This document shows positions 1-64,000 of a DNA stretch of 64,000 nt, piece after piece. The stretch's first letter is position 1; each line of letters begins with the position of its first letter. This stretch comes from Morganella morganii (lineage in GTDB: Bacteria > Pseudomonadota > Gammaproteobacteria > Enterobacterales > Enterobacteriaceae), in contig NZ_VKKS01000001.1 in NCBI RefSeq assembly GCF_019402645.1, positions 2,300,769 to 2,364,768 of the forward strand, written 5' to 3'. The position numbers and the translations under genes are program-made. The notes under the pieces are model-generated. The model was given only the letters and a program-made list of their open reading frames with translations, had not been told where the DNA came from and did not search any database.

Positions 1-104
1 TTATCCCCCGGCACGCAGCAACCCCGTACCGGAACTGCCATGGCGGTACTCCTGACGGGGATGTGTTTCTGTTATCCATTTATCCGGAATATAAGGTGAA
101 CCTT

Positions 105-422
105 TTGCAAGGCACAGAATTGCTTGAGTTTATTATTGATAAGCTTGAAGACTCCAAAGCGCAGGACATTATTACAATTGATGTACGCGGTAAATCCAGT
201 ATTACCGACCACATGATTATCTGTACCGGCACATCAAGCCGCCATCTGGCGTCTGTGGCCGATAACCTCGTCACTGACTGCCGTCAGGCCGGCCTGATGC
301 CGCTTGGTGTGGAAGGTCAGGGCATTTCTGACTGGATTGTTGTCGACCTCGGTGAAGCTATCGTGCATGTTATGCAGGATGAAAGCCGCCGTATGTATGA
401 ATTAGAGAAACTCTGGAGCTGA
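105..422 (+). CDS. rsfS: Ribosomal silencing factor RsfS
   Basis: RsfS (Iojap/YbeB family) binds ribosomal protein uL14 on the 50S subunit and blocks subunit joining when nutrients are low. From TTG at 105 the protein is 105 residues, the same length as E. coli RsfS, with the family signatures [24 protein letters not shown] and DWIVVDLG, ending in YELEKLWS. An upstream ATG at 63 would add 14 residues that match nothing in the family. The TTG has an AAGGTGA ribosome-binding site about 8 bases upstream, so I prefer it. It is immediately followed by rlmH, as in other enterobacteria. Identity is certain; the start is likely. Confidence 0.95.
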
Positions 423-425
423 GTG

Positions 426-896
426 TTGAAGTTACAGCTCATTGCCGTCGGCACCAAAATGCCTGACTGGGTCGAAACCGGATTTCAGGATTATCTCCAT
501 CGTTTTCCGAAAGATATGCCGTTTGAACTGACTGAAATTCCGGCCGGAAAACGGGGGAAAAACGCGGACATCAAACGGATTCTGGAAAAAGAAGGTGAAT
601 TAATGCTGGCGGCGGCGGGCAAAGGCAACCGGATTGTCACACTGGATATTCCCGGTGCACGCTGGGATACCCCGCAACTGGCGGGGCAGCTGGAACGCTG
701 GAAGCAGGACGGACGCAATATCAGCCTGCTTATCGGCGGTCCGGAAGGCCTTTCGCCTGCCTGTAAAGCAGCCGCAGAGCAAAGCTGGTCACTCTCCCAG
801 CTGACACTGCCACACCCGCTGGTGCGCGTGCTGGTGGCGGAGAGTCTGTACCGCGCCTGGAGTATTACTGCCAATCATCCGTATCACAGGGAATAA
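426..896 (+). CDS. rlmH: 23S rRNA pseudouridine-1915 N3-methyltransferase RlmH
   Basis: RlmH is a SPOUT-class methyltransferase that methylates N3 of pseudouridine 1915 in helix 69 of 23S rRNA, using S-adenosylmethionine on the assembled ribosome. The protein has the family's [11 protein letters not shown] loop and the C-terminal knot segment [20 protein letters not shown], and ends in NHPYHRE like the E. coli protein. GTG at 423 is directly followed by TTG at 426. The TTG gives MKLQL, the family N-terminus (156 residues; E. coli has 155), so I choose it. It lies a few bases after the rsfS stop and is evidently cotranscribed with it. Confidence 0.95.
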
Positions 897-901
897 CCGC
901 A

Positions 902-2833
902 GTGCCTGGTCTGAACCCGCCTGACGGCGATAAGAAAAAAAACAAGCAACGGATGGATTTCCGCGATTACAGCGCGGAATCCGCGCTGTTCGTCCGCCGT
1001 GCGGCGGTCGCATTTATCGGTATTGTTATTTTATCTGCTGTGCTGGTGGTGAATCTCTATCACCTCCAGATAAACCGCCATGAAGATTATCAGACCCGCT
1101 CCAATGATAACCGGATCAAACTTGTTCCTATTCCGCCGAGCCGGGGCCTGATTTATGACCGTAATGGCACATTGCTGGCAGAAAACCGGACCATTTATCA
1201 GCTCGAAATCGTACCGGAAAAAGTCACTGACCTGCCGGCCGTACTGAATGAGCTGCGCGAGATTGTCGATCTGACCGATGAAGATATCGCAAATTATGAA
1301 AAAGGGCGCCGCCGTTCGCGCCGCTTCACCTCTATTCCGCTGAAAACCCCGCTCAATCAGATACAGGTGGCACGGTTTTCGGTAAACCAATACCGTTTCC
1401 CGGGACTGGAAATCAAAAACTATCAGCGCCGGTTCTATCGTTATGGCTCAGCGCTGACTCATGTTATTGGTTATGTGGCCAAAATTAACGATAAAGATAA
1501 GGAACGACTGAAAAAGGACGGCATCGCTTCAAACTATGAAGACACTCATGATATCGGTAAGCTGGGTATTGAACGCTATTATGAATCCGTTCTGCACGGC
1601 AAAACCGGCTATGAAGAAGTGGAAGTCAACAGCCGCGGCCGGGTAATCCGTCAGTTGCACGAGCAGGCACCGCAGGCGGGGAAAGATATTTATCTGACTA
1701 TCGATCTTGAGTTGCAGATGTATATCGAAAAACTGCTGACCACCAGCCGGGCAGCTGTGGTGGTCAGTGATCCGCGCAACGGAGAGATCCTGGCGCTGGT
1801 TTCTAATCCGAGTTATGACCCGAATCTGTTTGTGAACGGGATTTCCGGCCCGGATTACCGGGGTTTGCTCAGTAACCCGGATCGCCCGCTGATCAACCGG
1901 ACCACCCAGGGTCTTTATCCGCCGGCTTCCACAGTAAAACCGTTTATCTCGGTAGCGGCACTCAGTGAAAAAGTCATCACCCGCAATACTACCATTTTTG
2001 ACCCGGGCTGGTGGCAGTTACCCGGTTCGGAAAAACGTTACCGCGACTGGAAACGCTATGGTCACGGCAATCTGAATGTGGTGAAATCGATTATTGAATC
2101 TGCGGATACCTTCTTCTATCAGGTAGCGTATGACATGGGGATCGACCGCCTGTCCGCCTGGATGACCCGTTTTGGTTACGGCGAATATTCCGGTATTGAC
2201 CTGCTGGAAGAGTACAACGGCGTGATGCCGACCCGTGAATGGAAACAGCGGCGCTATAAGAAACAGTGGTATCAGGGTGATACTATCCCGGTCGGGATCG
2301 GCCAGGGATACTGGACATCAACGCCAATCCAGATGTCCAAAGCACTTAATACCCTGATAAATGATGGTGTGGTGAAAACGCCGCACCTGCTGCTCGGCAC
2401 CAAAGAAGGCGGCGGTATGTTGCCGTATGAACAGAAAGAATATATTGCTATCGGTGATATTCATTCCGGTTACTGGGAGCTGGCAAAATCCGGAATGTAC
2501 GGCGTGGCTAACGCACCGAATGGCACCGGCCGCAAATTTTTTGCCGGAACACCATATAAAGCGGCCGCCAAATCCGGTACGGCGCAGGTGTTCAGCTATG
2601 AAACCTATAACGCCAGCAAACTGGCTGAACGTCTGCGCGACCATAAGCTGATGATTGCCTACGCACCGTACGATAACCCGAAAGTGGCGGTGACCATCAT
2701 TCTGGAAAACGGTGGTGCCGGCCCGGCGGTGGGCACCCTGGTCCGCCAGATCCTTGATCATGTGCTGCTGGGCGATAACAACACGGTGCTGCCGGATGCT
2801 CCGCCATCGCCGCCCGGCAGTGAAACAGAGTAA
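902..2833 (+). CDS. mrdA: Penicillin-binding protein 2, elongasome transpeptidase
   Basis: PBP2 is the monofunctional D,D-transpeptidase of the rod-shape elongation complex and the target of mecillinam. It has one N-terminal membrane segment (about residues 40-58), a dimerisation domain with the [11 protein letters not shown] motif, and a transpeptidase domain. The active-site SxxK is STVK at residues 343-346, with SAD and KSGTAQ as the second and third motifs. The protein is 643 residues against 633 in E. coli; the extra length is a lysine-rich start (GDKKKNKQR) before [13 protein letters not shown] at 902 has AGGGA about 11 bases upstream; an internal ATG at 953 would give the more usual N-terminus and cannot be excluded. 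The residue just before STVK is Ala where E. coli has Gly. The stop overlaps the mrdB start (TAATG). Confidence 0.96.
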
Positions 2834-3951
2834 TGTCCATGACTGATAATCCGCGCAAAGTATCCCTGATGACCCGTATGCACATCGACTTCCCGTTGCT
2901 GGTGCTGCTGCTGATCCTGCTGGTTTACAGTGCATTTGTGCTGTGGAGTGCCAGCGGGCTGGATCCGGAAATGATGGAGCGCCGCCTCGGGCAGATTTTC
3001 TCCGGCATCATCATTATGCTGATCCTCGCGCAGATTCCGCCCCGGGTGTATGAAACCTGGGCACCGCATCTCTATGTTGTCTGTGTGATCCTGCTGATCT
3101 TTGTCGATGTCTTCGGGCAGATCAGTAAAGGGGCACAACGCTGGCTTGATCTCGGGATTGTCCGTTTCCAGCCGTCCGAGATTGCCAAAATTGCTGTTCC
3201 GCTGATGGTGGCGCGGTTTATGAACCGCGACCAGTGTCCGCCGACCCTGAAAAATACTGCAATCGCCCTGCTGTTGGTGGTAGTGCCGACTCTGCTGGTG
3301 GCCGCGCAGCCGGATCTCGGGACATCCATCCTGGTTGCCGCCTCCGGTATTTTTGTGCTGTTCCTGGCCGGAATGAGCTGGCGCCTTATCGGGATAGCGC
3401 TGTTACTGCTTGCCGCCTTTATTCCGCTGCTCTGGTTTTTCCTGATGCACGATTATCAGCGCGGCCGCGTGATGATGCTGCTGGATCCGGAAACCGACCC
3501 GCTCGGTGCGGGTTATCATATTATTCAGTCAAAAATTGCCATCGGCTCCGGCGGACTGGCCGGAAAAGGCTGGATGCTGGGGACCCAATCTCAGCTGGAA
3601 TTCCTGCCGGAACGTCATACTGACTTTATCTTTGCGGTTCTCGCGGAAGAGCTGGGGCTGGTCGGTGTTATCTTTTTACTGGTGCTCTATCTGCTGATCA
3701 TAATGCGCGGGCTGATGATTGCCGCCCGCGCGCAAAATACCTTCGGGCGGGTGATGGTGGGCGGTCTGATGCTCATCTTCTTTGTCTATGTGTTTGTCAA
3801 TATCGGCATGGTCAGCGGGATCCTGCCGGTGGTCGGTGTTCCGCTGCCGATGATGAGTTACGGCGGCTCAGCCCTGATTGTATTAATGGCAGGGTTTGGT
3901 ATTGTCATGTCAATTCATACACACCGTAAGATGCTGTCAAAAAGCTTATAA
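2833..3951 (+). CDS. mrdB: Peptidoglycan glycosyltransferase RodA (SEDS)
   Basis: RodA polymerises lipid II into glycan strands as the partner of PBP2 in the elongasome. The 372-residue protein (E. coli 370) is a polytopic membrane protein of about ten helices. It carries SEDS family signatures: [47 protein letters not shown], and [13 protein letters not shown] near the C-terminus. The ATG overlaps the mrdA stop by one base, which implies translational coupling of the pair. A second ATG two codons later is an alternative start. Confidence 0.96.
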
Positions 3952-3968
3952 AACATTACGAGGTTTTC

Positions 3969-4958
3969 ATGCGTTTACAATGGATTGCGGTCACAGTGAT
4001 GGCCGCGTTGCTGGCAGGCTGCCCGTCAGTGCAGCCGCCGGTCAAACAGACACCGCCGCCGGGGCCGGCAAAAGAAATTCTCGGCGCCGTACCGGCGTAT
4101 GAGCCGCTGCATCCGGGCGCGAATAATGATTATGTCCGTAATGGTCAGCAATATCAGATTGTCCGTGATCCGGAAAATTTCAGCCAGCAGGGCTATGCCC
4201 GGATTTACGGCCAGGCTCAGAACGGCAACCGGACAGCCACCGGCGAAATCATCAACAGCGCTGAACTGACCGCCTCTCACCCGACCCTGCCGATCCCGGG
4301 CTATGCACGGATCACCAATATGGCGAATAACCGCATGATGGTGGTGCGGATTAACGATCGCGGCCCGTATATGCCGGGCAAACAGATCGGGCTTTCCCGC
4401 GCTGTGGCAGATCGCCTGAACCTGCTGCCGAACACCAAAGTTAAAATTGACCCGATTGTGGTCGCGGAAGACGGCGCTCTGAGCGGCACCGGGACTGTCG
4501 GCACCGTTGTCGCCAAACAGAGCTATGCCCTGCCGGGCCGTCCGGAACTGGGAAAAACCAGTGCTCTCGGTACACCGGTGACCAACACCACACCGGTGGT
4601 GCCGATCAACAGCCGTCCGGTCATGGCACAGCCGCAGCCGGAATCAGCCCTGATCCCGACCGTGAAACAGCCCGCAGCACCGGCAGAAACACAAACTGAA
4701 AACACCACCGCACCCGCACCTCAACAGGCAGCTGTCAGCGGTTACCGTGTCCAGATAGGTGCAGTGGCAAGTGCGGAACGCGCGTCACAATGGCAGAAAG
4801 AACTCAGCGAAAAACTGGGTGTGCCCGGTATGACAGAATCCTCCGGCGATATTTTCCGTGTTCAGCTGGGGCCGTTTACCAGCCCGGAACGCGCAGCTGA
4901 AGTTCAGGAACGCCTTCAGAAACAGCTGAATATGAACTCATTTATCCTGGCCCCTTAA
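3969..4958 (+). CDS. rlpA: Septal ring lytic transglycosylase RlpA, lipoprotein
   Basis: RlpA is an outer-membrane lipoprotein that cleaves peptide-free glycan strands at the septum. The signal peptide ends in the lipobox LLAGC (lipidated Cys18). A double-psi beta-barrel domain spans roughly residues 70-160 and contains both the conserved histidine (TASHPTLP) and the catalytic aspartate (VRINDRGPY) that are needed for activity in Pseudomonas RlpA. A Pro/Gln/Thr-rich linker leads to a C-terminal SPOR domain (about residues 255-329) that binds denuded glycans. Length is 329 against 362 in E. coli, the difference being in the linker. It follows mrdB by 17 bases, with a terminator after the stop. 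Confidence 0.94.
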   Translation: MRLQWIAVTVMAALLAGCPSVQPPVKQTPPPGPAKEILGAVPAYEPLHPGANNDYVRNGQQYQIVRDPENFSQQGYARIYGQAQNGNRTATGEIINSAELTASHPTLPIPGYARITNMANNRMMVVRINDRGPYMPGKQIGLSRAVADRLNLLPNTKVKIDPIVVAEDGALSGTGTVGTVVAKQSYALPGRPELGKTSALGTPVTNTTPVVPINSRPVMAQPQPESALIPTVKQPAAPAETQTENTTAPAPQQAAVSGYRVQIGAVASAERASQWQKELSEKLGVPGMTESSGDIFRVQLGPFTSPERAAEVQERLQKQLNMNSFILAP

Positions 4959-4980
4959 AACAGGCTGTGATAACACTACG

Positions 4981-5020
4981 CGCTGTCATAGCACTCTTGC
5001 TATGATAGCGTTTCTTTTTC
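4981..5020 (+). terminator. Rho-independent terminator after rlpA
   Basis: A 13-base stem (4981-4993 with 4998-5010, one G-T pair) closes on a CTCT loop and is followed by TTTCTTTTT. It separates the mrdAB-rlpA unit from dacA. Confidence 0.85.
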
Positions 5021-5050
5021 ACCGGCATCATAAATGTTGTTTTAACACTC

Positions 5051-6265
5051 ATGAAATACGCAACGACTTATCAACACCGCGCCGGGCGCCTGGCCGCTTT
5101 CGGTCTGACCCTGGCACTGAGCGCCGCAGCTTCTGCCGCTGATGTTCCTAATCTGAATACCACCATCCCGCCTGTTCCGGATATTGAAGCTGAATCCTAT
5201 ATTCTGATGGATTACCATTCCGGAAAAGTGCTGGCTGAGAAAAATGCCGATGTCCGCCGTGACCCGGCCAGTCTGACCAAAATGATGACCAGCTATGTCA
5301 TCGGCCAGGCAATGAACACCGGTAAATTCACGCCGGATACCATGGTCACCATCGGGGAAAACGCCTGGGCGACCGGTAACCCGGTATTCCGCGGCTCCTC
5401 GCTGATGTTCCTCAAACCGGGCGAGCGTGTAAGCGTGGCGGATCTCACACGCGGCATCAACCTGCAATCCGGTAATGATGCCTGTGTGGCCATGGCAGAG
5501 TTTGTTGCCGGTGATCAGGACACGTTTGTCGGTCAGATGAACGCCTATGTGGCACAACTCGGCCTGAAAAACACCCACTTTAAAACCGTTCACGGCCTGG
5601 ATGCCGATGGCCAGTACAGTAGTGCGCGGGACATGGCACTGATTGGTCAGGCAATGATCCGTGATGTGCCGAATGAATACGCTATCTATAAAGAGCGCTC
5701 ATTCACCTATAATAATATTACCCAGCAGAACCGTAACGACCTGCTGGGTGATAAAAGCCTGAATGCGGACGGAATTAAAACCGGCCACACCAACGGCGCG
5801 GGTTATAACCTGGTGGCTTCCGCCACGGAAGGGGACATGCGTCTGATTTCTGTGGTAATGGGCACCAAATCGGCCAAAGCCCGTAATGCGGAAAGCAAAA
5901 AACTGCTCACCTGGGGCTTCCGTTTCTTTGAAACGGTCAAACCGATGCAGAAAGACAACCCGCTGGCCTCTGAAATCGTCTGGTTCGGAGATAAAGATAA
6001 AGTACAGTTAGGGGTGGAAAATGATGTCTATATCACCATTCCGCGTGGCCGTCTGAAAGATCTGAAAGCCGGTTTTGTCCTGACAGATCCTGAACTGCAC
6101 GCTCCGCTGGAAAAAAACCAGGTGGTCGGTACCATCAACTTCCAGCTCGACAACCAGATCATTGAAACCCGGCCGCTGGTCGTGGCTGAAGCCGTACCGG
6201 AAGGAAACTTCTTCAGCCGTCTGATCGACTATATCCGCCTGCTGTTCCACCGCTGGTTCGGCTGA
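5051..6265 (+). CDS. dacA: D-alanyl-D-alanine carboxypeptidase PBP5
   Basis: PBP5 is the main D,D-carboxypeptidase; it trims the terminal D-Ala of peptidoglycan stem peptides. The signal peptide is cleaved after SAAASAA, before DVPNLN. Active-site motifs are SLTK (Ser74), SGN (140-142) and KTG (243-245). A beta-rich C-terminal domain is followed by an amphipathic anchor helix ending [14 protein letters not shown], which holds the protein at the periplasmic face of the inner membrane. The 404 residues match the enterobacterial length (E. coli 403). It is transcribed from its own start after the rlpA terminator and is followed by ybeD. Confidence 0.97.
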
Positions 6266-6274
6266 GACTTGAAA

Positions 6275-6308
6275 TCAGATGAACTATCCCCATATTTAGT
6301 TCATCTGA
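6275..6308 (+). promoter_or_regulatory. Hairpin between dacA and ybeD
   Basis: An exact 11-base inverted repeat (6275-6285 with 6298-6308, 12-base loop) lies just after the dacA stop. Only a weak T-rich run follows, so it may be a leaky terminator, an attenuator or an RNA-stability element. The ybeD ribosome-binding site (AAGGAG) begins about 15 bases further on. Confidence 0.5.
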
Positions 6309-6332
6309 AGTTTGCTTTATTAAGGAGCATCC

Positions 6333-6596
6333 ATGAAAACCAAACTCAATGAACTGTTAGAGTTCCCCTGCTCATTTACCTACAAAGTGATGGGTGCCGC
6401 TGAACCGGAATTAGTAAATGATGTTCTGGAAGTGATTCAGCGCCACGCGCCGGGTGACTACAGTCCGTCAATCAAACCAAGCAGCAAAGGAACCTATCAT
6501 TCCGTTTCTGTCACTATTGACGCAACACACATTGAGCAGATCGAGAATCTGTACGAAGAATTAGGCGCGTTAGAGCGCGTCAGAATGGTTCTGTAA
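6333..6596 (+). CDS. ybeD: YbeD/DUF493 family protein
   Basis: This is an 87-residue protein of the UPF0250/DUF493 family, the same length as E. coli YbeD. The fold is a ferredoxin-like alpha/beta sandwich, reminiscent of the regulatory domain of D-3-phosphoglycerate dehydrogenase. Signature segments are [26 protein letters not shown] and [10 protein letters not shown]. No biochemical function is established; its constant place between dacA and lipB suggests a link to lipoate or cell-wall metabolism. The start has a clear AAGGAG site and a strong terminator follows. Confidence 0.95.
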
Positions 6597-6620
6597 GACC
6601 GTCATTTCTTCATCATTTCC

Positions 6621-6647
6621 GGCCGCCTTTCAGGGCGGCCTTTTTTT
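6621..6647 (+). terminator. Rho-independent terminator after ybeD
   Basis: A GC-only 7-base stem (GGCCGCC at 6621-6627 pairing with GGCGGCC at 6634-6640) is followed directly by seven T residues. Confidence 0.93.
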
Positions 6648-6737
6648 ATCCCGCTGAACATTTTATGCCCGTCACTGGTACGAGTTTGCCGCGCGCGTTA
6701 TACTGCTGACCCGGCATACCGAACTGAAGATATCACT

Positions 6738-7370
6738 TTGCAAAATAACACCATCATTTTACGTCAGCTGGGCCTGCGGCCTTATCATCCTGTTTCCGAA
6801 GCCATGCACCAATTTACTGAGCGGCGTACAGCGGAAACCGGTAACGAGATCTGGCTGGTCGAGCATGAATGCGTTTTTACCCAGGGCCAGGCCGGTAAAG
6901 CCGAGCATGTCCTCGCCCCCGGTGATATCCCGGTGATCCGGTCCGATCGCGGCGGCCAGGTAACGTACCATGGTCCGGGACAACAGGTCATGTATGTGAT
7001 GATTGACCTCAAACGCGACAAAATCGGTGTGCGCGAACTGGTATCCGCACTGGAAAATTCCGTGGTTGAGACGCTGAAACAGTGGAATATTGAGGCTTAC
7101 CCGCGCCCGGACGCGCCCGGTGTTTATGTGGCGGGGAATAAAATCTGTTCACTCGGTCTGCGGATCCGCAACGGTCGCTCGTTCCACGGTCTGGCACTCA
7201 ATATCAATATGGATCTCGAACCTTTTCACCGCATTAATCCGTGTGGCTATGCCGGTCTTACCATGACACAACTAGCTGATTTTATACCCGGTATCACCCT
7301 TGCGGATGTTCAGCCTGTGCTGACAGCACAATTCTGCCGACAATTAGGATTCCAACTTGCCGCAGAATAG
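6738..7370 (+). CDS. lipB: Lipoyl(octanoyl) transferase LipB
   Basis: LipB moves octanoate from octanoyl-ACP to the lipoyl domains of 2-oxoacid dehydrogenases and GcvH, the first step of lipoate synthesis. The protein has 210 residues from a TTG start at 6738 ([12 protein letters not shown], matching the family N-terminus). It shows the [14 protein letters not shown] substrate-pocket motif, Lys135 in NKICSLG and the catalytic Cys169 in INPCGYAG, both at the same numbers as in E. coli. The product feeds LipA, encoded next. Confidence 0.96.
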
Positions 7371-7500
7371 TGTTATAATTTTTTTAACATTTTTAAAAAT
7401 ATTTTTAAAAGATTGATGATCTCGTTACATTCAGCAGGCGGCCGTTACCACGGCACTCATCAATCACTATCCGATGAATCTAACCGGAAATGACATAAAC

Positions 7501-8466
7501 ATGAGTAAACCAATTCAGATGGAGCGCGGTATCAAGTACCGCGACGCCGACAAAATGGCGCTTATCCCGGTCAAAAATCTGGTATCAGAGACGACCGAAC
7601 GATTACGCAAACCAAGCTGGATGAAAATCAAACTTCCGGCTGATTCCCATAAAATCAAAGGAATCAAAGATGCAATGCGCCGTAACGGCCTGCATTCTGT
7701 CTGTGAGGAAGCCTCCTGCCCGAACCTGAGCGAATGTTTTAACCACGGTACCGCCACGTTTATGATCCTCGGGGCTATTTGTACCCGCCGCTGCCCGTTC
7801 TGTGACGTCGCCCACGGCCGTCCGAATGCACCGGATGCCAACGAGCCGCAGAAACTGGGGCAGACCATCAAAGATATGGGACTGCGTTATGTGGTTATCA
7901 CCTCTGTTGACCGTGATGATCTGCGTGACGGCGGTGCACAGCATTTTGCTGACTGTATCACCGCTATCCGCGACCACAGCCCGACGATCAAAATTGAAAC
8001 CCTGGTACCGGACTTCCGCGGCCGTATGGATAAAGCACTGGAAATCCTGACCGCCACCCCGCCGGATGTTTTCAACCACAACCTGGAAAACGTGCCGCGT
8101 ATTTACCGCCGGGTGCGCCCGGGGGCTAGCTATGAATGGTCACTGAAACTGCTGGAACGCTTTAAAGAAGCCCATCCGGAGATCCCGGCCAAATCCGGCC
8201 TGATGGTCGGCTTAGGCGAAACCAACGAAGAGATCCTGGATGTAATGCGTGACCTGCGCCGTCACGGCGTGACCATGCTGACGCTGGGACAGTATCTCCA
8301 GCCAAGCCGTCACCATCTGCCGGTTCAGCGTTATGTCAGCCCGGAAGAGTTTGAGGAAATGAAAGCCGAAGCAATGGCGATGGGCTTTACTCACGCAGCC
8401 TGCGGCCCGTTTGTCCGCTCTTCTTACCATGCTGATTTACAGGCGAAAGGCGAAGAAGTTAAATAA
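7501..8466 (+). CDS. lipA: Lipoyl synthase LipA, radical SAM
   Basis: LipA inserts two sulfur atoms into protein-bound octanoyl chains using two [4Fe-4S] clusters. The auxiliary cluster cysteines are C68, C73 and C79. The radical-SAM cluster cysteines are C94, C98 and C101 (CTRRCPFC). The C-terminal RSSYHAD segment carries the conserved serine ligand of the auxiliary cluster. From ATG at 7501 the protein is 321 residues, the exact E. coli length; an in-frame ATG at 7474 would add nine residues absent from the family. The 130 bases upstream are very AT-rich (TATAAT at 7374-7379), so lipA probably has its own promoter. Confidence 0.97.
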
Positions 8467-8553
8467 TTCCCGCCGTTCTGTGAATATGCGGATTATGTTG
8501 TGTTCCATATCACATTATTGTGAGTAAATTATACACGTAGTGGTGTTTTATGT

Positions 8554-8737
8554 CTGACAGCACTTGCTCCTGCGGTCTGGGGCAGTACCTGCCAGGTTAC
8601 CACCGAAATGCTGCCGGCAGGCTACCTACCCGATGACCGTCGCCATGCTGCGCGCCTTACCGGCCGGTCTGCTGCTGATGCTGTTTATCCGGCAACTGCC
8701 GGAAGGGATCCGGCAGGGGAGGATTTTCGTTCCCGGC
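8554..8737 (+). pseudogene. Remnant of an EamA/DMT-family transporter gene
   Basis: Two reading frames together spell the start of an EamA-type drug/metabolite transporter. The first, from 8554, reads LTALAPAVWGSTCQVTTEMLPAGY; the second reads PMTVAMLRALPAGLLLMLFIRQLP and on to IFVPG. The frames join exactly if one copy of a tandem CTAC duplication (8622-8629) is removed. Typical members are about 300 residues with ten helices; only the first two or so remain, and homology stops at 8737 right before the cspE terminator. No start codon lies in frame with the first segment. This is a dead fragment, read from my memory of the family rather than a search. Confidence 0.75.
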
Positions 8738-8745
8738 ACTGATAT

Positions 8746-8779
8746 AAAAAAACCCGTTACCATGGTGAGTAACGGGTTT
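8746..8779 (-). terminator. Rho-independent terminator after cspE
   Basis: An 11-base perfect stem (8750-8760 with 8769-8779, loop of 8) is followed on the minus strand by a T-rich tract (read as A residues at 8746-8752 on the plus strand). It lies about 55 bases downstream of the cspE stop. Confidence 0.9.
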
Positions 8780-8832
8780 TCGTCACGGTAATGTCGAATT
8801 AAAATAACGGTTACGGTATGGCAGATTACAAC

Positions 8833-9042
8833 TTAAATCGAGACAACGTTTGCGGCAGACGGGCCTTTAGCACCATCAACGATTTCAAATTCCACTTTCT
8901 GGCCTTCTGCCAGTGTTTTGAAACCGTCGTTCAGAATCGCAGAGAAGTGAACAAACACATCTTTGCTGCCGTCTTCCGGAGTGATAAAACCGAAACCTTT
9001 CGCTTCGTTAAACCACTTCACGTTACCTTTGCGCTTTGACAT
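8833..9042 (-). CDS. cspE: Cold-shock family protein CspE
   Basis: This is a 69-residue single cold-shock domain (OB fold) that binds single-stranded RNA/DNA and melts RNA secondary structure, acting as an antiterminator. Both RNP motifs are present: KGFGFI and VFVHF. The closest match I recall is E. coli CspE (same length, same position next to lipA), so I use that name rather than cspA or cspC. The 200 bases upstream of the start, up to the next gene, hold no ORF and probably form the promoter and leader; I could not find a convincing cold-box element. Confidence 0.93.
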
Positions 9043-9244
9043 TCAAAAAAACCCTTTAACAAGTGATAGTACTTCATCAGTACCCGGCCAGTCGTTATCA
9101 GACTGTATTGATCCTGCCGGGCAATCTGGTTCGATACTAAACTACCCGCCGGATAACGACATTCTGGGAGATATTCCGCTGATATACCAGAGGATTTGTC
9201 CTGGTTATTTCAACGTTCAGCAAGATTTGCCACCTTATTTCTGC

Positions 9245-9712
9245 TCAGATAATCCCTTCATGGCGCAGCAGCCATTGCTTGATATCCAGCCCGCTGCTGT
9301 ATCCGCCCATTGAGCCGTCGTGTGCAATCACCCGGTGGCACGGAATAATCAGACAAATCGGATTACGCCCGTTTGCCATCCCGACCGCGCGGCAGTAATT
9401 AGCCGACCCCAGTTTTAACGCCAGATCTTTATAAGACCAGGTGACCGCAAACGGAATCGTTGATAACTGTGCCCACACCCGTGTCTGGAATTCTGTGCCG
9501 TGCGGATTGAGTTTTACACTGAAATCCTGCCGTTTTCCGGCAAAATAGTCATCCAGCTCATGAATACACTGTCTGATATGCGGGTTATCGCTGTCCGTCT
9601 GCTCCTGTGCAATATCGTCAAATCCCAGTTCAGTGATCCCCTGCTCATCCGCGCTGATGATGATATAACGGCGGGGAAATCCGGTTGGAGCTTTTATATA
9701 AGTCGTCGCCAT
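9245..9712 (-). CDS. ogt: Methylated-DNA-protein-cysteine methyltransferase
   Basis: This suicide DNA-repair protein removes methyl groups from O6-methylguanine (and O4-methylthymine). The acceptor is Cys125 in IIPCHRVI, and the helix-turn-helix with the arginine finger lies in NYCRAVGMANGRNP. The protein has 155 residues from ATG at 9712, which has a GGG-containing binding site. A further upstream in-frame ATG at 9817 would add 35 residues of unrelated low-complexity sequence. It lacks the Ada regulatory domain, so it is the constitutive Ogt type (E. coli Ogt is 171 residues). It stands alone between cspE and mnmH. Confidence 0.92.
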   Translation of the reverse strand: MATTYIKAPTGFPRRYIIISADEQGITELGFDDIAQEQTDSDNPHIRQCIHELDDYFAGKRQDFSVKLNPHGTEFQTRVWAQLSTIPFAVTWSYKDLALKLGSANYCRAVGMANGRNPICLIIPCHRVIAHDGSMGGYSSGLDIKQWLLRHEGII

Positions 9713-9893
9713 ACGTTTGCCCTTTGTGCTGGTTTTGCTATAGCAAAACCTAATTATGATAAAGAGACAAACATCATTTACGTCATTCATCTCACAACAG
9801 AGAAAATAACGAGGCAAATGAATTCATGCAAGTCAGTTCACCGGAAAATGATACCCCGGTGAACAGCTTTGTGACGAATGATGAGATAGTGAA

Positions 9894-10976
9894 TTATGTC
9901 AGCCAGTCAGCAACGGCGTCATAAGTGCCGCGAAAGAGGATGCGATCAGCTTTTTTGCTCAGCTGATAGCGGTACATCGGGTCGTAATATTCTTCCAGCA
10001 GCGGACACAGCCAGGAGAAATGGGCTTCGGTATTACCACTGCGCCACTGCTCCGCGAGTGCACTGCCGAGCAGGTCTGTCAGTTCCGCTGCACGCTGTGT
10101 GCCAAGCCGCCGCCGGATAGCTGACAGCCCGTGATGCAGATACTCACTGTACGCCTCACGCCCCTTCTCTTCGCCATATGCAGCAGTGAAATCGCGGGAC
10201 ATGCGGTCAAAATACTCTTCTTTCAGCCGTTCCAGGCGGCGCTCAAACGGATCTTCCACCACCACCAGCGAAGCCTGTGCCATTTGTGCCCGCAGCGGCG
10301 CCGGCAGGCCGTTAGCCCCGATGGCGCGGCCTTCATCTTCCAGCACCCAGCGTCCGCTGATTTCTTCTTTTTTTATCATGGCAGCGGCGAGATGGTTTTC
10401 AAATGTCGCCTGGGCAAACTGCGCTTCCAGGGTGCGGCCGAAAGAGGATCCCCGGTGATGCGCCAGCCCCTCAAGGTCAATCCCGTCAGCCAGTTCGCTC
10501 ACCAGCGTGGTTTTGCCGCTGCCGGTACAACCGCCGATCAGAATCGCCGGACGATCTGCAAGCTCTTCAGTCACCTGAATCACCGCCTGACGCAATGCTT
10601 TGTAACCGCCGGTGACCAGCGGATACTCCGTCCCGGCATCCCGCAGCCACTGCTGTACGATATGCGAACGCTGACCACCCCGGGCGCAGCAAAGGTAACC
10701 CTGCGGATACTCCGCACAGGCCGCCAGCCAGGCCGCTATCCGCTGCTCACGGCGTTCACCGCTGACCAGTTGATGTCCCAGAGCAAGTGCTTTTTCAGCC
10801 CCCTGCTGTTTATAGCAGGTCCCGACAGCTGCCCGCTCCTCATCATTCATCAGCGGCAGATTATGTGAAACAGGTATTGCTCCCTGACTGAACTCAGCCG
10901 GTGCGCGGACATCAATCAACGGAGTATCAGAAGCAAGAAGTGTGCGGATAGTTCGGGAAGACGGGGCTAATTCCAT
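9894..10976 (-). CDS. mnmH: tRNA 2-selenouridine synthase
   Basis: MnmH (SelU/YbbB) converts 2-thiouridine to 2-selenouridine at the wobble base of certain tRNAs through a geranylated intermediate, using selenophosphate. The N-terminal rhodanese domain has the catalytic Cys97 in CCARGGQRS, the same number as in E. coli. A P-loop domain follows with Walker [11 protein letters not shown] (150-159). The protein is 360 residues (E. coli 364). It lies downstream of no obvious partner; selD is not in the window. About 310 bases separate it from the divergent nrdH, which hold the nrd regulatory sites. Confidence 0.95.
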
Positions 10977-11143
10977 AATAAATTGCGTGATTTCAGTTCA
11001 GATGCCAATAAATTCAGCTGTCTGTAAAAGACAGTTCAGATTTTCTATTGTACGCCTGCCGGGGGCATTTGTCGCTGCGGATTTTCCGCCGCCGCATACT
11101 CTCAGCACGGACAGTTCATCATGCATTTACTCACATACGGATT

Positions 11144-11163
11144 AATAATAGTGATAATTATTC
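11144..11163. promoter_or_regulatory. Possible Fur box upstream of nrdHIEF
   Basis: The segment AATAATAGTGATAATTATTC resembles the overlapping GATAAT-type hexamers of a Fur site. E. coli nrdHIEF is Fur-repressed, since this Mn/Fe enzyme is used under iron limitation. The match is imperfect in an AT-rich stretch, so this is a suggestion only. Confidence 0.4.
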
Positions 11164-11174
11164 AAAATATAAAA

Positions 11175-11221
11175 ACACCATATATAGTGTGGTTGATATA
11201 TTTAACATCTACATATAGTAT
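11175..11221. promoter_or_regulatory. Pair of NrdR boxes upstream of nrdH
   Basis: Positions 11175-11190 read ACACCATATATAGTGT, an essentially consensus NrdR box. A weaker copy at 11206-11221 (10 of 16 positions identical) lies 31 bases away, three helical turns, the standard spacing for cooperative binding of the ATP-cone repressor NrdR. A candidate promoter, TTGATA at 11193-11198 and TATAGT at 11214-11219, is covered by the second box, consistent with repression when dATP is plentiful. Confidence 0.88.
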
Positions 11222-11284
11222 TCAAAACACAACCAGCCCACGATATCTGCTCATAACGGGCAACTATAACCACGGGATACCACC

Positions 11285-11503
11285 ATGACAGTCACTATCT
11301 ACAGCAAACCCGATTGCGTGCAGTGCAACGCCACTTACCAGATGCTGACACGGAAAAATATTCCGTTCAGTGTCATCGATATCACTCAGGATGAACAGGC
11401 GTATCAGCATGTCCGCACACTGGGATATCAGCAGGTACCGGTGGTGATCGCCGGTCAGGAACACTGGGCCGGGTTCCGTCCTGACAAACTTGCCGCCCTC
11501 TGA
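11285..11503 (+). CDS. nrdH: Glutaredoxin-like protein NrdH
   Basis: NrdH is the electron donor for class Ib ribonucleotide reductase; it has glutaredoxin-like sequence but is reduced by thioredoxin reductase. The redox motif is CVQC at residues 11-14, and the C-terminal signature WAGFRPDKL is typical. At 72 residues it is slightly shorter than E. coli NrdH (81), which has a longer tail. It is the first gene of nrdHIEF, under the NrdR boxes. Confidence 0.96.
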
Positions 11504-11522
11504 ACCACACACAGGAGGCACT

Positions 11523-11939
11523 ATGACCACACAGGCACTGATTTATTTCTCCACCCGTTCAGAAACCTGTCACCGTTTCACTGAAAAGCTGGGGATCCCG
11601 GCCACACGGTTGCCGGAGGACGGTAATCTGGCCGCCACACAGCCTTTTGTGCTGCTGGTGCCGACCTACGGCGGCGGGCATCACAGCGGCGCGGTACCGC
11701 GTCCTGTGATCCGTTTTCTTAACCGGCCGGAGAACAGGGCATTACTGCGCGGCGTGATTGCCGCCGGCAATACCAACTTTGGCCGCGCTTATGCTATCGC
11801 CGGTGACATTATCGCCGCCAAATGTCAGGTGCCGTTTCTATACCGCTTTGAACTGCTCGGCACGCAGGCGGATGTGGACAACGTCCGCCGCGGCTTACAC
11901 CACTTCTGGCAGCAGCAGGTCGCTGAATCCGCCTGCTGA
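11523..11939 (+). CDS. nrdI: Flavodoxin-like NrdI
   Basis: NrdI is an FMN flavoprotein that supplies the oxidant (superoxide) to build the Mn(III)2-tyrosyl radical cofactor of NrdF. The FMN-binding features are the phosphate loop FSTRSETC, the VPTYGGG loop and the [13 protein letters not shown] region. It has 138 residues from ATG at 11523, which has an AGGAGG site; an upstream ATG at 11490 inside nrdH is unlikely. It sits between nrdH and nrdE as in other class Ib operons. Confidence 0.96.
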
Positions 11940-11969
11940 GTGCTGCTTACCTGATTCCGGAATAACACG

Positions 11970-14090
11970 ATGACCACTGAATACACGGATTACCACGCCC
12001 TGAATGCCATGCTCAACCTGTATGATACAGAGGGCAGGATCCAGTTTGATAAAGATGTGATGGCGGCACACCATTACTTCCGCCGGCATGTTAATCAGAA
12101 CACCGTGTTTTTCCACAATTTGCGGGAAAAGCTCGATTTTCTGATTAATGAAAACTATTACGAAGCTGACGTTATCAGACAATATGATTTTGAATTTATT
12201 AAAAATTTATTCCGGCAGGCGTACAGCAAAAAATTCCGTTTTGCGACCTTCCTCGGCGCACTGAAATATTACACCGGCTATACCCTGAAAACCTTTGACG
12301 GCCAGCGCTACCTGGAGCGGTTTGAAGATCGCGTCTGTATGGTGGCACTGACACTGGCGCGGGGAAATACCGTGCTGGCAGAACAGCTGCTGGACGAAAT
12401 CATCAGCGGGCGCTTCCAGCCCGCCACCCCGACCTTCCTCAACTGCGGCAAAAAACAGCGCGGAGAGTTTGTCTCCTGTTTCCTGCTGCGCATTGAGGAC
12501 AATATGGAATCCATCGGCCGCAGTGTGAACTCCGCCCTGCAACTGTCCAAACGCGGCGGCGGCGTGGCTTTTCTGCTGACTAACCTGCGCGAGTCCGGTG
12601 CGCCGATCAAACTGATAGAAAACCAGTCCAGCGGTGTCGTGCCGGTGATGAAGATGCTGGAAGATGCCTTTTCCTATGCCAATCAGCTGGGTGCGCGTCA
12701 GGGAGCCGGAGCCGTGTATCTGCATGCACACCATCCGGATATTCTCACGTTCCTCGACACCAAACGGGAAAATGCGGATGAAAAAATCCGTATCAAAACC
12801 TTATCTCTCGGTGTGGTCATTCCGGATATCACCTTTGATCTGGCAAAAAACAACGAGCCGATGTACCTTTTTTCCCCTTACGATGTGGCACGGGTTTACG
12901 GCAAACCGATGTCAGAACTGAGCATCACAGAACACTATGCGGATATGGTCAACAACAAAGCTATCCGCAAGCGCAAAATCAATGCCCGTGAATTTTTCCG
13001 CATCCTGGCGGAGATCCAGTTTGAATCCGGTTATCCCTACATTATGTTTGAGGATAATGTGAACCGGGCAAACCCGGTCGCCGGTTACATTAATATGAGC
13101 AACCTCTGCTCGGAGATCCTTCAGGTAAACAGTGCCAGCGAATATAATGATGATCTCAGTTACCGCCACACTGGGCGCGATATCAGCTGTAATCTCGGCT
13201 CACTGAATATCGCGAAAATGATGGATTCCCCGGATTTTGCCCGCTCCGTTGATATCGCGGTGCGCGGACTGACCGCCGTATCGGATATGAGTGAGATCCG
13301 CAGCGTGCCGTCCATTGATCACGGCAACCGGGGCTCTCATGCTATCGGGCTCGGGCAGATGAACCTGCACGGCTACCTGGCGCGGGAGCATATTCATTAT
13401 GGTTCAGAGGAAGGTATTGATTTCACTAATATCTATTTCTTAACCATCGCCTATTATGCCCTGAAAGCCTCAAATCAGCTGGCGATTGAACGGCAGCAGA
13501 CATTCCGCAACTTTGAGCAATCCGCTTATGCCAGCGGGGAATATTTCAGCAAATACATCACACAGAAATGGGAACCGGCGACAGAAAAAGTCCGGGCCCT
13601 GTTTGCGGATGCCGGGATTGCCGTCCCGTCACAGGCAGACTGGCAGCAGCTGAAAGAGAGTGTGATGGCACACGGGCTGTACAATCAGAATTTACAGGCA
13701 GTCGCGCCGACCGGATCCATCTCTTACATCAATCACGCGACCTCCTCCATTCACCCGATTGTTGCCCGCATTGAGATCCGCAAAGAAGGTAAACTCGGCA
13801 GGGTCTATTACCCGGCAGCCTATATGACCAACGATAATCTTGAGTATTACCGCGATGCCTACGAAATCGGGCCGGAAAAGATTATCGATACTTACGCCGC
13901 CGCCACACAGCATGTTGATCAGGGCTTATCCCTCACCCTCTTTTTCAGTGATGAGGCTTCCACCCGCGATATCAACCGCGCACAGATTTATGCCTGGCGC
14001 AAAGGGATAAAAACCCTCTATTACGTGCGTCTGCGCCAGTCCGCGCTGGAAGGCACCGAAGTGGCGGGCTGTGTTTCCTGCGCCGTATAA
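11970..14090 (+). CDS. nrdE: Class Ib ribonucleotide reductase large subunit NrdE
   Basis: NrdE is the catalytic alpha subunit; it reduces ribonucleoside diphosphates to deoxy forms by radical chemistry. The 706-residue protein (E. coli 714) has [17 protein letters not shown] and NLCSEILQ in the active-site barrel. It also has the tyrosine radical-transfer pair in TLYYVRLRQ and the C-terminal shuttle cysteines C701 and C704 in GCVSCAV, which are re-reduced by NrdH. It lacks the ATP-cone activity domain of class Ia enzymes, as expected for class Ib. It is followed by nrdF after 24 bases. Confidence 0.97.
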
Positions 14091-15077
<987 letters not shown>

Positions 15078-15125
15078 ATCAATCATTTCTGTTTAAGTAT
15101 CATGCAGTAAATACCGGTTTTATTA

Positions 15126-15166
15126 ATGCACTGATATTGCAGTATATTTATATCAGTGCATTTTTA
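15126..15166 (+). terminator. Rho-independent terminator after nrdF
   Basis: An exact 12-base stem (15126-15137 with 15150-15161, 12-base loop) is followed by a T-rich run. It ends the nrdHIEF operon. Confidence 0.85.
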
Positions 15167-15277
15167 GTTCAAAAAACAACCTGAATTATCAATTTTTCCG
15201 GTGGGATTTTCCTGTTATTAGGGTATTTTTATCGAGTTATTTTTAAACTTAACCTAAATATTCGTTATCACATCATT

Positions 15278-15327
15278 AATCACCAACCATAATTTATAAA
15301 TATTATTAATATGGTGTGATTTTTTTT
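15278..15327 (+). terminator. Second terminator-like hairpin in the nrdF-proV gap
   Basis: An 11-pair stem with a two-base bulge (15278-15290 with 15311-15321) is followed by eight T residues. No annotated gene ends here, so it may be a backup terminator or end an unannotated short transcript starting after 15166. Confidence 0.4.
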
Positions 15328-15682
15328 CCCTGTTTAAGCGATGAATATCACAACTTACTGACGACGGTATTAGTCATCAAAATATCATCATATTCTCTTT
15401 TCTGTCATCACGGATAAAAAGCGGGTAAAACAAGCGCCTGGTTAACTTTTCCGGGTTATCTCTGTCTTATCCCACACAATTTATTAACATATTAATAAAT
15501 TGGTGTATTTACCGGATATCCGTGATTTTACACCAAAAATATATACGCTCTTTTTGATTAATTCTCATAAACAAGGGGTTGTCAGCATTATCTCGTGTGT
15601 TAGGGTAAATAACGTTTTTTTTCAGGGAGAGGATCCACATTTACCCATTTTACATCCACGTTATTCTGAATGGATATACTGC
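15328..15682. other. AT-rich region upstream of proV
   Basis: About 355 bases with no recognisable gene. The stretch presumably holds the proVWX promoter. E. coli proU is controlled by osmolarity and H-NS acting on curved AT-rich DNA, and the base composition here would allow that, but I see no clear promoter elements. An open frame runs in phase into proV from 15500, but its N-terminal 61 codons match nothing. Confidence 0.6.
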
Positions 15683-16888
15683 ATGGCAATAAAACTCGAA
15701 GTTAAAAATCTCTATAAAATATTCGGTGAGCACCCTAAACAGGCATTTGAATTATTAGAACAAGGCCTGGATAAAGAACATATCTTTGAAAAGACCGGTG
15801 CTACCGTCGGCGTACAGGACGCCAATCTGGCCATTGAAGAAGGCGAAATATTCGTCATCATGGGACTGAGCGGTTCAGGGAAATCCACCTTAGTTCGTCT
15901 TCTCAATCGCCTGATAGAACCGACCCGCGGACAGGTGCTTATCGACGGCGAAGATATCGCTGTGATTTCTGACCAGGCACTGCGCGAGGTGCGGCGCAAA
16001 AAAATCAGCATGGTGTTTCAGTCCTTTGCACTGATGCCGCATATGTCAGTTATCGGCAATACAGCGTTCGGCCTTGAACTGGCCGGCATGAGTAAAGCGG
16101 AACGTCATGACCGCGCCATGGATGCCCTGAAACAGGTCAACCTGGAGCAGTGGGCAAATTCATACCCTGATGAGCTGTCCGGCGGGATGCGCCAGCGGAT
16201 CGGGCTTGCCCGCGCGCTGGCGAATGACCCGGATATCCTGCTGATGGATGAGGCGTTTTCCGCCCTTGATCCGCTGATCCGCACAGAGATGCAGGATGAA
16301 CTGCTGAGTCTCCAGGGCGATAAACAGCGCACCATCGTGTTTATTTCTCATGACCTCGACGAGGCGATGCGTATCGGCGACCGCATCGCCATTATGCAGG
16401 GCGGCGTTGTGGTGCAGGTCGGCACACCGGATGAAATCCTCAATAACCCGGCCAATGATTATGTCCGCACCTTCTTCCGCGGCGTGGATATCAGTCATGT
16501 GTTCAGCGCCAAAGATATTGCCCGCCGCCGTGCGGATGCTCTGCTGCATGTCGCGCCGGGCTTTGGCCCGCGTTCGGCACTGAAAGTCCTCAATGATGAT
16601 GACCGCGAATACGGCTATCTGATTGAACGCGGACAAAAATTTGCCGGTATTGTTTCTGTTGCCTCGCTGGAGGCGGCACTGAAAGCGAAAAAACCTATCA
16701 CAGACGCCATTCTGAGTGAGCCGCAGGCGGTCAGCGCCGACACGCCGCTCAATGAGCTGCTGACCGTTGTCGCTCAATCACCGTGTGCAGTCCCGGTGGT
16801 CGGCAACAACAACCGCTATGCCGGAGTTATCTCAAAAGGGATGCTGCTGCAGGCTTTAGATAAGGAGACGCCGAATGAGCCAGAATAA
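15683..16888 (+). CDS. proV: Glycine betaine/proline ABC transporter ATPase ProV
   Basis: ProV is the ATP-hydrolysing subunit of the osmoprotectant importer ProU. From ATG at 15683 ([18 protein letters not shown], the family N-terminus) it is 401 residues (E. coli 400). Walker A is GLSGSGKST (61-69), the ABC signature is LSGGMRQR, and Walker B is [12 protein letters not shown]. Two C-terminal CBS domains (about residues 280-400) sense ionic strength in this family. The stop overlaps the start of proW by 14 bases. Confidence 0.97.
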
Positions 16889-17987
16889 TCAACAGGATAC
16901 AGAACTGGATCCGTGGGCGGCGACGTCAGGACAGGATGCCGCAGACAGCAGTGATCCGTGGGGAAGTACCGCCGGCACCGGCGGAGCAGATGCCGACCCG
17001 TGGGGTGGCGCGACGGACAGCGGCAGTGACTGGCTGGATGCCGCACCGGCGGATACCGGTCCCGCCTTTGACTGGGCTAACCCGTTCGACCACTCGCTGA
17101 TCCCGTTTGACAGCTGGGTAACTGATATCATCAACTGGGTTGTGCTGCACTTCCGTCCGGTCTTTCAGGGCATCCGTGTGCCTATCGACTTTGTGCTGAC
17201 GACCTTTGAGCAGGGACTGACAGCCATTCCCGCGCCGATCGCCATTCTTATTTTTGCATTACTCGCCTGGCAGATGAGCGGCAAAGGACTGGGGCTCGCT
17301 ACGGTGATATCACTGACATTTATCGGTGCCATCGGTGCATGGAACGAAGCAATGGTTACATTATCATTGGTTCTTACCGCCCTGATATTCTGTATTATCA
17401 TCGGGTTACCAACCGGTATTGCCCTTGCGCGGCATGAACGCGCCGCGAAATTTATCCGTCCGCTGCTCGATGCCATGCAGACAACACCGGCCTTCGTCTA
17501 TCTGGTGCCGATTGTCATGTTGTTTGGTATCGGTAACGTTCCGGGTGTGGTGGTCACTATTATCTTCGCCCTGCCGCCGGTGATCCGTCTGACCATTCTC
17601 GGGATCCGTCAGGTACCCGCCGATCTGGTGGAAGCCGCAGAATCCTTCGGTGCCAATCCGCGTCAAATGTTGTTTAAAGTACAGCTGCCGCTGGCAATGC
17701 CGACCATTATGGCCGGGATCAATCAGACACTGATGCTGGCACTGTCAATGGTGGTTATCGCTTCCATGATCGCCGTCGGAGGTCTGGGCCAGATGGTACT
17801 GCGCGGCATCGGCCGTCTGGATATGGGGCTGGCATCTGTCGGCGGCGCGGGGATTGTCATTCTCGCCATCATTCTTGACCGTCTGACACAGTCACTCGGG
17901 AAAGATTCCCGCAGCAAAGCCGGCCGCCGCTGGTATCACACCGGCCCTGCCGGTCTTATCACCCGTCCGTTCCGCCGCGCGCCGTAA
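16875..17987 (+). CDS. proW: Glycine betaine/proline ABC transporter permease ProW
   Basis: ProW is the membrane channel of ProU. After a roughly 75-residue hydrophilic N-terminus there are about seven membrane helices and the permease-ATPase coupling loop ([24 protein letters not shown]). The N-terminal part contains three DPWG/DPWA repeats (about residues 12-40) rich in Asp, Gly and Ser. The protein is 370 residues (E. coli 354), the extra length being in this tail. It is cotranscribed with proV (overlap) and proX. Confidence 0.96.
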
Positions 17988-18075
17988 TACGCGGAAGCGA
18001 CAGGGAGCCTCTGCTCCCGCTCATTATCACCCTGCCGCTGCTATTCCGGCGGCAGGCACAACAAGAGGGAAAACG

Positions 18076-19074
18076 ATGCGTAAGACAGCAATCGCAGCAA
18101 TCGCCTTATCGGCACTCATTGGTACTCAGGCTTTCGCGGACACCGCGCAGCCGGGCAAAGGGGTCAAAGTGCTGCCTGTACAAAGCACCATTACTGAAGA
18201 AACCTTTCAGACCCTTATCGTCAACAAAGCACTGGAAAAACTCGGCTATGACGTGCAGCCGATCCGGGAAGTGGATTACAATGTGGCCTATGCGTCAATC
18301 GCCAACGGCGATGCCACCTTTATGGCTGTGAGCTGGGTACCGCTGCACAATTCCCAGTACAAAGCCGCAGGAGGCGATGACAAATTCTACCGTAAAGGGG
18401 ATTATGTCGTGAATGCCGCCCAGGGGTATCTGATTGACAAGAAAACCGCTGAAAAATACCACATCACCAATATTGAACAGCTGAAAGACCCGGAAATCGC
18501 CAAACTGTTTGACAGCAACGGCAACGGTAAAGCGGATCTGACCGGCTGTAACCCGGGCTGGGGCTGTGAGGCCGCCATCAACAACCATCTGACAGCCTAT
18601 AAGCTGACAGATACCGTTGAGCACAACCAGGGGAACTATGCCGCAATGATGGCGGACACCATCACCCGTTATAAGGAAGGCAAACCGGTTCTCTACTATA
18701 CCTGGACGCCGTACTGGATCAGTGATGTGCTGAAACCGGGGCGTGATGTAGTCTGGCTGGAAGTACCGTTCTCCTCCATGCCGGACGGCGAAAAAATTGA
18801 TACCAAACTGCCGAACGGCAAAAACTACGGCTTCCCGCCCAGCACTATGCATATCACAGCCAACAAGGCCTGGGCTGAACAGAACCCGGCTGCCGCAGAA
18901 CTGTTTGCTGTTATGAAACTGCCGGTCTCGGCAATCAATGCCCAGAACCTGCGCATGCATAGCGGCGAAAACTCACAGGCGGATATTGAACGTCACGCCA
19001 ATGCCTGGATTAAAGCCAACCAGGCGAAGTTTGACGGCTGGATTGAACAGGCACGAAAAGCCGCTGATAAATAA
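18076..19074 (+). CDS. proX: Glycine betaine-binding periplasmic protein ProX
   Basis: ProX captures glycine betaine or proline betaine in the periplasm and delivers it to ProW. The signal peptide is cleaved after GTQAFA. Ligand-cage tryptophans are present in [18 protein letters not shown] and YTWTPYWIS, and the cysteine pair in GCNPGWGC forms the known disulfide. It has 332 residues (E. coli 330). It is the last gene of proVWX; 88 bases separate it from proW. Confidence 0.97.
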
Positions 19075-19180
19075 CAGGATCTGAAAAGTTCTCCCGGCGG
19101 CCATAGCGATATGGCCGCTTTCTATATAGTACCGCCCCGTAGTACCCGTAATCATTTCATACTCAATCAATCCTGAAATA

Positions 19181-19452
19181 ATGATGAAAAAGAAAACCAT
19201 TGATGCGATTCTGACACTTCAGCTTATCTGCCTGATAGCAAGGCGACCGGTTTGTTAGTCGTAAGTAACGATTACGCACAGCCTTTACCGGAGACGATTG
19301 CCGTGCAATTCGGCGTCACAGCCGGCTATTCTGTTGCCGCTTTTGTGGCCGGTGTGGTAGTTCCGGATCTGGCCGTGCATGTCACCAATCGGAGTAGCCT
19401 CCACGGGATGATGCAGGAGGCGCCTGCCCGTCAGCAGCCATCACACACCTGA
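19181..19452 (+). pseudogene. Remnant of an MFS transporter gene
   Basis: From ATG 19181 one frame reads MMKKKTIDAILTLQLICLIA. After a shift near 19241 the neighbouring frame continues ATGLLVVSNDYAQPLPETIAVQFGV, which resembles the first helix region of major-facilitator transporters (LLVVSNIYYAQPL). The frame then jumps to a segment ending GVVVPDLAVHVTNRSS, like an MFS C-terminus. Some 300 central residues are missing, so this is a frameshifted gene with a large internal deletion. E. coli has the MFS gene or pseudogene ygaY at the same place between proX and emrR. No search was possible; the reading is from pattern memory. Confidence 0.6.
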
Positions 19453-19462
19453 TTCTTCCGGG

Positions 19463-19486
19463 AAAAGCACCTTCGGGTACTTTTTT
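19463..19486 (+). terminator. UUCG-loop terminator
   Basis: Stem 19463-19471 with 19476-19484 (one mismatch), TTCG tetraloop, then a run of T residues. It probably served the proX unit or the transporter gene whose remains precede it. Confidence 0.65.
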
Positions 19487-19935
19487 CACTCAAAAATCAA
19501 ACAAATATCGCATAATAATCTACCACCTGTAGATTATTCCTTCATTAAAAGTTACAAATAACACTGTTAATCAAAGAAAATAATTTTTGACCACGTAAAA
19601 TAGATACCATAGCGATAATCACTGCCATAACGGCAATGAAGATCATTTGATATTCTTCATTATCATGGTTCACTAATAAAAATTGACGTAATTTATGAAG
19701 CGAAAATTACGCATAATCAAAGTCAGCCACCCGGTAATGAAAATGTAAGTGATTTGCTAAATAATAAGTGATATTTGTGACTAATATTCATAAAATTTAT
19801 GAATCAGGTGGCATTATCAAAAGAAATGTAGTGATATTAACCTGCTATAATTGTTAAATTAATCTTTTGGCCGGTCATTTCGCCGGGTCATAGCCGGGTT
19901 AACATACCAACAGAAACTAATAAGGTATCTCAATA
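19487..19935. other. AT-rich region upstream of emrR
   Basis: About 450 bases without a gene. It contains short inverted repeats (for example around 19695-19720) and must hold the emrR promoter and probably the EmrR operator, but I could not identify either with confidence. Confidence 0.5.
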
Positions 19936-20451
19936 ATGGAAAGTTCATTTACACCGACAGAAGAGTTGCTTAACAGCCGGATCTCACAGCAGAAGAATCT
20001 GGGTGCCGATCTGCCGTATCAGGAAATTTTACTGACCCGGCTTTCAATGCACGTTCAGAGTAAACTATTAGAAAAACGCAACAATATGCTGAAATCTCAG
20101 GGCATCAATGAAACATTATTCATGGCACTGATGATTCTGGATACTAAAGAATCCCACAGCATTCAGCCTTCAGAACTCAGTGCCGCTCTCGGTTCTTCCC
20201 GTACCAATGCGACCCGTATCGCGGATGAACTTGAGAAAAACGGCTGGATTGAGCGTAAAGAGAGCCACAACGACCGCCGCTGTCTGCATCTGCATCTGAC
20301 AGAAAAAGGCTCAGATTTTCTGCACAGTCTGCTGCCGCCTCAGCATGAGGCATTGCGTCATATCTGGTCAGCACTGGCCGATGATGAACAGAAAAGCCTG
20401 GAAAAGCTGATGCGCAAATTGCTTATTCAGCTCGATAAGAGTGATAACTAA
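19936..20451 (+). CDS. emrR: MarR-family repressor of the emr operon
   Basis: EmrR (MprA) is a winged-helix MarR-family repressor that releases the emrRAB promoter when it binds uncouplers and other hydrophobic drugs. Matches to E. coli MprA are near-continuous: [26 protein letters not shown], the recognition helix [24 protein letters not shown], and the wing [14 protein letters not shown]. Its 171 residues are near the E. coli 176, with a different C-terminus. It is the first gene of emrRAB. Confidence 0.96.
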
Positions 20452-20589
20452 ATAACCTTTTATTGTTTAAGGTTAATGAATAAGAGCTTTTCTCAATAAG
20501 TATGCGCAAAAAAACCTTTTCTGTTGGCCCGGATCCTTTATCCTTCACAGGCTGACATTTCTGACATCAATTGATGTGCTGACCATCCG

Positions 20590-20632
20590 GGCTTGCGGTT
20601 GTCGTTTATCACAGTGACGACAATAGCAAGCC
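20590..20632. promoter_or_regulatory. Inverted repeat in the emrR-emrA gap
   Basis: A 15-base inverted repeat (20590-20604 with 20618-20632) has a 2x2 internal mismatch and a 13-base loop, 60 bases before emrA. No T-run follows, so it is not a simple terminator. It may be an operator or an mRNA-processing site that sets the ratio of regulator to pump. Confidence 0.45.
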
Positions 20633-20694
20633 TGTCTTTGTTGCGGTTATGTCATTCAACACCTTAAAAAAAGAACAATACCCGGAGATAACTG

Positions 20695-21873
20695 ATGAGT
20701 GTCAGTGAGGAAACTCAGACTGCCCTGCCCCCTGCCCGTAACAAAAAACGACAACGCCGTAATGCGCTGATGTTGCTGACGTTACTGTTTATATTACTGG
20801 GAGCGGCTTACACCGTTTACTGGTTTATAGTGCTCCGCCACCATGAATCAACCGATAACGCTTATGTCACCGGCAACCAGGTGATTGTGATGTCACAGGT
20901 ATCCGGCAGTGTCACCACGGTCAGTGTGGATAATACCGACTACGTGACGGCAGGAACACTGCTGGTTCAGCTCGATAAGCGGGATGCCGGGCTGGCGCTG
21001 GAAAAAGCACAGGTCGCGCTGGCAAACAGTGTCCGCCAGACTCATCAGCAGATGATCAACAGCCGTCAGTTACTGGCCGGTATTGAAGTCCGCCGTTCAG
21101 AACTGACCCGTCTGCAGAATGACCTGCGCCGCAGGGAAGTACTGGGCGCACAAAATGTGATTGGCAAAGAAGAACTTCAGCATGCCCGCGAAGCCGTGGT
21201 GAGCGCCAAAGCACAGCTGGATATTGCCACTGAACAGTTTAATGCCAATAAAGCCGTTATTCTTGATACCCCGCTGAGTGAACAGCCTGCGGTAAAACAG
21301 GCTGCCACGGAAGTACGCAATGCCTGGCTGGCACTGGAACGGACAGATATCCGCAGCCCGGTAGACGGTTATGTCTCCCGCCGCAGTGTACAGGTCGGTG
21401 CGCAGATAACCCCGGCCACGCCGCTGATGGCGGTGGTACCGGCAACCGGAATGTGGATTGACGCCAACTTTAAAGAAACCCAGCTCAGTGCCATGCGCAT
21501 CGGGCAGCCTGCCAAAGTGATCACTGATTTCTACGGCGACAAAGTGGTCTTTACCGGCACTGTCACCGGGCTCGACATGGGGACCGGCAGCGCCTTCTCT
21601 TTGCTGCCGGCACAGAATGCCAGCGGTAACTGGATCAAGGTTGTGCAGCGCCTGCCGGTACGTATCGCACTGGATCCGGCACAGCTTGAGCAATATCCGC
21701 TGCGTATCGGTCTTTCCGGTGATGTCACCGTGGACACGCAGAATACAGACGGTCCTGTGCTGTCAAAAAGTGTGCGTACCGATCCGGCCTATCATACCAG
21801 TGCCCTGAGCATTGATATGCAACCGGCGGATCAGATGATCGCTGAAATTATCAGCCGTAATGCCGGTCAGTAA
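20695..21873 (+). CDS. emrA: Multidrug efflux membrane-fusion protein EmrA
   Basis: EmrA is the periplasmic adaptor linking the EmrB pump to TolC. A short cytoplasmic start precedes one membrane helix (about residues 22-44), then the HlyD/biotinyl-lipoyl half-motifs (STDNAYVTGNQVIVMSQVSGSV and RSPVDGYVSRRSVQVGAQI) flank a long alpha-helical hairpin rich in Ala, Gln and Arg. Its 392 residues match E. coli (390). It starts at an ATG after a GGAGA site; emrB follows after 12 bases. Confidence 0.96.
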   Translation: MSVSEETQTALPPARNKKRQRRNALMLLTLLFILLGAAYTVYWFIVLRHHESTDNAYVTGNQVIVMSQVSGSVTTVSVDNTDYVTAGTLLVQLDKRDAGLALEKAQVALANSVRQTHQQMINSRQLLAGIEVRRSELTRLQNDLRRREVLGAQNVIGKEELQHAREAVVSAKAQLDIATEQFNANKAVILDTPLSEQPAVKQAATEVRNAWLALERTDIRSPVDGYVSRRSVQVGAQITPATPLMAVVPATGMWIDANFKETQLSAMRIGQPAKVITDFYGDKVVFTGTVTGLDMGTGSAFSLLPAQNASGNWIKVVQRLPVRIALDPAQLEQYPLRIGLSGDVTVDTQNTDGPVLSKSVRTDPAYHTSALSIDMQPADQMIAEIISRNAGQ

Positions 21874-21885
21874 GGGGTCAGGGTT

Positions 21886-23418
21886 ATGCAGGCGCCACTG
21901 ACCGGAGCAAAACTGGCCTGGATGACGATCGCCCTGTCACTGGCGACCTTTATGCAGGTGCTCGACTCCACCATCGCCAACGTGGCGATCCCGACAATCG
22001 CCGGTAATCTGGGCTCCTCTAACTCTCAGGGAACCTGGGTGATTACCTCATTCGGGGTGGCGAATGCCATCTCCATTCCGATCACCGGCTGGCTGGCCAA
22101 ACGGATCGGCGAAGTCCGTTTGTTTATGTGGTCAACCGCCCTGTTTGCTATCTCTTCCTGGTTATGCGGTATTTCCAATAGTCTCGGCATGCTGATTTTC
22201 TTCCGCGTGATCCAGGGACTGGTAGCCGGACCGCTGATCCCGTTGTCGCAGAGTCTGCTGCTCAATAACTATCCTCCGGCGAAACGTACCATGGCGCTGG
22301 CGCTCTGGTCGGTGACTATTGTTATCGCCCCGATCTGCGGGCCGATCCTCGGCGGTTATATCAGTGACAACTATCACTGGGGCTGGATTTTCTTTATCAA
22401 CGTGCCATTCGGGATTGTGATCATGATGCTGACCGCAAAAACCCTGGAAGGCCGGGAAACCAAAACGGAAATCCGTCCGATTGATACCGTCGGGCTGATC
22501 CTGCTGGTAGCAGGGGTAGGTTGTTTACAGATTATGCTCGACCAGGGCAAGGAGCTGGACTGGTTTAACTCAACGGAGATTATTGTCCTGACAGTGATTG
22601 CCGTGGTCGCCCTCGCCTTCCTGATCGTCTGGGAGCTGACGGATGACCACCCTGTAGTGGACTTATCACTGTTTAAGAGCCGTAACTTCACGATAGGTTG
22701 TCTCAGCCTCAGTCTTGCCTATATGCTTTATTTCGGCACCATTGTTTTGCTGCCGCAGCTGTTACAGGGAGTATTCGGTTACACTGCTACCTGGGCAGGA
22801 CTGGCCTCCGCGCCGGTCGGCATTCTGCCGCTGCTGATCACCCCGCTTATCGGTAAATATGCTCATAAGGTGGATTACCGGATCATTGTGACATTCAGCT
22901 TCATTATGTATACCGTCTGTTTCTACTGGCGTGCTTATACATTTGAGCCGGGGATGGACTTTGCCGCCGCAGCCTGGCCACAGTTTGTGCAGGGACTGGC
23001 GATCGCCTGTTTCTTTATGCCGCTGACCACCATTACCCTTTCCGGCCTGCCGCCGGAAAAAATGGCATCGGCATCCAGTCTGTCAAACTTTACACGGACA
23101 CTGGCGGGAGCTATCGGGACATCCATCACCACCACACTGTGGACACAGCGGGAGTCCATGCATCACGCCAATTTTGCTGAACATATCAACCCGTTCAGTC
23201 CGGATACACAACAGATGTATCACACACTGGGTGAAATGGGGATGTCACAGCAGCAATCATCGGCGTATATCGCAAAAGTGATCACCGATCAGGGACTGAT
23301 TATCTCTGCCAATGAAATCTTCTGGCTCTCTGCCGGTGTTTTCCTGGTGCTGATGCTGCTGGTCTGGTTTGCCAAACCGCCGTTTACTGCCGGTGGCGGC
23401 GGCGGTGGTGCTCATTAA
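21886..23418 (+). CDS. emrB: Multidrug efflux MFS transporter EmrB
   Basis: EmrB is a 14-helix proton/drug antiporter (DHA2 family) that exports hydrophobic drugs such as uncouplers and nalidixic acid through EmrA and TolC. DHA2 motif A appears as TGWLAKRIGEVRLF, the N-terminal LDSTIANVAIPTIAGNLG is typical, and motif C is IAPICGPILGGYI. The C-terminus ends in a glycine run (AGGGGGGGAH type), as in E. coli EmrB. The protein is 510 residues (E. coli 512). Confidence 0.96.
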   Translation: MQAPLTGAKLAWMTIALSLATFMQVLDSTIANVAIPTIAGNLGSSNSQGTWVITSFGVANAISIPITGWLAKRIGEVRLFMWSTALFAISSWLCGISNSLGMLIFFRVIQGLVAGPLIPLSQSLLLNNYPPAKRTMALALWSVTIVIAPICGPILGGYISDNYHWGWIFFINVPFGIVIMMLTAKTLEGRETKTEIRPIDTVGLILLVAGVGCLQIMLDQGKELDWFNSTEIIVLTVIAVVALAFLIVWELTDDHPVVDLSLFKSRNFTIGCLSLSLAYMLYFGTIVLLPQLLQGVFGYTATWAGLASAPVGILPLLITPLIGKYAHKVDYRIIVTFSFIMYTVCFYWRAYTFEPGMDFAAAAWPQFVQGLAIACFFMPLTTITLSGLPPEKMASASSLSNFTRTLAGAIGTSITTTLWTQRESMHHANFAEHINPFSPDTQQMYHTLGEMGMSQQQSSAYIAKVITDQGLIISANEIFWLSAGVFLVLMLLVWFAKPPFTAGGGGGGAH

Positions 23419-23431
23419 GCAAAAAAATACG

Positions 23432-23456
23432 GGCACTCCGGTGCCTTTATTTTTAT
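23432..23456 (+). terminator. Rho-independent terminator after emrB
   Basis: Stem GGCAC/GTGCC (23432-23436 with 23441-23445) closed by TCCG, followed by a T-rich run. It ends emrRAB. Confidence 0.75.
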
Positions 23457-23543
23457 TTGGCATTTAAATAATATAATAAATTAAATTTGCCTCATGATTC
23501 ATTAAACAATAATAAAACATAACTTTATTAACAAAATAATCAC

Positions 23544-23744
23544 TTGCTCTTAAAATCATTAAATTGCTATTCTTACTTCACCGCAGAACAATGCATTTTT
23601 CAGTCTCGGTATTAATATCACGGATGATTATTTATATATTATTCACAAGGGAGTGTGACCATGATTTAGCATCATTAATACTGTTTGCCATAATTTTTAT
23701 TTTAATGCACATTTTTGCACCATGCTCCGGCATGGTTTTTTTAT
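23544..23744 (+). ncRNA. Possible small transcript ending in a strong terminator
   Basis: A perfect seven-base stem (23719-23725 with 23730-23736, TCCG loop) followed by seven T residues is a strong terminator with no convincing gene in front of it. A candidate promoter, TTGCTC at 23544 and TATTCT about 18 bases later, would give a transcript of roughly 165 bases. An open frame of 60 codons covers it, but its stop lies beyond the terminator stem, so it would not be fully transcribed. An ideal AAGGGAG site at 23647 leads into ATG-ATT-TAG. Speculative. Confidence 0.3.
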
Positions 23745-23834
23745 AATATTAATATCTGTTATTAATAGCAGTTATTCTGGTACTGCCGGTATGATTGGCG
23801 CGCTGACAGACAGGTGAAAAACTGCAGGATATCC

Positions 23835-24305
23835 ATGAGCGCATTGTTAGATAAATTCATAAATCTCTGTAATATTCCGAAGTGGGATATTCATAACTAT
23901 CTGCCCGGTAACCGGGATAAACATCGTAATACGATACTGACGGATTACCATCTGACAAAAATTGCTGACTATTATTATTTTCGTCATAACATAACACGAG
24001 ATATTTATTTATGCCTGAGTGGTGACGTTTATTTTTATATCCTTCCTGAATATCTTGACAGGGTATATTGTGTATTACCATTATCACCAACGAATAATCT
24101 TCAGCATCATATTTCAGAAAAAATATTCATGAATATTATTAATAATAAAGGTGATATTCTGATGGCCGGAAAACTCTCGCTGGATGACGGACGGATCAAA
24201 AGCTGGCGGCCGTTTGACAGCTTTACCAGTGATCCCGGCAGGTATCAGCGGGCACTGGATTCTGATGCCATCAGAAACCTGCTGACACTCCATCTCATCA
24301 ATTAA
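23835..24305 (+). CDS. Hypothetical protein, 156 residues
   Basis: I do not recognise this protein. From ATG 23835 (AGGA five bases upstream) it has 156 residues; a GTG at 23814 would add seven. There is no signal peptide or membrane segment. The first two-thirds are rich in Tyr, Ile, Asn and Asp (DYYYFRHN, SGDVYFYILPEYLDRVY) and are AT-rich. The last third (from about 24160) has normal composition and reads like a soluble domain end (GKLSLDDGRIKSWRPFDSF). The change in base composition suggests acquired DNA. It ends directly at a bidirectional terminator. Confidence 0.6.
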   Translation: MSALLDKFINLCNIPKWDIHNYLPGNRDKHRNTILTDYHLTKIADYYYFRHNITRDIYLCLSGDVYFYILPEYLDRVYCVLPLSPTNNLQHHISEKIFMNIINNKGDILMAGKLSLDDGRIKSWRPFDSFTSDPGRYQRALDSDAIRNLLTLHLIN

Positions 24306-24332
24306 AAAAACCCGGCAAAAGCCGGGTTTTTA
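24304..24332. terminator. Bidirectional terminator between convergent genes
   Basis: A 10-base stem (AAAACCCGGC at 24307-24316 with its complement at 24321-24330, AAAA loop) is flanked by A and T tracts on both sides. It can end both the hypothetical gene on the plus strand and yfiF on the minus strand. Confidence 0.93.
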
Positions 24333-24353
24333 TCAATCATCGTCAGAAGTATA

Positions 24354-25433
24354 TCAGCTGACTTTATTCTGCTGCCACCAGCGCGCCAGGATAATCCCGG
24401 TTGCAACTGATACGTTCAGGCTTTCCACATTACCGGTGCCGCCGACAGACAGACGCATATCCCCGCCTTCCCAGACCGCATCACTCAGGCCGTCACTCTC
24501 TTCACCCAGCACCAGTACCATTTTTGCAGGCAGCGTGGCTTTCGCCAGATCGGTGCTGCCTTTATGGCTGGAGGTGGTGACGATGGCGTATCCTTTTTTG
24601 CGGAATAAATCCAGCGTATCGGTCAGACCATCCGCATCAATCCCGACCAGATGTTCGGCTCCGCCTTCCGCTGTGCGGACTGCCGCACCGGATTCCAGCA
24701 CAGACGCATCCTGGAGTATCACGCCGTTGACGCCGAAGTGGGCACAACTGCGCATAATACCGCCGAGGTTATGCGGGTTACCGACGTTTTCCAGTGCCAG
24801 CACGCAATCCTGCTCACCGGCAGTTTCCAGATAGGTTTCTGCGCTCACACCACCACGTTTTTTAATCAGGAAGCAGACACCGCCGTGGTGTTCTGTGCCG
24901 GATGCTTTTGCCAGTTCTTCCTCATCCACCACATGATAGGCTTTGCGGTTTGCCGCCAGCCATTTCAGAGCATCGCGGAAACGCGGTGTGACTGACTGAA
25001 CAAACCAGGCGCGCACAATGCGCTCCGGACGGCTGCGGAACATCGCCTGACAGGCATTTTCCCCGTAAATACGGGTTTCTTCCTGACGCTGACGGCGCAG
25101 CTGTGCCGGATCAATCTGGCTTTTGCCGCTGATACCGCCATGATCCGGAATCAGTCCTTCCCCGTCTTCTGACGGCTGGCGGGACACGGTTTTCCACGGT
25201 GAACGGCCATCACCGGAATAACTTCCCTGACCTCTGGGTTCGCCGCGATCACCGCGTTCGCCACGGTTGCCGCGTTCATTACGATCCCCGCGCGGGCCGC
25301 GGCTGTTGCGGTCACCGCGATCAGATCCTCTGCCGCCGCGTCTGTCTGATTTTTTCTGATCGTCCTGTTTGTCCTCGCTGCGGACATACATCACTTTAAC
25401 CTTGCCGTTTTTACCATTTAAAGAGTCGTTCAT
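24354..25433 (-). CDS. yfiF: SPOUT RNA methyltransferase YfiF
   Basis: YfiF is a TrmH-family (SpoU) putative 2'-O-methyltransferase whose RNA target is not established. Motifs of the knot fold are present: [31 protein letters not shown], and [18 protein letters not shown]. The N-terminal 80 residues are a low-complexity tail of Arg/Gly/Asp/Asn repeats ([15 protein letters not shown]), longer and more RGG-like than in E. coli YfiF, likely RNA-binding. Start ATG 25433 has GGGAG seven bases before it; the protein is 359 residues (E. coli 345). It is divergent from tapT. Confidence 0.93.
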
Positions 25434-25614
25434 GTGTTTCTCCCACGCCATTTCCGGGGGCGAAGATTACCCGATATCGTCCGGACCTGCCGGTTATTAT
25501 CACCGGCCGCCCCCGCCGGAGGCGCTGAACTCAGGCGCCCCCGCGAAAAATCATGCTATTGTGCAGCGTTAACAGTACAATGCATACTGTTTTTTGTGAA
25601 ACCAGCCGATAAAA

Positions 25615-26319
25615 ATGAAGACCAATTCTGTTTACCAGTTACGCCAGCGGCGTCTGGCACAATCCACCCGCGTTTTCCGTGCCAGGGGATGCCGTGTAGT
25701 CCGTTGTAATTACTGCTTATTGCCCGAAAAAAACTGTTTGTGTGACACCATACAGACCCGGGACGCGCGCAGTCAGTTCTGTCTGCTGATGTATGATACT
25801 GAGCCGCTCAAACCCAGCAATACCGGGAAGCTGATTGCCGATGTCCTGCCGGACACACAGGCCTTTCTGTGGTCGCGCACCGAACCGGATAACGCCCTGC
25901 TCACACTCCTGAAGGATGATTCCCGCCAGCCGTACCTGATTTTTCCGCAGGCTTATGCCACACCGCCGCGTCAGGTGTTCAGTAATGTGCCGGAAAATAC
26001 AAAACCGCCGCTGTTTATTCTGCCCGACGGTACCTGGCCGGAAGCACGAAAAATGTTTCGTAAAAGCCCGTATCTCGATAACATTCCGCTGCTCTCCATT
26101 AACGATCTGGCTCAGAAAGATTATCTGCTGCGGGTTGCCGCACGGGAAGATCAGCACTGCACCGCTGAAGTGGCTGCTGCGGCACTGATGATGACCGGTG
26201 ATACCGATGCCGGAAAACAGCTTCTGGAGCACTTCACCTGCTTCCGCCGTCAGTATTTGAAGGGTAAGTCACATCTTCCGGTGGCACAAATCAGAGCAGA
26301 GGAGCTGCTTTTAGGCTAA
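25615..26319 (+). CDS. tapT: tRNA-uridine aminocarboxypropyltransferase
   Basis: TapT (YfiP) transfers the 3-amino-3-carboxypropyl group of SAM to uridine 47 of tRNA to make acp3U. The DTW domain is shown by the signature DGTWPEARKMF, with CNYCLLPEKNCLC cysteines (probable metal site) near the N-terminus and LMYDTEPLKPSNTGKLIADVLPD. The protein is 234 residues (E. coli 232). It is divergent from yfiF and followed by patZ with 37 bases between, the usual enterobacterial arrangement. Confidence 0.95.
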   Translation: MKTNSVYQLRQRRLAQSTRVFRARGCRVVRCNYCLLPEKNCLCDTIQTRDARSQFCLLMYDTEPLKPSNTGKLIADVLPDTQAFLWSRTEPDNALLTLLKDDSRQPYLIFPQAYATPPRQVFSNVPENTKPPLFILPDGTWPEARKMFRKSPYLDNIPLLSINDLAQKDYLLRVAAREDQHCTAEVAAAALMMTGDTDAGKQLLEHFTCFRRQYLKGKSHLPVAQIRAEELLLG

Positions 26320-26356
26320 ATTAAAGCACACGGGAATCCGGTCTGAGGAGAACACC

Positions 26357-29014
26357 ATGAGTCAGCGCGGCCTTGAAGCATTACTCCGGCCTCAATCGAT
26401 TGCGGTTATCGGCGCATCCGAAAAACCGAACCGGGCGGGTTCCCGGATGATGAGAAATCTGCTCAGCGGCGGTTTTACCGGGCCGGTTCTGCCGGTCACG
26501 CCGTCACGCCGCTCGGTGCAGGGGGTGCTGGCATATCCGTCTGTCGCTGACCTGCCGCTGGTGCCGGATCTGGCGATTATCTGCACCCATCCGAAACGTA
26601 ATATCGCCCTGCTGAATGAACTCGGTGAGCTCGGCTGCCGTGCGGTAATTATTCTCTCTGCCCCGGCGTCACAGACCGCAGAGCTGAAACAGACCTGTCA
26701 GCACCATAATATCCGTCTGCTCGGCCCAAACAGCCTGGGGTTGCTTGCCCCCTGGCAGGGGCTGAATGCCAGTTTTTCCCCGGTGCCGGTACTCAAAGGC
26801 AAACTGGCGTTTATTTCCCAGTCCGCCGCTGTTTCCAATACCATTCTGGACTGGGCACAGCAGCGGGAAACCGGCTTTTCCTACTTTATCGCCCTCGGCA
26901 GCAGCGCAGATATTGATATCGATGATATGCTCGATTTTCTCGCCCGGGACAGTAAAACCAGCGCCATTCTGCTCTATCTCGAGCATATTCATGATGCACG
27001 GCGTTTTATGTCCGCCGCCCGCAGTGCCTCCCGTAATAAGCCGATCCTGGTGGTCAAAAGCGGCCGGACTCAGCGCGCGCAATTACTGACCGGTGAGACG
27101 CCGAGCCCGGATATCGCCTATGATGCTGCGATTCAGCGCGCCGGTCTGCTGCGGGTGCAGGATACCCACGAAATGTTTTCCGCCGTGGAAACACTGACCT
27201 TTATGAAGCCGCTGCGCGGTGAGCGCCTCGCCATTATGAGCAACGGTGCGGCACCGGCAGCCATGGCGCTGGATGAACTGTTCCGCCGCCGGGGAAAGAT
27301 TGCCGGTCTCAGCGATGAAAGCAGTGCCGCACTCGCGGCGGTGCTGCCGGATAATTTTGTGACAAATAACCCGCTGGATCTGCGCGATGACGCCACAGTG
27401 GATCGCTATATTACCACCCTGAATATCCTGCTCGACAGCCACGATCATGATGCTCTGCTGATCCTGCACTCTCCGAGCGCCATTGCGCCGGGTAAAGAAG
27501 CTGCGGCCCGGATTATTGCCGCTATCGCACAGCATCCGCGCAGCCGCTGGCTGACGGTTTTCACCAACTGGAGCGGCGAATACTCCTCACAGGAAGCACG
27601 CCGCCTGTTCGGTGAGGCGGGGATCCCCACTTACCGGACACCGGAAGGTGCCGTGACCGCCTTTATGCATATGGTGGAATTCCGCCGCAACCAAAAACAA
27701 CTGGCCGAAACCCCCGCACTGTCCGCAGGGCTTACCGTCAACCGGCAGCAGGCACATCACTGCATCGACAGCGCCCTGCGCCGTCAGCACACCGTGCTTG
27801 ATACTTATGAGGTCGAACCGGTGCTGGATGCTTACGGGCTGAATATTCTGCCGACCTGGATTGCCCATTCTGCTGATGATGCCGTCACCATCGCCGAAAA
27901 GCTGGGTTATCCGGTGGCGCTGAAACTGCGTTCGCCGGATATCACGCATAAATCCGATGTTCAGGGGGTGATGCTTTACCTGCGGGATAAACAGGAAGTC
28001 GCCACCTCGGCTGCCGCCATTATTGACCGTGTGACACAAAATTTTCCTGACGCACAGATAGACGGGCTGATTGTTCAGTCGATGGCTAACCGCGCCGGTG
28101 CACAGGAACTGCGGATTGCCGTAACCCAGGACGTGGTTTTCGGCCCTGTGATTATGCTGGGGGATGCCAGCCGTCCGTGGGATGACGAATCCCCGGCAGC
28201 TGTTGCCCTGCCGCCGCTTAATATGGCGCTCGCCCGTTATCTGGTCATTCAGGCGATTAAGAATAACAAACTGGCGGCCGGCAGTGCCCTTAATCCGCTG
28301 GATATTGCGGGACTGAGCCGGGTACTGGTACAGGTGTCCAACCTGATTATTGACTGTCCGCAGGTGGTGACGCTCGATTTGCATCCGCTGCTCGCCTCCG
28401 GCACAGAGTTCACTATTCTGGATGCCACCATGACACTGGCGCCTGCTGCCGGTGACGGCAGGCAGCGTCTGGCTATCCGTCCGTACCCCGCGGAGCTGGA
28501 AGAAAATTTCTGCTTAAAAGACGGCGCGGTTGTACATGTCCGCCCTATCCTGCCGGAAGACGAACCTTTATTGAAAGCCTTTATTGACCGGGTGACCAGA
28601 GAAGATCTTTATTACCGTTATTTCAGTGAAATCAGTGAATTTACCCATGACGATCTGGCAAAAATGACCCAGATTGATTATGACCGCGAAATGGCGTTTG
28701 TGGCGGTGGATGCCGGCGGTCAGATTATCGGGGTCACCCGCGCGATGTCGGACCCGGATAACCGGGAGGCCGAATTTGCCGTGCTGGTGAGGTCAGATAT
28801 GAAAGGCAATACCCTGGGTTATCAGCTGATGTGCAAATTGCTCGCCTACACAAAATCACGCGGCATCCTCCTGCTGACAGCCATCACCATGCCGGAGAAC
28901 CGCAATATGATCCAACTGGCGAAAAAGCTCGGCTTCACTGTCGAAACACAGTTTGAGGATGGTATCGTCAACCTGACACTTTACCTGAATACTGAAATTG
29001 CCGCAGTGCAATAG
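26357..29014 (+). CDS. patZ: Protein lysine acetyltransferase Pat/PatZ
   Basis: PatZ (Pka, YfiQ) acetylates lysines of metabolic enzymes such as acetyl-CoA synthetase and RNase R. It is a fusion of an NDP-forming acyl-CoA synthetase-like region (inactive as a ligase in the family) and a GNAT acetyltransferase. The CoA-binding Rossmann region starts at IAVIGASEKPNRAGS. An ATP-grasp region follows (VALKLRSPDITHKSDVQGV, LLASG), and the GNAT domain fills the last 170 residues (RPILPEDEPLLKAF, AEFAVLVRSDMKGNTLGYQLM). The 885 residues match E. coli (886). It starts at an ATG with a GAGGAG site. Confidence 0.96.
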   Translation: MSQRGLEALLRPQSIAVIGASEKPNRAGSRMMRNLLSGGFTGPVLPVTPSRRSVQGVLAYPSVADLPLVPDLAIICTHPKRNIALLNELGELGCRAVIILSAPASQTAELKQTCQHHNIRLLGPNSLGLLAPWQGLNASFSPVPVLKGKLAFISQSAAVSNTILDWAQQRETGFSYFIALGSSADIDIDDMLDFLARDSKTSAILLYLEHIHDARRFMSAARSASRNKPILVVKSGRTQRAQLLTGETPSPDIAYDAAIQRAGLLRVQDTHEMFSAVETLTFMKPLRGERLAIMSNGAAPAAMALDELFRRRGKIAGLSDESSAALAAVLPDNFVTNNPLDLRDDATVDRYITTLNILLDSHDHDALLILHSPSAIAPGKEAAARIIAAIAQHPRSRWLTVFTNWSGEYSSQEARRLFGEAGIPTYRTPEGAVTAFMHMVEFRRNQKQLAETPALSAGLTVNRQQAHHCIDSALRRQHTVLDTYEVEPVLDAYGLNILPTWIAHSADDAVTIAEKLGYPVALKLRSPDITHKSDVQGVMLYLRDKQEVATSAAAIIDRVTQNFPDAQIDGLIVQSMANRAGAQELRIAVTQDVVFGPVIMLGDASRPWDDESPAAVALPPLNMALARYLVIQAIKNNKLAAGSALNPLDIAGLSRVLVQVSNLIIDCPQVVTLDLHPLLASGTEFTILDATMTLAPAAGDGRQRLAIRPYPAELEENFCLKDGAVVHVRPILPEDEPLLKAFIDRVTREDLYYRYFSEISEFTHDDLAKMTQIDYDREMAFVAVDAGGQIIGVTRAMSDPDNREAEFAVLVRSDMKGNTLGYQLMCKLLAYTKSRGILLLTAITMPENRNMIQLAKKLGFTVETQFEDGIVNLTLYLNTEIAAVQ

Positions 29015-29197
29015 TCAAAAACGGACAACGTGATATATGACACAGACTTAACCCTCACTTAAGCAGAAAGTGAATTGCTGCGCACAATCAGACAAACTGG
29101 TGATATAATCCTTTGATCTGTTCATCTTTTCATTACCGGCCCGGTCTCTGTTATTCTGTAGCCGCTGCCTATAACTAAAGAGATAATTCGCACTGTG

Positions 29198-30556
29198 ATG
29201 TTGTCAAAATTCAAATCCGCGAAACACCAACAGCACCTTGCACAACTGCCGAAGTTAGCACAGTCTGCCGATGATGTTGAAACTCTGTTCCATACCCGCG
29301 ACTTCAAAGGGCGTCTGTTAACAGAAATTGCCGGTGCAAAAAAAACCGTTTATATTTCTGCGTTATATATTGAGCACGATGATGCGGGCCGGGATTTTCT
29401 TGACGCACTGTATGCCGCCAAAAAAGCTAATCCGGAACTGGATATCAAAGTCTTTGTTGACTGGCACCGCGCACAGCGCGGGCGTATCGGTGCAGAAGCC
29501 AACGCCACCAATGCTGACTGGTATCATACTGTTGCAGCATCTCACCCGGATCTTCATATCCCGATCTTCGGGGTGCCGGTGAATACCCGTGAAGCGCTGG
29601 GTGTTTTGCATCTGAAAGGTTTTATTATTGACGACACTGTGATTTACAGCGGTGCCAGCGTCAATAATGTCTATCTGTATCAGCATGATAAATACCGTTA
29701 TGACCGTTACCACTTCCTGCGCAATCCGGAACTGGCGGCGGCGATGAAGCTGTTTATTGATGAAATGCTGCTGCCGGAACCGGCGGTACAGAAGCTGGAT
29801 ACCGAAACCCGGGCGAAAACCCCCGAGATCAAAAACCAGATCCGTGATTTCCGGATGAAACTGCGCCATGCCGCATACCATTTCACCCCGCAGGCACTTC
29901 CGGATGATCAACTGGCCGTTACACCGCTGATTGGTCTCGGGAAAAAGAATATGCTCAATAACACCATTGAGCACCTGATGTGTTCCGCACAGGAAAAAGT
30001 GGTTATCTGCACACCGTATTTCAACCTGCCGTCAGCGCTGGTGCGTATTATCAGCCGTCTGCTGCGGGAGGGGAAACAGGTTGAAATCATTATCGGTGAT
30101 AAAACCGCGAATGATTTCTATATTCCGCCGGAAGAACCGTTCAAAATCATCGGCGGACTGCCTTATCTGTATGAAATCAATCTGCGCCGCTTTATGCAGC
30201 GTCTGCAGCGGTTCTCTGACAATGAGCAACTGACCATCCGTCTGTGGAAGGATGATGACAACACCTATCACCTGAAAGGGATGTGGGTGGATAATCAGTG
30301 GCAGCTTATCACCGGTAATAACCTGAACCCGCGCGCCTGGGGGCTGGATCTGGAAAATGCTGTCCTTATCCGTGACCCGAAACAGGAGCTTCTTGCGCAG
30401 CGTCAGGAAGAGCTGGCCAATATCCGCACGAACACAACCATTATCCGCAATTACAGCGAGCTGGATAATATCCGCGACTATCCGGTCAAGATCAAAAAAC
30501 TGCTGCGCCGTCTGCGCCGCGTCCGTCTTGACCGCCTGATCAGCCGGATCCTCTGA
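29198..30556 (+). CDS. pssA: CDP-diacylglycerol-serine O-phosphatidyltransferase PssA
   Basis: PssA makes phosphatidylserine from CDP-diacylglycerol and L-serine, the first committed step to phosphatidylethanolamine. It is a peripheral enzyme of the phospholipase D superfamily with two HKD-type motifs (HLKGFIIDDTVIYSGAS and HLKGMWVDNQWQLITGNNLNPRAW). Basic C-terminal residues (LLRRLRRVRLDRLISRIL) bind the membrane. GTG, ATG and TTG codons follow one another at 29195, 29198 and 29201; ATG 29198 gives MLSKF, the family start, and 452 residues (E. coli 451). A TATAAT at 29104-29109 may be the -10 element. Confidence 0.96.
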   Translation: MLSKFKSAKHQQHLAQLPKLAQSADDVETLFHTRDFKGRLLTEIAGAKKTVYISALYIEHDDAGRDFLDALYAAKKANPELDIKVFVDWHRAQRGRIGAEANATNADWYHTVAASHPDLHIPIFGVPVNTREALGVLHLKGFIIDDTVIYSGASVNNVYLYQHDKYRYDRYHFLRNPELAAAMKLFIDEMLLPEPAVQKLDTETRAKTPEIKNQIRDFRMKLRHAAYHFTPQALPDDQLAVTPLIGLGKKNMLNNTIEHLMCSAQEKVVICTPYFNLPSALVRIISRLLREGKQVEIIIGDKTANDFYIPPEEPFKIIGGLPYLYEINLRRFMQRLQRFSDNEQLTIRLWKDDDNTYHLKGMWVDNQWQLITGNNLNPRAWGLDLENAVLIRDPKQELLAQRQEELANIRTNTTIIRNYSELDNIRDYPVKIKKLLRRLRRVRLDRLISRIL

Positions 30557-30563
30557 TATACAT

Positions 30564-30588
30564 ATCCCGGCTCCTGCCGGGATTTTTT
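30564..30588 (+). terminator. Rho-independent terminator after pssA
   Basis: Stem ATCCCGG/CCGGGAT (30564-30570 with 30577-30583) followed by T residues, between pssA and yfiM. Confidence 0.88.
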
Positions 30589-30610
30589 ATCTTTTCCCCG
30601 GAGTGCTGCA

Positions 30611-30952
30611 ATGTCCGTTACACTGCGTACCTGTTTAGCCGTATCTTTCAGCCTGCTGCTGAGCTCCGGTTGCTCAATGCATCTTGCCAATGACAGCTGG
30701 ACCGGGCGGGATAAAGCCCAACATTTTGCCTTTTCAGCCGCAACAGCGATTGCCGCTAATGCTTATGGTGATCACCAGAACCGGCAGCACCGGCACAGCG
30801 TACAATTCGGTATCGGCTTTTCTGTTGCACTGGGTGCCGCCAAAGAGTTTTATGACAGCCGCCCGGGCGGCACCGGCTGGAGTGTAAAAGATTTTGTCTG
30901 GGATATCGCCGGCGCTGTTGCCGGTTACAGTGTGTACCAATCGCTGAAATAA
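30611..30952 (+). CDS. yfiM: YfiM family lipoprotein
   Basis: This is a 113-residue predicted lipoprotein of the YfiM/DUF2279 family. The lipobox LSSGC puts the lipidated cysteine at residue 21. The mature part has the family features [20 protein letters not shown] and GVAK-like [28 protein letters not shown], with hydrophobic helices. The function is not known. As in E. coli it follows pssA, but the gene next to it in E. coli (kgtP) is absent; low-G+C accessory DNA starts right after it. Confidence 0.9.
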
Positions 30953-31403
30953 AAATCCGATGACCGGACAGTGTTAATTTTGTGAACAATATCGCATAAA
31001 ATAATGCCTTGTTACATTTACTTGTCCGGCAATAACATCATCCCGGATGATGTAAAAAATTAATAACCTTTCGAATTAAATAACGCTATTTATCTTTATT
31101 CTGTTTTTAAATAACATAATTTAAAATCATTCTTACGTAAAATATACTGAAATGAAAATAATACTTTCATTATTGCTCTGATAATAATAAGAATCAAAAA
31201 ATCAAGAATAAGTAAGAATGAAAATAATATGTCTAAGTGCAAATACTCACAATAAAAATAAAATAATAATGTATTCATATCATTAGATTACCGCAATAGG
31301 AATACACTCATTTCATTTATAGTAAACACACCATAATTAATTGATAATAATAAATATTAGGATCTTTTCCCTTTTACCTTTATTTCGAATACAGGTCACT
31401 ATT
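30953..31403. other. Strongly AT-rich gap before the autotransporter
   Basis: About 450 bases with no convincing gene and much lower G+C than the core on its left. A 60-codon minus-strand frame here is poly-Ile/Leu/Phe of the kind AT-rich DNA makes by chance. The region must carry the autotransporter promoter and is the left border of the accessory block; H-NS silencing would be expected but cannot be seen. Confidence 0.5.
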
Positions 31404-34400
31404 ATGACATTTAAACTCTCACAAATTACCATATTGGTAGTTAGTGCGCTTTCCGCGTCAGCAGCAATTGCTGCAACTATCGATGAAACTGTTAATGTAA
31501 ACAATAACATTCCCGGTCCGGTTATCACCGGACATAATAATTCCAACGATACCATTAAATATACAGGTACCGTCAGTAACAGCCCGAACACAACCACATT
31601 TGTTGGCCGGGAATCAGCAACAGAAAGCGGCGTATATTATACAAATGTAACAGATGGTAACAATAATGTCATCGGTGTCAGACCTAATTATGACTACAAA
31701 TATTTCTATTCTCCGGTTGAAGTGGATGGACTGACTATTACTGATTCCCATGTACGTATCAATGGCAAAGCAGATAATTTAACCGTTAATGGTGATTCCG
31801 TAGTGACTATCACCGGTAATGATGCCTATGAGCAGTACCGTGGTGCTAATTATGAGAATCCATCTGATCCGGGCTCAACATATACACCTAACCGTCACGG
31901 TTTCACTAACAACCGCCAGGATGAGGTTACGATCAGTACCGGGAACGGTACATATAATGATAATTCCAAACAATATCTGGACGGGCAGCATATTGGTGAT
32001 GTAAAAACCAACGGCAGCAATAGTTCAAGCTTAACCATTAAAGGCACTGTTGTTAACGATGCCCGTTTAGGTGCCGATAATGGTGAATATCTGGTTGCCA
32101 CCGGTGATACCTTTAACGGCAAAGCCGAGCAGCATGTCGGTGAGCGCTCACTGTCACAAGGCGCAACCTTTAACGACCAGAGCTCGCAGCATCTCAAAGG
32201 TAAAGACGGCCAAAAAGCCATATCCCTTGATGCAACCTTTACCGGCACAGCCGGCGTAAAACATACCGGTCAGACTGTCGGCAGTAATGGCCTGGCCATT
32301 GATTCCACATTTGATTACGCGGATCAGGATATCTCTTCCGGCGGTGTTGCCAAAAATAACACACTCCGTAACGGCGATCAGTCTGTCAAAGGCGAGGCGA
32401 TTAATACCAGCATCACTAACGGTAATCAGACTATCAGCGGCAAAGCCACCACAAACAGTATCGATAACACCAATGGCACACACGGCCTTCAGTTAGTCAG
32501 CGGTGAAGCGACTGACAATACACTGAAAAACGCCGGCCAGATCATTGAGAAAACCGGTGTTGCTGTTAAAAACATCATCGATAATACCGATGGTGAGCAC
32601 GGCATCCAGGTTGTGCGCGGTAATGCGGCAGATAACACGCTGATCAACACTGACCAGCATGTTGAAAAAGACGGTATCGCCTCGGTTAAAAACGACATCA
32701 CTGACGGCAGCCAGCTTGTGGATGGTTTCGCCGAAAACAATACCATTACCAATAAAGCCGGTAATCGCGGTAAACAGGTTATCAATGGCACCGCCAATAA
32801 CAACACTCTGACTGAAACGGATCAGACTGTCGGCAAAGACGGCATTGCCGGTATTAAAAACGATATCACCAACGGCAGCCAGTATGTGGATGGTTTTGCC
32901 GAAAACAATACCATCACCAATCAAGCCGATAAACGTGGTGAGCAGGTTATTAACGGCACCGCAAATAATAACAATCTGACCAATACGAATCAGTTTGTCA
33001 GTGGTACAGCAACAACCAACAACCTGAACAATGCGTATCAGACAGTGAAAAACGGCGGGCTTGCCACAGATAATACCCTGAGCGGAGATTCATATTTAAC
33101 CATTGAAAATGGCGGCGAGGCGAAAAATAACACCCTGAATGACAACGTTGGTATGACTGTTGATATTAATGGTAAAGCCACCGGTAAAACCATCTTTAAC
33201 GGCAAAAATCATCTTGAGCTGTATGCTGCCGCCGCAAATGGCGCATATGTGGAAGATCTCACTCTCAGTCAGACCAAAGGCGAAAGCTCTGTCACCGTTT
33301 ATGAGGGAACCAACGAACACGATGCTGTCACTGTCGGTACATTAAACGGTAAAGCTGCGGTGAATTTTGACCACAGGACTAATCCGGCCGGCCATACTCA
33401 GATGAATATCAATAATCTGGGTAATAATGATCCGGCACAGTATGATAACACCACGTTAGATTTCACCATGAACAGCAATATCCTCAATGGTAACTCTGAT
33501 TTCATCAATACTGATAATGCATATGGTCAGCACTATGTCACCATTATTGAACGGGATACCGGTAAAGAAGCCGTTCTGAACCGTCCTCAGTCCGCCGATT
33601 TTGCATATGTGAAAAACGCAGACGGTGACAGCAATGCCGTTTTTGGCATGAAGGATGCAGACGGGAACATTCTTGACCTGATGGATGCAGGTACTTACAT
33701 CCATAATATTCAGTCCCGTACCGGTGCCGGCAATGACACCACCTGGTCATTCACCGCAACAGATCGCCTGACACCAAGTGCCCGTGCGGTTCTCGCACTG
33801 TCCGGCGCGCCACAGCTGATGTACAACAACGAAGTTGATCACCTGCGTGCCCGTCTGCATATGCTGCGTACCAGCGACAGTATTGAGAACGGCCTCTGGA
33901 TGCAGGGCATCGGCAGTAATACCAAAGTGGATAAAGATCAGATTCAGTACAAACTCAAACACGCCGGTCTGGAACTGGGCGCGGATTATCAGTTAGCATT
34001 AAACAGTGACAGCAAACTGGTTCTGGGCGGATTCACCGGGTTTGATAAAGGTGATGTCAAAAATAGCTGGTCGGGAACCAGTGATATTGACAGCTATACC
34101 TTCGGTGCATATGCCACTTATCTGAATACCAATGGCTGGTATGCGGATGCATTACTGAAATATAACCACTTTGACAATAAACTGAAGACAACATCCACCA
34201 ACGGTTATGATGTCAGCAGCGACAAATACGCTACCTCTGTCTGGGGGGGAGCACTGGAAACCGGTTATACTTTTAGCTTCACTAATCAGACCTTTATCAC
34301 CCCTTACGGTCAGTTAGCCTATAACCGGATGGGCAACAAGAAAATCACACTGAGCAATGAAATGGAAGCTGAAATCAAAAGTCAGCGTTCATTCACCAGT

Positions 34401-34685
34401 GAACTGGGTGTGAATGCCGGTAAAGACTTCAGCTTCAATAATGGCCTGATGTTCTCTCCTTACGTGAAAGCCGCATGGAATCATCAGTATGAAAATGGTA
34501 ATGAAGTTGAGTTTAACAGTTTCAACACCATTAACACGGATTTATCCGGCAGTACCGGTAAATTCGGTGCCGGTTTCAATGCCCGCTATAACAACGTGAA
34601 TATGTTCATGGAATTACAGCACATTGCCGGTGACGCGGTTTACTCGCCGATTAACGGACAGATTGGTATCCGCTATAACTTCTGA
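31404..34685 (+). CDS. AIDA-type autotransporter adhesin
   Basis: This is a type Va autotransporter of 1,093 residues from ATG 31404. The signal peptide is MTFKLSQITILVVSALSASAAIAA. The passenger (about residues 25-790) is a Thr/Asn/Gly-rich repetitive beta-helix with short motifs such as DNTL and QxVxGxATxNxLxN, typical of AIDA-I/Ag43-like adhesins. Two 56-residue repeats lie at residues 413-524. The C-terminal beta-barrel (about 800-1,093) starts near DHLRARLHMLRTSDSIENGLWMQG and ends in IGIRYNF, the aromatic terminal residue used for BAM insertion. No protease motif is obvious, so adhesion or aggregation is the likely role. It sits alone, with a terminator, next to T6SS genes but in an AT-rich context. 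Confidence 0.88.
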   Translation: MTFKLSQITILVVSALSASAAIAATIDETVNVNNNIPGPVITGHNNSNDTIKYTGTVSNSPNTTTFVGRESATESGVYYTNVTDGNNNVIGVRPNYDYKYFYSPVEVDGLTITDSHVRINGKADNLTVNGDSVVTITGNDAYEQYRGANYENPSDPGSTYTPNRHGFTNNRQDEVTISTGNGTYNDNSKQYLDGQHIGDVKTNGSNSSSLTIKGTVVNDARLGADNGEYLVATGDTFNGKAEQHVGERSLSQGATFNDQSSQHLKGKDGQKAISLDATFTGTAGVKHTGQTVGSNGLAIDSTFDYADQDISSGGVAKNNTLRNGDQSVKGEAINTSITNGNQTISGKATTNSIDNTNGTHGLQLVSGEATDNTLKNAGQIIEKTGVAVKNIIDNTDGEHGIQVVRGNAADNTLINTDQHVEKDGIASVKNDITDGSQLVDGFAENNTITNKAGNRGKQVINGTANNNTLTETDQTVGKDGIAGIKNDITNGSQYVDGFAENNTITNQADKRGEQVINGTANNNNLTNTNQFVSGTATTNNLNNAYQTVKNGGLATDNTLSGDSYLTIENGGEAKNNTLNDNVGMTVDINGKATGKTIFNGKNHLELYAAAANGAYVEDLTLSQTKGESSVTVYEGTNEHDAVTVGTLNGKAAVNFDHRTNPAGHTQMNINNLGNNDPAQYDNTTLDFTMNSNILNGNSDFINTDNAYGQHYVTIIERDTGKEAVLNRPQSADFAYVKNADGDSNAVFGMKDADGNILDLMDAGTYIHNIQSRTGAGNDTTWSFTATDRLTPSARAVLALSGAPQLMYNNEVDHLRARLHMLRTSDSIENGLWMQGIGSNTKVDKDQIQYKLKHAGLELGADYQLALNSDSKLVLGGFTGFDKGDVKNSWSGTSDIDSYTFGAYATYLNTNGWYADALLKYNHFDNKLKTTSTNGYDVSSDKYATSVWGGALETGYTFSFTNQTFITPYGQLAYNRMGNKKITLSNEMEAEIKSQRSFTSELGVNAGKDFSFNNGLMFSPYVKAAWNHQYENGNEVEFNSFNTINTDLSGSTGKFGAGFNARYNNVNMFMELQHIAGDAVYSPINGQIGIRYNF
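32640..32975 (+). repeat. Two tandem 168-base repeats in the autotransporter passenger
   Basis: Units 32640-32807 and 32808-32975 are in frame and encode 56-residue repeats sharing the core VDGFAENNTITN and QVINGTANNN. A more degenerate unit precedes them (from about 32505). DNA similarity is high enough to allow slippage or recombination, changing passenger length. Confidence 0.85.
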
Positions 34686-34703
34686 TACATTATCAGAGCC
34701 TGA

Positions 34704-34731
34704 AAAAGCTGCCTTACGGCAGCTTTTTTTA
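34704..34731 (+). terminator. Rho-independent terminator after the autotransporter
   Basis: A 10-base perfect stem (AAAAGCTGCC at 34704-34713, TTAC loop, complement at 34718-34727) followed by T residues. Confidence 0.93.
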
Positions 34732-34827
34732 TCCGGTTAATTATACGTTTATGATAGATAATAATGACCAGTAAAATAAATTACTCTCAGCGTAAAGATA
34801 TCCATTATTTGATATGGACATAAATAA

Positions 34828-35538
34828 TCAAATATAGTTAAGATATCCCTGTCGGATAATCTCATTCACTTTCTTTATACGGTAACGGATATTTGAACGC
34901 AACCAGCTATCCTGAGTCCATTCATTATCAACCGTTTCCTGACCAAACAGATGTGATGCAATCTCCCGCTGAGAATAACCTTTATTTAAGCCATCCATCA
35001 TTCTTAGTAATAACTTATTATCTTCAGAGAGTGACGAACATTTCGCGTTATCATTAAGAACCTCATTAATAATATCTGTATTATTTCTCTTGCTGTTTAA
35101 TTCAAGAGATATATAAATATACCTTCTGAATATATTTTCAGTATCACTTCCAGGATTAATAAAAAACTGAAAATAACCATGATTATTAAAGACTTTAATA
35201 CAGTATATTCCGTTATTTAAAATGATAGTTCTGTAATCTATGTTCTCTTTTTTTAATATGTTATCTATTGACAAATTTCCTTCACGACTCAGTAACACTC
35301 TGAATGAGCGCCTGCTGAGCCCTTCCGCCCAGAAAACATCATCTGCTGTACACTCAGGGTTCACATACCTCAGCAGCCCCCATTTTGTTTCCGCATTCAT
35401 ATCTGATGCTGTTTGTCTTTGCGGATCATGATGATGATATTTTTCAGATGTGTTGCAGTGTAATTTCCAGTCTTCAGCATACTCCGGAATTCTGCGCAGA
35501 AACTCCCATGCGATGTCGGTACATCCTTTGATACCCAT
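34828..35538 (-). CDS. DUF6499/DUF2285-type putative regulator
   Basis: This 236-residue protein looks like a transcriptional regulator of the kind pairing an N-terminal DUF6499 domain (AWEFLRRIPEYAEDWKLH, about residues 9-26, then WGLLRYVNPECTADDVFWAEG) with a C-terminal DUF2285 helix-turn-helix. The latter has YSQREIASHLFGQETVDNEW at about 190-210, followed by SWLRSNIRYRIKKVNEII. There is no signal peptide. It lies between the autotransporter and the T6SS operon, opposite in strand to both, so it is placed to control one or both. Codon use is AT-rich (many ATA, TTA, AAT). Family assignment is from recalled patterns; function is inferred. Confidence 0.7.
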   Translation of the reverse strand: MGIKGCTDIAWEFLRRIPEYAEDWKLHCNTSEKYHHHDPQRQTASDMNAETKWGLLRYVNPECTADDVFWAEGLSRRSFRVLLSREGNLSIDNILKKENIDYRTIILNNGIYCIKVFNNHGYFQFFINPGSDTENIFRRYIYISLELNSKRNNTDIINEVLNDNAKCSSLSEDNKLLLRMMDGLNKGYSQREIASHLFGQETVDNEWTQDSWLRSNIRYRIKKVNEIIRQGYLNYI

Positions 35539-35989
35539 AACAATACCTCTGCTGACCTGATACTATTTGAATATAAAGATAATTATATTTTTTTAACTAC
35601 ATCGTAAAAAACAAAATGAAGATATATAACTATATCAACCTGCGGTAATAACGATATTATATTTTTATGTGAAAATCATATCACAGCGCAAGAACATAAC
35701 AAGAAAATAACAAGAACATAAAATGACAATCAACATCACAACATTTAATAAACTTATGAAAAAAAATGGATTATCAACGATATATTCCGATTTTTATTTA
35801 TACACATACCATGATTTTAAGAAAAATCCTTGCATTTTTACATTTTTCATGAAATTTAATCACATTAAGATTAGTCCTCGTAAAACCTACAAGGTGATAA
35901 TTATTATTTTAAATTTATCCCTTTTTTAAAAACAGCCCCCGATATTAGGATGAAATCAAACAGGACGTTAATAACTTCGGGATGTGATA
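35539..35989. other. AT-rich divergent promoter region (regulator / T6SS)
   Basis: About 450 bases between the divergent regulator and tssA. A 68-codon frame at 35723-35929 lacks a ribosome-binding site and has chance-like composition. The region must hold the promoters of both transcription units; I could not point to specific operators. Confidence 0.5.
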
Positions 35990-36973
35990 ATGGATATAAA
36001 TGATCACGATATTTACGGCGTAGAATTCGACCCGCTTTTCAGCGAGATTGAAGCTATTCTGACTCAGTCTGAAGAGTCAGCCAATCCGTTATCCGGAGAA
36101 GATGAACTTCCGCAGATTAACTGGATAGCTATTTCAGAAAAGACCAGTGAGTTATTATATCAATATAAAGATCTGCGTGTTTTACTGTGGTCACTACGGG
36201 CAAATCTGTATATTAACGGTATTTCATCTTTATTCAGCGGAATAAAAACACTGAGTGAATTGATTGAAAATAACAGTGAATTATTATATCCGAAATCAGA
36301 GGATGGTGATATCCGCAGCGGTCATGCTGCGGCGCTGGGATGGTTATCCGCATCGCAATGTATTTCAGAGCTGAAGCAGACAAAAATCACCACTGACCAT
36401 AACTATACCCTGAATGATATCGCCTCCATCGACAGCGGCGAAATGCGGGATAATTACGCCACATCTCTGAGTGCGCTGTTAACATCACTCACTAACAGTG
36501 ATGACATCAATATCAATAATATTTCCGGACATTTTTCGTTTGTTATACAGTCACTTGATAAAATTGAACTGTACGCTAATCAATATACTGACGGCTATAT
36601 TCTCGATTGCAGCGTATTAAAACAATTCCTGACGCGCTGTATCAGTACCCTTAATCAGCTGACCTCTTTTTCTGATGCTGATAATAATACTGAACCACAG
36701 GAAGCGTTCCCTGACGGCGATAATCAATATGTTCCGGCAGCAGCATCATTAAACGGGCCGGTCAGAATTACTGATATTACATTACGTTCCCGCCAGGAAG
36801 TATTAATTATGCTGGACTGCATACTTGATTATTTTCAGCGTTATGAGCCCAGCCACCCGGTTCCGATATTTATCCAGCGTTCCAAACAAATGATTGGAAT
36901 GGATTTCGCCTCAATCGTTGAAAAACTCCTTCCGGAGTCAGTCAGCACATTACAACAATTTACCGGAAAGTAA
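35990..36973 (+). CDS. tssA: Type VI secretion protein TssA
   Basis: TssA caps and primes the growing T6SS sheath. The ImpA N-terminal domain is recognisable in DLRVLLWSLRANLYINGISSLFSGIKTL, then LLYPKSEDGDIRSGHAAALGWLSAS; the C-terminal part has RSRQEVLIMLDCILDYFQRYEPSHPVPIFIQRSKQMI, ending FASIVEKLLPES. It is a short-form TssA of 327 residues from ATG 35990 (GGGA seven bases upstream), with a GTG six bases earlier as alternative. It is the first gene of the T6SS operon. AT-rich codon use in its 5' half differs from the later tss genes. Confidence 0.9.
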   Translation: MDINDHDIYGVEFDPLFSEIEAILTQSEESANPLSGEDELPQINWIAISEKTSELLYQYKDLRVLLWSLRANLYINGISSLFSGIKTLSELIENNSELLYPKSEDGDIRSGHAAALGWLSASQCISELKQTKITTDHNYTLNDIASIDSGEMRDNYATSLSALLTSLTNSDDININNISGHFSFVIQSLDKIELYANQYTDGYILDCSVLKQFLTRCISTLNQLTSFSDADNNTEPQEAFPDGDNQYVPAAASLNGPVRITDITLRSRQEVLIMLDCILDYFQRYEPSHPVPIFIQRSKQMIGMDFASIVEKLLPESVSTLQQFTGK

Positions 36974-37003
36974 TATTTACTTTATTGCAATGAGGATTGT
37001 GAG

Positions 37004-37561
37004 ATGGCCAAAGATATCAGCTCTCAGAAATTTATCGGCAGAAATAATGCACCGCGTGTTCAGATTGAGTATGACGTCGAAATTTACGGTTCGCAAAAGA
37101 AAGTTGAACTTCCGTTTGTTACCGGCGTTATGACGGATTTATCAGGGCATCGTGCCGTTCCTCTGCCATCCGTGGAAGAGCGTCAGTTTCTCACCTTTGA
37201 CCAGGATAATTTTGACTCCCGGATGCGGGCAATCCGTCCCCGCCTTTCCTTCTACGTCGAAAATATGCTCAGCGACAATCCGGAAGACCTGCTGGATGTT
37301 GAACTGGAATTTGAGTCGATGGAGGACTTCGAGCCGGGGGCAATTGCCGCCAGAGTTCCGCAGATGCGGAAACTGCTGGAAGCCAGGGCTCATCTGACGG
37401 ATTTGATTACTTATATGGACGGAAAATCCAGTGCTGAGGATGTTATCCGGCAATTACTGGAACAACCCGATTTCTTAATCCGTCTGGCGAATGATGCGAA
37501 AGGCACTGTTGCTGCTGCCGGATCGGAAATAACTGATGCGAACGGGGAGAAAGACGAGTGA
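37004..37561 (+). CDS. tssB: T6SS sheath small subunit TssB (VipA)
   Basis: TssB interleaves with TssC to form the contractile sheath around the Hcp tube. The 185-residue protein has the family start SQKFIGRNNAPRVQIEYDVE and the core PFVTGVMTDLSGH, with FDSRMRAIRPRLSFYVEN. It follows tssA by 30 bases and overlaps tssC by four (GTGA), implying coupled translation of the stoichiometric pair. Confidence 0.95.
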   Translation: MAKDISSQKFIGRNNAPRVQIEYDVEIYGSQKKVELPFVTGVMTDLSGHRAVPLPSVEERQFLTFDQDNFDSRMRAIRPRLSFYVENMLSDNPEDLLDVELEFESMEDFEPGAIAARVPQMRKLLEARAHLTDLITYMDGKSSAEDVIRQLLEQPDFLIRLANDAKGTVAAAGSEITDANGEKDE

Positions 37562-39072
37562 GCGAACAATTTACCCATAATACGAACGCGGCGGAACAGG
37601 CAGTATTAACCACTCCCGGTGAGCAGAGCGAATTAGATATTCTGTTACAGCGTTCATTCAGACCCAGCACCACGGAAGCCTCCGAGGCTGTCCGCAGTGC
37701 CATCAATACCCTGGCGGAATATGCCAATTTCGGCAAAGTAAAAGTCAGCCGTGATGTTGTGCTGACCATTGAATCCATGGTGGCGGAAATTGACGATAAA
37801 TTATCCGCACAAATGAACCGGATACTGCATAACAAAGAGTATCAAAAGCTGGAATCCTCCTGGCGGGGACTCAGCTACCTTGTTGATAATACAGATGTCA
37901 GTGAAACTCTGAAGATCCGCGTATTAAATATCAGCAAAGATGAGCTGTCCAAAACACTCCGGCGCTACCGGGGTTCCGCCTGGGATCAGAGCCCGATCTT
38001 TAAAGCGGTGTATGAGCAGGAATATGGCCAGTTTGGTGGTGAACCTTTTGGTTGTATGATCGGCGATTATGAATTTGATCACAGCAACAAAAGTGTCTCT
38101 CTGCTGACGGAAATCTCCAAAATTGCCGCAGCGGCACACTGTCCGTTTGTTACCTCCGCCGCACCATCCATCATGCAGATGAATAACTGGCAGGAGCTGG
38201 GGAACCCGCGTGATATCGGCAAAATATTCACCACTCCGGAATATGCTCCGTGGCGGCGTCTGCGTGACAGCAACGACTCCCGCTATCTGGTGATGACCAT
38301 GCCGCGTTTTCTTTCCCGGCTGCCGTATGGTGAGAAAACCAATCCGATTGAGGATTTCGCCTTTGAGGAAGTGGTGAATCCGTATGATGTCAATGATTTC
38401 AGCTGGACAAATGCGGCTTATGCCATGGGTGTGAATATCAACCGCGCCTTCGCGGAATACGGCTGGTGCTCACGTATCCGTGGAATTGAATCGGGTGGTT
38501 CGGTGGAAGAATTACCGGCTTATGCATTCCCGTCAGATGAAGGTGGTTATGAGCTGACCTGCCCGACTGAAATTGCGATTTCCGATCGCCGTGAAAATGA
38601 ATTATCCAATGCCGGTTTTTTACCGCTGGTTTACCGCAAGCATTCTGACTTCGCTGCGTTTATCGGTTCCTGCACACTGCACAAGCCGGTTATTTATGAA
38701 GACCCGGATGCCACTGCGAATGCGAAATTATCAGCCCGTCTGCCTTATATCTTTGCCACCTGCCGGTTTGCACATTATCTCAAATGTATTGTGCGCGACA
38801 AAATCGGTTCTTTCCGCTCGCGGGATGATATGCAGATCTGGCTGAATGACTGGCTGATGAAATATGTTGACGGCGACCCGACAATCTCCACGGAAGCCAC
38901 AAAAGCAAAACGTCCGTTAGCCGCTGCCGAAGTGCATGTGGAAGATGTTGAAGATGATCCGGGCTTTTATAAAGCACATTTTTATTTACGCCCGCATTAT
39001 CAGCTGGAAGGGATGACCGTGTCATTACGCCTGGTATCTAAATTACCTTCCAGTAAAGAAAATAATAAATAA
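37558..39072 (+). CDS. tssC: T6SS sheath large subunit TssC (VipB)
   Basis: TssC forms the outer and inner bulk of the contractile sheath. Signature regions are ESSWRGLSYLVDNTDVSETLKIRVLNISKDEL, YGQFGGEPFGCMIGDYEFDH, ISKIAAAAHCPFVTSAAP and the C-terminal YKAHFYLRPHYQLEGMTVSLRLVSKLP. Length 504 is in the normal range (about 490-510). It starts at GTG within the tssB stop. In most systems ClpV recognises the TssC N-terminus; no clpV is present in this window. Confidence 0.95.
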   Translation: MSEQFTHNTNAAEQAVLTTPGEQSELDILLQRSFRPSTTEASEAVRSAINTLAEYANFGKVKVSRDVVLTIESMVAEIDDKLSAQMNRILHNKEYQKLESSWRGLSYLVDNTDVSETLKIRVLNISKDELSKTLRRYRGSAWDQSPIFKAVYEQEYGQFGGEPFGCMIGDYEFDHSNKSVSLLTEISKIAAAAHCPFVTSAAPSIMQMNNWQELGNPRDIGKIFTTPEYAPWRRLRDSNDSRYLVMTMPRFLSRLPYGEKTNPIEDFAFEEVVNPYDVNDFSWTNAAYAMGVNINRAFAEYGWCSRIRGIESGGSVEELPAYAFPSDEGGYELTCPTEIAISDRRENELSNAGFLPLVYRKHSDFAAFIGSCTLHKPVIYEDPDATANAKLSARLPYIFATCRFAHYLKCIVRDKIGSFRSRDDMQIWLNDWLMKYVDGDPTISTEATKAKRPLAAAEVHVEDVEDDPGFYKAHFYLRPHYQLEGMTVSLRLVSKLPSSKENNK

Positions 39073-39208
39073 AAGATTTATTGCTGAGCACGAATGAGTA
39101 TCTGTTTTTACTATCAGGAGACACATTCTCAGGGACGAGAAAATGATGTTTATATTTCATGTCAGAAATATATTTAATTGTCGTAATACCAATTCAGGAG
39201 TGAATTAA

Positions 39209-39727
39209 ATGACAGCATTAGTCGATTATTTTTTAAAAATTGAAGGTGTTGAAGGTGAATCTCCGGATCAGCAATATGGCGGATGGATCCAGCTTCAGGC
39301 CTGGCAATGGTCCGAAGAAAACGCCGGGCGCTGGGGTTTCGGAAGTGGTGGTGGTTCCGGGAAAGTGGAAATGAAAGATTTTGAATTCCGCATGGTCAGC
39401 AACAAAGCATCGCCAAAGCTGTTTCTGATGTGTGCGACCGGGGAACATATCCCGCAGGCAAAACTGGTCTGCCGTAAATCCGGTAATGGTCAGCAGGATT
39501 TTATGACCGTCACCTTCAGTAATTGCCTGGTCTCAACCTTTAAGACAGTCGGTAATATGCCTTTGGATCCGCAGACTAAAGTGGATGCGGATACCGTACT
39601 GCCGACCGATGTGATCAGTCTGAACTTTGCCCGCATTGAAGTGGAATATAAAGAGCAGAAAAATGATGGTTCTATGGGTGCCGTTATTAAAGCAGGTTAC
39701 GACCTGAAGGCAAACGCCCGTATTTAA
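39209..39727 (+). CDS. hcp: T6SS tube protein Hcp (TssD)
   Basis: Hcp hexamers stack into the tube expelled by the sheath. The 172-residue protein shows the family pattern ALVDYFLKIEGVEGESPDQQYGGWIQLQAWQWSEEN, then KVEMKDFEFRMVSNKASPKLFLMCATGEHIPQAKL and a beta-strand end. It has its own AGGAG site after a 137-base gap from tssC; a high-level transcript from a local promoter is plausible. No C-terminal effector extension. Confidence 0.96.
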   Translation: MTALVDYFLKIEGVEGESPDQQYGGWIQLQAWQWSEENAGRWGFGSGGGSGKVEMKDFEFRMVSNKASPKLFLMCATGEHIPQAKLVCRKSGNGQQDFMTVTFSNCLVSTFKTVGNMPLDPQTKVDADTVLPTDVISLNFARIEVEYKEQKNDGSMGAVIKAGYDLKANARI

Positions 39728-39827
39728 CCGGCTGTAATACAGGAAAACTATGTCACGATTATTATTTGTCTGTAAGACGGATAAATAATGTATTGCGGTA
39801 TGGTTTTCCCTTTACGGAAATTGCAAT

Positions 39828-40271
39828 ATGAAATCATCAGCGCCGATGTTATTTGATAAATTAAGTCTGAACAGACGAAGAATACATTTACCTCAGTGGC
39901 GTGATGTTTTATTACGCGATATTGAATTGTTATTAAATGATGCAGCACACAGCGCCTCATTAGCATTAGATAAAAAAATACACTGTATTAATTCTGTGAT
40001 TAATTACGGACTGCCGACACTCAGCCCGAAAGTACCGGTGAATACTGACCCGATTGTACTGGCAAAAAGAATACAGCAAATCATTGCAACATTTGAACCG
40101 AGACTGGATCCGCGTTCAATCAGGGTCACACCGTTTGTGAATAAGAATGAAACCTGGACCCTGGCACTGCTTTTCGACATTTATGCCAAAACTAATTTGC
40201 CGGATGAAGACCTTACCGTGAATTTACGCATCGCCCTGGATTATTCATACGGCAGTGTCCGCGTCATCTGA
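39828..40271 (+). CDS. tssE: T6SS baseplate protein TssE
   Basis: TssE is a gp25-like wedge protein of the T6SS baseplate. The 147-residue protein has RRIHLPQWRDVLLRDIELLLND at the N-terminus, then INSVINYGLPTLSP (family core S-V-x-N-Y-G-L), and ends with VTPFVNKNETWTLALLFDIYAKTN and a beta-rich lysozyme-like tail. It is shorter and less conserved than the others, but position between hcp and tssF supports the call. Confidence 0.88.
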   Translation: MKSSAPMLFDKLSLNRRRIHLPQWRDVLLRDIELLLNDAAHSASLALDKKIHCINSVINYGLPTLSPKVPVNTDPIVLAKRIQQIIATFEPRLDPRSIRVTPFVNKNETWTLALLFDIYAKTNLPDEDLTVNLRIALDYSYGSVRVI

Positions 40272-40305
40272 TCCGGCACACTAATCTTAACGACAGGATG
40301 CCATT

Positions 40306-42153
40306 ATGCTGAGTGACCGTTTTCTGACATTGTACAACGAGGAATTGCGTTTCCTGCGGGAGGAAGGGCTGCTGTTTGCCAAAGCCAATCCCCAGGTGGC
40401 ACAGCATCTCGGCATGATGCCGGATGGCGTACTCGATCCTTTCGTTGAACGTCTGCTGGAAGGAACCGCATTTCTCAGCGCCCGGGTACATGAACGGCTT
40501 AACAATGAACAGCCGGAAGTGGCGATTCAGATGATAAACCGCCTCGCACCTTACTGGTTCACACCGCTGCCCTCCATCGCCACTATCGCGCTGGAACCGG
40601 ATCTGACCTCCCCGCAGTGGCATTCGGATGTCACGCTGCCCCGGGGCAGCAAACTGACACTTCACGATACATCACCGGGTCACAGAAATGCCACCTTTAC
40701 CACCGGCCGGGATCTGAATATTCAGCCGCTGGTTATTGCTCATGCCGAATGTGCCACCACCCCGTCAGCACAACTGCCGCAGTCCGTTCTGCAATGCATG
40801 CAGGATGGCCGGGCGCACATTTCCCTGACCATGAACACACAGGGGGTTGTTTCATTATCTGAGCTGAATTTCTCGCCGATGACACTGACATTTGCGGGCG
40901 ATATCGTACACGCCAATCACCTGCTGACCGCTATTCAGAACGATACCCTGAGAGTTATCCTGTGGTGCAGGCAGGATAATAAAGCACCGCAGATGCATCT
41001 GCTGGATCCGGGACAAATCCGCCAGGCCGGGTTACAGGCAGAAGATGCATTATTACCGGCCGTCAGCGGGGAATTACCCGGCAGCCGCCTGCTGCGGGAG
41101 TATTTTGCCGCCCCTTCCCGATTTTTCAGTATTGAACTGCACGATCTGATGCCGTTTTTACAGGCAGGGGACAGATGTACGGAATTTAACCTGATTTTTG
41201 TACTGAATAAAACGCCGGTCAAGTTAACCGGCAATGTCAGCAAGGACGATTTCCGCCTGTTTGCCACCCCGGTGGTTAATTTATCGCGCCGCCGGTGCAG
41301 TCCGGTGCTGATCAACGGGGAGCATACGGAATATCCGGTTATCGTCGATAAACTCAACCCCGGCCTGTATGAAATCCATCATCTGTTACAGGTGGATGGT
41401 CTGCTGGCTGATAAAGGTTATGTGCCGTTCTCCCCGCTGCACGGCTATGCCCGGTTTGACGAACAGCCGGTTTCCGCCGGTTACAGTCTGCGCCGCGTCC
41501 GCCGGGTGACAGAAGATAAATATGACAGTGCACCGGCCATGCCGAAAGACAGTCTGTTTATCTCGCTCTCTGCCGGTCCCGATAATTTTTCACCGGACAG
41601 TGTCCGCTCCCTGAGTATCGAGGCACTGGTGTGTGATCGCCATCTGGATCCGGCTCGTCTGCAACAACCGGTTTTCCGGCCGGATACCGCCCTGCCGGTC
41701 GGTGCTGTTGAAATACTGCGTACCCCGTCCCGTCCGCAGGGCGTGCCGTGCAGCACACAGGCATGGAAAGTGCTCCAGTTGCTCTCCGTCAATCCGCTGC
41801 GCTATGCCCTGCCGGATTTTCCGGATAACAGCCAGCTTCTCAGGGAATGGCTCTCTCTGTTCTGCCCGCCGGATGACAGCCGTCAGCAGCGCCGGATTGA
41901 CAGTCTCCGGCACGCCGGTATTGCACACCGCTTTGAATGCAACCCGCTGCCCGGCCCGCTCGCCTGGAGCCGCGGTGCGGAAATCACGATCGATCTACAG
42001 GGCAGTCATCACAGTGACCGGGGCGCATATCTGTTTGCCCGTATTCTTCATCATGCTCTCGCGGAGTATTGCGAACTGGGGCAAACACTGCGGATGAAGC
42101 TGAATGTCGATGGTGAACCTCTTGCACAATGGGAGCCGATTGATGGCAGATAA
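40306..42153 (+). CDS. tssF: T6SS baseplate protein TssF
   Basis: TssF (VasA/ImpG) forms the wedge complex with TssG and TssE. The N-terminus MLSDRFLTLYNEELRFLREEG is typical, as are the conserved KANPQVAQHLGM, DPFVERLLEGTAFLSARV, EQPEVAIQMINRLAPYWFTPLPS and the C-terminal SHHSDRGAYLFARILHHALAEYC. It is 615 residues, the usual size. It overlaps tssG by 11 bases. Confidence 0.95.
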   Translation: MLSDRFLTLYNEELRFLREEGLLFAKANPQVAQHLGMMPDGVLDPFVERLLEGTAFLSARVHERLNNEQPEVAIQMINRLAPYWFTPLPSIATIALEPDLTSPQWHSDVTLPRGSKLTLHDTSPGHRNATFTTGRDLNIQPLVIAHAECATTPSAQLPQSVLQCMQDGRAHISLTMNTQGVVSLSELNFSPMTLTFAGDIVHANHLLTAIQNDTLRVILWCRQDNKAPQMHLLDPGQIRQAGLQAEDALLPAVSGELPGSRLLREYFAAPSRFFSIELHDLMPFLQAGDRCTEFNLIFVLNKTPVKLTGNVSKDDFRLFATPVVNLSRRRCSPVLINGEHTEYPVIVDKLNPGLYEIHHLLQVDGLLADKGYVPFSPLHGYARFDEQPVSAGYSLRRVRRVTEDKYDSAPAMPKDSLFISLSAGPDNFSPDSVRSLSIEALVCDRHLDPARLQQPVFRPDTALPVGAVEILRTPSRPQGVPCSTQAWKVLQLLSVNPLRYALPDFPDNSQLLREWLSLFCPPDDSRQQRRIDSLRHAGIAHRFECNPLPGPLAWSRGAEITIDLQGSHHSDRGAYLFARILHHALAEYCELGQTLRMKLNVDGEPLAQWEPIDGR

Positions 42154-43117
42154 AACACCGCTCCGTATCAACGGGCTCAGTGCCAGACAGGATTTCGCTG
42201 AAGTATTGCGCCGGATTGAACGGATCAGCCCGGTGCTTGCGGCAAACGGTGTGGTACGCGGCAGCGCGCCTGCCCGGCTGCGGATAATCCAGACAGCAGA
42301 TACCGGATTTGCCCCGCGTGAAGTGGCCGATATCCGTCAGTCCGCCGATCCGGTCACCAACGCCGCCGAAATTACGGTCTGGTGCCGCCATTTCGGGATG
42401 TTCGCCCCTTATGGTCCGCTGCCTATCCATATCACCGAGCACGCCCGTACTGAATTACTGGCACGGCGCAGCCATGCCTTTCAGGATTTCTCATCGCTGG
42501 TCAGCCAGCGCCTGGCGCTGTTTTCCTACCGGGCACAGACACAGCTGCATGTCGCGGCCGGACATGACAAAAACAACAAAAATGCCTTTCAGCAGCGGAT
42601 GAACCAGATTACCGGTATTTCACCGCAGCTCTCTGCCGGAGAACATGTTCACCGGCTCCGGCAGGCATTTCCCGGCTGTTATCTGCCGGGGCGCGGCATC
42701 CTGAAAAACTTACAGTCACTGCTGACGCACTATTTCGCCGTGCCGGTCACCATTCAGGCACGGCAGGGTATGTGGATTGATGATCCGCAGAATACCGCCA
42801 GCCAGCGTATGGGACGCCTTGGTAAAACCCGGGTCGGAAAACGGTTTTTTGATGTTGAACACAGCCTGTCTGTACAGATAGGCCCGGTGGGCAGTCAGCA
42901 ATATCACCTGTTCCAGCGCGGCAGTGAGCGTTTAAAAGTCCTGGTGGCGGTCTGCAACGATTTTGTCTCACACCGCCGGGTGCTGGATGTGAAGCTGCTT
43001 ATCCGGACATCACCGGATATGGCCGGTCACACCGGCAGCGGAAAACTTGGCCGCAGCGGCTGGCTGAAACCGGACGGCACAATCCGTGTTCAGTCCCTGT
43101 ATACAACAGCAGCCTGA
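42143..43117 (+). CDS. tssG: T6SS baseplate protein TssG
   Basis: TssG (VasB/ImpH) is the third wedge component and binds TssF in a 2:1 trimer. From ATG 42143 (GGGAG seven bases before it) it has 324 residues; an earlier in-frame ATG at 42104 lies inside tssF and is less likely. Family features include APYGPLPIHITEHARTEL, RSHAFQDFSSLVSQRLALFSYRA, LLTHYFAVPVTIQ, the C-terminal LGKTRVGKRFFDVEHSLSVQIGPV and the ending region. Confidence 0.94.
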   Translation: MADKTPLRINGLSARQDFAEVLRRIERISPVLAANGVVRGSAPARLRIIQTADTGFAPREVADIRQSADPVTNAAEITVWCRHFGMFAPYGPLPIHITEHARTELLARRSHAFQDFSSLVSQRLALFSYRAQTQLHVAAGHDKNNKNAFQQRMNQITGISPQLSAGEHVHRLRQAFPGCYLPGRGILKNLQSLLTHYFAVPVTIQARQGMWIDDPQNTASQRMGRLGKTRVGKRFFDVEHSLSVQIGPVGSQQYHLFQRGSERLKVLVAVCNDFVSHRRVLDVKLLIRTSPDMAGHTGSGKLGRSGWLKPDGTIRVQSLYTTAA

Positions 43118-43154
43118 TGCAATTAACCCGATACGCAATGAAAGGATGAGTGTT

Positions 43155-45500
43155 ATGCCCCTGATTGAAATTGATAATGAAAAGCTCAACGGGATCGATG
43201 CCTTCCCGCTCAGCTTTACCGCGCAGGAACATCTTTCTCAGGATCCGGTTTACCGCCTGACGTTTCAGGTGCCGGATCCCGATCTGGATATCGGGGAGCT
43301 GCTCGGCGAAAAAACCCTTATCTCTGTTGAACAGCCGGATCAGAGCCGCCGCACCTTCACTGCCCGCGTGGTGGCGGGCGGCGATGAGGGACAGCATCAG
43401 GACCAGTATGTTTATCAGCTGGAACTGCGCAGCTGGTTATGGTTTCTGATGCAGAACCGCAACTGCCGTATCTTCCAGCACCGCAATGTACTCACTATTA
43501 TTGAGGAAATATTTGCCCGTTACAGTGTGGCGGATTACCGCATTGAAACGGAAGGAACATATCCTGATAAAGAGTATTGCGTCCAGTTCGGCGAAAGTGA
43601 TTTCAATTTTGTCAGCCGCCTGATGGAAGATGCCGGGCTCTGGTATTACATCGACCATAGTGATAACCGGGATGTCATGGTGATCACCGACCACCAGCAG
43701 TTCGCCCCGCTGAGTGACGGCTATGACTCACTGAGTTTCCTGCCGGACAGCGAAGAACACCGGGCAATCCGTGAAGGGATCCAGCGCATCCGCCGTAACC
43801 GCCGGATCCACGCCAGTGAGGTGGTATTGCGCGATTTCGATTTCCTCAAACCACGCCACTCCCTCCAGACACAGGCGGAAGAAAAACGCCCGCATTTACA
43901 GGGTATTCCGCTGGAATGGTATGACTACGCCGCCGGATATGATGATGTGCAGCAGGGAGAAGTGATAGCCCGTAAACGTCTGGAGGCATTCCGCTGTGAA
44001 AACCAGATATTACAGGGTGAGAGCAATGCCACCGGCCTGAAGCCGGGCCATACCTTTGAGCTGAATCAGCACCCGGATTCAACCCGCAACCGGGGATTTA
44101 AAGTACTCGGCTGTGATTATACGTTTATCCAGGACGGCCCGGACAGCAGCAGCACCGGACGCCGGGTATCCTGCCGTTTCCGCGCGCTGAATGATGATGA
44201 GGTTTACCGCCCGCTCTGCCGGACACCCCGCCCGCAAATTCCGGGTATTCAGAGTGCAACCGTGGTCGGGGCACCGGATTCAGAGGTTCATACCGATAAA
44301 TATGCCCGCATCCGCGTACATTTCCACTGGGATCGCTATAAAACCACAGAAGAGGACAGCTCCTGCTGGATCCGTGTGATACAGGCCTGGGCCGGTAAAG
44401 GCTGGGGTGTGCTGGCCATGCCCCGCGTCGGCCAGGAAGTGCTGGTGACCTATATTGACGGCGACCTGGACAGACCGATGGTGACCGGGATTGTCTATAA
44501 CGGCGAGAACCCGCCCCCCTATCAGCTGCCGGAACATATCAACTATTCAGGGCTCGTCTCCCGTTCACTGCGCCACGGCATGCCGCAGCACGCCAGCCAG
44601 ATCACCTTTGATGACAAACGCTACAATGAGCGGGTGATGATCCACGCTGAGCGCGATATGCAGCGTACCGTCGAGCGTAACTCCGCCGCCACCACCGGCC
44701 AGGATCGCTATGAGGTGGTAAAACGCACTGCAACAGACTGGTTTGAAAATCATGTCTCTTATAAAGAGGTTAATTTTTCATTCACCGGTTTTAGTTTTAG
44801 CACTACCGGTATCAATGTCGGTCTGACCGGCCTGAATATCAATATGACCGGGGCCAGTATCGGTCTCACCGGCGTCGGCACATCCTTTACAGGAATCAGC
44901 ACCTCTTTTACCGGTGTGAACACTTCGTTTACCGGTCAGTCCGTATCATTTACCGGCAGCAGTGATTCATCGACCGGCGTCAGCAATTCCCGGACCGGAA
45001 GCAGTACCTCATTTACCGGCACCAGCAGCTCAATGACCGGCAGCTCGCACAGCCTCACCGGCTTCAGCTCCAGCATGATCGGCTGCTCCGCCTCCAAAAC
45101 CGGTCAAAGCTACAGCGCCACCGGCTCAAGCCTTTCTCATACCGGCACCAGTGTCAGTACTACCGGCAGCAGCACCTCAAGCACCGGTGTCAGTGTCAGT
45201 ACCACCGGCAGCAGTACCAGTGTCACCGGTGTCAGTACCAGCACCACCGGCAGCAGCACCAGTATCACCGGCAACAGTGTATCGGCTACCGGCACGTCTG
45301 TATCAGCCACAGGAAGCAGCGTCGGTGTGAAAGGCAGTGATGTTTCAGCCACCGGCAGTGCCGTCAGTGCGACCGGCAGTGATATGTCAACAAAAGGATC
45401 CAGCATATCCGTCACCGGATTCTCCTTCAGTTATACCGGTGCAAGCTACTCCGATACCGGCGTCGACCTGAAATCTGTCGGCATGCAGAGCAAAAATTAA
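43155..45500 (+). CDS. vgrG: T6SS spike protein VgrG (TssI) with heptad-repeat tail
   Basis: VgrG trimers form the spike. The gp27-like part (about residues 1-370) includes DPVYRLTFQVPDPDLD and QFGESDFNFVSRLMEDAGLWYY. The gp5/OB region carries VRVHFHWDRYK, WIRVIQAWAGKGWG and PRVGQEVLVTYIDGDLDRP. After the spike's beginning, residues 543-773 are 33 heptads of pattern x-T-G-x-S-x-S, then an eight-residue end. No catalytic toxin domain follows, so it probably carries a separately encoded cargo. ATG 43155 is preceded by AAAGGA eight bases away; an ATG nine bases earlier overlaps the site. Length 781. Confidence 0.95.
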   Translation: MPLIEIDNEKLNGIDAFPLSFTAQEHLSQDPVYRLTFQVPDPDLDIGELLGEKTLISVEQPDQSRRTFTARVVAGGDEGQHQDQYVYQLELRSWLWFLMQNRNCRIFQHRNVLTIIEEIFARYSVADYRIETEGTYPDKEYCVQFGESDFNFVSRLMEDAGLWYYIDHSDNRDVMVITDHQQFAPLSDGYDSLSFLPDSEEHRAIREGIQRIRRNRRIHASEVVLRDFDFLKPRHSLQTQAEEKRPHLQGIPLEWYDYAAGYDDVQQGEVIARKRLEAFRCENQILQGESNATGLKPGHTFELNQHPDSTRNRGFKVLGCDYTFIQDGPDSSSTGRRVSCRFRALNDDEVYRPLCRTPRPQIPGIQSATVVGAPDSEVHTDKYARIRVHFHWDRYKTTEEDSSCWIRVIQAWAGKGWGVLAMPRVGQEVLVTYIDGDLDRPMVTGIVYNGENPPPYQLPEHINYSGLVSRSLRHGMPQHASQITFDDKRYNERVMIHAERDMQRTVERNSAATTGQDRYEVVKRTATDWFENHVSYKEVNFSFTGFSFSTTGINVGLTGLNINMTGASIGLTGVGTSFTGISTSFTGVNTSFTGQSVSFTGSSDSSTGVSNSRTGSSTSFTGTSSSMTGSSHSLTGFSSSMIGCSASKTGQSYSATGSSLSHTGTSVSTTGSSTSSTGVSVSTTGSSTSVTGVSTSTTGSSTSITGNSVSATGTSVSATGSSVGVKGSDVSATGSAVSATGSDMSTKGSSISVTGFSFSYTGASYSDTGVDLKSVGMQSKN
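44781..45473 (+). repeat. 33 in-register 21-base repeats in vgrG
   Basis: Each unit encodes one heptad centred on TG (commonly TTGSSTS or ATGSSVS). There are 33 units without a register break; a few lose the canonical TG (MIG, VKG, TKG). Later units (from about 45150) are near-identical in DNA, a possible substrate for slippage and length change. Confidence 0.95.
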
Positions 45501-45511
45501 AAGGAAGCATG

Positions 45512-47713
45512 ATGCGTATTATTCGTCCTCAGCAACTTGCTGTACTCAGAAACAGCTACCAGATTGGCAGGGAGTGCCGGTCCGGTATCAGTGTGATCGC
45601 GGGCAGTTATTTATCCGCCCCTGATCATTTTGTCACTGAAGCACAGATTTGGCAGGCATGGAAGTCTGCCCCTCTTTCCTTTCGTATGTTAGATACTGCT
45701 GAGCCGAAACCGCATGCCGAATATATCCTTGCCGGCCATGCCGGGACAGGTCAGACACTCACAGAGCTGGATGTCGCTGTCCGGGTCGGCTCACTCAGCC
45801 GGGCGTGGCGTCTTGAGGGAGAGCCGTTTACCCGGGTTCCGATGGATCACACTGAAGCCCCCGGCGGGGACGGCTGTAAAGAAAACCCGCTGGGTAAAGG
45901 TGCCCGCGGCGGCGCACGGCCGGTACTGAGAGAAGCCCGCGCCGACGGAGCCGCGGATCCTTATATCTACCTGGCCGCGCCATCACCGGTGCCGCCGGAT
46001 TTTTATGTCCGCCGCAGGCACCTTGATGCGGTGGCTCACGTTATGACAGACAAACAGTACCTTGAAAGCTGGTTTCCGGGACTGCCGCCTGCGATTGACC
46101 GGCGTTATTTCCAGATGGCGCCGCCGCCGCAACGGCTTTCCGCCTCTCAGTGGCCCCGCAATGTGCCGTTTGAACTGCACGGCTTCCGGCCTGATAACGC
46201 GGTGATTTCCGGCACATTCCCGGCGGTTCGTGCCAGAGCGTTCGTAATAGGAAAAGATGCGGCTGCCGCAGAAGAGATACCCCTTGAGAAAAAGACCCTG
46301 TGGCTGCTGCCGGATGATGACCTGTGTCTGACTGTCTTTACCGGCAGTATTCCGGTTCCGCACCTGTTTGCCGCGCCGGCAGTGACACTACTGACCGCAC
46401 TGGATACCGATGGTACGGAACGGCCGCTGACACATTATCAGGGTGTGTATCAGCGCCGCAGCCGGACAGATACCTCTAATTTCGAATTTCTACGCGACCG
46501 GGAACTGATGCCGGAAAACAGTCATTTCAATGTGATCCGCGATATGGCAGAGCATCCGGATTCTCAGCGCTACAATGCCCGTCCTCTGACAAAACAGGAT
46601 ACTGATGCGTTTTATCAGGATGTGGAAAAAGCCATCGCGCTGCATGAGAAGAACCAGCAGCAATATTTTGCCCCGCCGCCGGAGCAGCAAGCTGCCGTAC
46701 CGGTCAGTGACACACTGCGCCGGAAAACAGTACAGTCCGCACCGGACTGCGATGCGGTAACCGAAAACCGGGATTTTCTCTCACTCTCGTTTGCAAAAAC
46801 CGTATTGCAGGGAAAAACCTTTAAACACTGCCACTTTAATCAGTGTGACTTCAGTGAATCGCAGCTGACACAGTGTCACTTTGAATACTGCCGGTTTACA
46901 TCCTGCCTGTTTACCGGCGCGGTGATAACAGACTCACAACTGACGGGCGGACGTTTTCAGTTCACCAATCTGAGCCGGTGTACATTTACCGGCACAGGCT
47001 GGGAAAATATCACCCTGGATGACTGTCTGATGGATAAAGCGGCATTTACACGCTGCTCCTGGGCGAAATGTCTGATTAATGACACGCAGATAAGCCACAC
47101 CGGGTTCACAGAATGTGAAATCAGCGGCGCAATGTTGTCACACGCCGGACTGGCACATTCCAATTTCAGGCAAAGCACGCTGACATCCTGGATCGCCGAT
47201 AAAACAGAGGCCGCCGGTGTGCAGTTCTCCGGTTGCAGTCTGACAAAAAGTTCGCTGATCGGCGGGAACTGGAAAGAAAGCACATTTACTGACACAACGC
47301 TGGAGGGAGTGACATCCGGTCAGCACACCGATTTCTCCGGCAGCCGCTTTACAGATTGCCGCCTGGACAAAACCGGCCTCAGCAGTGCCGGATTAAACAA
47401 CTGTCGTTTTACCGGATGTGAACTGACCGAAACCTGTGCTGACGGCAGCAATCTGACCGGCGCGGTTTTCAGTCACTGCGATATGGCCGGGCTGCGCCTG
47501 AAGGATGCGGTGATTATCCATGCATCTTTTATCAAAAGCAGTCTCCAGCAGGCCATGCTCTATAACGCCGATCTCCGTGACACCACCTTCCGGCAGTGCA
47601 ATTTCGCCGGTGCAAACCTGGCCATGGTATACGGCAATTCCGGCACTCACTTTGATTTATGCCTGATGGACGGCGTCCATCTGTTACCGCGCCGCTTCCG
47701 GCTCACCGCCTGA
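45512..47713 (+). CDS. DUF2169 protein with C-terminal pentapeptide repeats
   Basis: This 733-residue protein lies directly behind vgrG. The first 300 residues match DUF2169 proteins (MRIIRPQQLAVLRNSYQIG, then ADVAVRVG-like ELDVAVRVGSLSRAWRLEGEPFTRVPMD and GKGARGG), which accompany vgrG as T6SS loading adaptors. A central charged region leads at about residue 430 to a right-handed pentapeptide-repeat helix (F..C.F patterns such as HFNQCDFSESQLTQCHFEYCRF) running to the end, unusually rich in cysteine. ATG 45512 gives good spacing to AAGGA; ATG 45509 is an alternative. Adaptor role is inferred. Confidence 0.82.
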   Translation: MRIIRPQQLAVLRNSYQIGRECRSGISVIAGSYLSAPDHFVTEAQIWQAWKSAPLSFRMLDTAEPKPHAEYILAGHAGTGQTLTELDVAVRVGSLSRAWRLEGEPFTRVPMDHTEAPGGDGCKENPLGKGARGGARPVLREARADGAADPYIYLAAPSPVPPDFYVRRRHLDAVAHVMTDKQYLESWFPGLPPAIDRRYFQMAPPPQRLSASQWPRNVPFELHGFRPDNAVISGTFPAVRARAFVIGKDAAAAEEIPLEKKTLWLLPDDDLCLTVFTGSIPVPHLFAAPAVTLLTALDTDGTERPLTHYQGVYQRRSRTDTSNFEFLRDRELMPENSHFNVIRDMAEHPDSQRYNARPLTKQDTDAFYQDVEKAIALHEKNQQQYFAPPPEQQAAVPVSDTLRRKTVQSAPDCDAVTENRDFLSLSFAKTVLQGKTFKHCHFNQCDFSESQLTQCHFEYCRFTSCLFTGAVITDSQLTGGRFQFTNLSRCTFTGTGWENITLDDCLMDKAAFTRCSWAKCLINDTQISHTGFTECEISGAMLSHAGLAHSNFRQSTLTSWIADKTEAAGVQFSGCSLTKSSLIGGNWKESTFTDTTLEGVTSGQHTDFSGSRFTDCRLDKTGLSSAGLNNCRFTGCELTETCADGSNLTGAVFSHCDMAGLRLKDAVIIHASFIKSSLQQAMLYNADLRDTTFRQCNFAGANLAMVYGNSGTHFDLCLMDGVHLLPRRFRLTA

Positions 47714-47725
47714 AAGGAGATCTGA

Positions 47726-48829
47726 ATGAACGAAACCGCAAAGCAGATTATGAATTTGCAGGCTGTGAAACTGATCCGCGATAAGCACTTCAGTCAGTTA
47801 CAACTGAAAGATGAAACCATGACACAGCTGCATTTCACAGACTGCCGCTTTGAGCACCTCCGCACAGAGAATGTGCAGGCACATCAGCTCTGTTTTTTCC
47901 GCTGTAAATTCGCTTCCGTTTCACTGAGCAAAAGCCTGTTCAATGCCTGCACATTTATTGAGTGTGAGATAGACACCATCACACTGACAGAGTGCGGTCT
48001 GCTCAGCGTCTCTTTTCAGCAGACCACCATACAGTCACTGCGTGCCGGAAAATGTCTCGCGGAGCGCTGCATGATTTCCGGCTGTAAGGTCAGTGAGAGT
48101 ATCTGGAAAGAGGTCTGCCTGAGCTACTGGTCAGCGAATGACTGTGAGATCAGCAACTGGCATACGGAGGGCGGACGCCTGCAGGACAGTAACTGGTTCG
48201 GTTGCACCATAACACAGTTCTGCTGTGCCGGTGTGCAGATAATCCGCCTGGTCTCCGGTAACAGCAAACTGACGGATTGTCAGTTTACCGGCAATGAGTG
48301 CGACATCCTGGTCTGGCAGAACTGTCAGCTGACACGCACTGACCTGCGGAAACTGAATCTCGCCTCCGCCGGGTTTGCCAAATCCCGGCTGGAACAGTGC
48401 CGTTTCGACGACAGTAATCTGCATTCCGCCCAGTTTAATGAGGGCTCGCTGCATGACTGCGTACTGACCGGTACTCAGCTGACCTGTGCTCAGTTTACCG
48501 GAACCGCACTGCATCAGTGTGATCTGAGCGGCGCACAGCTGATTTCCGCCAATCTGGTGCGGGCAGTGCTCACACTCTGCATTCTGGATGATACGAAATT
48601 AATCCGTACCGATATGCGTTTCTGTCAGCTGAAACAGACCCCGCTGCACAGTGCTGTGATGCAGAAAGCCCGCCTGCACGGTGCGGAAACCGGACTTACT
48701 GATCGCGGACAGAAAGCGGATGAGCCTCTGCTGACATCCATTGATTTATGGTACGCCCGGCATCAGCCCGGCGTGAAAGATGACACCGGATCCCCCCGTT
48801 TAACCCCAGGAGCCAGCCGTTATGTTTGA
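47726..48829 (+). CDS. Cysteine-rich pentapeptide-repeat protein
   Basis: A 367-residue protein made almost entirely of pentapeptide repeats (FRCKFASVSLSKSLFNACTF, FTECE, CDLSGAQLISANLVRAVLTLC), expected to fold as a long beta-helix. It resembles the C-terminal half of the preceding protein, so both may derive from one module. Strong AAAGGAG site; start 12 bases after the previous stop. No signal peptide. It is probably a T6SS accessory or adaptor; I see no enzymatic signature. Confidence 0.8.
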   Translation: MNETAKQIMNLQAVKLIRDKHFSQLQLKDETMTQLHFTDCRFEHLRTENVQAHQLCFFRCKFASVSLSKSLFNACTFIECEIDTITLTECGLLSVSFQQTTIQSLRAGKCLAERCMISGCKVSESIWKEVCLSYWSANDCEISNWHTEGGRLQDSNWFGCTITQFCCAGVQIIRLVSGNSKLTDCQFTGNECDILVWQNCQLTRTDLRKLNLASAGFAKSRLEQCRFDDSNLHSAQFNEGSLHDCVLTGTQLTCAQFTGTALHQCDLSGAQLISANLVRAVLTLCILDDTKLIRTDMRFCQLKQTPLHSAVMQKARLHGAETGLTDRGQKADEPLLTSIDLWYARHQPGVKDDTGSPRLTPGASRYV

Positions 48830-49415
48830 CACAACACATCATACTGATACCCCGGTTTTATCCGGCAGACGTTTTTTTTCCGCCCCGGAAACCCCGGAGA
48901 TCGCCGCAACGCGGCTTATTGCAGGAGATAACGGAGAGCTGCTGCTGCAATCACATCCGTATTCCGCTGTTACCGTCGCGGCAGGGTGCCTGATTGTCCC
49001 GGAAAAGGGCGATCTGGTTTGTGCCATGGTACAGGGTGACAGCGCCTATGTGCTGTCGGTTCTGGAACGGCATACCGCCGCAGCCCCGCTGATACTAGGC
49101 ACTCAGGATACGCCTTTGCATATCCGTGCGCCGTCACTGGCACTGGAAGGGACAGAGAGTATCACAATCAAAACCACCCGCTTTTCCCTGGTATCACACA
49201 CCTCAAAATGGGTTGCACAGACACTGCGCCAGATTGCCGGCTCTCTGTTTGTCAGTGCGGAAAATGCCCACAAAAAGGTTGAAAACCTTGATACCACCGA
49301 AGCCGGTCACATTGCCCAGCATGCCGAAAAAAGCATGGTTCTGGACAATGAAATCGGCGCTATCACATCACGTGCCGTCCTTCGTATTGATGGCGGCCAG
49401 GTTCATATGGGGTGA
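48822..49415 (+). CDS. DUF3540 protein
   Basis: A 197-residue protein of the DUF3540 family, regularly found with DUF2169 and DUF4150 near vgrG. The recognisable features are an early RLIAGDNGELLLQSHPYSAVTVAAGCLIVPEKGDLVCAMV (an OB-like beta domain) and LTHTSKWVAQTLRQIAGSLFVSAE-type helix (SHTSKWVAQTLRQ). The start overlaps the preceding gene's stop by eight bases. Proposed role: part of the spike or cargo-loading complex. Confidence 0.78.
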   Translation: MFDTTHHTDTPVLSGRRFFSAPETPEIAATRLIAGDNGELLLQSHPYSAVTVAAGCLIVPEKGDLVCAMVQGDSAYVLSVLERHTAAAPLILGTQDTPLHIRAPSLALEGTESITIKTTRFSLVSHTSKWVAQTLRQIAGSLFVSAENAHKKVENLDTTEAGHIAQHAEKSMVLDNEIGAITSRAVLRIDGGQVHMG

Positions 49416-49419
49416 TCAC

Positions 49420-49782
49420 ATGACAGCTGCAAACACACGGGCAGGCGGTATCAGCTTTTCAGGATGCGAGCCGATGATCCCGGCTCCGGGACCCAATATC
49501 GCACCGAACGCCACAGGAATACCCAATGTCTCCAATTATTTCTGCTGCGGTGGTAACGAGCAGAACCTGATGACCATCCGGACATCAACAATTTCCACCG
49601 GAATTATCATCGGCGCCACCGGAACACACTCGGCTCAGATGATGCCGGTTCAGGGATCAGGCAAATACTTTATTCAGGGCAGCCCCGCGACCCGGCTGGG
49701 CGATATGAGTCTGACGAATAACTGTAACGCGCCCGGCACCCAGATTGCGCCGAGCCAGACGAAGTACTTTATCAATGCCTGA
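49420..49782 (+). CDS. PAAR-like DUF4150 protein
   Basis: A 120-residue DUF4150 protein, the PAAR-like family that sharpens the VgrG tip. Signature segments are PMIPAPGPNIAPNATGIPNVSNY and GTHSAQMMPVQGSGKYFIQGSPATRLGD, the latter typical of DUF4150. Several His/Cys residues (FCCGG, GTHS) could bind metal. ATG 49420 lies after GGGTGA. No C-terminal toxin domain is fused, so the tip relies on other cargo. The stop overlaps tssJ. Confidence 0.85.
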   Translation: MTAANTRAGGISFSGCEPMIPAPGPNIAPNATGIPNVSNYFCCGGNEQNLMTIRTSTISTGIIIGATGTHSAQMMPVQGSGKYFIQGSPATRLGDMSLTNNCNAPGTQIAPSQTKYFINA

Positions 49783-50284
49783 TTATAACCGGTGGATACG
49801 CTGCCTGCTGATAGTGCCGGGTATTACACTTCTCAGCAGTTGCAGCCTGATCTGGCCGGACACACCGGAACTGCTGCCGGCAGACAGAACCGTCAGTCTG
49901 CGGGTTGATGCGGCAGCGCGGGTTAACACCGACAAAACAGGCAATGCATTACCTGTCCGGATTTGTGTATTTGAAATCAGCAGGGATGACTGGCAGCCGC
50001 CCGGACTCTACCGGAACGCTCCCTGCGACGAGGTTGCACCGGATCCGGTCATGATCCGTCAGATGCAGCACATTTTAAGCCCCGGTGAATCCCGCAGGTA
50101 TTCCTTTGAGATCCCGCGGGAAACAGCACGCTGGCTGCTTGTGGCCGCTGAGTTTCAGCTCCCCGGACAAAACAAAAATACTGTTCTGATCAATACGGAA
50201 GTTAATAAAAATTCAAATGTTGTTGTCGTGGTCAGGGAACACAGTCTGACACAGATGAAAGCGCCTGTTTCAGATAAGCCCTGA
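49775..50284 (+). CDS. tssJ: T6SS outer-membrane lipoprotein TssJ
   Basis: TssJ anchors the TssLM membrane complex to the outer membrane. From ATG 49775 it has 169 residues, with a signal peptide and lipobox ending in Cys23 (LLSSC). The mature part has the family pattern SLRVDAAARVNTDKTGNALPVRICVFEI and the C-terminal VIRQMQHILSPGESRRYSFEIPRETARWLLVAAEFQ. The first ATG (49745) would precede the signal peptide and is unlikely. It overlaps the end of the PAAR-like gene. Confidence 0.93.
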   Translation: MPDYNRWIRCLLIVPGITLLSSCSLIWPDTPELLPADRTVSLRVDAAARVNTDKTGNALPVRICVFEISRDDWQPPGLYRNAPCDEVAPDPVMIRQMQHILSPGESRRYSFEIPRETARWLLVAAEFQLPGQNKNTVLINTEVNKNSNVVVVVREHSLTQMKAPVSDKP

Positions 50285-50318
50285 CACCACGCTTTAGTAC
50301 GGAACTGAGGATATAATT

Positions 50319-51674
50319 ATGTTGTTAAAACAGCGTGTTGCCTGGGTTGAAGGAATGCTGATGGAACCCCAGCATTTTCAGCAGCAGGAGCGGTATTTCG
50401 AACATTTCACGGACATGCGTATCCGCAGCACAGATGCTCTGGCCTGGGGTTTTCGTCAGATACACCTCGACTCCGGATTACTCGACCAGGGAAAAATCGC
50501 CCTGGTCCGTGCCGGGGGCGTTTTTCCTGACGGTACCCCGTTTGATCTCGGCAGTGACGACCCGCTGCCGCTGCCGTTTGATCCGGGCCCGGATTGCCAG
50601 GGACAGATTATTTGTCTTTCTGTCCTGATGGATATGCCGGGTAATACCTTTATCGATCTGTCACAAAGCAAAGGGCAAAGCCGCTTCAGTGTGATTAATG
50701 CCGATATCCGCGACCGCAATGCCGGTCTGGCATCCGAGGGCACGCCGCAGATGGCCACACTTCAGCTCGGGGAACTCAGAACACAGCTGAATGTCCGGAG
50801 TGCTGTCAGTGATGCGGAATCCCTGCTGCCCGTTGCCCGGATCACCGAAAGAACCCGCGACGGACGCCTGATACTCGATGATAAATTCCTGCCGCCGATG
50901 CTGGATTTCCGTGCCTGCGGCTGGCTGAAAAGTGCCGTCACCGAACTGCTTGGTCTGATGGTGCAGCGACTGGAGAGTGTTTACCGCCCGGATGTTCCGC
51001 TGACCACCGGCGGGCTGACCGAATTACTGGAACTCCTGCTGTTACAGACACTGAGTGAGTACCATCTGCGCCTGGCTCACCTGCTGGCACAGCCCCGGGT
51101 TCATCCTGAGCGGCTGTTTTTCACACTGCTGGGTCTGCTCGGACGCCTGAGCATCATTCCGGGTAAAGAGAATACCTCACTGCACCAGGATTTCCATTAT
51201 TCACATAATGAGCCGCAGAATGCGTATTTCAGCCTGTTTGCCGCGCTGCGCCGTGCGCTGTCACTGGTGATTGAGGCACCGGCTATCGCCCTGCCGTTTA
51301 TTGAGCGCGGCGACAATATCTATCTGTACCAGAATGATCCGCAGTTACGTCTGGAAAAACTGGTCTTTATCGTCAGTGCGGAACTGCCGGGCGACACCAT
51401 GAGAAGCTATTTCCCTGCCCAGACCAAACTGGCACCGGTGGAAAAAATTGTCCAGCTCATCGATTTGCAGTTGCCGGGCGTCCGCATCACCCCGATGTCA
51501 TCACCGCCGCGCCACATCCCGTATTACCCGAACAGTGTCTACTTTGAGGTGGATAATGCGGATCCGATGTACAGGGACATGCTGGCCGGCAGCGCTGCGG
51601 CACTGAGTATTGTCGGTGATTTCCCGGGATTACGTTTTGAGGCATGGGGCTTGCGCCAGGGGAGAGTAGGATGA
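50319..51674 (+). CDS. tssK: T6SS baseplate-membrane connector TssK
   Basis: TssK links the baseplate to the TssJLM membrane complex. The N-terminus VAWVEGMLMEPQHFQQQERYFE is diagnostic, and later conserved parts include LLLLQTLSEYHLRLAHLLAQPRVHPERLFFTLLGLLGRLS and EKIVQLIDLQLPGVRITPMSSPPRHIPYYPNSVYFEV. Length 451 is typical. Stop overlaps the start of tssL. Confidence 0.96.
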   Translation: MLLKQRVAWVEGMLMEPQHFQQQERYFEHFTDMRIRSTDALAWGFRQIHLDSGLLDQGKIALVRAGGVFPDGTPFDLGSDDPLPLPFDPGPDCQGQIICLSVLMDMPGNTFIDLSQSKGQSRFSVINADIRDRNAGLASEGTPQMATLQLGELRTQLNVRSAVSDAESLLPVARITERTRDGRLILDDKFLPPMLDFRACGWLKSAVTELLGLMVQRLESVYRPDVPLTTGGLTELLELLLLQTLSEYHLRLAHLLAQPRVHPERLFFTLLGLLGRLSIIPGKENTSLHQDFHYSHNEPQNAYFSLFAALRRALSLVIEAPAIALPFIERGDNIYLYQNDPQLRLEKLVFIVSAELPGDTMRSYFPAQTKLAPVEKIVQLIDLQLPGVRITPMSSPPRHIPYYPNSVYFEVDNADPMYRDMLAGSAAALSIVGDFPGLRFEAWGLRQGRVG

Positions 51675-53269
51675 ATGAGTTTGAACGCCAGATCAGGAGT
51701 GCCATATCGGCGGCCCGCACAGGAGTGAAACGGGCCGAACACTCGTTAACCAACCCGATATGGCAGGCCAAAAGCACTGCCGCCTCCATCGGCGGCATCA
51801 TTCCGGCCGGTATGCGGGGGATGGGCAACACACAACCGCAGGATGACGAACTGCCGGAATTCACGGCAGCCAATGAAGATCCCCCGGCATCATCCGGTAA
51901 CCCGGCTCAGGGAAAACAGAATCCGCTTCCGCCAATGCGCCCCGCACAACAGCGGGAACGTCAGCAGGGCACCCGCTCTGCCGGACAGAGCAGTTCGCTG
52001 TTCGGCCTCTGGCATAACCCGTATATTTCAGCCGGGATGCCGCTGTTGTTGCAGATTGAGTGGTTCCGTAATGAGCCGCAGACCGATTTTGTCTGTGCCC
52101 GCCTGCAAATTGTCAGAAAACTGGAATTCTTCCGCAAAGATCTGCGCAAACAGGGATTCCCGCCGGAGGAGATCAACCACCTCTCTTACCTTATCTGCAC
52201 CTATGTGGACGGTATTTTTAACGACATGGTGAAAGAGGAGATAACCGGTCTGAGTCTGCTGGTGGAATTCCATAAAGATGCCTGGGGCGGCGAAAACTGC
52301 TTTGAGCATCTGAAAGAATATATCAGCAACCCGCAGGATAACCATGATGTGCTTGAGTTCTATTATCTGATCCTGTCCATGGGATTTGAAGGGAAATACC
52401 GGATGCTCGATCGCGGGGCGGTATTGCTGATGGATCTGCGTAATCACCTCAGCGGACTGCTCTATGCGCAAAATACAACACTGTATTTGTCTGATGTCCG
52501 GGCAGAGAAAGTCAAACCGCCGAAGCGCCGTTTTATCACCGCTTTACGGATTCTGATCACCGGGCTTATCCTGGCGGTTATCGCCTACGGTATTTCCGCC
52601 TGGTATCTCCATGAGCAGGCACGCCAGATCCGCAATGATATTCTGGCATGGGTTCCGCCGGAGCCGCGCAAAATCAATATTATGGAAACACTGCCTAATC
52701 CGCTGACCCAAATCTTAAATGAGGGCTGGCTGGAAGTCCGTAAAGATCCGCGCGGCTGGCTGCTTATCTTCACCTCTGATGGTGCTTTCCTGACCGGTAA
52801 ATCCGAACTGACGGAAGACTTCCTCAGCAAACGCAATATCGAGCGTCTGGGTGCCGCCCTCGCACCGTGGCCGGGTGACCTGGAAGTCATCGGGCATACC
52901 GATGCAACACCATTCCGCAAAACCTCCGCCAATAACAACCTGAAGCTGTCAGAAGCCAGAGCGGTGGTTGTCGCCGATATTCTGCGGACCAATACCATGA
53001 TTAATCAGACTCACAACCGTGAAATTACGGCAACAGGCCGGGGTGAGAGTGACCCGATCGCTGATAACACCACGGATGAAGGACGCAAACGTAACCGCCG
53101 TGTCGATATCTTATGGAAAATCGGCAAACGCGATGCGGAACAGGCTATGCAGGGCTATCAGGACAGCGATATTCCGGCCGTACTGAACGAAACCCCGGCA
53201 CCGCCAGCAGGTAATAATGATAACAACACTTCAGCAGAATCGCCTGTGCTCCCGGCCTGGATGAAGTAA
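51671..53269 (+). CDS. tssL: T6SS inner-membrane protein TssL with OmpA-like domain
   Basis: TssL (DotU) pairs with TssM in the membrane complex. ATG 51671 with GGAGAG site gives 532 residues. An N-terminal low-complexity Pro/Gln region is followed by the DotU domain (about 110-285: ISAGMPLLLQIEWF, then EFYYLILSMGFEGKYR). A membrane helix lies near 288-313 (RILITGLILAVIAYGISAWYL), and a C-terminal OmpA-like peptidoglycan-binding domain follows (VIGHTDATPF, KLSEARAVVVADILR, GRGESDPIADN, RNRRVDI). This is the extended form of TssL, in which the OmpA domain substitutes for a separate TagL. Confidence 0.95.
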   Translation: MNEFERQIRSAISAARTGVKRAEHSLTNPIWQAKSTAASIGGIIPAGMRGMGNTQPQDDELPEFTAANEDPPASSGNPAQGKQNPLPPMRPAQQRERQQGTRSAGQSSSLFGLWHNPYISAGMPLLLQIEWFRNEPQTDFVCARLQIVRKLEFFRKDLRKQGFPPEEINHLSYLICTYVDGIFNDMVKEEITGLSLLVEFHKDAWGGENCFEHLKEYISNPQDNHDVLEFYYLILSMGFEGKYRMLDRGAVLLMDLRNHLSGLLYAQNTTLYLSDVRAEKVKPPKRRFITALRILITGLILAVIAYGISAWYLHEQARQIRNDILAWVPPEPRKINIMETLPNPLTQILNEGWLEVRKDPRGWLLIFTSDGAFLTGKSELTEDFLSKRNIERLGAALAPWPGDLEVIGHTDATPFRKTSANNNLKLSEARAVVVADILRTNTMINQTHNREITATGRGESDPIADNTTDEGRKRNRRVDILWKIGKRDAEQAMQGYQDSDIPAVLNETPAPPAGNNDNNTSAESPVLPAWMK

Positions 53270-53288
53270 CGGTATACAAGGACGTATT

Positions 53289-56200
53289 ATGATCAGACGA
53301 TTTATTATCCTTATCATCGCATTGATTCTCTGCTACATCATCTGGTGGGTCGGGCCGATGATTGCCATCGGAAACTTTTACCCGCTCGCACGGGTGCTGG
53401 TACGCCAGATCATTATCGGCATTATTCTTTTCTGGGCGCTGTGGCCGTTTGTGGCTTTCCTGTTCAGCCGTCTGTTCCGTTTTCTGCGCACCCCGCTGCC
53501 GAAGCCGAAAAAGAAGATTATCCAGCTGGACCGGGTAACCGCCCGTTTTACGGATGCTATACGGACGCTGCAATTTATTGCGCTGGCCGGTAAAAAAACC
53601 CGCAGCGAGCGGATGAAAATCCATTTCAGCCGCGAATATATCAACAACAAACCCTGGTTTGTGGTGATGGGGCCTGCCGGATGCGGCAAAACCTCCGTGA
53701 TTTATGACAGCGGTGAGCAGTTCCTGCTTTCCGAGCAGTACGGATTACCCCGCACCACGGATGTCGGCCCGACTGTTGACTGCAACTGGTGGCTGACAGA
53801 ACGCGCCGTGTACATTGATACTGCCGGGGAATGGGTGCAGATGCACGGACAGAGTGACGATGCCGGTAATGCACGGCAGAAACTGTATGCCCTTATCCGT
53901 AAACACCGCCGCTATCCCGGCATCGACGGGATTATTTTGTGTGCGGATATCGGCACACTGCTGTATGCCCCTCTGACAGAACGGAAATCACTGGCTGACA
54001 CATTGCGTATCCGCATTCTGGAAATGGCCGCACTTTTTCAGTCCGATATTCCGGTTTATCTGTTGCTGAATAATATTGACCATCTGCCCGGCGGTGAAGC
54101 GTTCCTGAATATCGCCGATGACGACCTGCTTGCCGGCGGTCTGGGGATCAGCCTGCAATGCACAGACGATCACCGCAATAATTTTATTCATGATGAAAAT
54201 ACCTATCACCAGTTACAGATCCGGGTCAGCAACTATATTCTTGAAACCCTGCACAATGTGCCGGATGACGGATTACGCCACCAGCTGCTGCTGTTTATTG
54301 AATCTCTCGGCGCACTGCAAAAACCGTTGTTTTCCTTTCTCGAACAGATCTTTCCGGCATCCGCGATGGGTTATACCGGATGCCTGCGGCAGATGTGGAT
54401 GGGCAGCACCACCCCGCTGATGGCGCGTGAGAGCTTATATAACGCGGATGCGGACGGGTTATTTGATGAGCGCCAGTCCGGCAGAATGTACTTTCCGGCA
54501 CTGACACAGGCAATCACCGAACGGGGTGTGCTGCACAGTGCCCGCTACCGGCCGCTGCGCAACAAACTGATTTCCGCCGCCCGTTACTCCGCAGTGACTG
54601 CCGGTCTGCTGGCTGTAGTGATGATGCTCTCCTCCCGCTATTTCTGGGAATCGGATTTTATTTCCTATGCCAGCGCCCGCTTTGAGGAAACCAAACGGAT
54701 TGTCCGCGATATTCCGGTCACCAGTCAGTTTAATGATGACCTGATTGCCGCTTATGAACAGCTCGGCTATATCAACACACAGTTTCTGGAAAGTTCTCCG
54801 CCGCTGCTGACGCCGTATTTCGAACATAAGCTGCTGAGTAATGCAATGGAGCAGACTTACCGGCGTCATCTGTACAAGATCTTCTGGCCTGCCGTGGAAA
54901 ATTATATCGCCAACGAACTGAAACAGAGCGCACTCAACGGTAATACCGATGCTTACGACACACTCAAGGTCTATCTGATGATGGTTTATCCCTCATACCG
55001 GGAGCCGGAAGCGCTGGAAAACTGGTTTATGATCCGCTGGGACAACTACGCGGTACAGGGCTATACCGAAAATGACCGCCGCCTGTTCCGCTATCATCTG
55101 CACGAGTTATTCAGTGACACCTCATCCACAGCACCAGCAGCAAAAATGAATGCAGAGCTGGTACGTATCGCCCGTGTCAATGCCATGAAAACACCGATCC
55201 ATCTGCGGGTGGTTAACCGTATCAAAGATAAACCATTGCCTGCCGGTATTCAGAATATCTCGCTGGCGGATGCCGCAGGCCCCAGTGTATCGCTGATGTT
55301 GCGCCGCAAAAGTACCAATACAGTGACAGATACCGCCATTTCCGGTTTCTACACAAAAGCAGGCTATAAGGATGTCTTCCTGCCGCAATTACAGGATGCC
55401 GCAACTGATATGATCAGTGAGGAAAACTGGGTACTCAGTGACAACACAGAAAAACGCGGTGACATCGGCACACAGGAGGCGATTCAGACTTTATCCAATG
55501 AAGCACTGAAAGCCTATCTGTCTGAGTATGCTAATCAGTGGGAGAGTTTCCTGAAGGATATCCGTGTCCGGCCAATCAGTGATCTTGATGACGCGGCGCA
55601 ACTTGCCCGCCGGTTTACCGAGCCATCCTCACCGCTGACCAGCCTGGTACAGTTTGCCATCGATGAAACAACACTGAGCCGCGAAAACCAGCAGGATGCC
55701 ACCGCATGGTTCGCCCGTCAGGAAAACAAGCTGACTCAGACCCGTCGCTCATTACTGGATGGTATCAGCAACGATCGCTCTGCCGGGAGCACGCCGGAGA
55801 AAACCCTGGAAACCCGGTTTGAAGCACTGCACCGTCTGCGTCAGGCCGAAACCGCCGGCGCCAATGATCCGTTATTCACGGCGTTTGACCAGGTTTACAA
55901 CAAACTCGCCACCCTCTCCGCTTCACTGCGTGCCGGTCAGATTCTGCCGCAAAACAGCGAAATCAACCGGTTACGCGATGATATGCTGCGCCAGCCGGAG
56001 CCGGTACGCAGTGTCATGATAGATCTGCTTTCAACAGGTGAAAAACAGAGCCTGCAAAAAAGCAAAGAAAACCTCAGCCGTGGTGCTTCATCAATTGCTT
56101 CAGATTCCTGCCGGACAACTATCAGCGGCCGCTACCCGTTTAACCGGGGCGCAAGAGAAGAAGCCGGGATTGGGGATTTCACACGGATGTTCGGGCGCGG

Positions 56201-56762
56201 CGGGGCAATCCAGAGTTTCTTTGATGAAAATCTGGCCGCCTATGTGAATACCGGCGCAACACCATGGCAAATCCATCCCGGCAGCCGCGGCGTGGTATCA
56301 GCCAAAACAGTGGCATCATTTGAGAATGCCGCCCGCATCCGTGATTCCTTCTTTGATCCGTCAGGGGCGATGGCGATGTCCATGATTATCCGCCCGATCT
56401 CACTGTCACCTTCTGTTCTGGAAGCCGTGCTGGATATTGACGGCCAGATAGTCCGCTACAGTCACGGCTATCAGGAGCCGGTCAAAATTAACTGGCCGGG
56501 TCCCAAAGGCGGCATTTACACGCGCCTGACATTTAAAACACAGGACGGACAGGTAGAAACGGTCAGCTTTGACGGGCCGTGGGCGCTTTTCCGGATGTAT
56601 GACGCCAGTAACCCGGTACAGCTGAGCAGCAACAGCCGCCAGCTCACTATGGCGATGGGTCAGGTGAAAGGATTCTTTGTTGTCGAGCTTAATTCAACAA
56701 TGAAGGATTATCCGTTGTGGTCACGGGCATTAAAACAGTTTTCCTGCCCGGGTAATATCTGA
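53289..56762 (+). CDS. tssM: T6SS membrane protein TssM (IcmF)
   Basis: TssM spans the inner membrane and periplasm and connects to TssJ. The 1,157-residue protein has two N-terminal helices (about residues 5-25 and 40-60), then a cytoplasmic NTPase domain with an intact Walker A (GPAGCGKT, 128-135) and DTAGEW (Walker B-like). A third helix near residues 430-450 leads to the IcmF periplasmic region, ending in the beta-rich C-terminus that contacts TssJ. Intact Walker A suggests active nucleotide binding. Confidence 0.96.
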   Translation: MIRRFIILIIALILCYIIWWVGPMIAIGNFYPLARVLVRQIIIGIILFWALWPFVAFLFSRLFRFLRTPLPKPKKKIIQLDRVTARFTDAIRTLQFIALAGKKTRSERMKIHFSREYINNKPWFVVMGPAGCGKTSVIYDSGEQFLLSEQYGLPRTTDVGPTVDCNWWLTERAVYIDTAGEWVQMHGQSDDAGNARQKLYALIRKHRRYPGIDGIILCADIGTLLYAPLTERKSLADTLRIRILEMAALFQSDIPVYLLLNNIDHLPGGEAFLNIADDDLLAGGLGISLQCTDDHRNNFIHDENTYHQLQIRVSNYILETLHNVPDDGLRHQLLLFIESLGALQKPLFSFLEQIFPASAMGYTGCLRQMWMGSTTPLMARESLYNADADGLFDERQSGRMYFPALTQAITERGVLHSARYRPLRNKLISAARYSAVTAGLLAVVMMLSSRYFWESDFISYASARFEETKRIVRDIPVTSQFNDDLIAAYEQLGYINTQFLESSPPLLTPYFEHKLLSNAMEQTYRRHLYKIFWPAVENYIANELKQSALNGNTDAYDTLKVYLMMVYPSYREPEALENWFMIRWDNYAVQGYTENDRRLFRYHLHELFSDTSSTAPAAKMNAELVRIARVNAMKTPIHLRVVNRIKDKPLPAGIQNISLADAAGPSVSLMLRRKSTNTVTDTAISGFYTKAGYKDVFLPQLQDAATDMISEENWVLSDNTEKRGDIGTQEAIQTLSNEALKAYLSEYANQWESFLKDIRVRPISDLDDAAQLARRFTEPSSPLTSLVQFAIDETTLSRENQQDATAWFARQENKLTQTRRSLLDGISNDRSAGSTPEKTLETRFEALHRLRQAETAGANDPLFTAFDQVYNKLATLSASLRAGQILPQNSEINRLRDDMLRQPEPVRSVMIDLLSTGEKQSLQKSKENLSRGASSIASDSCRTTISGRYPFNRGAREEAGIGDFTRMFGRGGAIQSFFDENLAAYVNTGATPWQIHPGSRGVVSAKTVASFENAARIRDSFFDPSGAMAMSMIIRPISLSPSVLEAVLDIDGQIVRYSHGYQEPVKINWPGPKGGIYTRLTFKTQDGQVETVSFDGPWALFRMYDASNPVQLSSNSRQLTMAMGQVKGFFVVELNSTMKDYPLWSRALKQFSCPGNI

Positions 56763-56783
56763 TAAACGAAAAGGACAGTCATT

Positions 56784-57137
56784 ATGTTAGATCCGAAAAA
56801 TGTACAGTCGGTACTGAAATTCAGTACCGAATCAGGAAATGAATCTGCTTCAGAATTACAGAAACCCTTCATGGAAGGGATTGAAAATATGAATATGTCC
56901 GGTTCGGATGCCTCCCGTTCAATACTGAAGAACGTCAATCAATCCTGTGACCAGATGATGAAGGAAATGGGAAAAATGTTTGATGGCTTGCAGGATAATC
57001 TGGATGCACATCAGAAAATGCAGCAGGACGAGCGGCCGAAAGACTTTGATACCGCCATGAAGGATTTGCGGACAACACTGTCTTCAGGTTTCCCGGAAGA
57101 AATGAAAAGTATGTTTGATAAAATGCCGAAGATATAA
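56784..57137 (+). CDS. Small hypothetical protein at the end of the T6SS operon
   Basis: I do not recognise this 117-residue protein. It follows tssM by 21 bases with an AAAAGGA site and ends at a terminator, so it belongs to the operon. It is hydrophilic and probably helical (SEQSASELQKPFMEG-type pattern; NQSCDQMMKEMGKMFDGLQDNLDAHQKM could be a coiled coil), methionine-rich with no signal peptide or membrane segment. Possible roles are chaperone, adaptor, immunity protein or small effector; none is supported by a motif. Confidence 0.7.
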   Translation: MLDPKNVQSVLKFSTESGNESASELQKPFMEGIENMNMSGSDASRSILKNVNQSCDQMMKEMGKMFDGLQDNLDAHQKMQQDERPKDFDTAMKDLRTTLSSGFPEEMKSMFDKMPKI

Positions 57138-57146
57138 TCCGGCCGG

Positions 57147-57179
57147 AAAAAATACCGGGTCAATCCCGGTATTTTTTTA
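57147..57179 (+). terminator. Rho-independent terminator of the T6SS operon
   Basis: An 11-base stem (AAAATACCGGG at 57147-57157 with its complement, short loop) runs into a T tract, shortly after the last T6SS-locus gene. Confidence 0.92.
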
Positions 57180-57230
57180 TACTGAACAACGACAATCAAT
57201 AATCACTGTTTTGTTCCTAGTTTTATACTC

Positions 57231-57259
57231 AAAAAAAACACGAAAGCATAGCTTTCGTG
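57231..57259 (-). terminator. Rho-independent terminator of the trehalose operon
   Basis: A nine-base perfect stem (CACGAAAGC at 57239-57247 with 57251-57259, ATA loop) is followed on the minus strand by eight T residues (A run 57231-57238). It lies about 100 bases after the porin stop. Confidence 0.9.
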
Positions 57260-57362
57260 CAGGAATAAACAAGATATTTCCCTTTACCCTGATTCCCTTT
57301 AACAATGCAAATAACACAGATGGATATGATTAAACAAAATGGCTTTCAATACAGAGAAACCA

Positions 57363-58748
57363 TCAGAATAAATATTTAAAACGAATACGCGCACCATAAC
57401 GATCGTTATCTTTACCGTCAACCGTCGTCATATCGTCATTCCCGGTAATATGGGAGTAATAAGCCCCAAGGTATGTTTTAAAATTATCCATCCCTAATAT
57501 ATCAGGCAACTCATAAGACGTAAACACTGTATTAATATTATATTTACCAGGATTTAAAATATCATACTTATTATCATCAAACGAGCTGACAACCTGATAT
57601 GATTTAATATCATTATGGGAATATATATAACCAAGCTGGAATTTTCGCCATAAAATATTAGTACCGGCAGAGAAATCATTTTCATTTTTTGCATCCAGAT
57701 AAGCGGTACTGACATTAACGACTACCCCATTCTCCGGATCATTTTCCAGCGTATCCCATTTTATGGTCAGGCCATAACCGGTACGCCGGGACTGATCCTC
57801 AAATTTCCCTTCCGCATTATTAAAGCCGTATGCATTACTGATAACATTAGCATCCACTGCCCCCGCAATCGTGAAGTTATCGTAATTCCATGCCACAACA
57901 GGACGGACATAAATCACATTCTTTTTATTCTGTAATTTACGTCCATGATATTCCTGATCTTTAAAGACACTGCTGCCATCTTCAATCAGCGTATTCACCT
58001 CAAAATACCAGTTATCATAGTTACTGCTGAGGTTCATCCCACCCCCGCTGTTACTTCGTCCCCGCCCTTCCTTCATCATATAAATGTAGCCGAAGCCATC
58101 TGCATAGAGATCATTAGCACTGTTACCCGAATGTTCGACAAAGGTATCCTGGTTCAGCGGAAACATATCATAGGCTTCATAGCGACCAATTTTATATTTC
58201 CATTTATCTTCTTTGCCAAAATAAAATACCGCATCATCAAGCCCGATATTCCCTGACATATTGGCTAACGGCTGAACACTGAAACCGGCATAATTACCGT
58301 TATCCAGTTTTCTCTGCCCGTCAAGGCCGATTAAAATCCGTCCGTTAATATCCCAGCGTTCTCTATCACCGAAATCATCAGCTCCGCGTCCGGCCTGCGT
58401 CTGCATTGAGGTAATCTGCCCTTTACGGCTGGCAGCATCAATATTAAACTCCACGTCACCGTATAATTTTAATGACCCTTTGCCATTATCTGCACTGACA
58501 ATATTACTGAAACCGGCGGCATTCCCCTGACGGGTATTCCCTGCCTCAGCCGTATTTTTGGCCATTAAATTTTCCAGACGTTCTGCTTTTTTTTCTGCCG
58601 CCACAGCTCTTGCTTCTGCTTCAGACGCTCTTTTTTCAAGGCTGTTCAGACGTGCCTCAATATCACTCAATGATGTTTCGGCACCGGCAGAAAAAGGAAT
58701 AACAGAAACAGCAAGTCCTGTTATTAATGCTAATTTATTTAATTTCAT
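57363..58748 (-). CDS. Sugar-specific outer-membrane porin (ScrY/RafY-like)
   Basis: A 461-residue outer-membrane porin with a signal peptide (ending SAGA, before ETSLSDIEA). The mature N-terminus has a 45-residue alpha-helical coiled coil (SLSDIEARLNSLEKRASEAEARAVAAEKKAERLE), as seen in ScrY and RafY. A beta-barrel with aromatic girdles follows, ending in FKYLF. As the last gene of the tre cluster it most likely lets trehalose (or related disaccharides) cross the outer membrane. Separated from pgmB by 94 bases containing a short hairpin (58784-58801). Substrate is inferred from context. Confidence 0.85.
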   Translation of the reverse strand: MKLNKLALITGLAVSVIPFSAGAETSLSDIEARLNSLEKRASEAEARAVAAEKKAERLENLMAKNTAEAGNTRQGNAAGFSNIVSADNGKGSLKLYGDVEFNIDAASRKGQITSMQTQAGRGADDFGDRERWDINGRILIGLDGQRKLDNGNYAGFSVQPLANMSGNIGLDDAVFYFGKEDKWKYKIGRYEAYDMFPLNQDTFVEHSGNSANDLYADGFGYIYMMKEGRGRSNSGGGMNLSSNYDNWYFEVNTLIEDGSSVFKDQEYHGRKLQNKKNVIYVRPVVAWNYDNFTIAGAVDANVISNAYGFNNAEGKFEDQSRRTGYGLTIKWDTLENDPENGVVVNVSTAYLDAKNENDFSAGTNILWRKFQLGYIYSHNDIKSYQVVSSFDDNKYDILNPGKYNINTVFTSYELPDILGMDNFKTYLGAYYSHITGNDDMTTVDGKDNDRYGARIRFKYLF

Positions 58749-58841
58749 TTTATCTACCTTTGTTCACTACGATCGGATGGCGGCAGTATATGAATATACT
58801 GAGCCTTTATTATGGTGATTTTATTATCAGAAGTTTAATTA

Positions 58842-59501
58842 TTATTGCTTTGTTTTTAATACATATTCAGGCGTAACATCTTCAAATGAAGAAATAATAA
58901 GATCAGCACCGGTTAACAGTGATTTATCTCCGCTGACTCCGACTGAAAAAATACCCGCACTTTTTAGTGCGGTAATACCCGACTGCGCATCCTCAAAGCC
59001 TATTGCATCCTGTGGCTGAACATTAATCGATGATGCCGCTTTCAGAAATATTTCGGGATCCGGCTTACCGTTAGTCAGCAACGCCGGATCAACAACTGAC
59101 TTAAAGTACTTCTCAATATTGAGTTTTTTTAAAATAAAAGGCGCATTACGGGATGCGGAAGCAACAGCACAAGGTATATTAAGCTTATTTGCACGAATAA
59201 TAAAATCACGGAATCCGGGTAAAATATTATTTTCAGACAACTCACCGAGTAAATTTACATAATAATCATTTTTTTCATCCGCCAGCGTGCTCTTCTCTTC
59301 CGGGCTGAGAATATCAGACTGATGACCATAATCTAATATTTTATCTAACGACTCCATCCGGCTGATACCTTTCAGTTCCTCATTAAACTTCTCACTGATA
59401 TCAAAGCCTGATTTATTGGCAATATATCGCCAGGCGATATAATGGTACTTCGCCGTATCAACAATCACGCCGTCCAAATCGAATAAAAACCCTGATTTCA
59501 T
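58842..59501 (-). CDS. pgmB: Beta-phosphoglucomutase
   Basis: PgmB converts beta-glucose 1-phosphate to glucose 6-phosphate through beta-glucose 1,6-bisphosphate. HAD-superfamily motifs: nucleophile Asp in FDLDGVIVDTA (first and second Asp), cap domain with ISRMESLDKIL (arginine and serine for phosphate), the Lys/Ser region VASASRNAPFILKKL, and motif IV acids GKPDPEIFLKA, GFEDAQSGI. Length 219 matches the family. It overlaps the GH65 gene stop by four bases (ATGA), so the two are translationally coupled; this pairing implies that beta-G1P is produced by the upstream enzyme. Confidence 0.93.
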   Translation of the reverse strand: MKSGFLFDLDGVIVDTAKYHYIAWRYIANKSGFDISEKFNEELKGISRMESLDKILDYGHQSDILSPEEKSTLADEKNDYYVNLLGELSENNILPGFRDFIIRANKLNIPCAVASASRNAPFILKKLNIEKYFKSVVDPALLTNGKPDPEIFLKAASSINVQPQDAIGFEDAQSGITALKSAGIFSVGVSGDKSLLTGADLIISSFEDVTPEYVLKTKQ

Positions 59502-62194
59502 GATGTGTATTCCTTTACATAAGTATATGATAACGGAGAACCAGCTTTAATCTGGTGTTTCTCATTATAAATATCGATATATACCTCTTTATCTGTGGTG
59601 ACTGATACCGATTTCTGTGAGATTAAAAAATAATAATGAACACCACGATGCTGTAAATTAAAACTGATACACTTCCATTCTGCCGGTAATGACGGTGAAA
59701 CCGATAAACGGTCACTACGGATATCCACGCCGGCATAGGACATCACAGCTGTATTTATTGTCGCGGCCATTACTCCTGTATGAATCCCTTCTGCGGTGGT
59801 ACCACCCTGAATATCACCATAATCTGACCGCAGCGCCTGCTGATATAATTCCCGGGATAAATCATGTAATCCGGTATCACAGGCCAGCTGAGCATGCACC
59901 ACTCTGGATAATGTTGAACCGTGAGAGGTTCGTTTTAAATAATAATGAAGATTAGTTTGTGCATAATCACGCCCCGGGTGGTAGCCCATGTTATTCAATA
60001 TTCCGGTAACATCATCACGGGAAAAATTATTGAATATCATTAATGCATCAGCCTGTTTGGCTACCTTATAGTCATCCGCACTTTTACCTTCAGCACGCAG
60101 TATTCTGTCCATCCGGTAAATGTTGCCGTACTTATTCTGATAGTGTTCCCAGTCAATCTCTTTCAGGGAAAAATACCCGTCAAACTGTGCAATCACATCA
60201 TCTTCAATCACCAGCGCTAAATATTTACCGGTATGACTGATATCCTGAATAAATGCAGTATTTTCCTCACCGGCATTAAACTGCGGATACAATTCTGTCA
60301 GAACGGAAAATAACCAGGAGACCATTAAATTGGTATAAGCATTATCTTTGAGCCCGGCGCTGCGGCTGCCGCTCATATGCTCATGAAACTCATCCGGCCC
60401 CATAACTCCGCTGACAGAATAACGCCCGGTTGCCTCATCATATACGGCTTTACTCAGCCAGAAACGGGCAATTTCTGTCAGCATTTCCATACCGTACAGC
60501 CGCATAAATTCCGCATCACCGGTGTTTTTCCAGTACAACCATATATTATAAGCAACGGCCAGAGAAACATGACGCTGAAGATGACTGTAATCCGGATCCC
60601 AGTGACCGTTCAGCGGATTCAGATGGACAGACTGAGTCTGTTCGCTGCCGTCCAGACCGGACTGCCACGGATACATCGCGCCCTTACAACCGCTGTCCTG
60701 CGCAATTTTCCGCGCCGCCGGTAACCGGTTATAACGATACATCAGCAACTGACGGGCCGTCTGCGGGAAATGCATAATATAAAAAGGCAGGATAAAGATC
60801 TCATCCCAGAAAATATGCCCCCGGTATGCTTCACCATGTAAACCCCGGGCGGTCACCGAGACATCCGTTTTATATTTTCCGTTACTGTACGGTGAACAGG
60901 ATGACAACAGATGACAGATATGCAGACGCAATAACTTCTGCGACATTAAATCACCTTCAATAACAATATCCGCCTTGTCCCACAAATTTTTCCATGCCTG
61001 TTCAGAGGCTTCAGCCTGAACAGAAAAATCTGCCAGTGTTGTTTTATCTGCATCCGCCCAATTATCCGGAAACACAGAAGAGAGACGGATATTGATACTT
61101 TTCTCAAGGCGGTATGTTTTCCCCTTCGTGGCGTGACAGGTAATAAACTGCGCCACCTTGCCCGGTTCCTCTTTTATCTGAATATCGCTGTCAGTGAAAA
61201 AATCACCGCGTATTTTTGTGGTCACCCCTATACCAATGCCGGATTGCAGTGTCCGCGCATTTAATTGCGCATAACTCCCCTCAGCCGCGCGGGATAATAC
61301 CTTGTAATGGTGTGAAGTCAGGCTCCGGTAACGTTCCACACCATAGTTACGGGTCGTGCCGTCAATCCTGGTGGCAATGGTAATATCAGCATCAAAATTC
61401 AGTGGCGTGAAACAGTATTCAACGGCAAACCGCTCCGGGCAGGACATATCCGCCAGCATCCGGCTGTTAATCTGAATAAGATGTTTGCGGGAATCTTCCG
61501 CAATCCAGGTTTGCTCCAGAATACCGTTTTTTAAACACAGGTTCCGGTATAACATTTTATTACGGCAATTTTCCGGCGATAACCATTCACCATCACCTAT
61601 CTTTATCCTGATAGTACGGGCGTCAGGCGCATTAACAAAATCTTCATTGGATACGGTATTTCCGGCAATGTCTGACTCAGCCCGGTTATAACAGCCTGCC
61701 AGATAGGTTGCCGGATAAGCCGCATCCCCGGCCTGCATATCCGGCAATGCTCCGCGCACCCCCAAATACCCGTTTGCTGTGGTTAATAATGACTCAACGG
61801 CATATTCTTCTTTACCCGCAGTAAATCCGGCATAGTCGATATTCCAGCAGAGCTGCTCATATTTCTGTATTAACGCCTGTTCCAGTTTATCTTCCGTGAA
61901 TACCTTTTTTCCCTGTTGCTGAACAAAGGGAGCATTGAAGATTTCTGAAAAGGATTTTTCCAAATCAATAATGACATTACCGGCCAGTTCAGCACAAAAT
62001 GAAGCATAATCCGGTACACGGTTACCCGTGATAATCCCCCCTTTAATCCCGGGAAAATCACGGCTGATCTCCGTTAAAACGTCCAGACATGTTTTAACGG
62101 AGATTTCATTCCAGCAAAAAGCATAATCATATTTATCGTTGCCGGAAAAAATATCGGCTCCATTTTCTTTTACAGAAATAGTCAGATAACACAT
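59498..62194 (-). CDS. GH65 phosphorylase, probably trehalose-6-phosphate phosphorylase
   Basis: GH65 inverting phosphorylase of 898 residues. The canonical parts are ANGYLGVRGALP (140-151), GLHGEAYRGHIFWDEIFILP (451-470), HWDPDYSHLQRHVS (531-544) and the general-acid motif GPDEFHEH with Glu602. It lies between treB and pgmB, so the expected reaction is trehalose 6-phosphate plus phosphate giving glucose 6-phosphate plus beta-glucose 1-phosphate. The first 110 residues are an extension absent from typical 750-residue members. FWDEIF is one residue shorter than the FWDTEIF I recall from maltose/kojibiose enzymes. Unphosphorylated trehalose, maltose or kojibiose as substrate cannot be excluded. 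Confidence 0.85.
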   Translation of the reverse strand: MCYLTISVKENGADIFSGNDKYDYAFCWNEISVKTCLDVLTEISRDFPGIKGGIITGNRVPDYASFCAELAGNVIIDLEKSFSEIFNAPFVQQQGKKVFTEDKLEQALIQKYEQLCWNIDYAGFTAGKEEYAVESLLTTANGYLGVRGALPDMQAGDAAYPATYLAGCYNRAESDIAGNTVSNEDFVNAPDARTIRIKIGDGEWLSPENCRNKMLYRNLCLKNGILEQTWIAEDSRKHLIQINSRMLADMSCPERFAVEYCFTPLNFDADITIATRIDGTTRNYGVERYRSLTSHHYKVLSRAAEGSYAQLNARTLQSGIGIGVTTKIRGDFFTDSDIQIKEEPGKVAQFITCHATKGKTYRLEKSINIRLSSVFPDNWADADKTTLADFSVQAEASEQAWKNLWDKADIVIEGDLMSQKLLRLHICHLLSSCSPYSNGKYKTDVSVTARGLHGEAYRGHIFWDEIFILPFYIMHFPQTARQLLMYRYNRLPAARKIAQDSGCKGAMYPWQSGLDGSEQTQSVHLNPLNGHWDPDYSHLQRHVSLAVAYNIWLYWKNTGDAEFMRLYGMEMLTEIARFWLSKAVYDEATGRYSVSGVMGPDEFHEHMSGSRSAGLKDNAYTNLMVSWLFSVLTELYPQFNAGEENTAFIQDISHTGKYLALVIEDDVIAQFDGYFSLKEIDWEHYQNKYGNIYRMDRILRAEGKSADDYKVAKQADALMIFNNFSRDDVTGILNNMGYHPGRDYAQTNLHYYLKRTSHGSTLSRVVHAQLACDTGLHDLSRELYQQALRSDYGDIQGGTTAEGIHTGVMAATINTAVMSYAGVDIRSDRLSVSPSLPAEWKCISFNLQHRGVHYYFLISQKSVSVTTDKEVYIDIYNEKHQIKAGSPLSYTYVKEYTS

Positions 62195-62214
62195 GTTAAA
62201 TTCACTTTATTAAT

Positions 62215-63639
62215 TTACAGAGAAGTTACCAGGGTGCCTTTGCGCTGCTGATAACGGTATATCATCATTGTCAGCAGGATCGGGACAACAATGGCCACTA
62301 TCATGGCAACAAGGTAAGTACCCCAGAAAACGGGCTGGATAGACAGAATGCCGGGAATACCGCCGACACCAATACCATTGGATAAAACATGAGCAAAACC
62401 GCAGATTAACCCCGCCAGCGCAGCACCAATCATGGCGCACAGCATAGGGAAACGGTAACGCAGGTTTACACCATACATAGCCGGTTCAGTTACACCCAAA
62501 TACGCAGATATTGCTGCCGGAATCGTTATTTCCCGCTCATCTTTTTTACGGCTCATAATAATGATGCCGACAACCGCAGAGGCCTGTGCAATATTCGATA
62601 ATGCAATAACAGGCCAGATAGGTGTTCCGCCGATGCTTTGTGTCAGCTGCATATCAATCGCTAATGTGGTGTGGTGCAATCCGGTAATAACCAGAGGAGA
62701 ATAGAAAAAACCAAATATCATCGAGCCGATTAATGCAAAATCACCCAGCATTAAATAACGGACACCTTCTGAAATAACATTGCCGGCGGCCCGGCCGAAT
62801 GGCCCCAGAATGGCATGGGCCACAACCACAGAAACCAGAATGCTGATAATCGGCACCACCACCAGTGTTAAATATTCCGGAATACGGCGGCGTAATTTCA
62901 CTTCAAACCAGCCAAGAAATAAACCGGCCAGAATGGACGGAATAACCTGAGCCTGGTATCCCACCTTCTGAATAGCAAATAAGCCAAAATCCCAGATATC
63001 CGGTGTCTGACTGCCCATGCTGTAAGCATTCATCAGCTGAGGTGACACTAATGTAATTCCCAGCACAATACCCAGGATCGGAGAACCGCCCATTTTTTTG
63101 GTTGCTGACCAGCAAATAGCCACCGGCAGGAAATGGAATATTGCCTCACACGGTAACCACAGGAAATCATATATCGGTTTAAGCCAGGAATAATACGCGG
63201 TCAGTGGTTTATCATCCTGTACCGGCATTTCTCCGATAACATTTCTCAGCCCCAGTAATAAACCGCCACAAATTAATGCAGGCAGCAAAGGAACAAAGAT
63301 TTCAGCCAAATCAGCAATAAGCCGCTCCCAGAATTTCATATTTTTCTTAGCCGCGACTTTTGTTTTTTCTTTATCTGATTCAGATATATTGAGTTTTTCT
63401 ATTAAGGCCCGGTAGTAATCACCGACATTCATACCGATAATAATCTGAAATTGTCCGGCATTATTAAAACACCCTTTGACCTCGGGTATTTGCTTAATAG
63501 ATTCAATATCTGCCAGTTCAGGATCATTTAAAACAAAGCGTAATCGTGTCAGACAGTGAGATACTGTGCTGATATTTTCCTTCCTGCCGGTAAATCTGAT
63601 GATCTTATCCAGTACGTCACTGTTAACATTAATTTCCAT
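62215..63639 (-). CDS. treB: PTS trehalose-specific EIIBC component
   Basis: TreB imports trehalose and phosphorylates it to trehalose 6-phosphate; the EIIA is normally the shared glucose Crr. The EIIB domain has the phospho-cysteine in STVSHCLTRLRFVLND and the EIIC has GVTEPAMYGVNL. Extended stretches match E. coli TreB (GGSPILGIVLGITLVSPQLMNAY, GYQAQVIPSILAGL, GIGVGGIPGILSIQP). ATG 63639 (MEINVNSDVLDKII) fits the E. coli start and gives 474 residues (E. coli 473). A longer frame from 63696 would run through the operator region and is unlikely. It is first in the structural operon. Confidence 0.96.
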   Translation of the reverse strand: MEINVNSDVLDKIIRFTGRKENISTVSHCLTRLRFVLNDPELADIESIKQIPEVKGCFNNAGQFQIIIGMNVGDYYRALIEKLNISESDKEKTKVAAKKNMKFWERLIADLAEIFVPLLPALICGGLLLGLRNVIGEMPVQDDKPLTAYYSWLKPIYDFLWLPCEAIFHFLPVAICWSATKKMGGSPILGIVLGITLVSPQLMNAYSMGSQTPDIWDFGLFAIQKVGYQAQVIPSILAGLFLGWFEVKLRRRIPEYLTLVVVPIISILVSVVVAHAILGPFGRAAGNVISEGVRYLMLGDFALIGSMIFGFFYSPLVITGLHHTTLAIDMQLTQSIGGTPIWPVIALSNIAQASAVVGIIIMSRKKDEREITIPAAISAYLGVTEPAMYGVNLRYRFPMLCAMIGAALAGLICGFAHVLSNGIGVGGIPGILSIQPVFWGTYLVAMIVAIVVPILLTMMIYRYQQRKGTLVTSL

Positions 63640-63700
63640 ATCCCCTGTCCCCGTATCAAACATCTCAGTTAAAAATACGTTCAGTATGGAAATCACTCAA

Positions 63701-63714
63701 TGGGAACGATCCCA
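63701..63714. promoter_or_regulatory. Candidate TreR operator upstream of treB
   Basis: TGGGAACGATCCCA is an almost perfect palindrome centred on CG, the form expected for a LacI-family operator. It lies between the treR stop and the treB start, about 60 bases before treB. Trehalose 6-phosphate is the inducer of E. coli TreR. Confidence 0.65.
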
Positions 63715-63758
63715 ATACGGGATGGATATCACATAAAAATTTATTTAATTTAATTAAA

Positions 63759-64000
63759 TCAATAGGTAAATGAAGGTGATGGAATCAGATATGTTTTTGC
63801 CGAAAAATTGCCGTTAACCATATCAATCAATAAGTTGACTGACTTCTGACCAGTTTCACTAAGACCCAGACGGCATGTTTTCACATCCGGAAAAAGAAAG
63901 GTTAATAAATCATTTCGTCCGATACAAGCGACAAAAATAGTATTAATCTGATGATGAAGGAGATACTTTTTAACACCAAATGCCAGTGATTCAGTCGCAC
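63759..64000 (-). CDS. treR: Trehalose operon repressor TreR, C-terminal part (cut by window end)
   Basis: The last 80 codons of a LacI-family regulator run into the window from the right edge. The visible segment reads ATESLAFGVKKYLLHHQINTIFVACIGRNDLLTFLFPDVKT and then GLSETGQKSVNLLIDM, ending at TGA 63759. This matches the LacI-fold ligand domain end of E. coli TreR (ALALGASKYL, SVGNTPLMKFLHPEI, AGRQAACQLI). The DNA-binding domain is outside the window. It is co-oriented with treB, as in E. coli. Confidence 0.9.
   Translation of the reverse strand, partial: ATESLAFGVKKYLLHHQINTIFVACIGRNDLLTFLFPDVKTCRLGLSETGQKSVNLLIDMVNGNFSAKTYLIPSPSFTY

Follow-up and report, generated by a model that had tools for sequence, protein, structure and literature searches.

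A Morganella morganii trehalose operon predicted to act by phosphorolysis of trehalose 6-phosphate, with a predicted ROK-like lobe in its GH65 enzyme

In E. coli trehalose use depends on treR/treBC, with a TreR-type repressor, a TreB-type permease, a palindrome of the GGGAACGTTCCC type and the GH13 hydrolase encoded by treC. In the 64,000-nucleotide stretch of Morganella morganii DNA analysed here (the window), the repressor, the permease and the palindrome are of the same types, but a GH65 phosphorylase gene and a mutase gene take the place of treC, and a porin gene is added. How is trehalose split in this bacterium, and where did the genes come from? The original prediction placed in this block treB, a GH65 gene overlapping pgmB, a sugar porin gene and treR. 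Family matches confirmed all five genes, which are present, intact and encoded on the minus strand:

63759..64000, minus strand: 3′ part of treR, the gene extending to about 64712 beyond the window (TIGR02405)
63728-63733, between treR and treB: CRP-like half-site TGTGAT
63702..63713, minus strand, between treR and treB: TreR-operator-like palindrome GGGATCGTTCCC, a near-match to GGGAACGTTCCC
62215..63639, minus strand: treB, trehalose PTS permease EIIBC, 474 aa (PRK11007, TIGR01992)
59498..62194, minus strand: treP, predicted GH65 trehalose-6-phosphate (T6P) phosphorylase, 898 aa (Pfam GH65 domains, fingerprint)
61895..62194, minus strand: part of treP coding for residues 1-100, predicted ROK-like N-lobe (AlphaFold2, Foldseek, VIA-align 2)
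58842..59501, minus strand: pgmB, beta-phosphoglucomutase (TIGR01990)
57363..58748, minus strand: RafY-type glycoporin gene, the last gene of the cassette (PF16966)
57238..57260, minus strand: terminator-like hairpin 3′ of the porin gene (consensus match only)

Five neighbouring genes in the same orientation each match their family, so chance is of no concern here. A gap of 20 bases lies between treB and treP and one of 93 between pgmB and the porin gene; the ends of treP and pgmB share 4 bases. TreB scored 826 bits with PRK11007 (cut-off 409) and 642.1 bits with TIGR01992 (cut-off 591.95). Because the family match begins at residue 23 of the ORF starting with GTG at 63696, and at profile position 4, this listed start is probably too early and the true start is probably the ATG at 63639 (residue 20). 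PgmB (TIGR01990, 241.8 bits, cut-off 189.4) carries FDLDGVIVDT near its N-terminus, with the DxD nucleophile loop present, and its best PDB matches are solved beta-phosphoglucomutases. The porin matched PF16966 (‘Porin-like glycoporin RafY’) over profile positions 1-372 of 372 with 449.3 bits (cut-off 25). The hairpin behind its gene has 10 pairs, 5 of them G-C, and a loop of 3, followed by the T-run TTTTTTTGAG. Between 56500 and 64000 no RNA feature reached the Rfam gathering thresholds, and no tRNA was found in L002, the genome stretch that holds treR.

TreR, a 317-aa ORF (L002:9528-10481) read from the genome past the end of the window, scored 363.9 bits with the trehalose operon repressor model TIGR02405 (cut-off 357.35). 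TreR binds sites of the palindrome type and CRP sites of the TGTGAT type. With the E. coli consensus we scanned about 135-160 bases in each of 11 loci, our own and 10 of the named loci introduced below, with Arsenophonus left out. A palindrome was found upstream of treB in 11/11 loci, which are not independent observations because some are near-copies. GGGAACGTTCCC was exact in eight of them and had one mismatch in the three Morganella loci, and the next best site of each locus had at least 5 mismatches. The operator-like palindrome before treB is a candidate TreR operator.

We read treR-treB-treP-pgmB-porin as a TreR-controlled operon for trehalose use via T6P phosphorolysis, and assign this reading a probability of about 0.93. 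Trehalose would cross the outer membrane, probably assisted by the RafY-type porin, and TreB would take it up and phosphorylate it to T6P. TreP would cleave T6P with inorganic phosphate to glucose 6-phosphate and beta-glucose 1-phosphate, and PgmB would convert the latter to glucose 6-phosphate. TreR would keep the operon repressed via the palindrome before treB until T6P appears. Compared with hydrolysis by TreC, the TreP route would spare the ATP for phosphorylating the second glucose. TreB's reliance on the general EIIA-Glc (Crr), the saving of ATP and the functions of TreR and CRP belong to established knowledge. The analysis itself shows the gene content, the fingerprint, the lack of treC and trehalase matches, the shared palindrome, the tree and the predicted fold of the lobe; from these we infer enzyme activity, direction of flux, the role of the porin and TreR binding, as well as the transfer discussed at the end.

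The original prediction had raised the question of a treC gene elsewhere in the genome. TIGR02403 matched nothing in our own genome (0/1; the control matched 13 of 14 genomes at E 0.001, two of them above the cut-off), nor in any of the six Morganella genomes searched. Trehalase was not matched in any of 7 genomes searched, our own included (control, 3/14). Given a PTS permease, an overlapping pgmB and no match for treC or trehalase, PTS import as T6P followed by phosphorolysis and the mutase would be the most economical route. A ptsH mutant of Proteus mirabilis HI4320 shows greatly diminished growth on trehalose, according to passages of PMC13289894 that do not concern treP. The phenotype fits the route in a relative that shares the cassette: P. 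mirabilis ATCC 29906 carries it and gave no treC match.

Several of these elements were known in Morganella. In the excerpts of PMC7446228 (2020), PMC8638253 (2021) and PMC11264931 (2024), an operon of treR, treB and treP marks M. morganii subsp. sibonii; as far as these excerpts and that of PMC13129497 go, it is the same operon as ours. The excerpt of PMC8638253 names treP as trehalose 6-phosphate phosphorylase (Figure 1 legend), reports that presence of the operon tracks trehalose fermentation, and describes a natural strain that has an IS5-family element in treB and does not ferment trehalose. In the excerpt of PMC13129497, T6SS i3 v.1 lies just downstream of the operon. The suggestion that the block is the genetic basis of trehalose use is borne out by these excerpts, and had been published in 2020, 2021 and 2024, the treB-insertion strain included; earlier publications likewise cover the operon, its connection with fermentation and the type VI cluster next to it. 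In the main texts of the four papers (PMC7446228, PMC8638253, PMC11264931, PMC13129497) neither ‘pgmB’ nor ‘phosphoglucomutase’ occurs, and ‘porin’ occurs once, on antibiotic impermeability. Their available portions yielded nothing on an operator, the fingerprint, the origin or the N-terminal lobe. The present analysis contributes a test of the fingerprint, a more complete cassette including its palindrome and distribution, evidence for transfer, and the ROK-like lobe. The Morganella operon is completed with pgmB and the porin gene, and treP, which those papers name by annotation only, gains a sequence-level test.

Of 189 relatives, the best 80 were kept. These include 11 named Enterobacterales loci: four from Providencia, two each from Morganella and Proteus, and one each from Pectobacterium, Samsonia and Arsenophonus. 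Among these 11 (of the best 80 of 189), treB, treP and pgmB are adjacent in all. In two of the loci, that of Arsenophonus and one recorded for P. stuartii, treB is fragmented. The three genes are preceded by treR in 10, and a porin gene follows pgmB in nine, as two frames in Morganella FAM24679 (L033). In the Bacillota loci among the best 80 of 189, pgmB comes after treP in 17/17, and the fetched stretches include a treB homologue in 6/17. We did not find the cassette treR-treB-treP-pgmB(-porin) described for Proteus, Providencia, Pectobacterium or Samsonia in open-licence literature. E. coli genomes contained no close DNA relatives of treP.

Ten named cassette-bearing genomes were searched for treC. 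Matches exceeded the cut-off in two (Pectobacterium and Samsonia), stayed below it in Proteus myxofaciens (516.7) and were weak in Providencia alcalifaciens (27 bits); six genomes gave no match (two Morganella, Arsenophonus, P. stuartii, P. mirabilis and P. vermicola). A second search covered 12 genomes, at least three of which are identical by coordinates to the ten named ones. It adds G369, a genome with the genus label Pectobacterium, which has a classical treB-treC pair as well as the treP cassette. The phosphorylase and mutase thus stand instead of TreC, as originally proposed, in the six Morganella genomes, P. mirabilis and three other cassette-bearing relatives, but not in Pectobacteriaceae, which carry both systems.

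TreP matched Pfam Glyco_hydro_65N, 65m and 65C, the central domain with 379 bits (cut-off 27), whereas the NCBIfam whole-length GH65 model reached 284.6 bits, far under its cut-off of 838. The GH65 core starts near residue 117, and the protein therefore has a front extension, which is absent from the original prediction. AlphaFold2 gave a pLDDT of 77 for residues 1-100 modelled alone, and pLDDT blocks of 88-94 across residues 1-90 in the full-length model. The top Foldseek and VIA-align 2 matches of this lobe were ROK proteins or other sugar kinases. A profile of the lobe found three matches among PDB sequences, the top two of them ROK (E 0.065 and 1.3). By these models, residues 1-100 are predicted to adopt the fold of a ROK sugar kinase or repressor N-lobe. 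The lobe is common to Enterococcus, Listeria and relatives.

ROK proteins have a DxGxT nucleotide loop and a catalytic Asp in the motif NDAN. Neither DxGxT nor NDAN occurred in the 27 lobe members (0/27 each), and an Asp stood at the expected place in three; an apparent NDAN vestige, noticed on inspection of some sequences, was not borne out by the count. Pfam ROK did not match the first lobe member, nor did it appear in the family lists of the 27 members (E 10). TreP also has no ROK C-terminal lobe, its GH65 core following the front extension. The ROK-like lobe cannot be a working kinase; most probably it is a remnant that serves structure or docking. No solved structure with the lobe turned up; the one solved close relative, the Weissella protein 9lb6, is without it. 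In open-licence literature on ROK, GH65, trehalose and T6P phosphorylase we found neither an account of the lobe nor a biochemical assay of TreP or a close relative.

Residues 1-100 might also not be ROK-like, forming instead an unrelated small alpha/beta domain, another fold of the actin/hexokinase/RNase H class or a remnant of beta-phosphoglucomutase. Kinship to ROK did not emerge from sequence alone: hhalign against 7 ROK sequences (those of loci L115-L135 that passed the motif filter) gave 0.12% and an E of 0.49. The remnant variant, which came from a by-eye likeness to fused HAD/beta-phosphoglucomutase domains, fared no better in hhalign with 30 aligned fused HAD domains, out of 44 collected (probability 0.15%, E 0.39), and the predicted topology is that of a ROK N-lobe. 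We consider it improbable that the lobe is not ROK-like.

If it is ROK-like, the T6P phosphorylases of Bacillota and Enterobacterales, often encoded alongside a trehalose PTS permease, could have captured the N-lobe of a ROK protein (Mlc/NagC/glucokinase-type), which lost catalysis and now serves as a regulatory or docking module. We regard this scenario as unlikely. Such a module might respond to a hexose or its phosphate, or associate with the PTS permease, and in this way link the cleavage of T6P to uptake. In 44 of 52 loci of other relatives, from Chlorobiaceae, Bacteroidota and others (among the best 80 of 189), the front domain is a fused HAD of the beta-phosphoglucomutase type. These HAD::GH65 fusion proteins have a GH65 core 40-45% identical to that of TreP, with the bPGM-type HAD in front, where TreP has the ROK-like lobe. 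The stretches fetched for them, some of them short, contained no treB homologue. The same catalytic core occurs with two alternatives at its front: a lobe resembling a sugar kinase, or a mutase fused to it. If the capture took place, related branches fused the next pathway enzyme, beta-phosphoglucomutase, at the same end of GH65. For enzymology, a branch of T6P phosphorylases with an unannotated domain is a concrete target.

The reaction assigned to TreP was assessed by an alignment of 110 GH65 rows, with L003-L005 (our own and two near-own copies) left out. A GH65 match was present in 64 genomes: 30 supplied loci, 27 of which were fingerprinted, and the other 34 were left out. At the six T6P-phosphorylase positions (CsKP 64, 392, 394, 402, 416 and 585) TreP reads DQGQDE, a match of 6/6. 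The HAD::GH65 fusions have near-identical fingerprints (DQAQDE in 42, DQGQDE in 7 and three others, in the 52 loci). TreP keeps R755, H758, S760 and T761, which align with the phosphate-binding loop of GH65 phosphorylases and which we take to bind phosphate; the kojibiose-type relatives have S where TreP has T761. In a GH65-core tree of 46 of the 110 aligned rows, picked for spread, the TreP group was split from five kojibiose-phosphorylase-like rows (100/100). Lactococcus lactis TrePP and Caldithrix CaGP are not in this tree, and TreP’s membership in the clade therefore rests on the fingerprint together with the separation from the kojibiose type.

As far as the available part of PMC8537180 goes, the fingerprint was validated on one enzyme, and Caldithrix CaGP, which has the fingerprint DQGQDE, made T6P from beta-Glc1P and Glc6P. 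The same part gives KV[MF]NES for maltose, EEAPxx for kojibiose and TRIGPP for an assayed trehalose phosphorylase. GH65 is a family of many specificities, and the separate treB-treC pair in Pectobacteriaceae leaves room for another substrate there, where the cassette could be redundant or devoted to a different sugar. TreP could on these grounds act on kojibiose, maltose or unphosphorylated trehalose, its adjacency to treB being incidental. This is very improbable: none of the three published motifs, as excerpted, fits DQGQDE, with EEAPxx not found in TreP; 21 aligned enterobacterial GH65 proteins with at most 33% identity to TreP read EEA[EPA]VE, unlike TreP; and a PTS permease delivers a phosphorylated sugar. 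Even less credible is T6P hydrolysis by TreP, which is what the depositors’ labels of its closest solved relative, PDB 9lb6 from Weissella ceti, would suggest (molecule name, T6P hydrolase; title, T6P phosphatase), since TreP retains the residues aligned with the phosphate loop and the overlapping beta-phosphoglucomutase gene would be pointless without beta-Glc1P.

The originally proposed route of PTS uptake, T6P phosphorolysis and PgmB is thus supported, by inference, by the complete fingerprint, the treB and pgmB neighbours and the lack of a treC or trehalase match. L. lactis is reported to use a PTS, TrePP (EC 2.4.1.216) and PgmB (Andersson et al. 2001, as cited and summarised in later work). 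The two systems are alike in PTS uptake, a GH65 T6P phosphorylase and a beta-phosphoglucomutase, and the same chemistry is expected. The Morganella operon differs in being Gram-negative, and in its E. coli-type TreR and outer-membrane porin, and may also differ in the ROK-like lobe of TreP.

As to the origin of the operon, treP is present in three of six Morganella genomes, and the cassette sits beside a type VI secretion cluster. In the tre-negative genome G003 the space from the T6SS end to a stretch that matches our own sequence beyond treR is occupied by other genes, presumably an autotransporter-like ORF and a small LprI-like ORF. A clean empty site was not obtained in the tre-negative Morganella genomes viewed (G003, and the clpB side of G001 and G004); G001, viewed on the clpB side, had no tssM match. 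At places matching the treR-clpB interval, G001 and G003 have rRNA genes or a 5S end. No rRNA was found in this interval of our own genome, which contains a short unread run, and an rRNA locus beside treR there is only a guess.

The GH65-core tree unites the 14 Enterobacterales rows in a single group (100/100), within which Morganella TreP joins Pectobacterium and Samsonia (100/100), apart from Providencia, Proteus and Arsenophonus. The Morganella cassette, and with it a trait used in classification, was probably acquired horizontally, an origin that we did not find stated in open-licence literature. Besides the grouping of treP with Pectobacteriaceae, two observations make acquisition likely. 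Identity of treP is 65-67% to Pectobacteriaceae vs 50-53% to other Morganellaceae, whereas for clpB the order is reversed, with 83-85% to five Morganellaceae with an unbroken clpB vs 81-82% to four Pectobacteriaceae (the broken clpB of P. stuartii, 87% over part). The G+C content of the cassette is low, 42.4%, vs 51.5% on the T6SS side and 50.9% on the clpB side.

The T6P (trehalose 6-phosphate) phosphorylase cassette and the classical pair can occur together: the Pectobacterium-type genome G369 contains both treB-treC and treB-treP-pgmB-porin. The loci of G369 and the other features discussed here are the following.

Features of the cassette, its neighbourhood and its relatives (L, fetched locus)
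L149, 3747-6914: classical treB-treC of G369
L006: T6P phosphorylase cassette (treB-treP-pgmB-porin) of G369
Window, 53289-57137: type VI secretion genes (tssM plus one small gene) at the cluster end that directly adjoins the porin gene
L036, 5504-6956; L041, 5533-6972: treB in pieces (Arsenophonus nasoniae, a Providencia stuartii record)
L033, 10427-11816: porin gene split over two frames, Morganella FAM24679

For M. sibonii, the type VI cluster beside the trehalose cassette is already in print (PMC13129497). In the P. stuartii record clpB is broken as well as the fragmented treB, so sequencing errors are possible there.

An N-terminal HAD domain of the beta-phosphoglucomutase type is joined to GH65 in a single polypeptide in 44 of 52 proteins from Chlorobiaceae, Bacteroidota, Elusimicrobiota and others (L059-L112 without L073 and L085), and 42 of the same 52 have DQAQDE where the T6P-phosphorylase fingerprint reads DQGQDE. 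The T6P-phosphorylase fingerprint was recognized by eye in the GH65 protein of PDB 9lb6/9lb7 (Weissella ceti), whose deposited molecule name is T6P hydrolase and whose entry title calls it a T6P phosphatase; judged from family and fingerprint, these labels are probably misleading.

Two records in the phage collection, named as Enterococcus phages (OR846588.1, PQ520077.1), contain GH65 genes with roughly 50% identity to treP; these genes are probably host DNA within the records. The Proteus mirabilis records NZ_OL790811.1 and NZ_OL790812.1 are catalogued as plasmids; their size of 4.1 Mb suggests that they are chromosomes.
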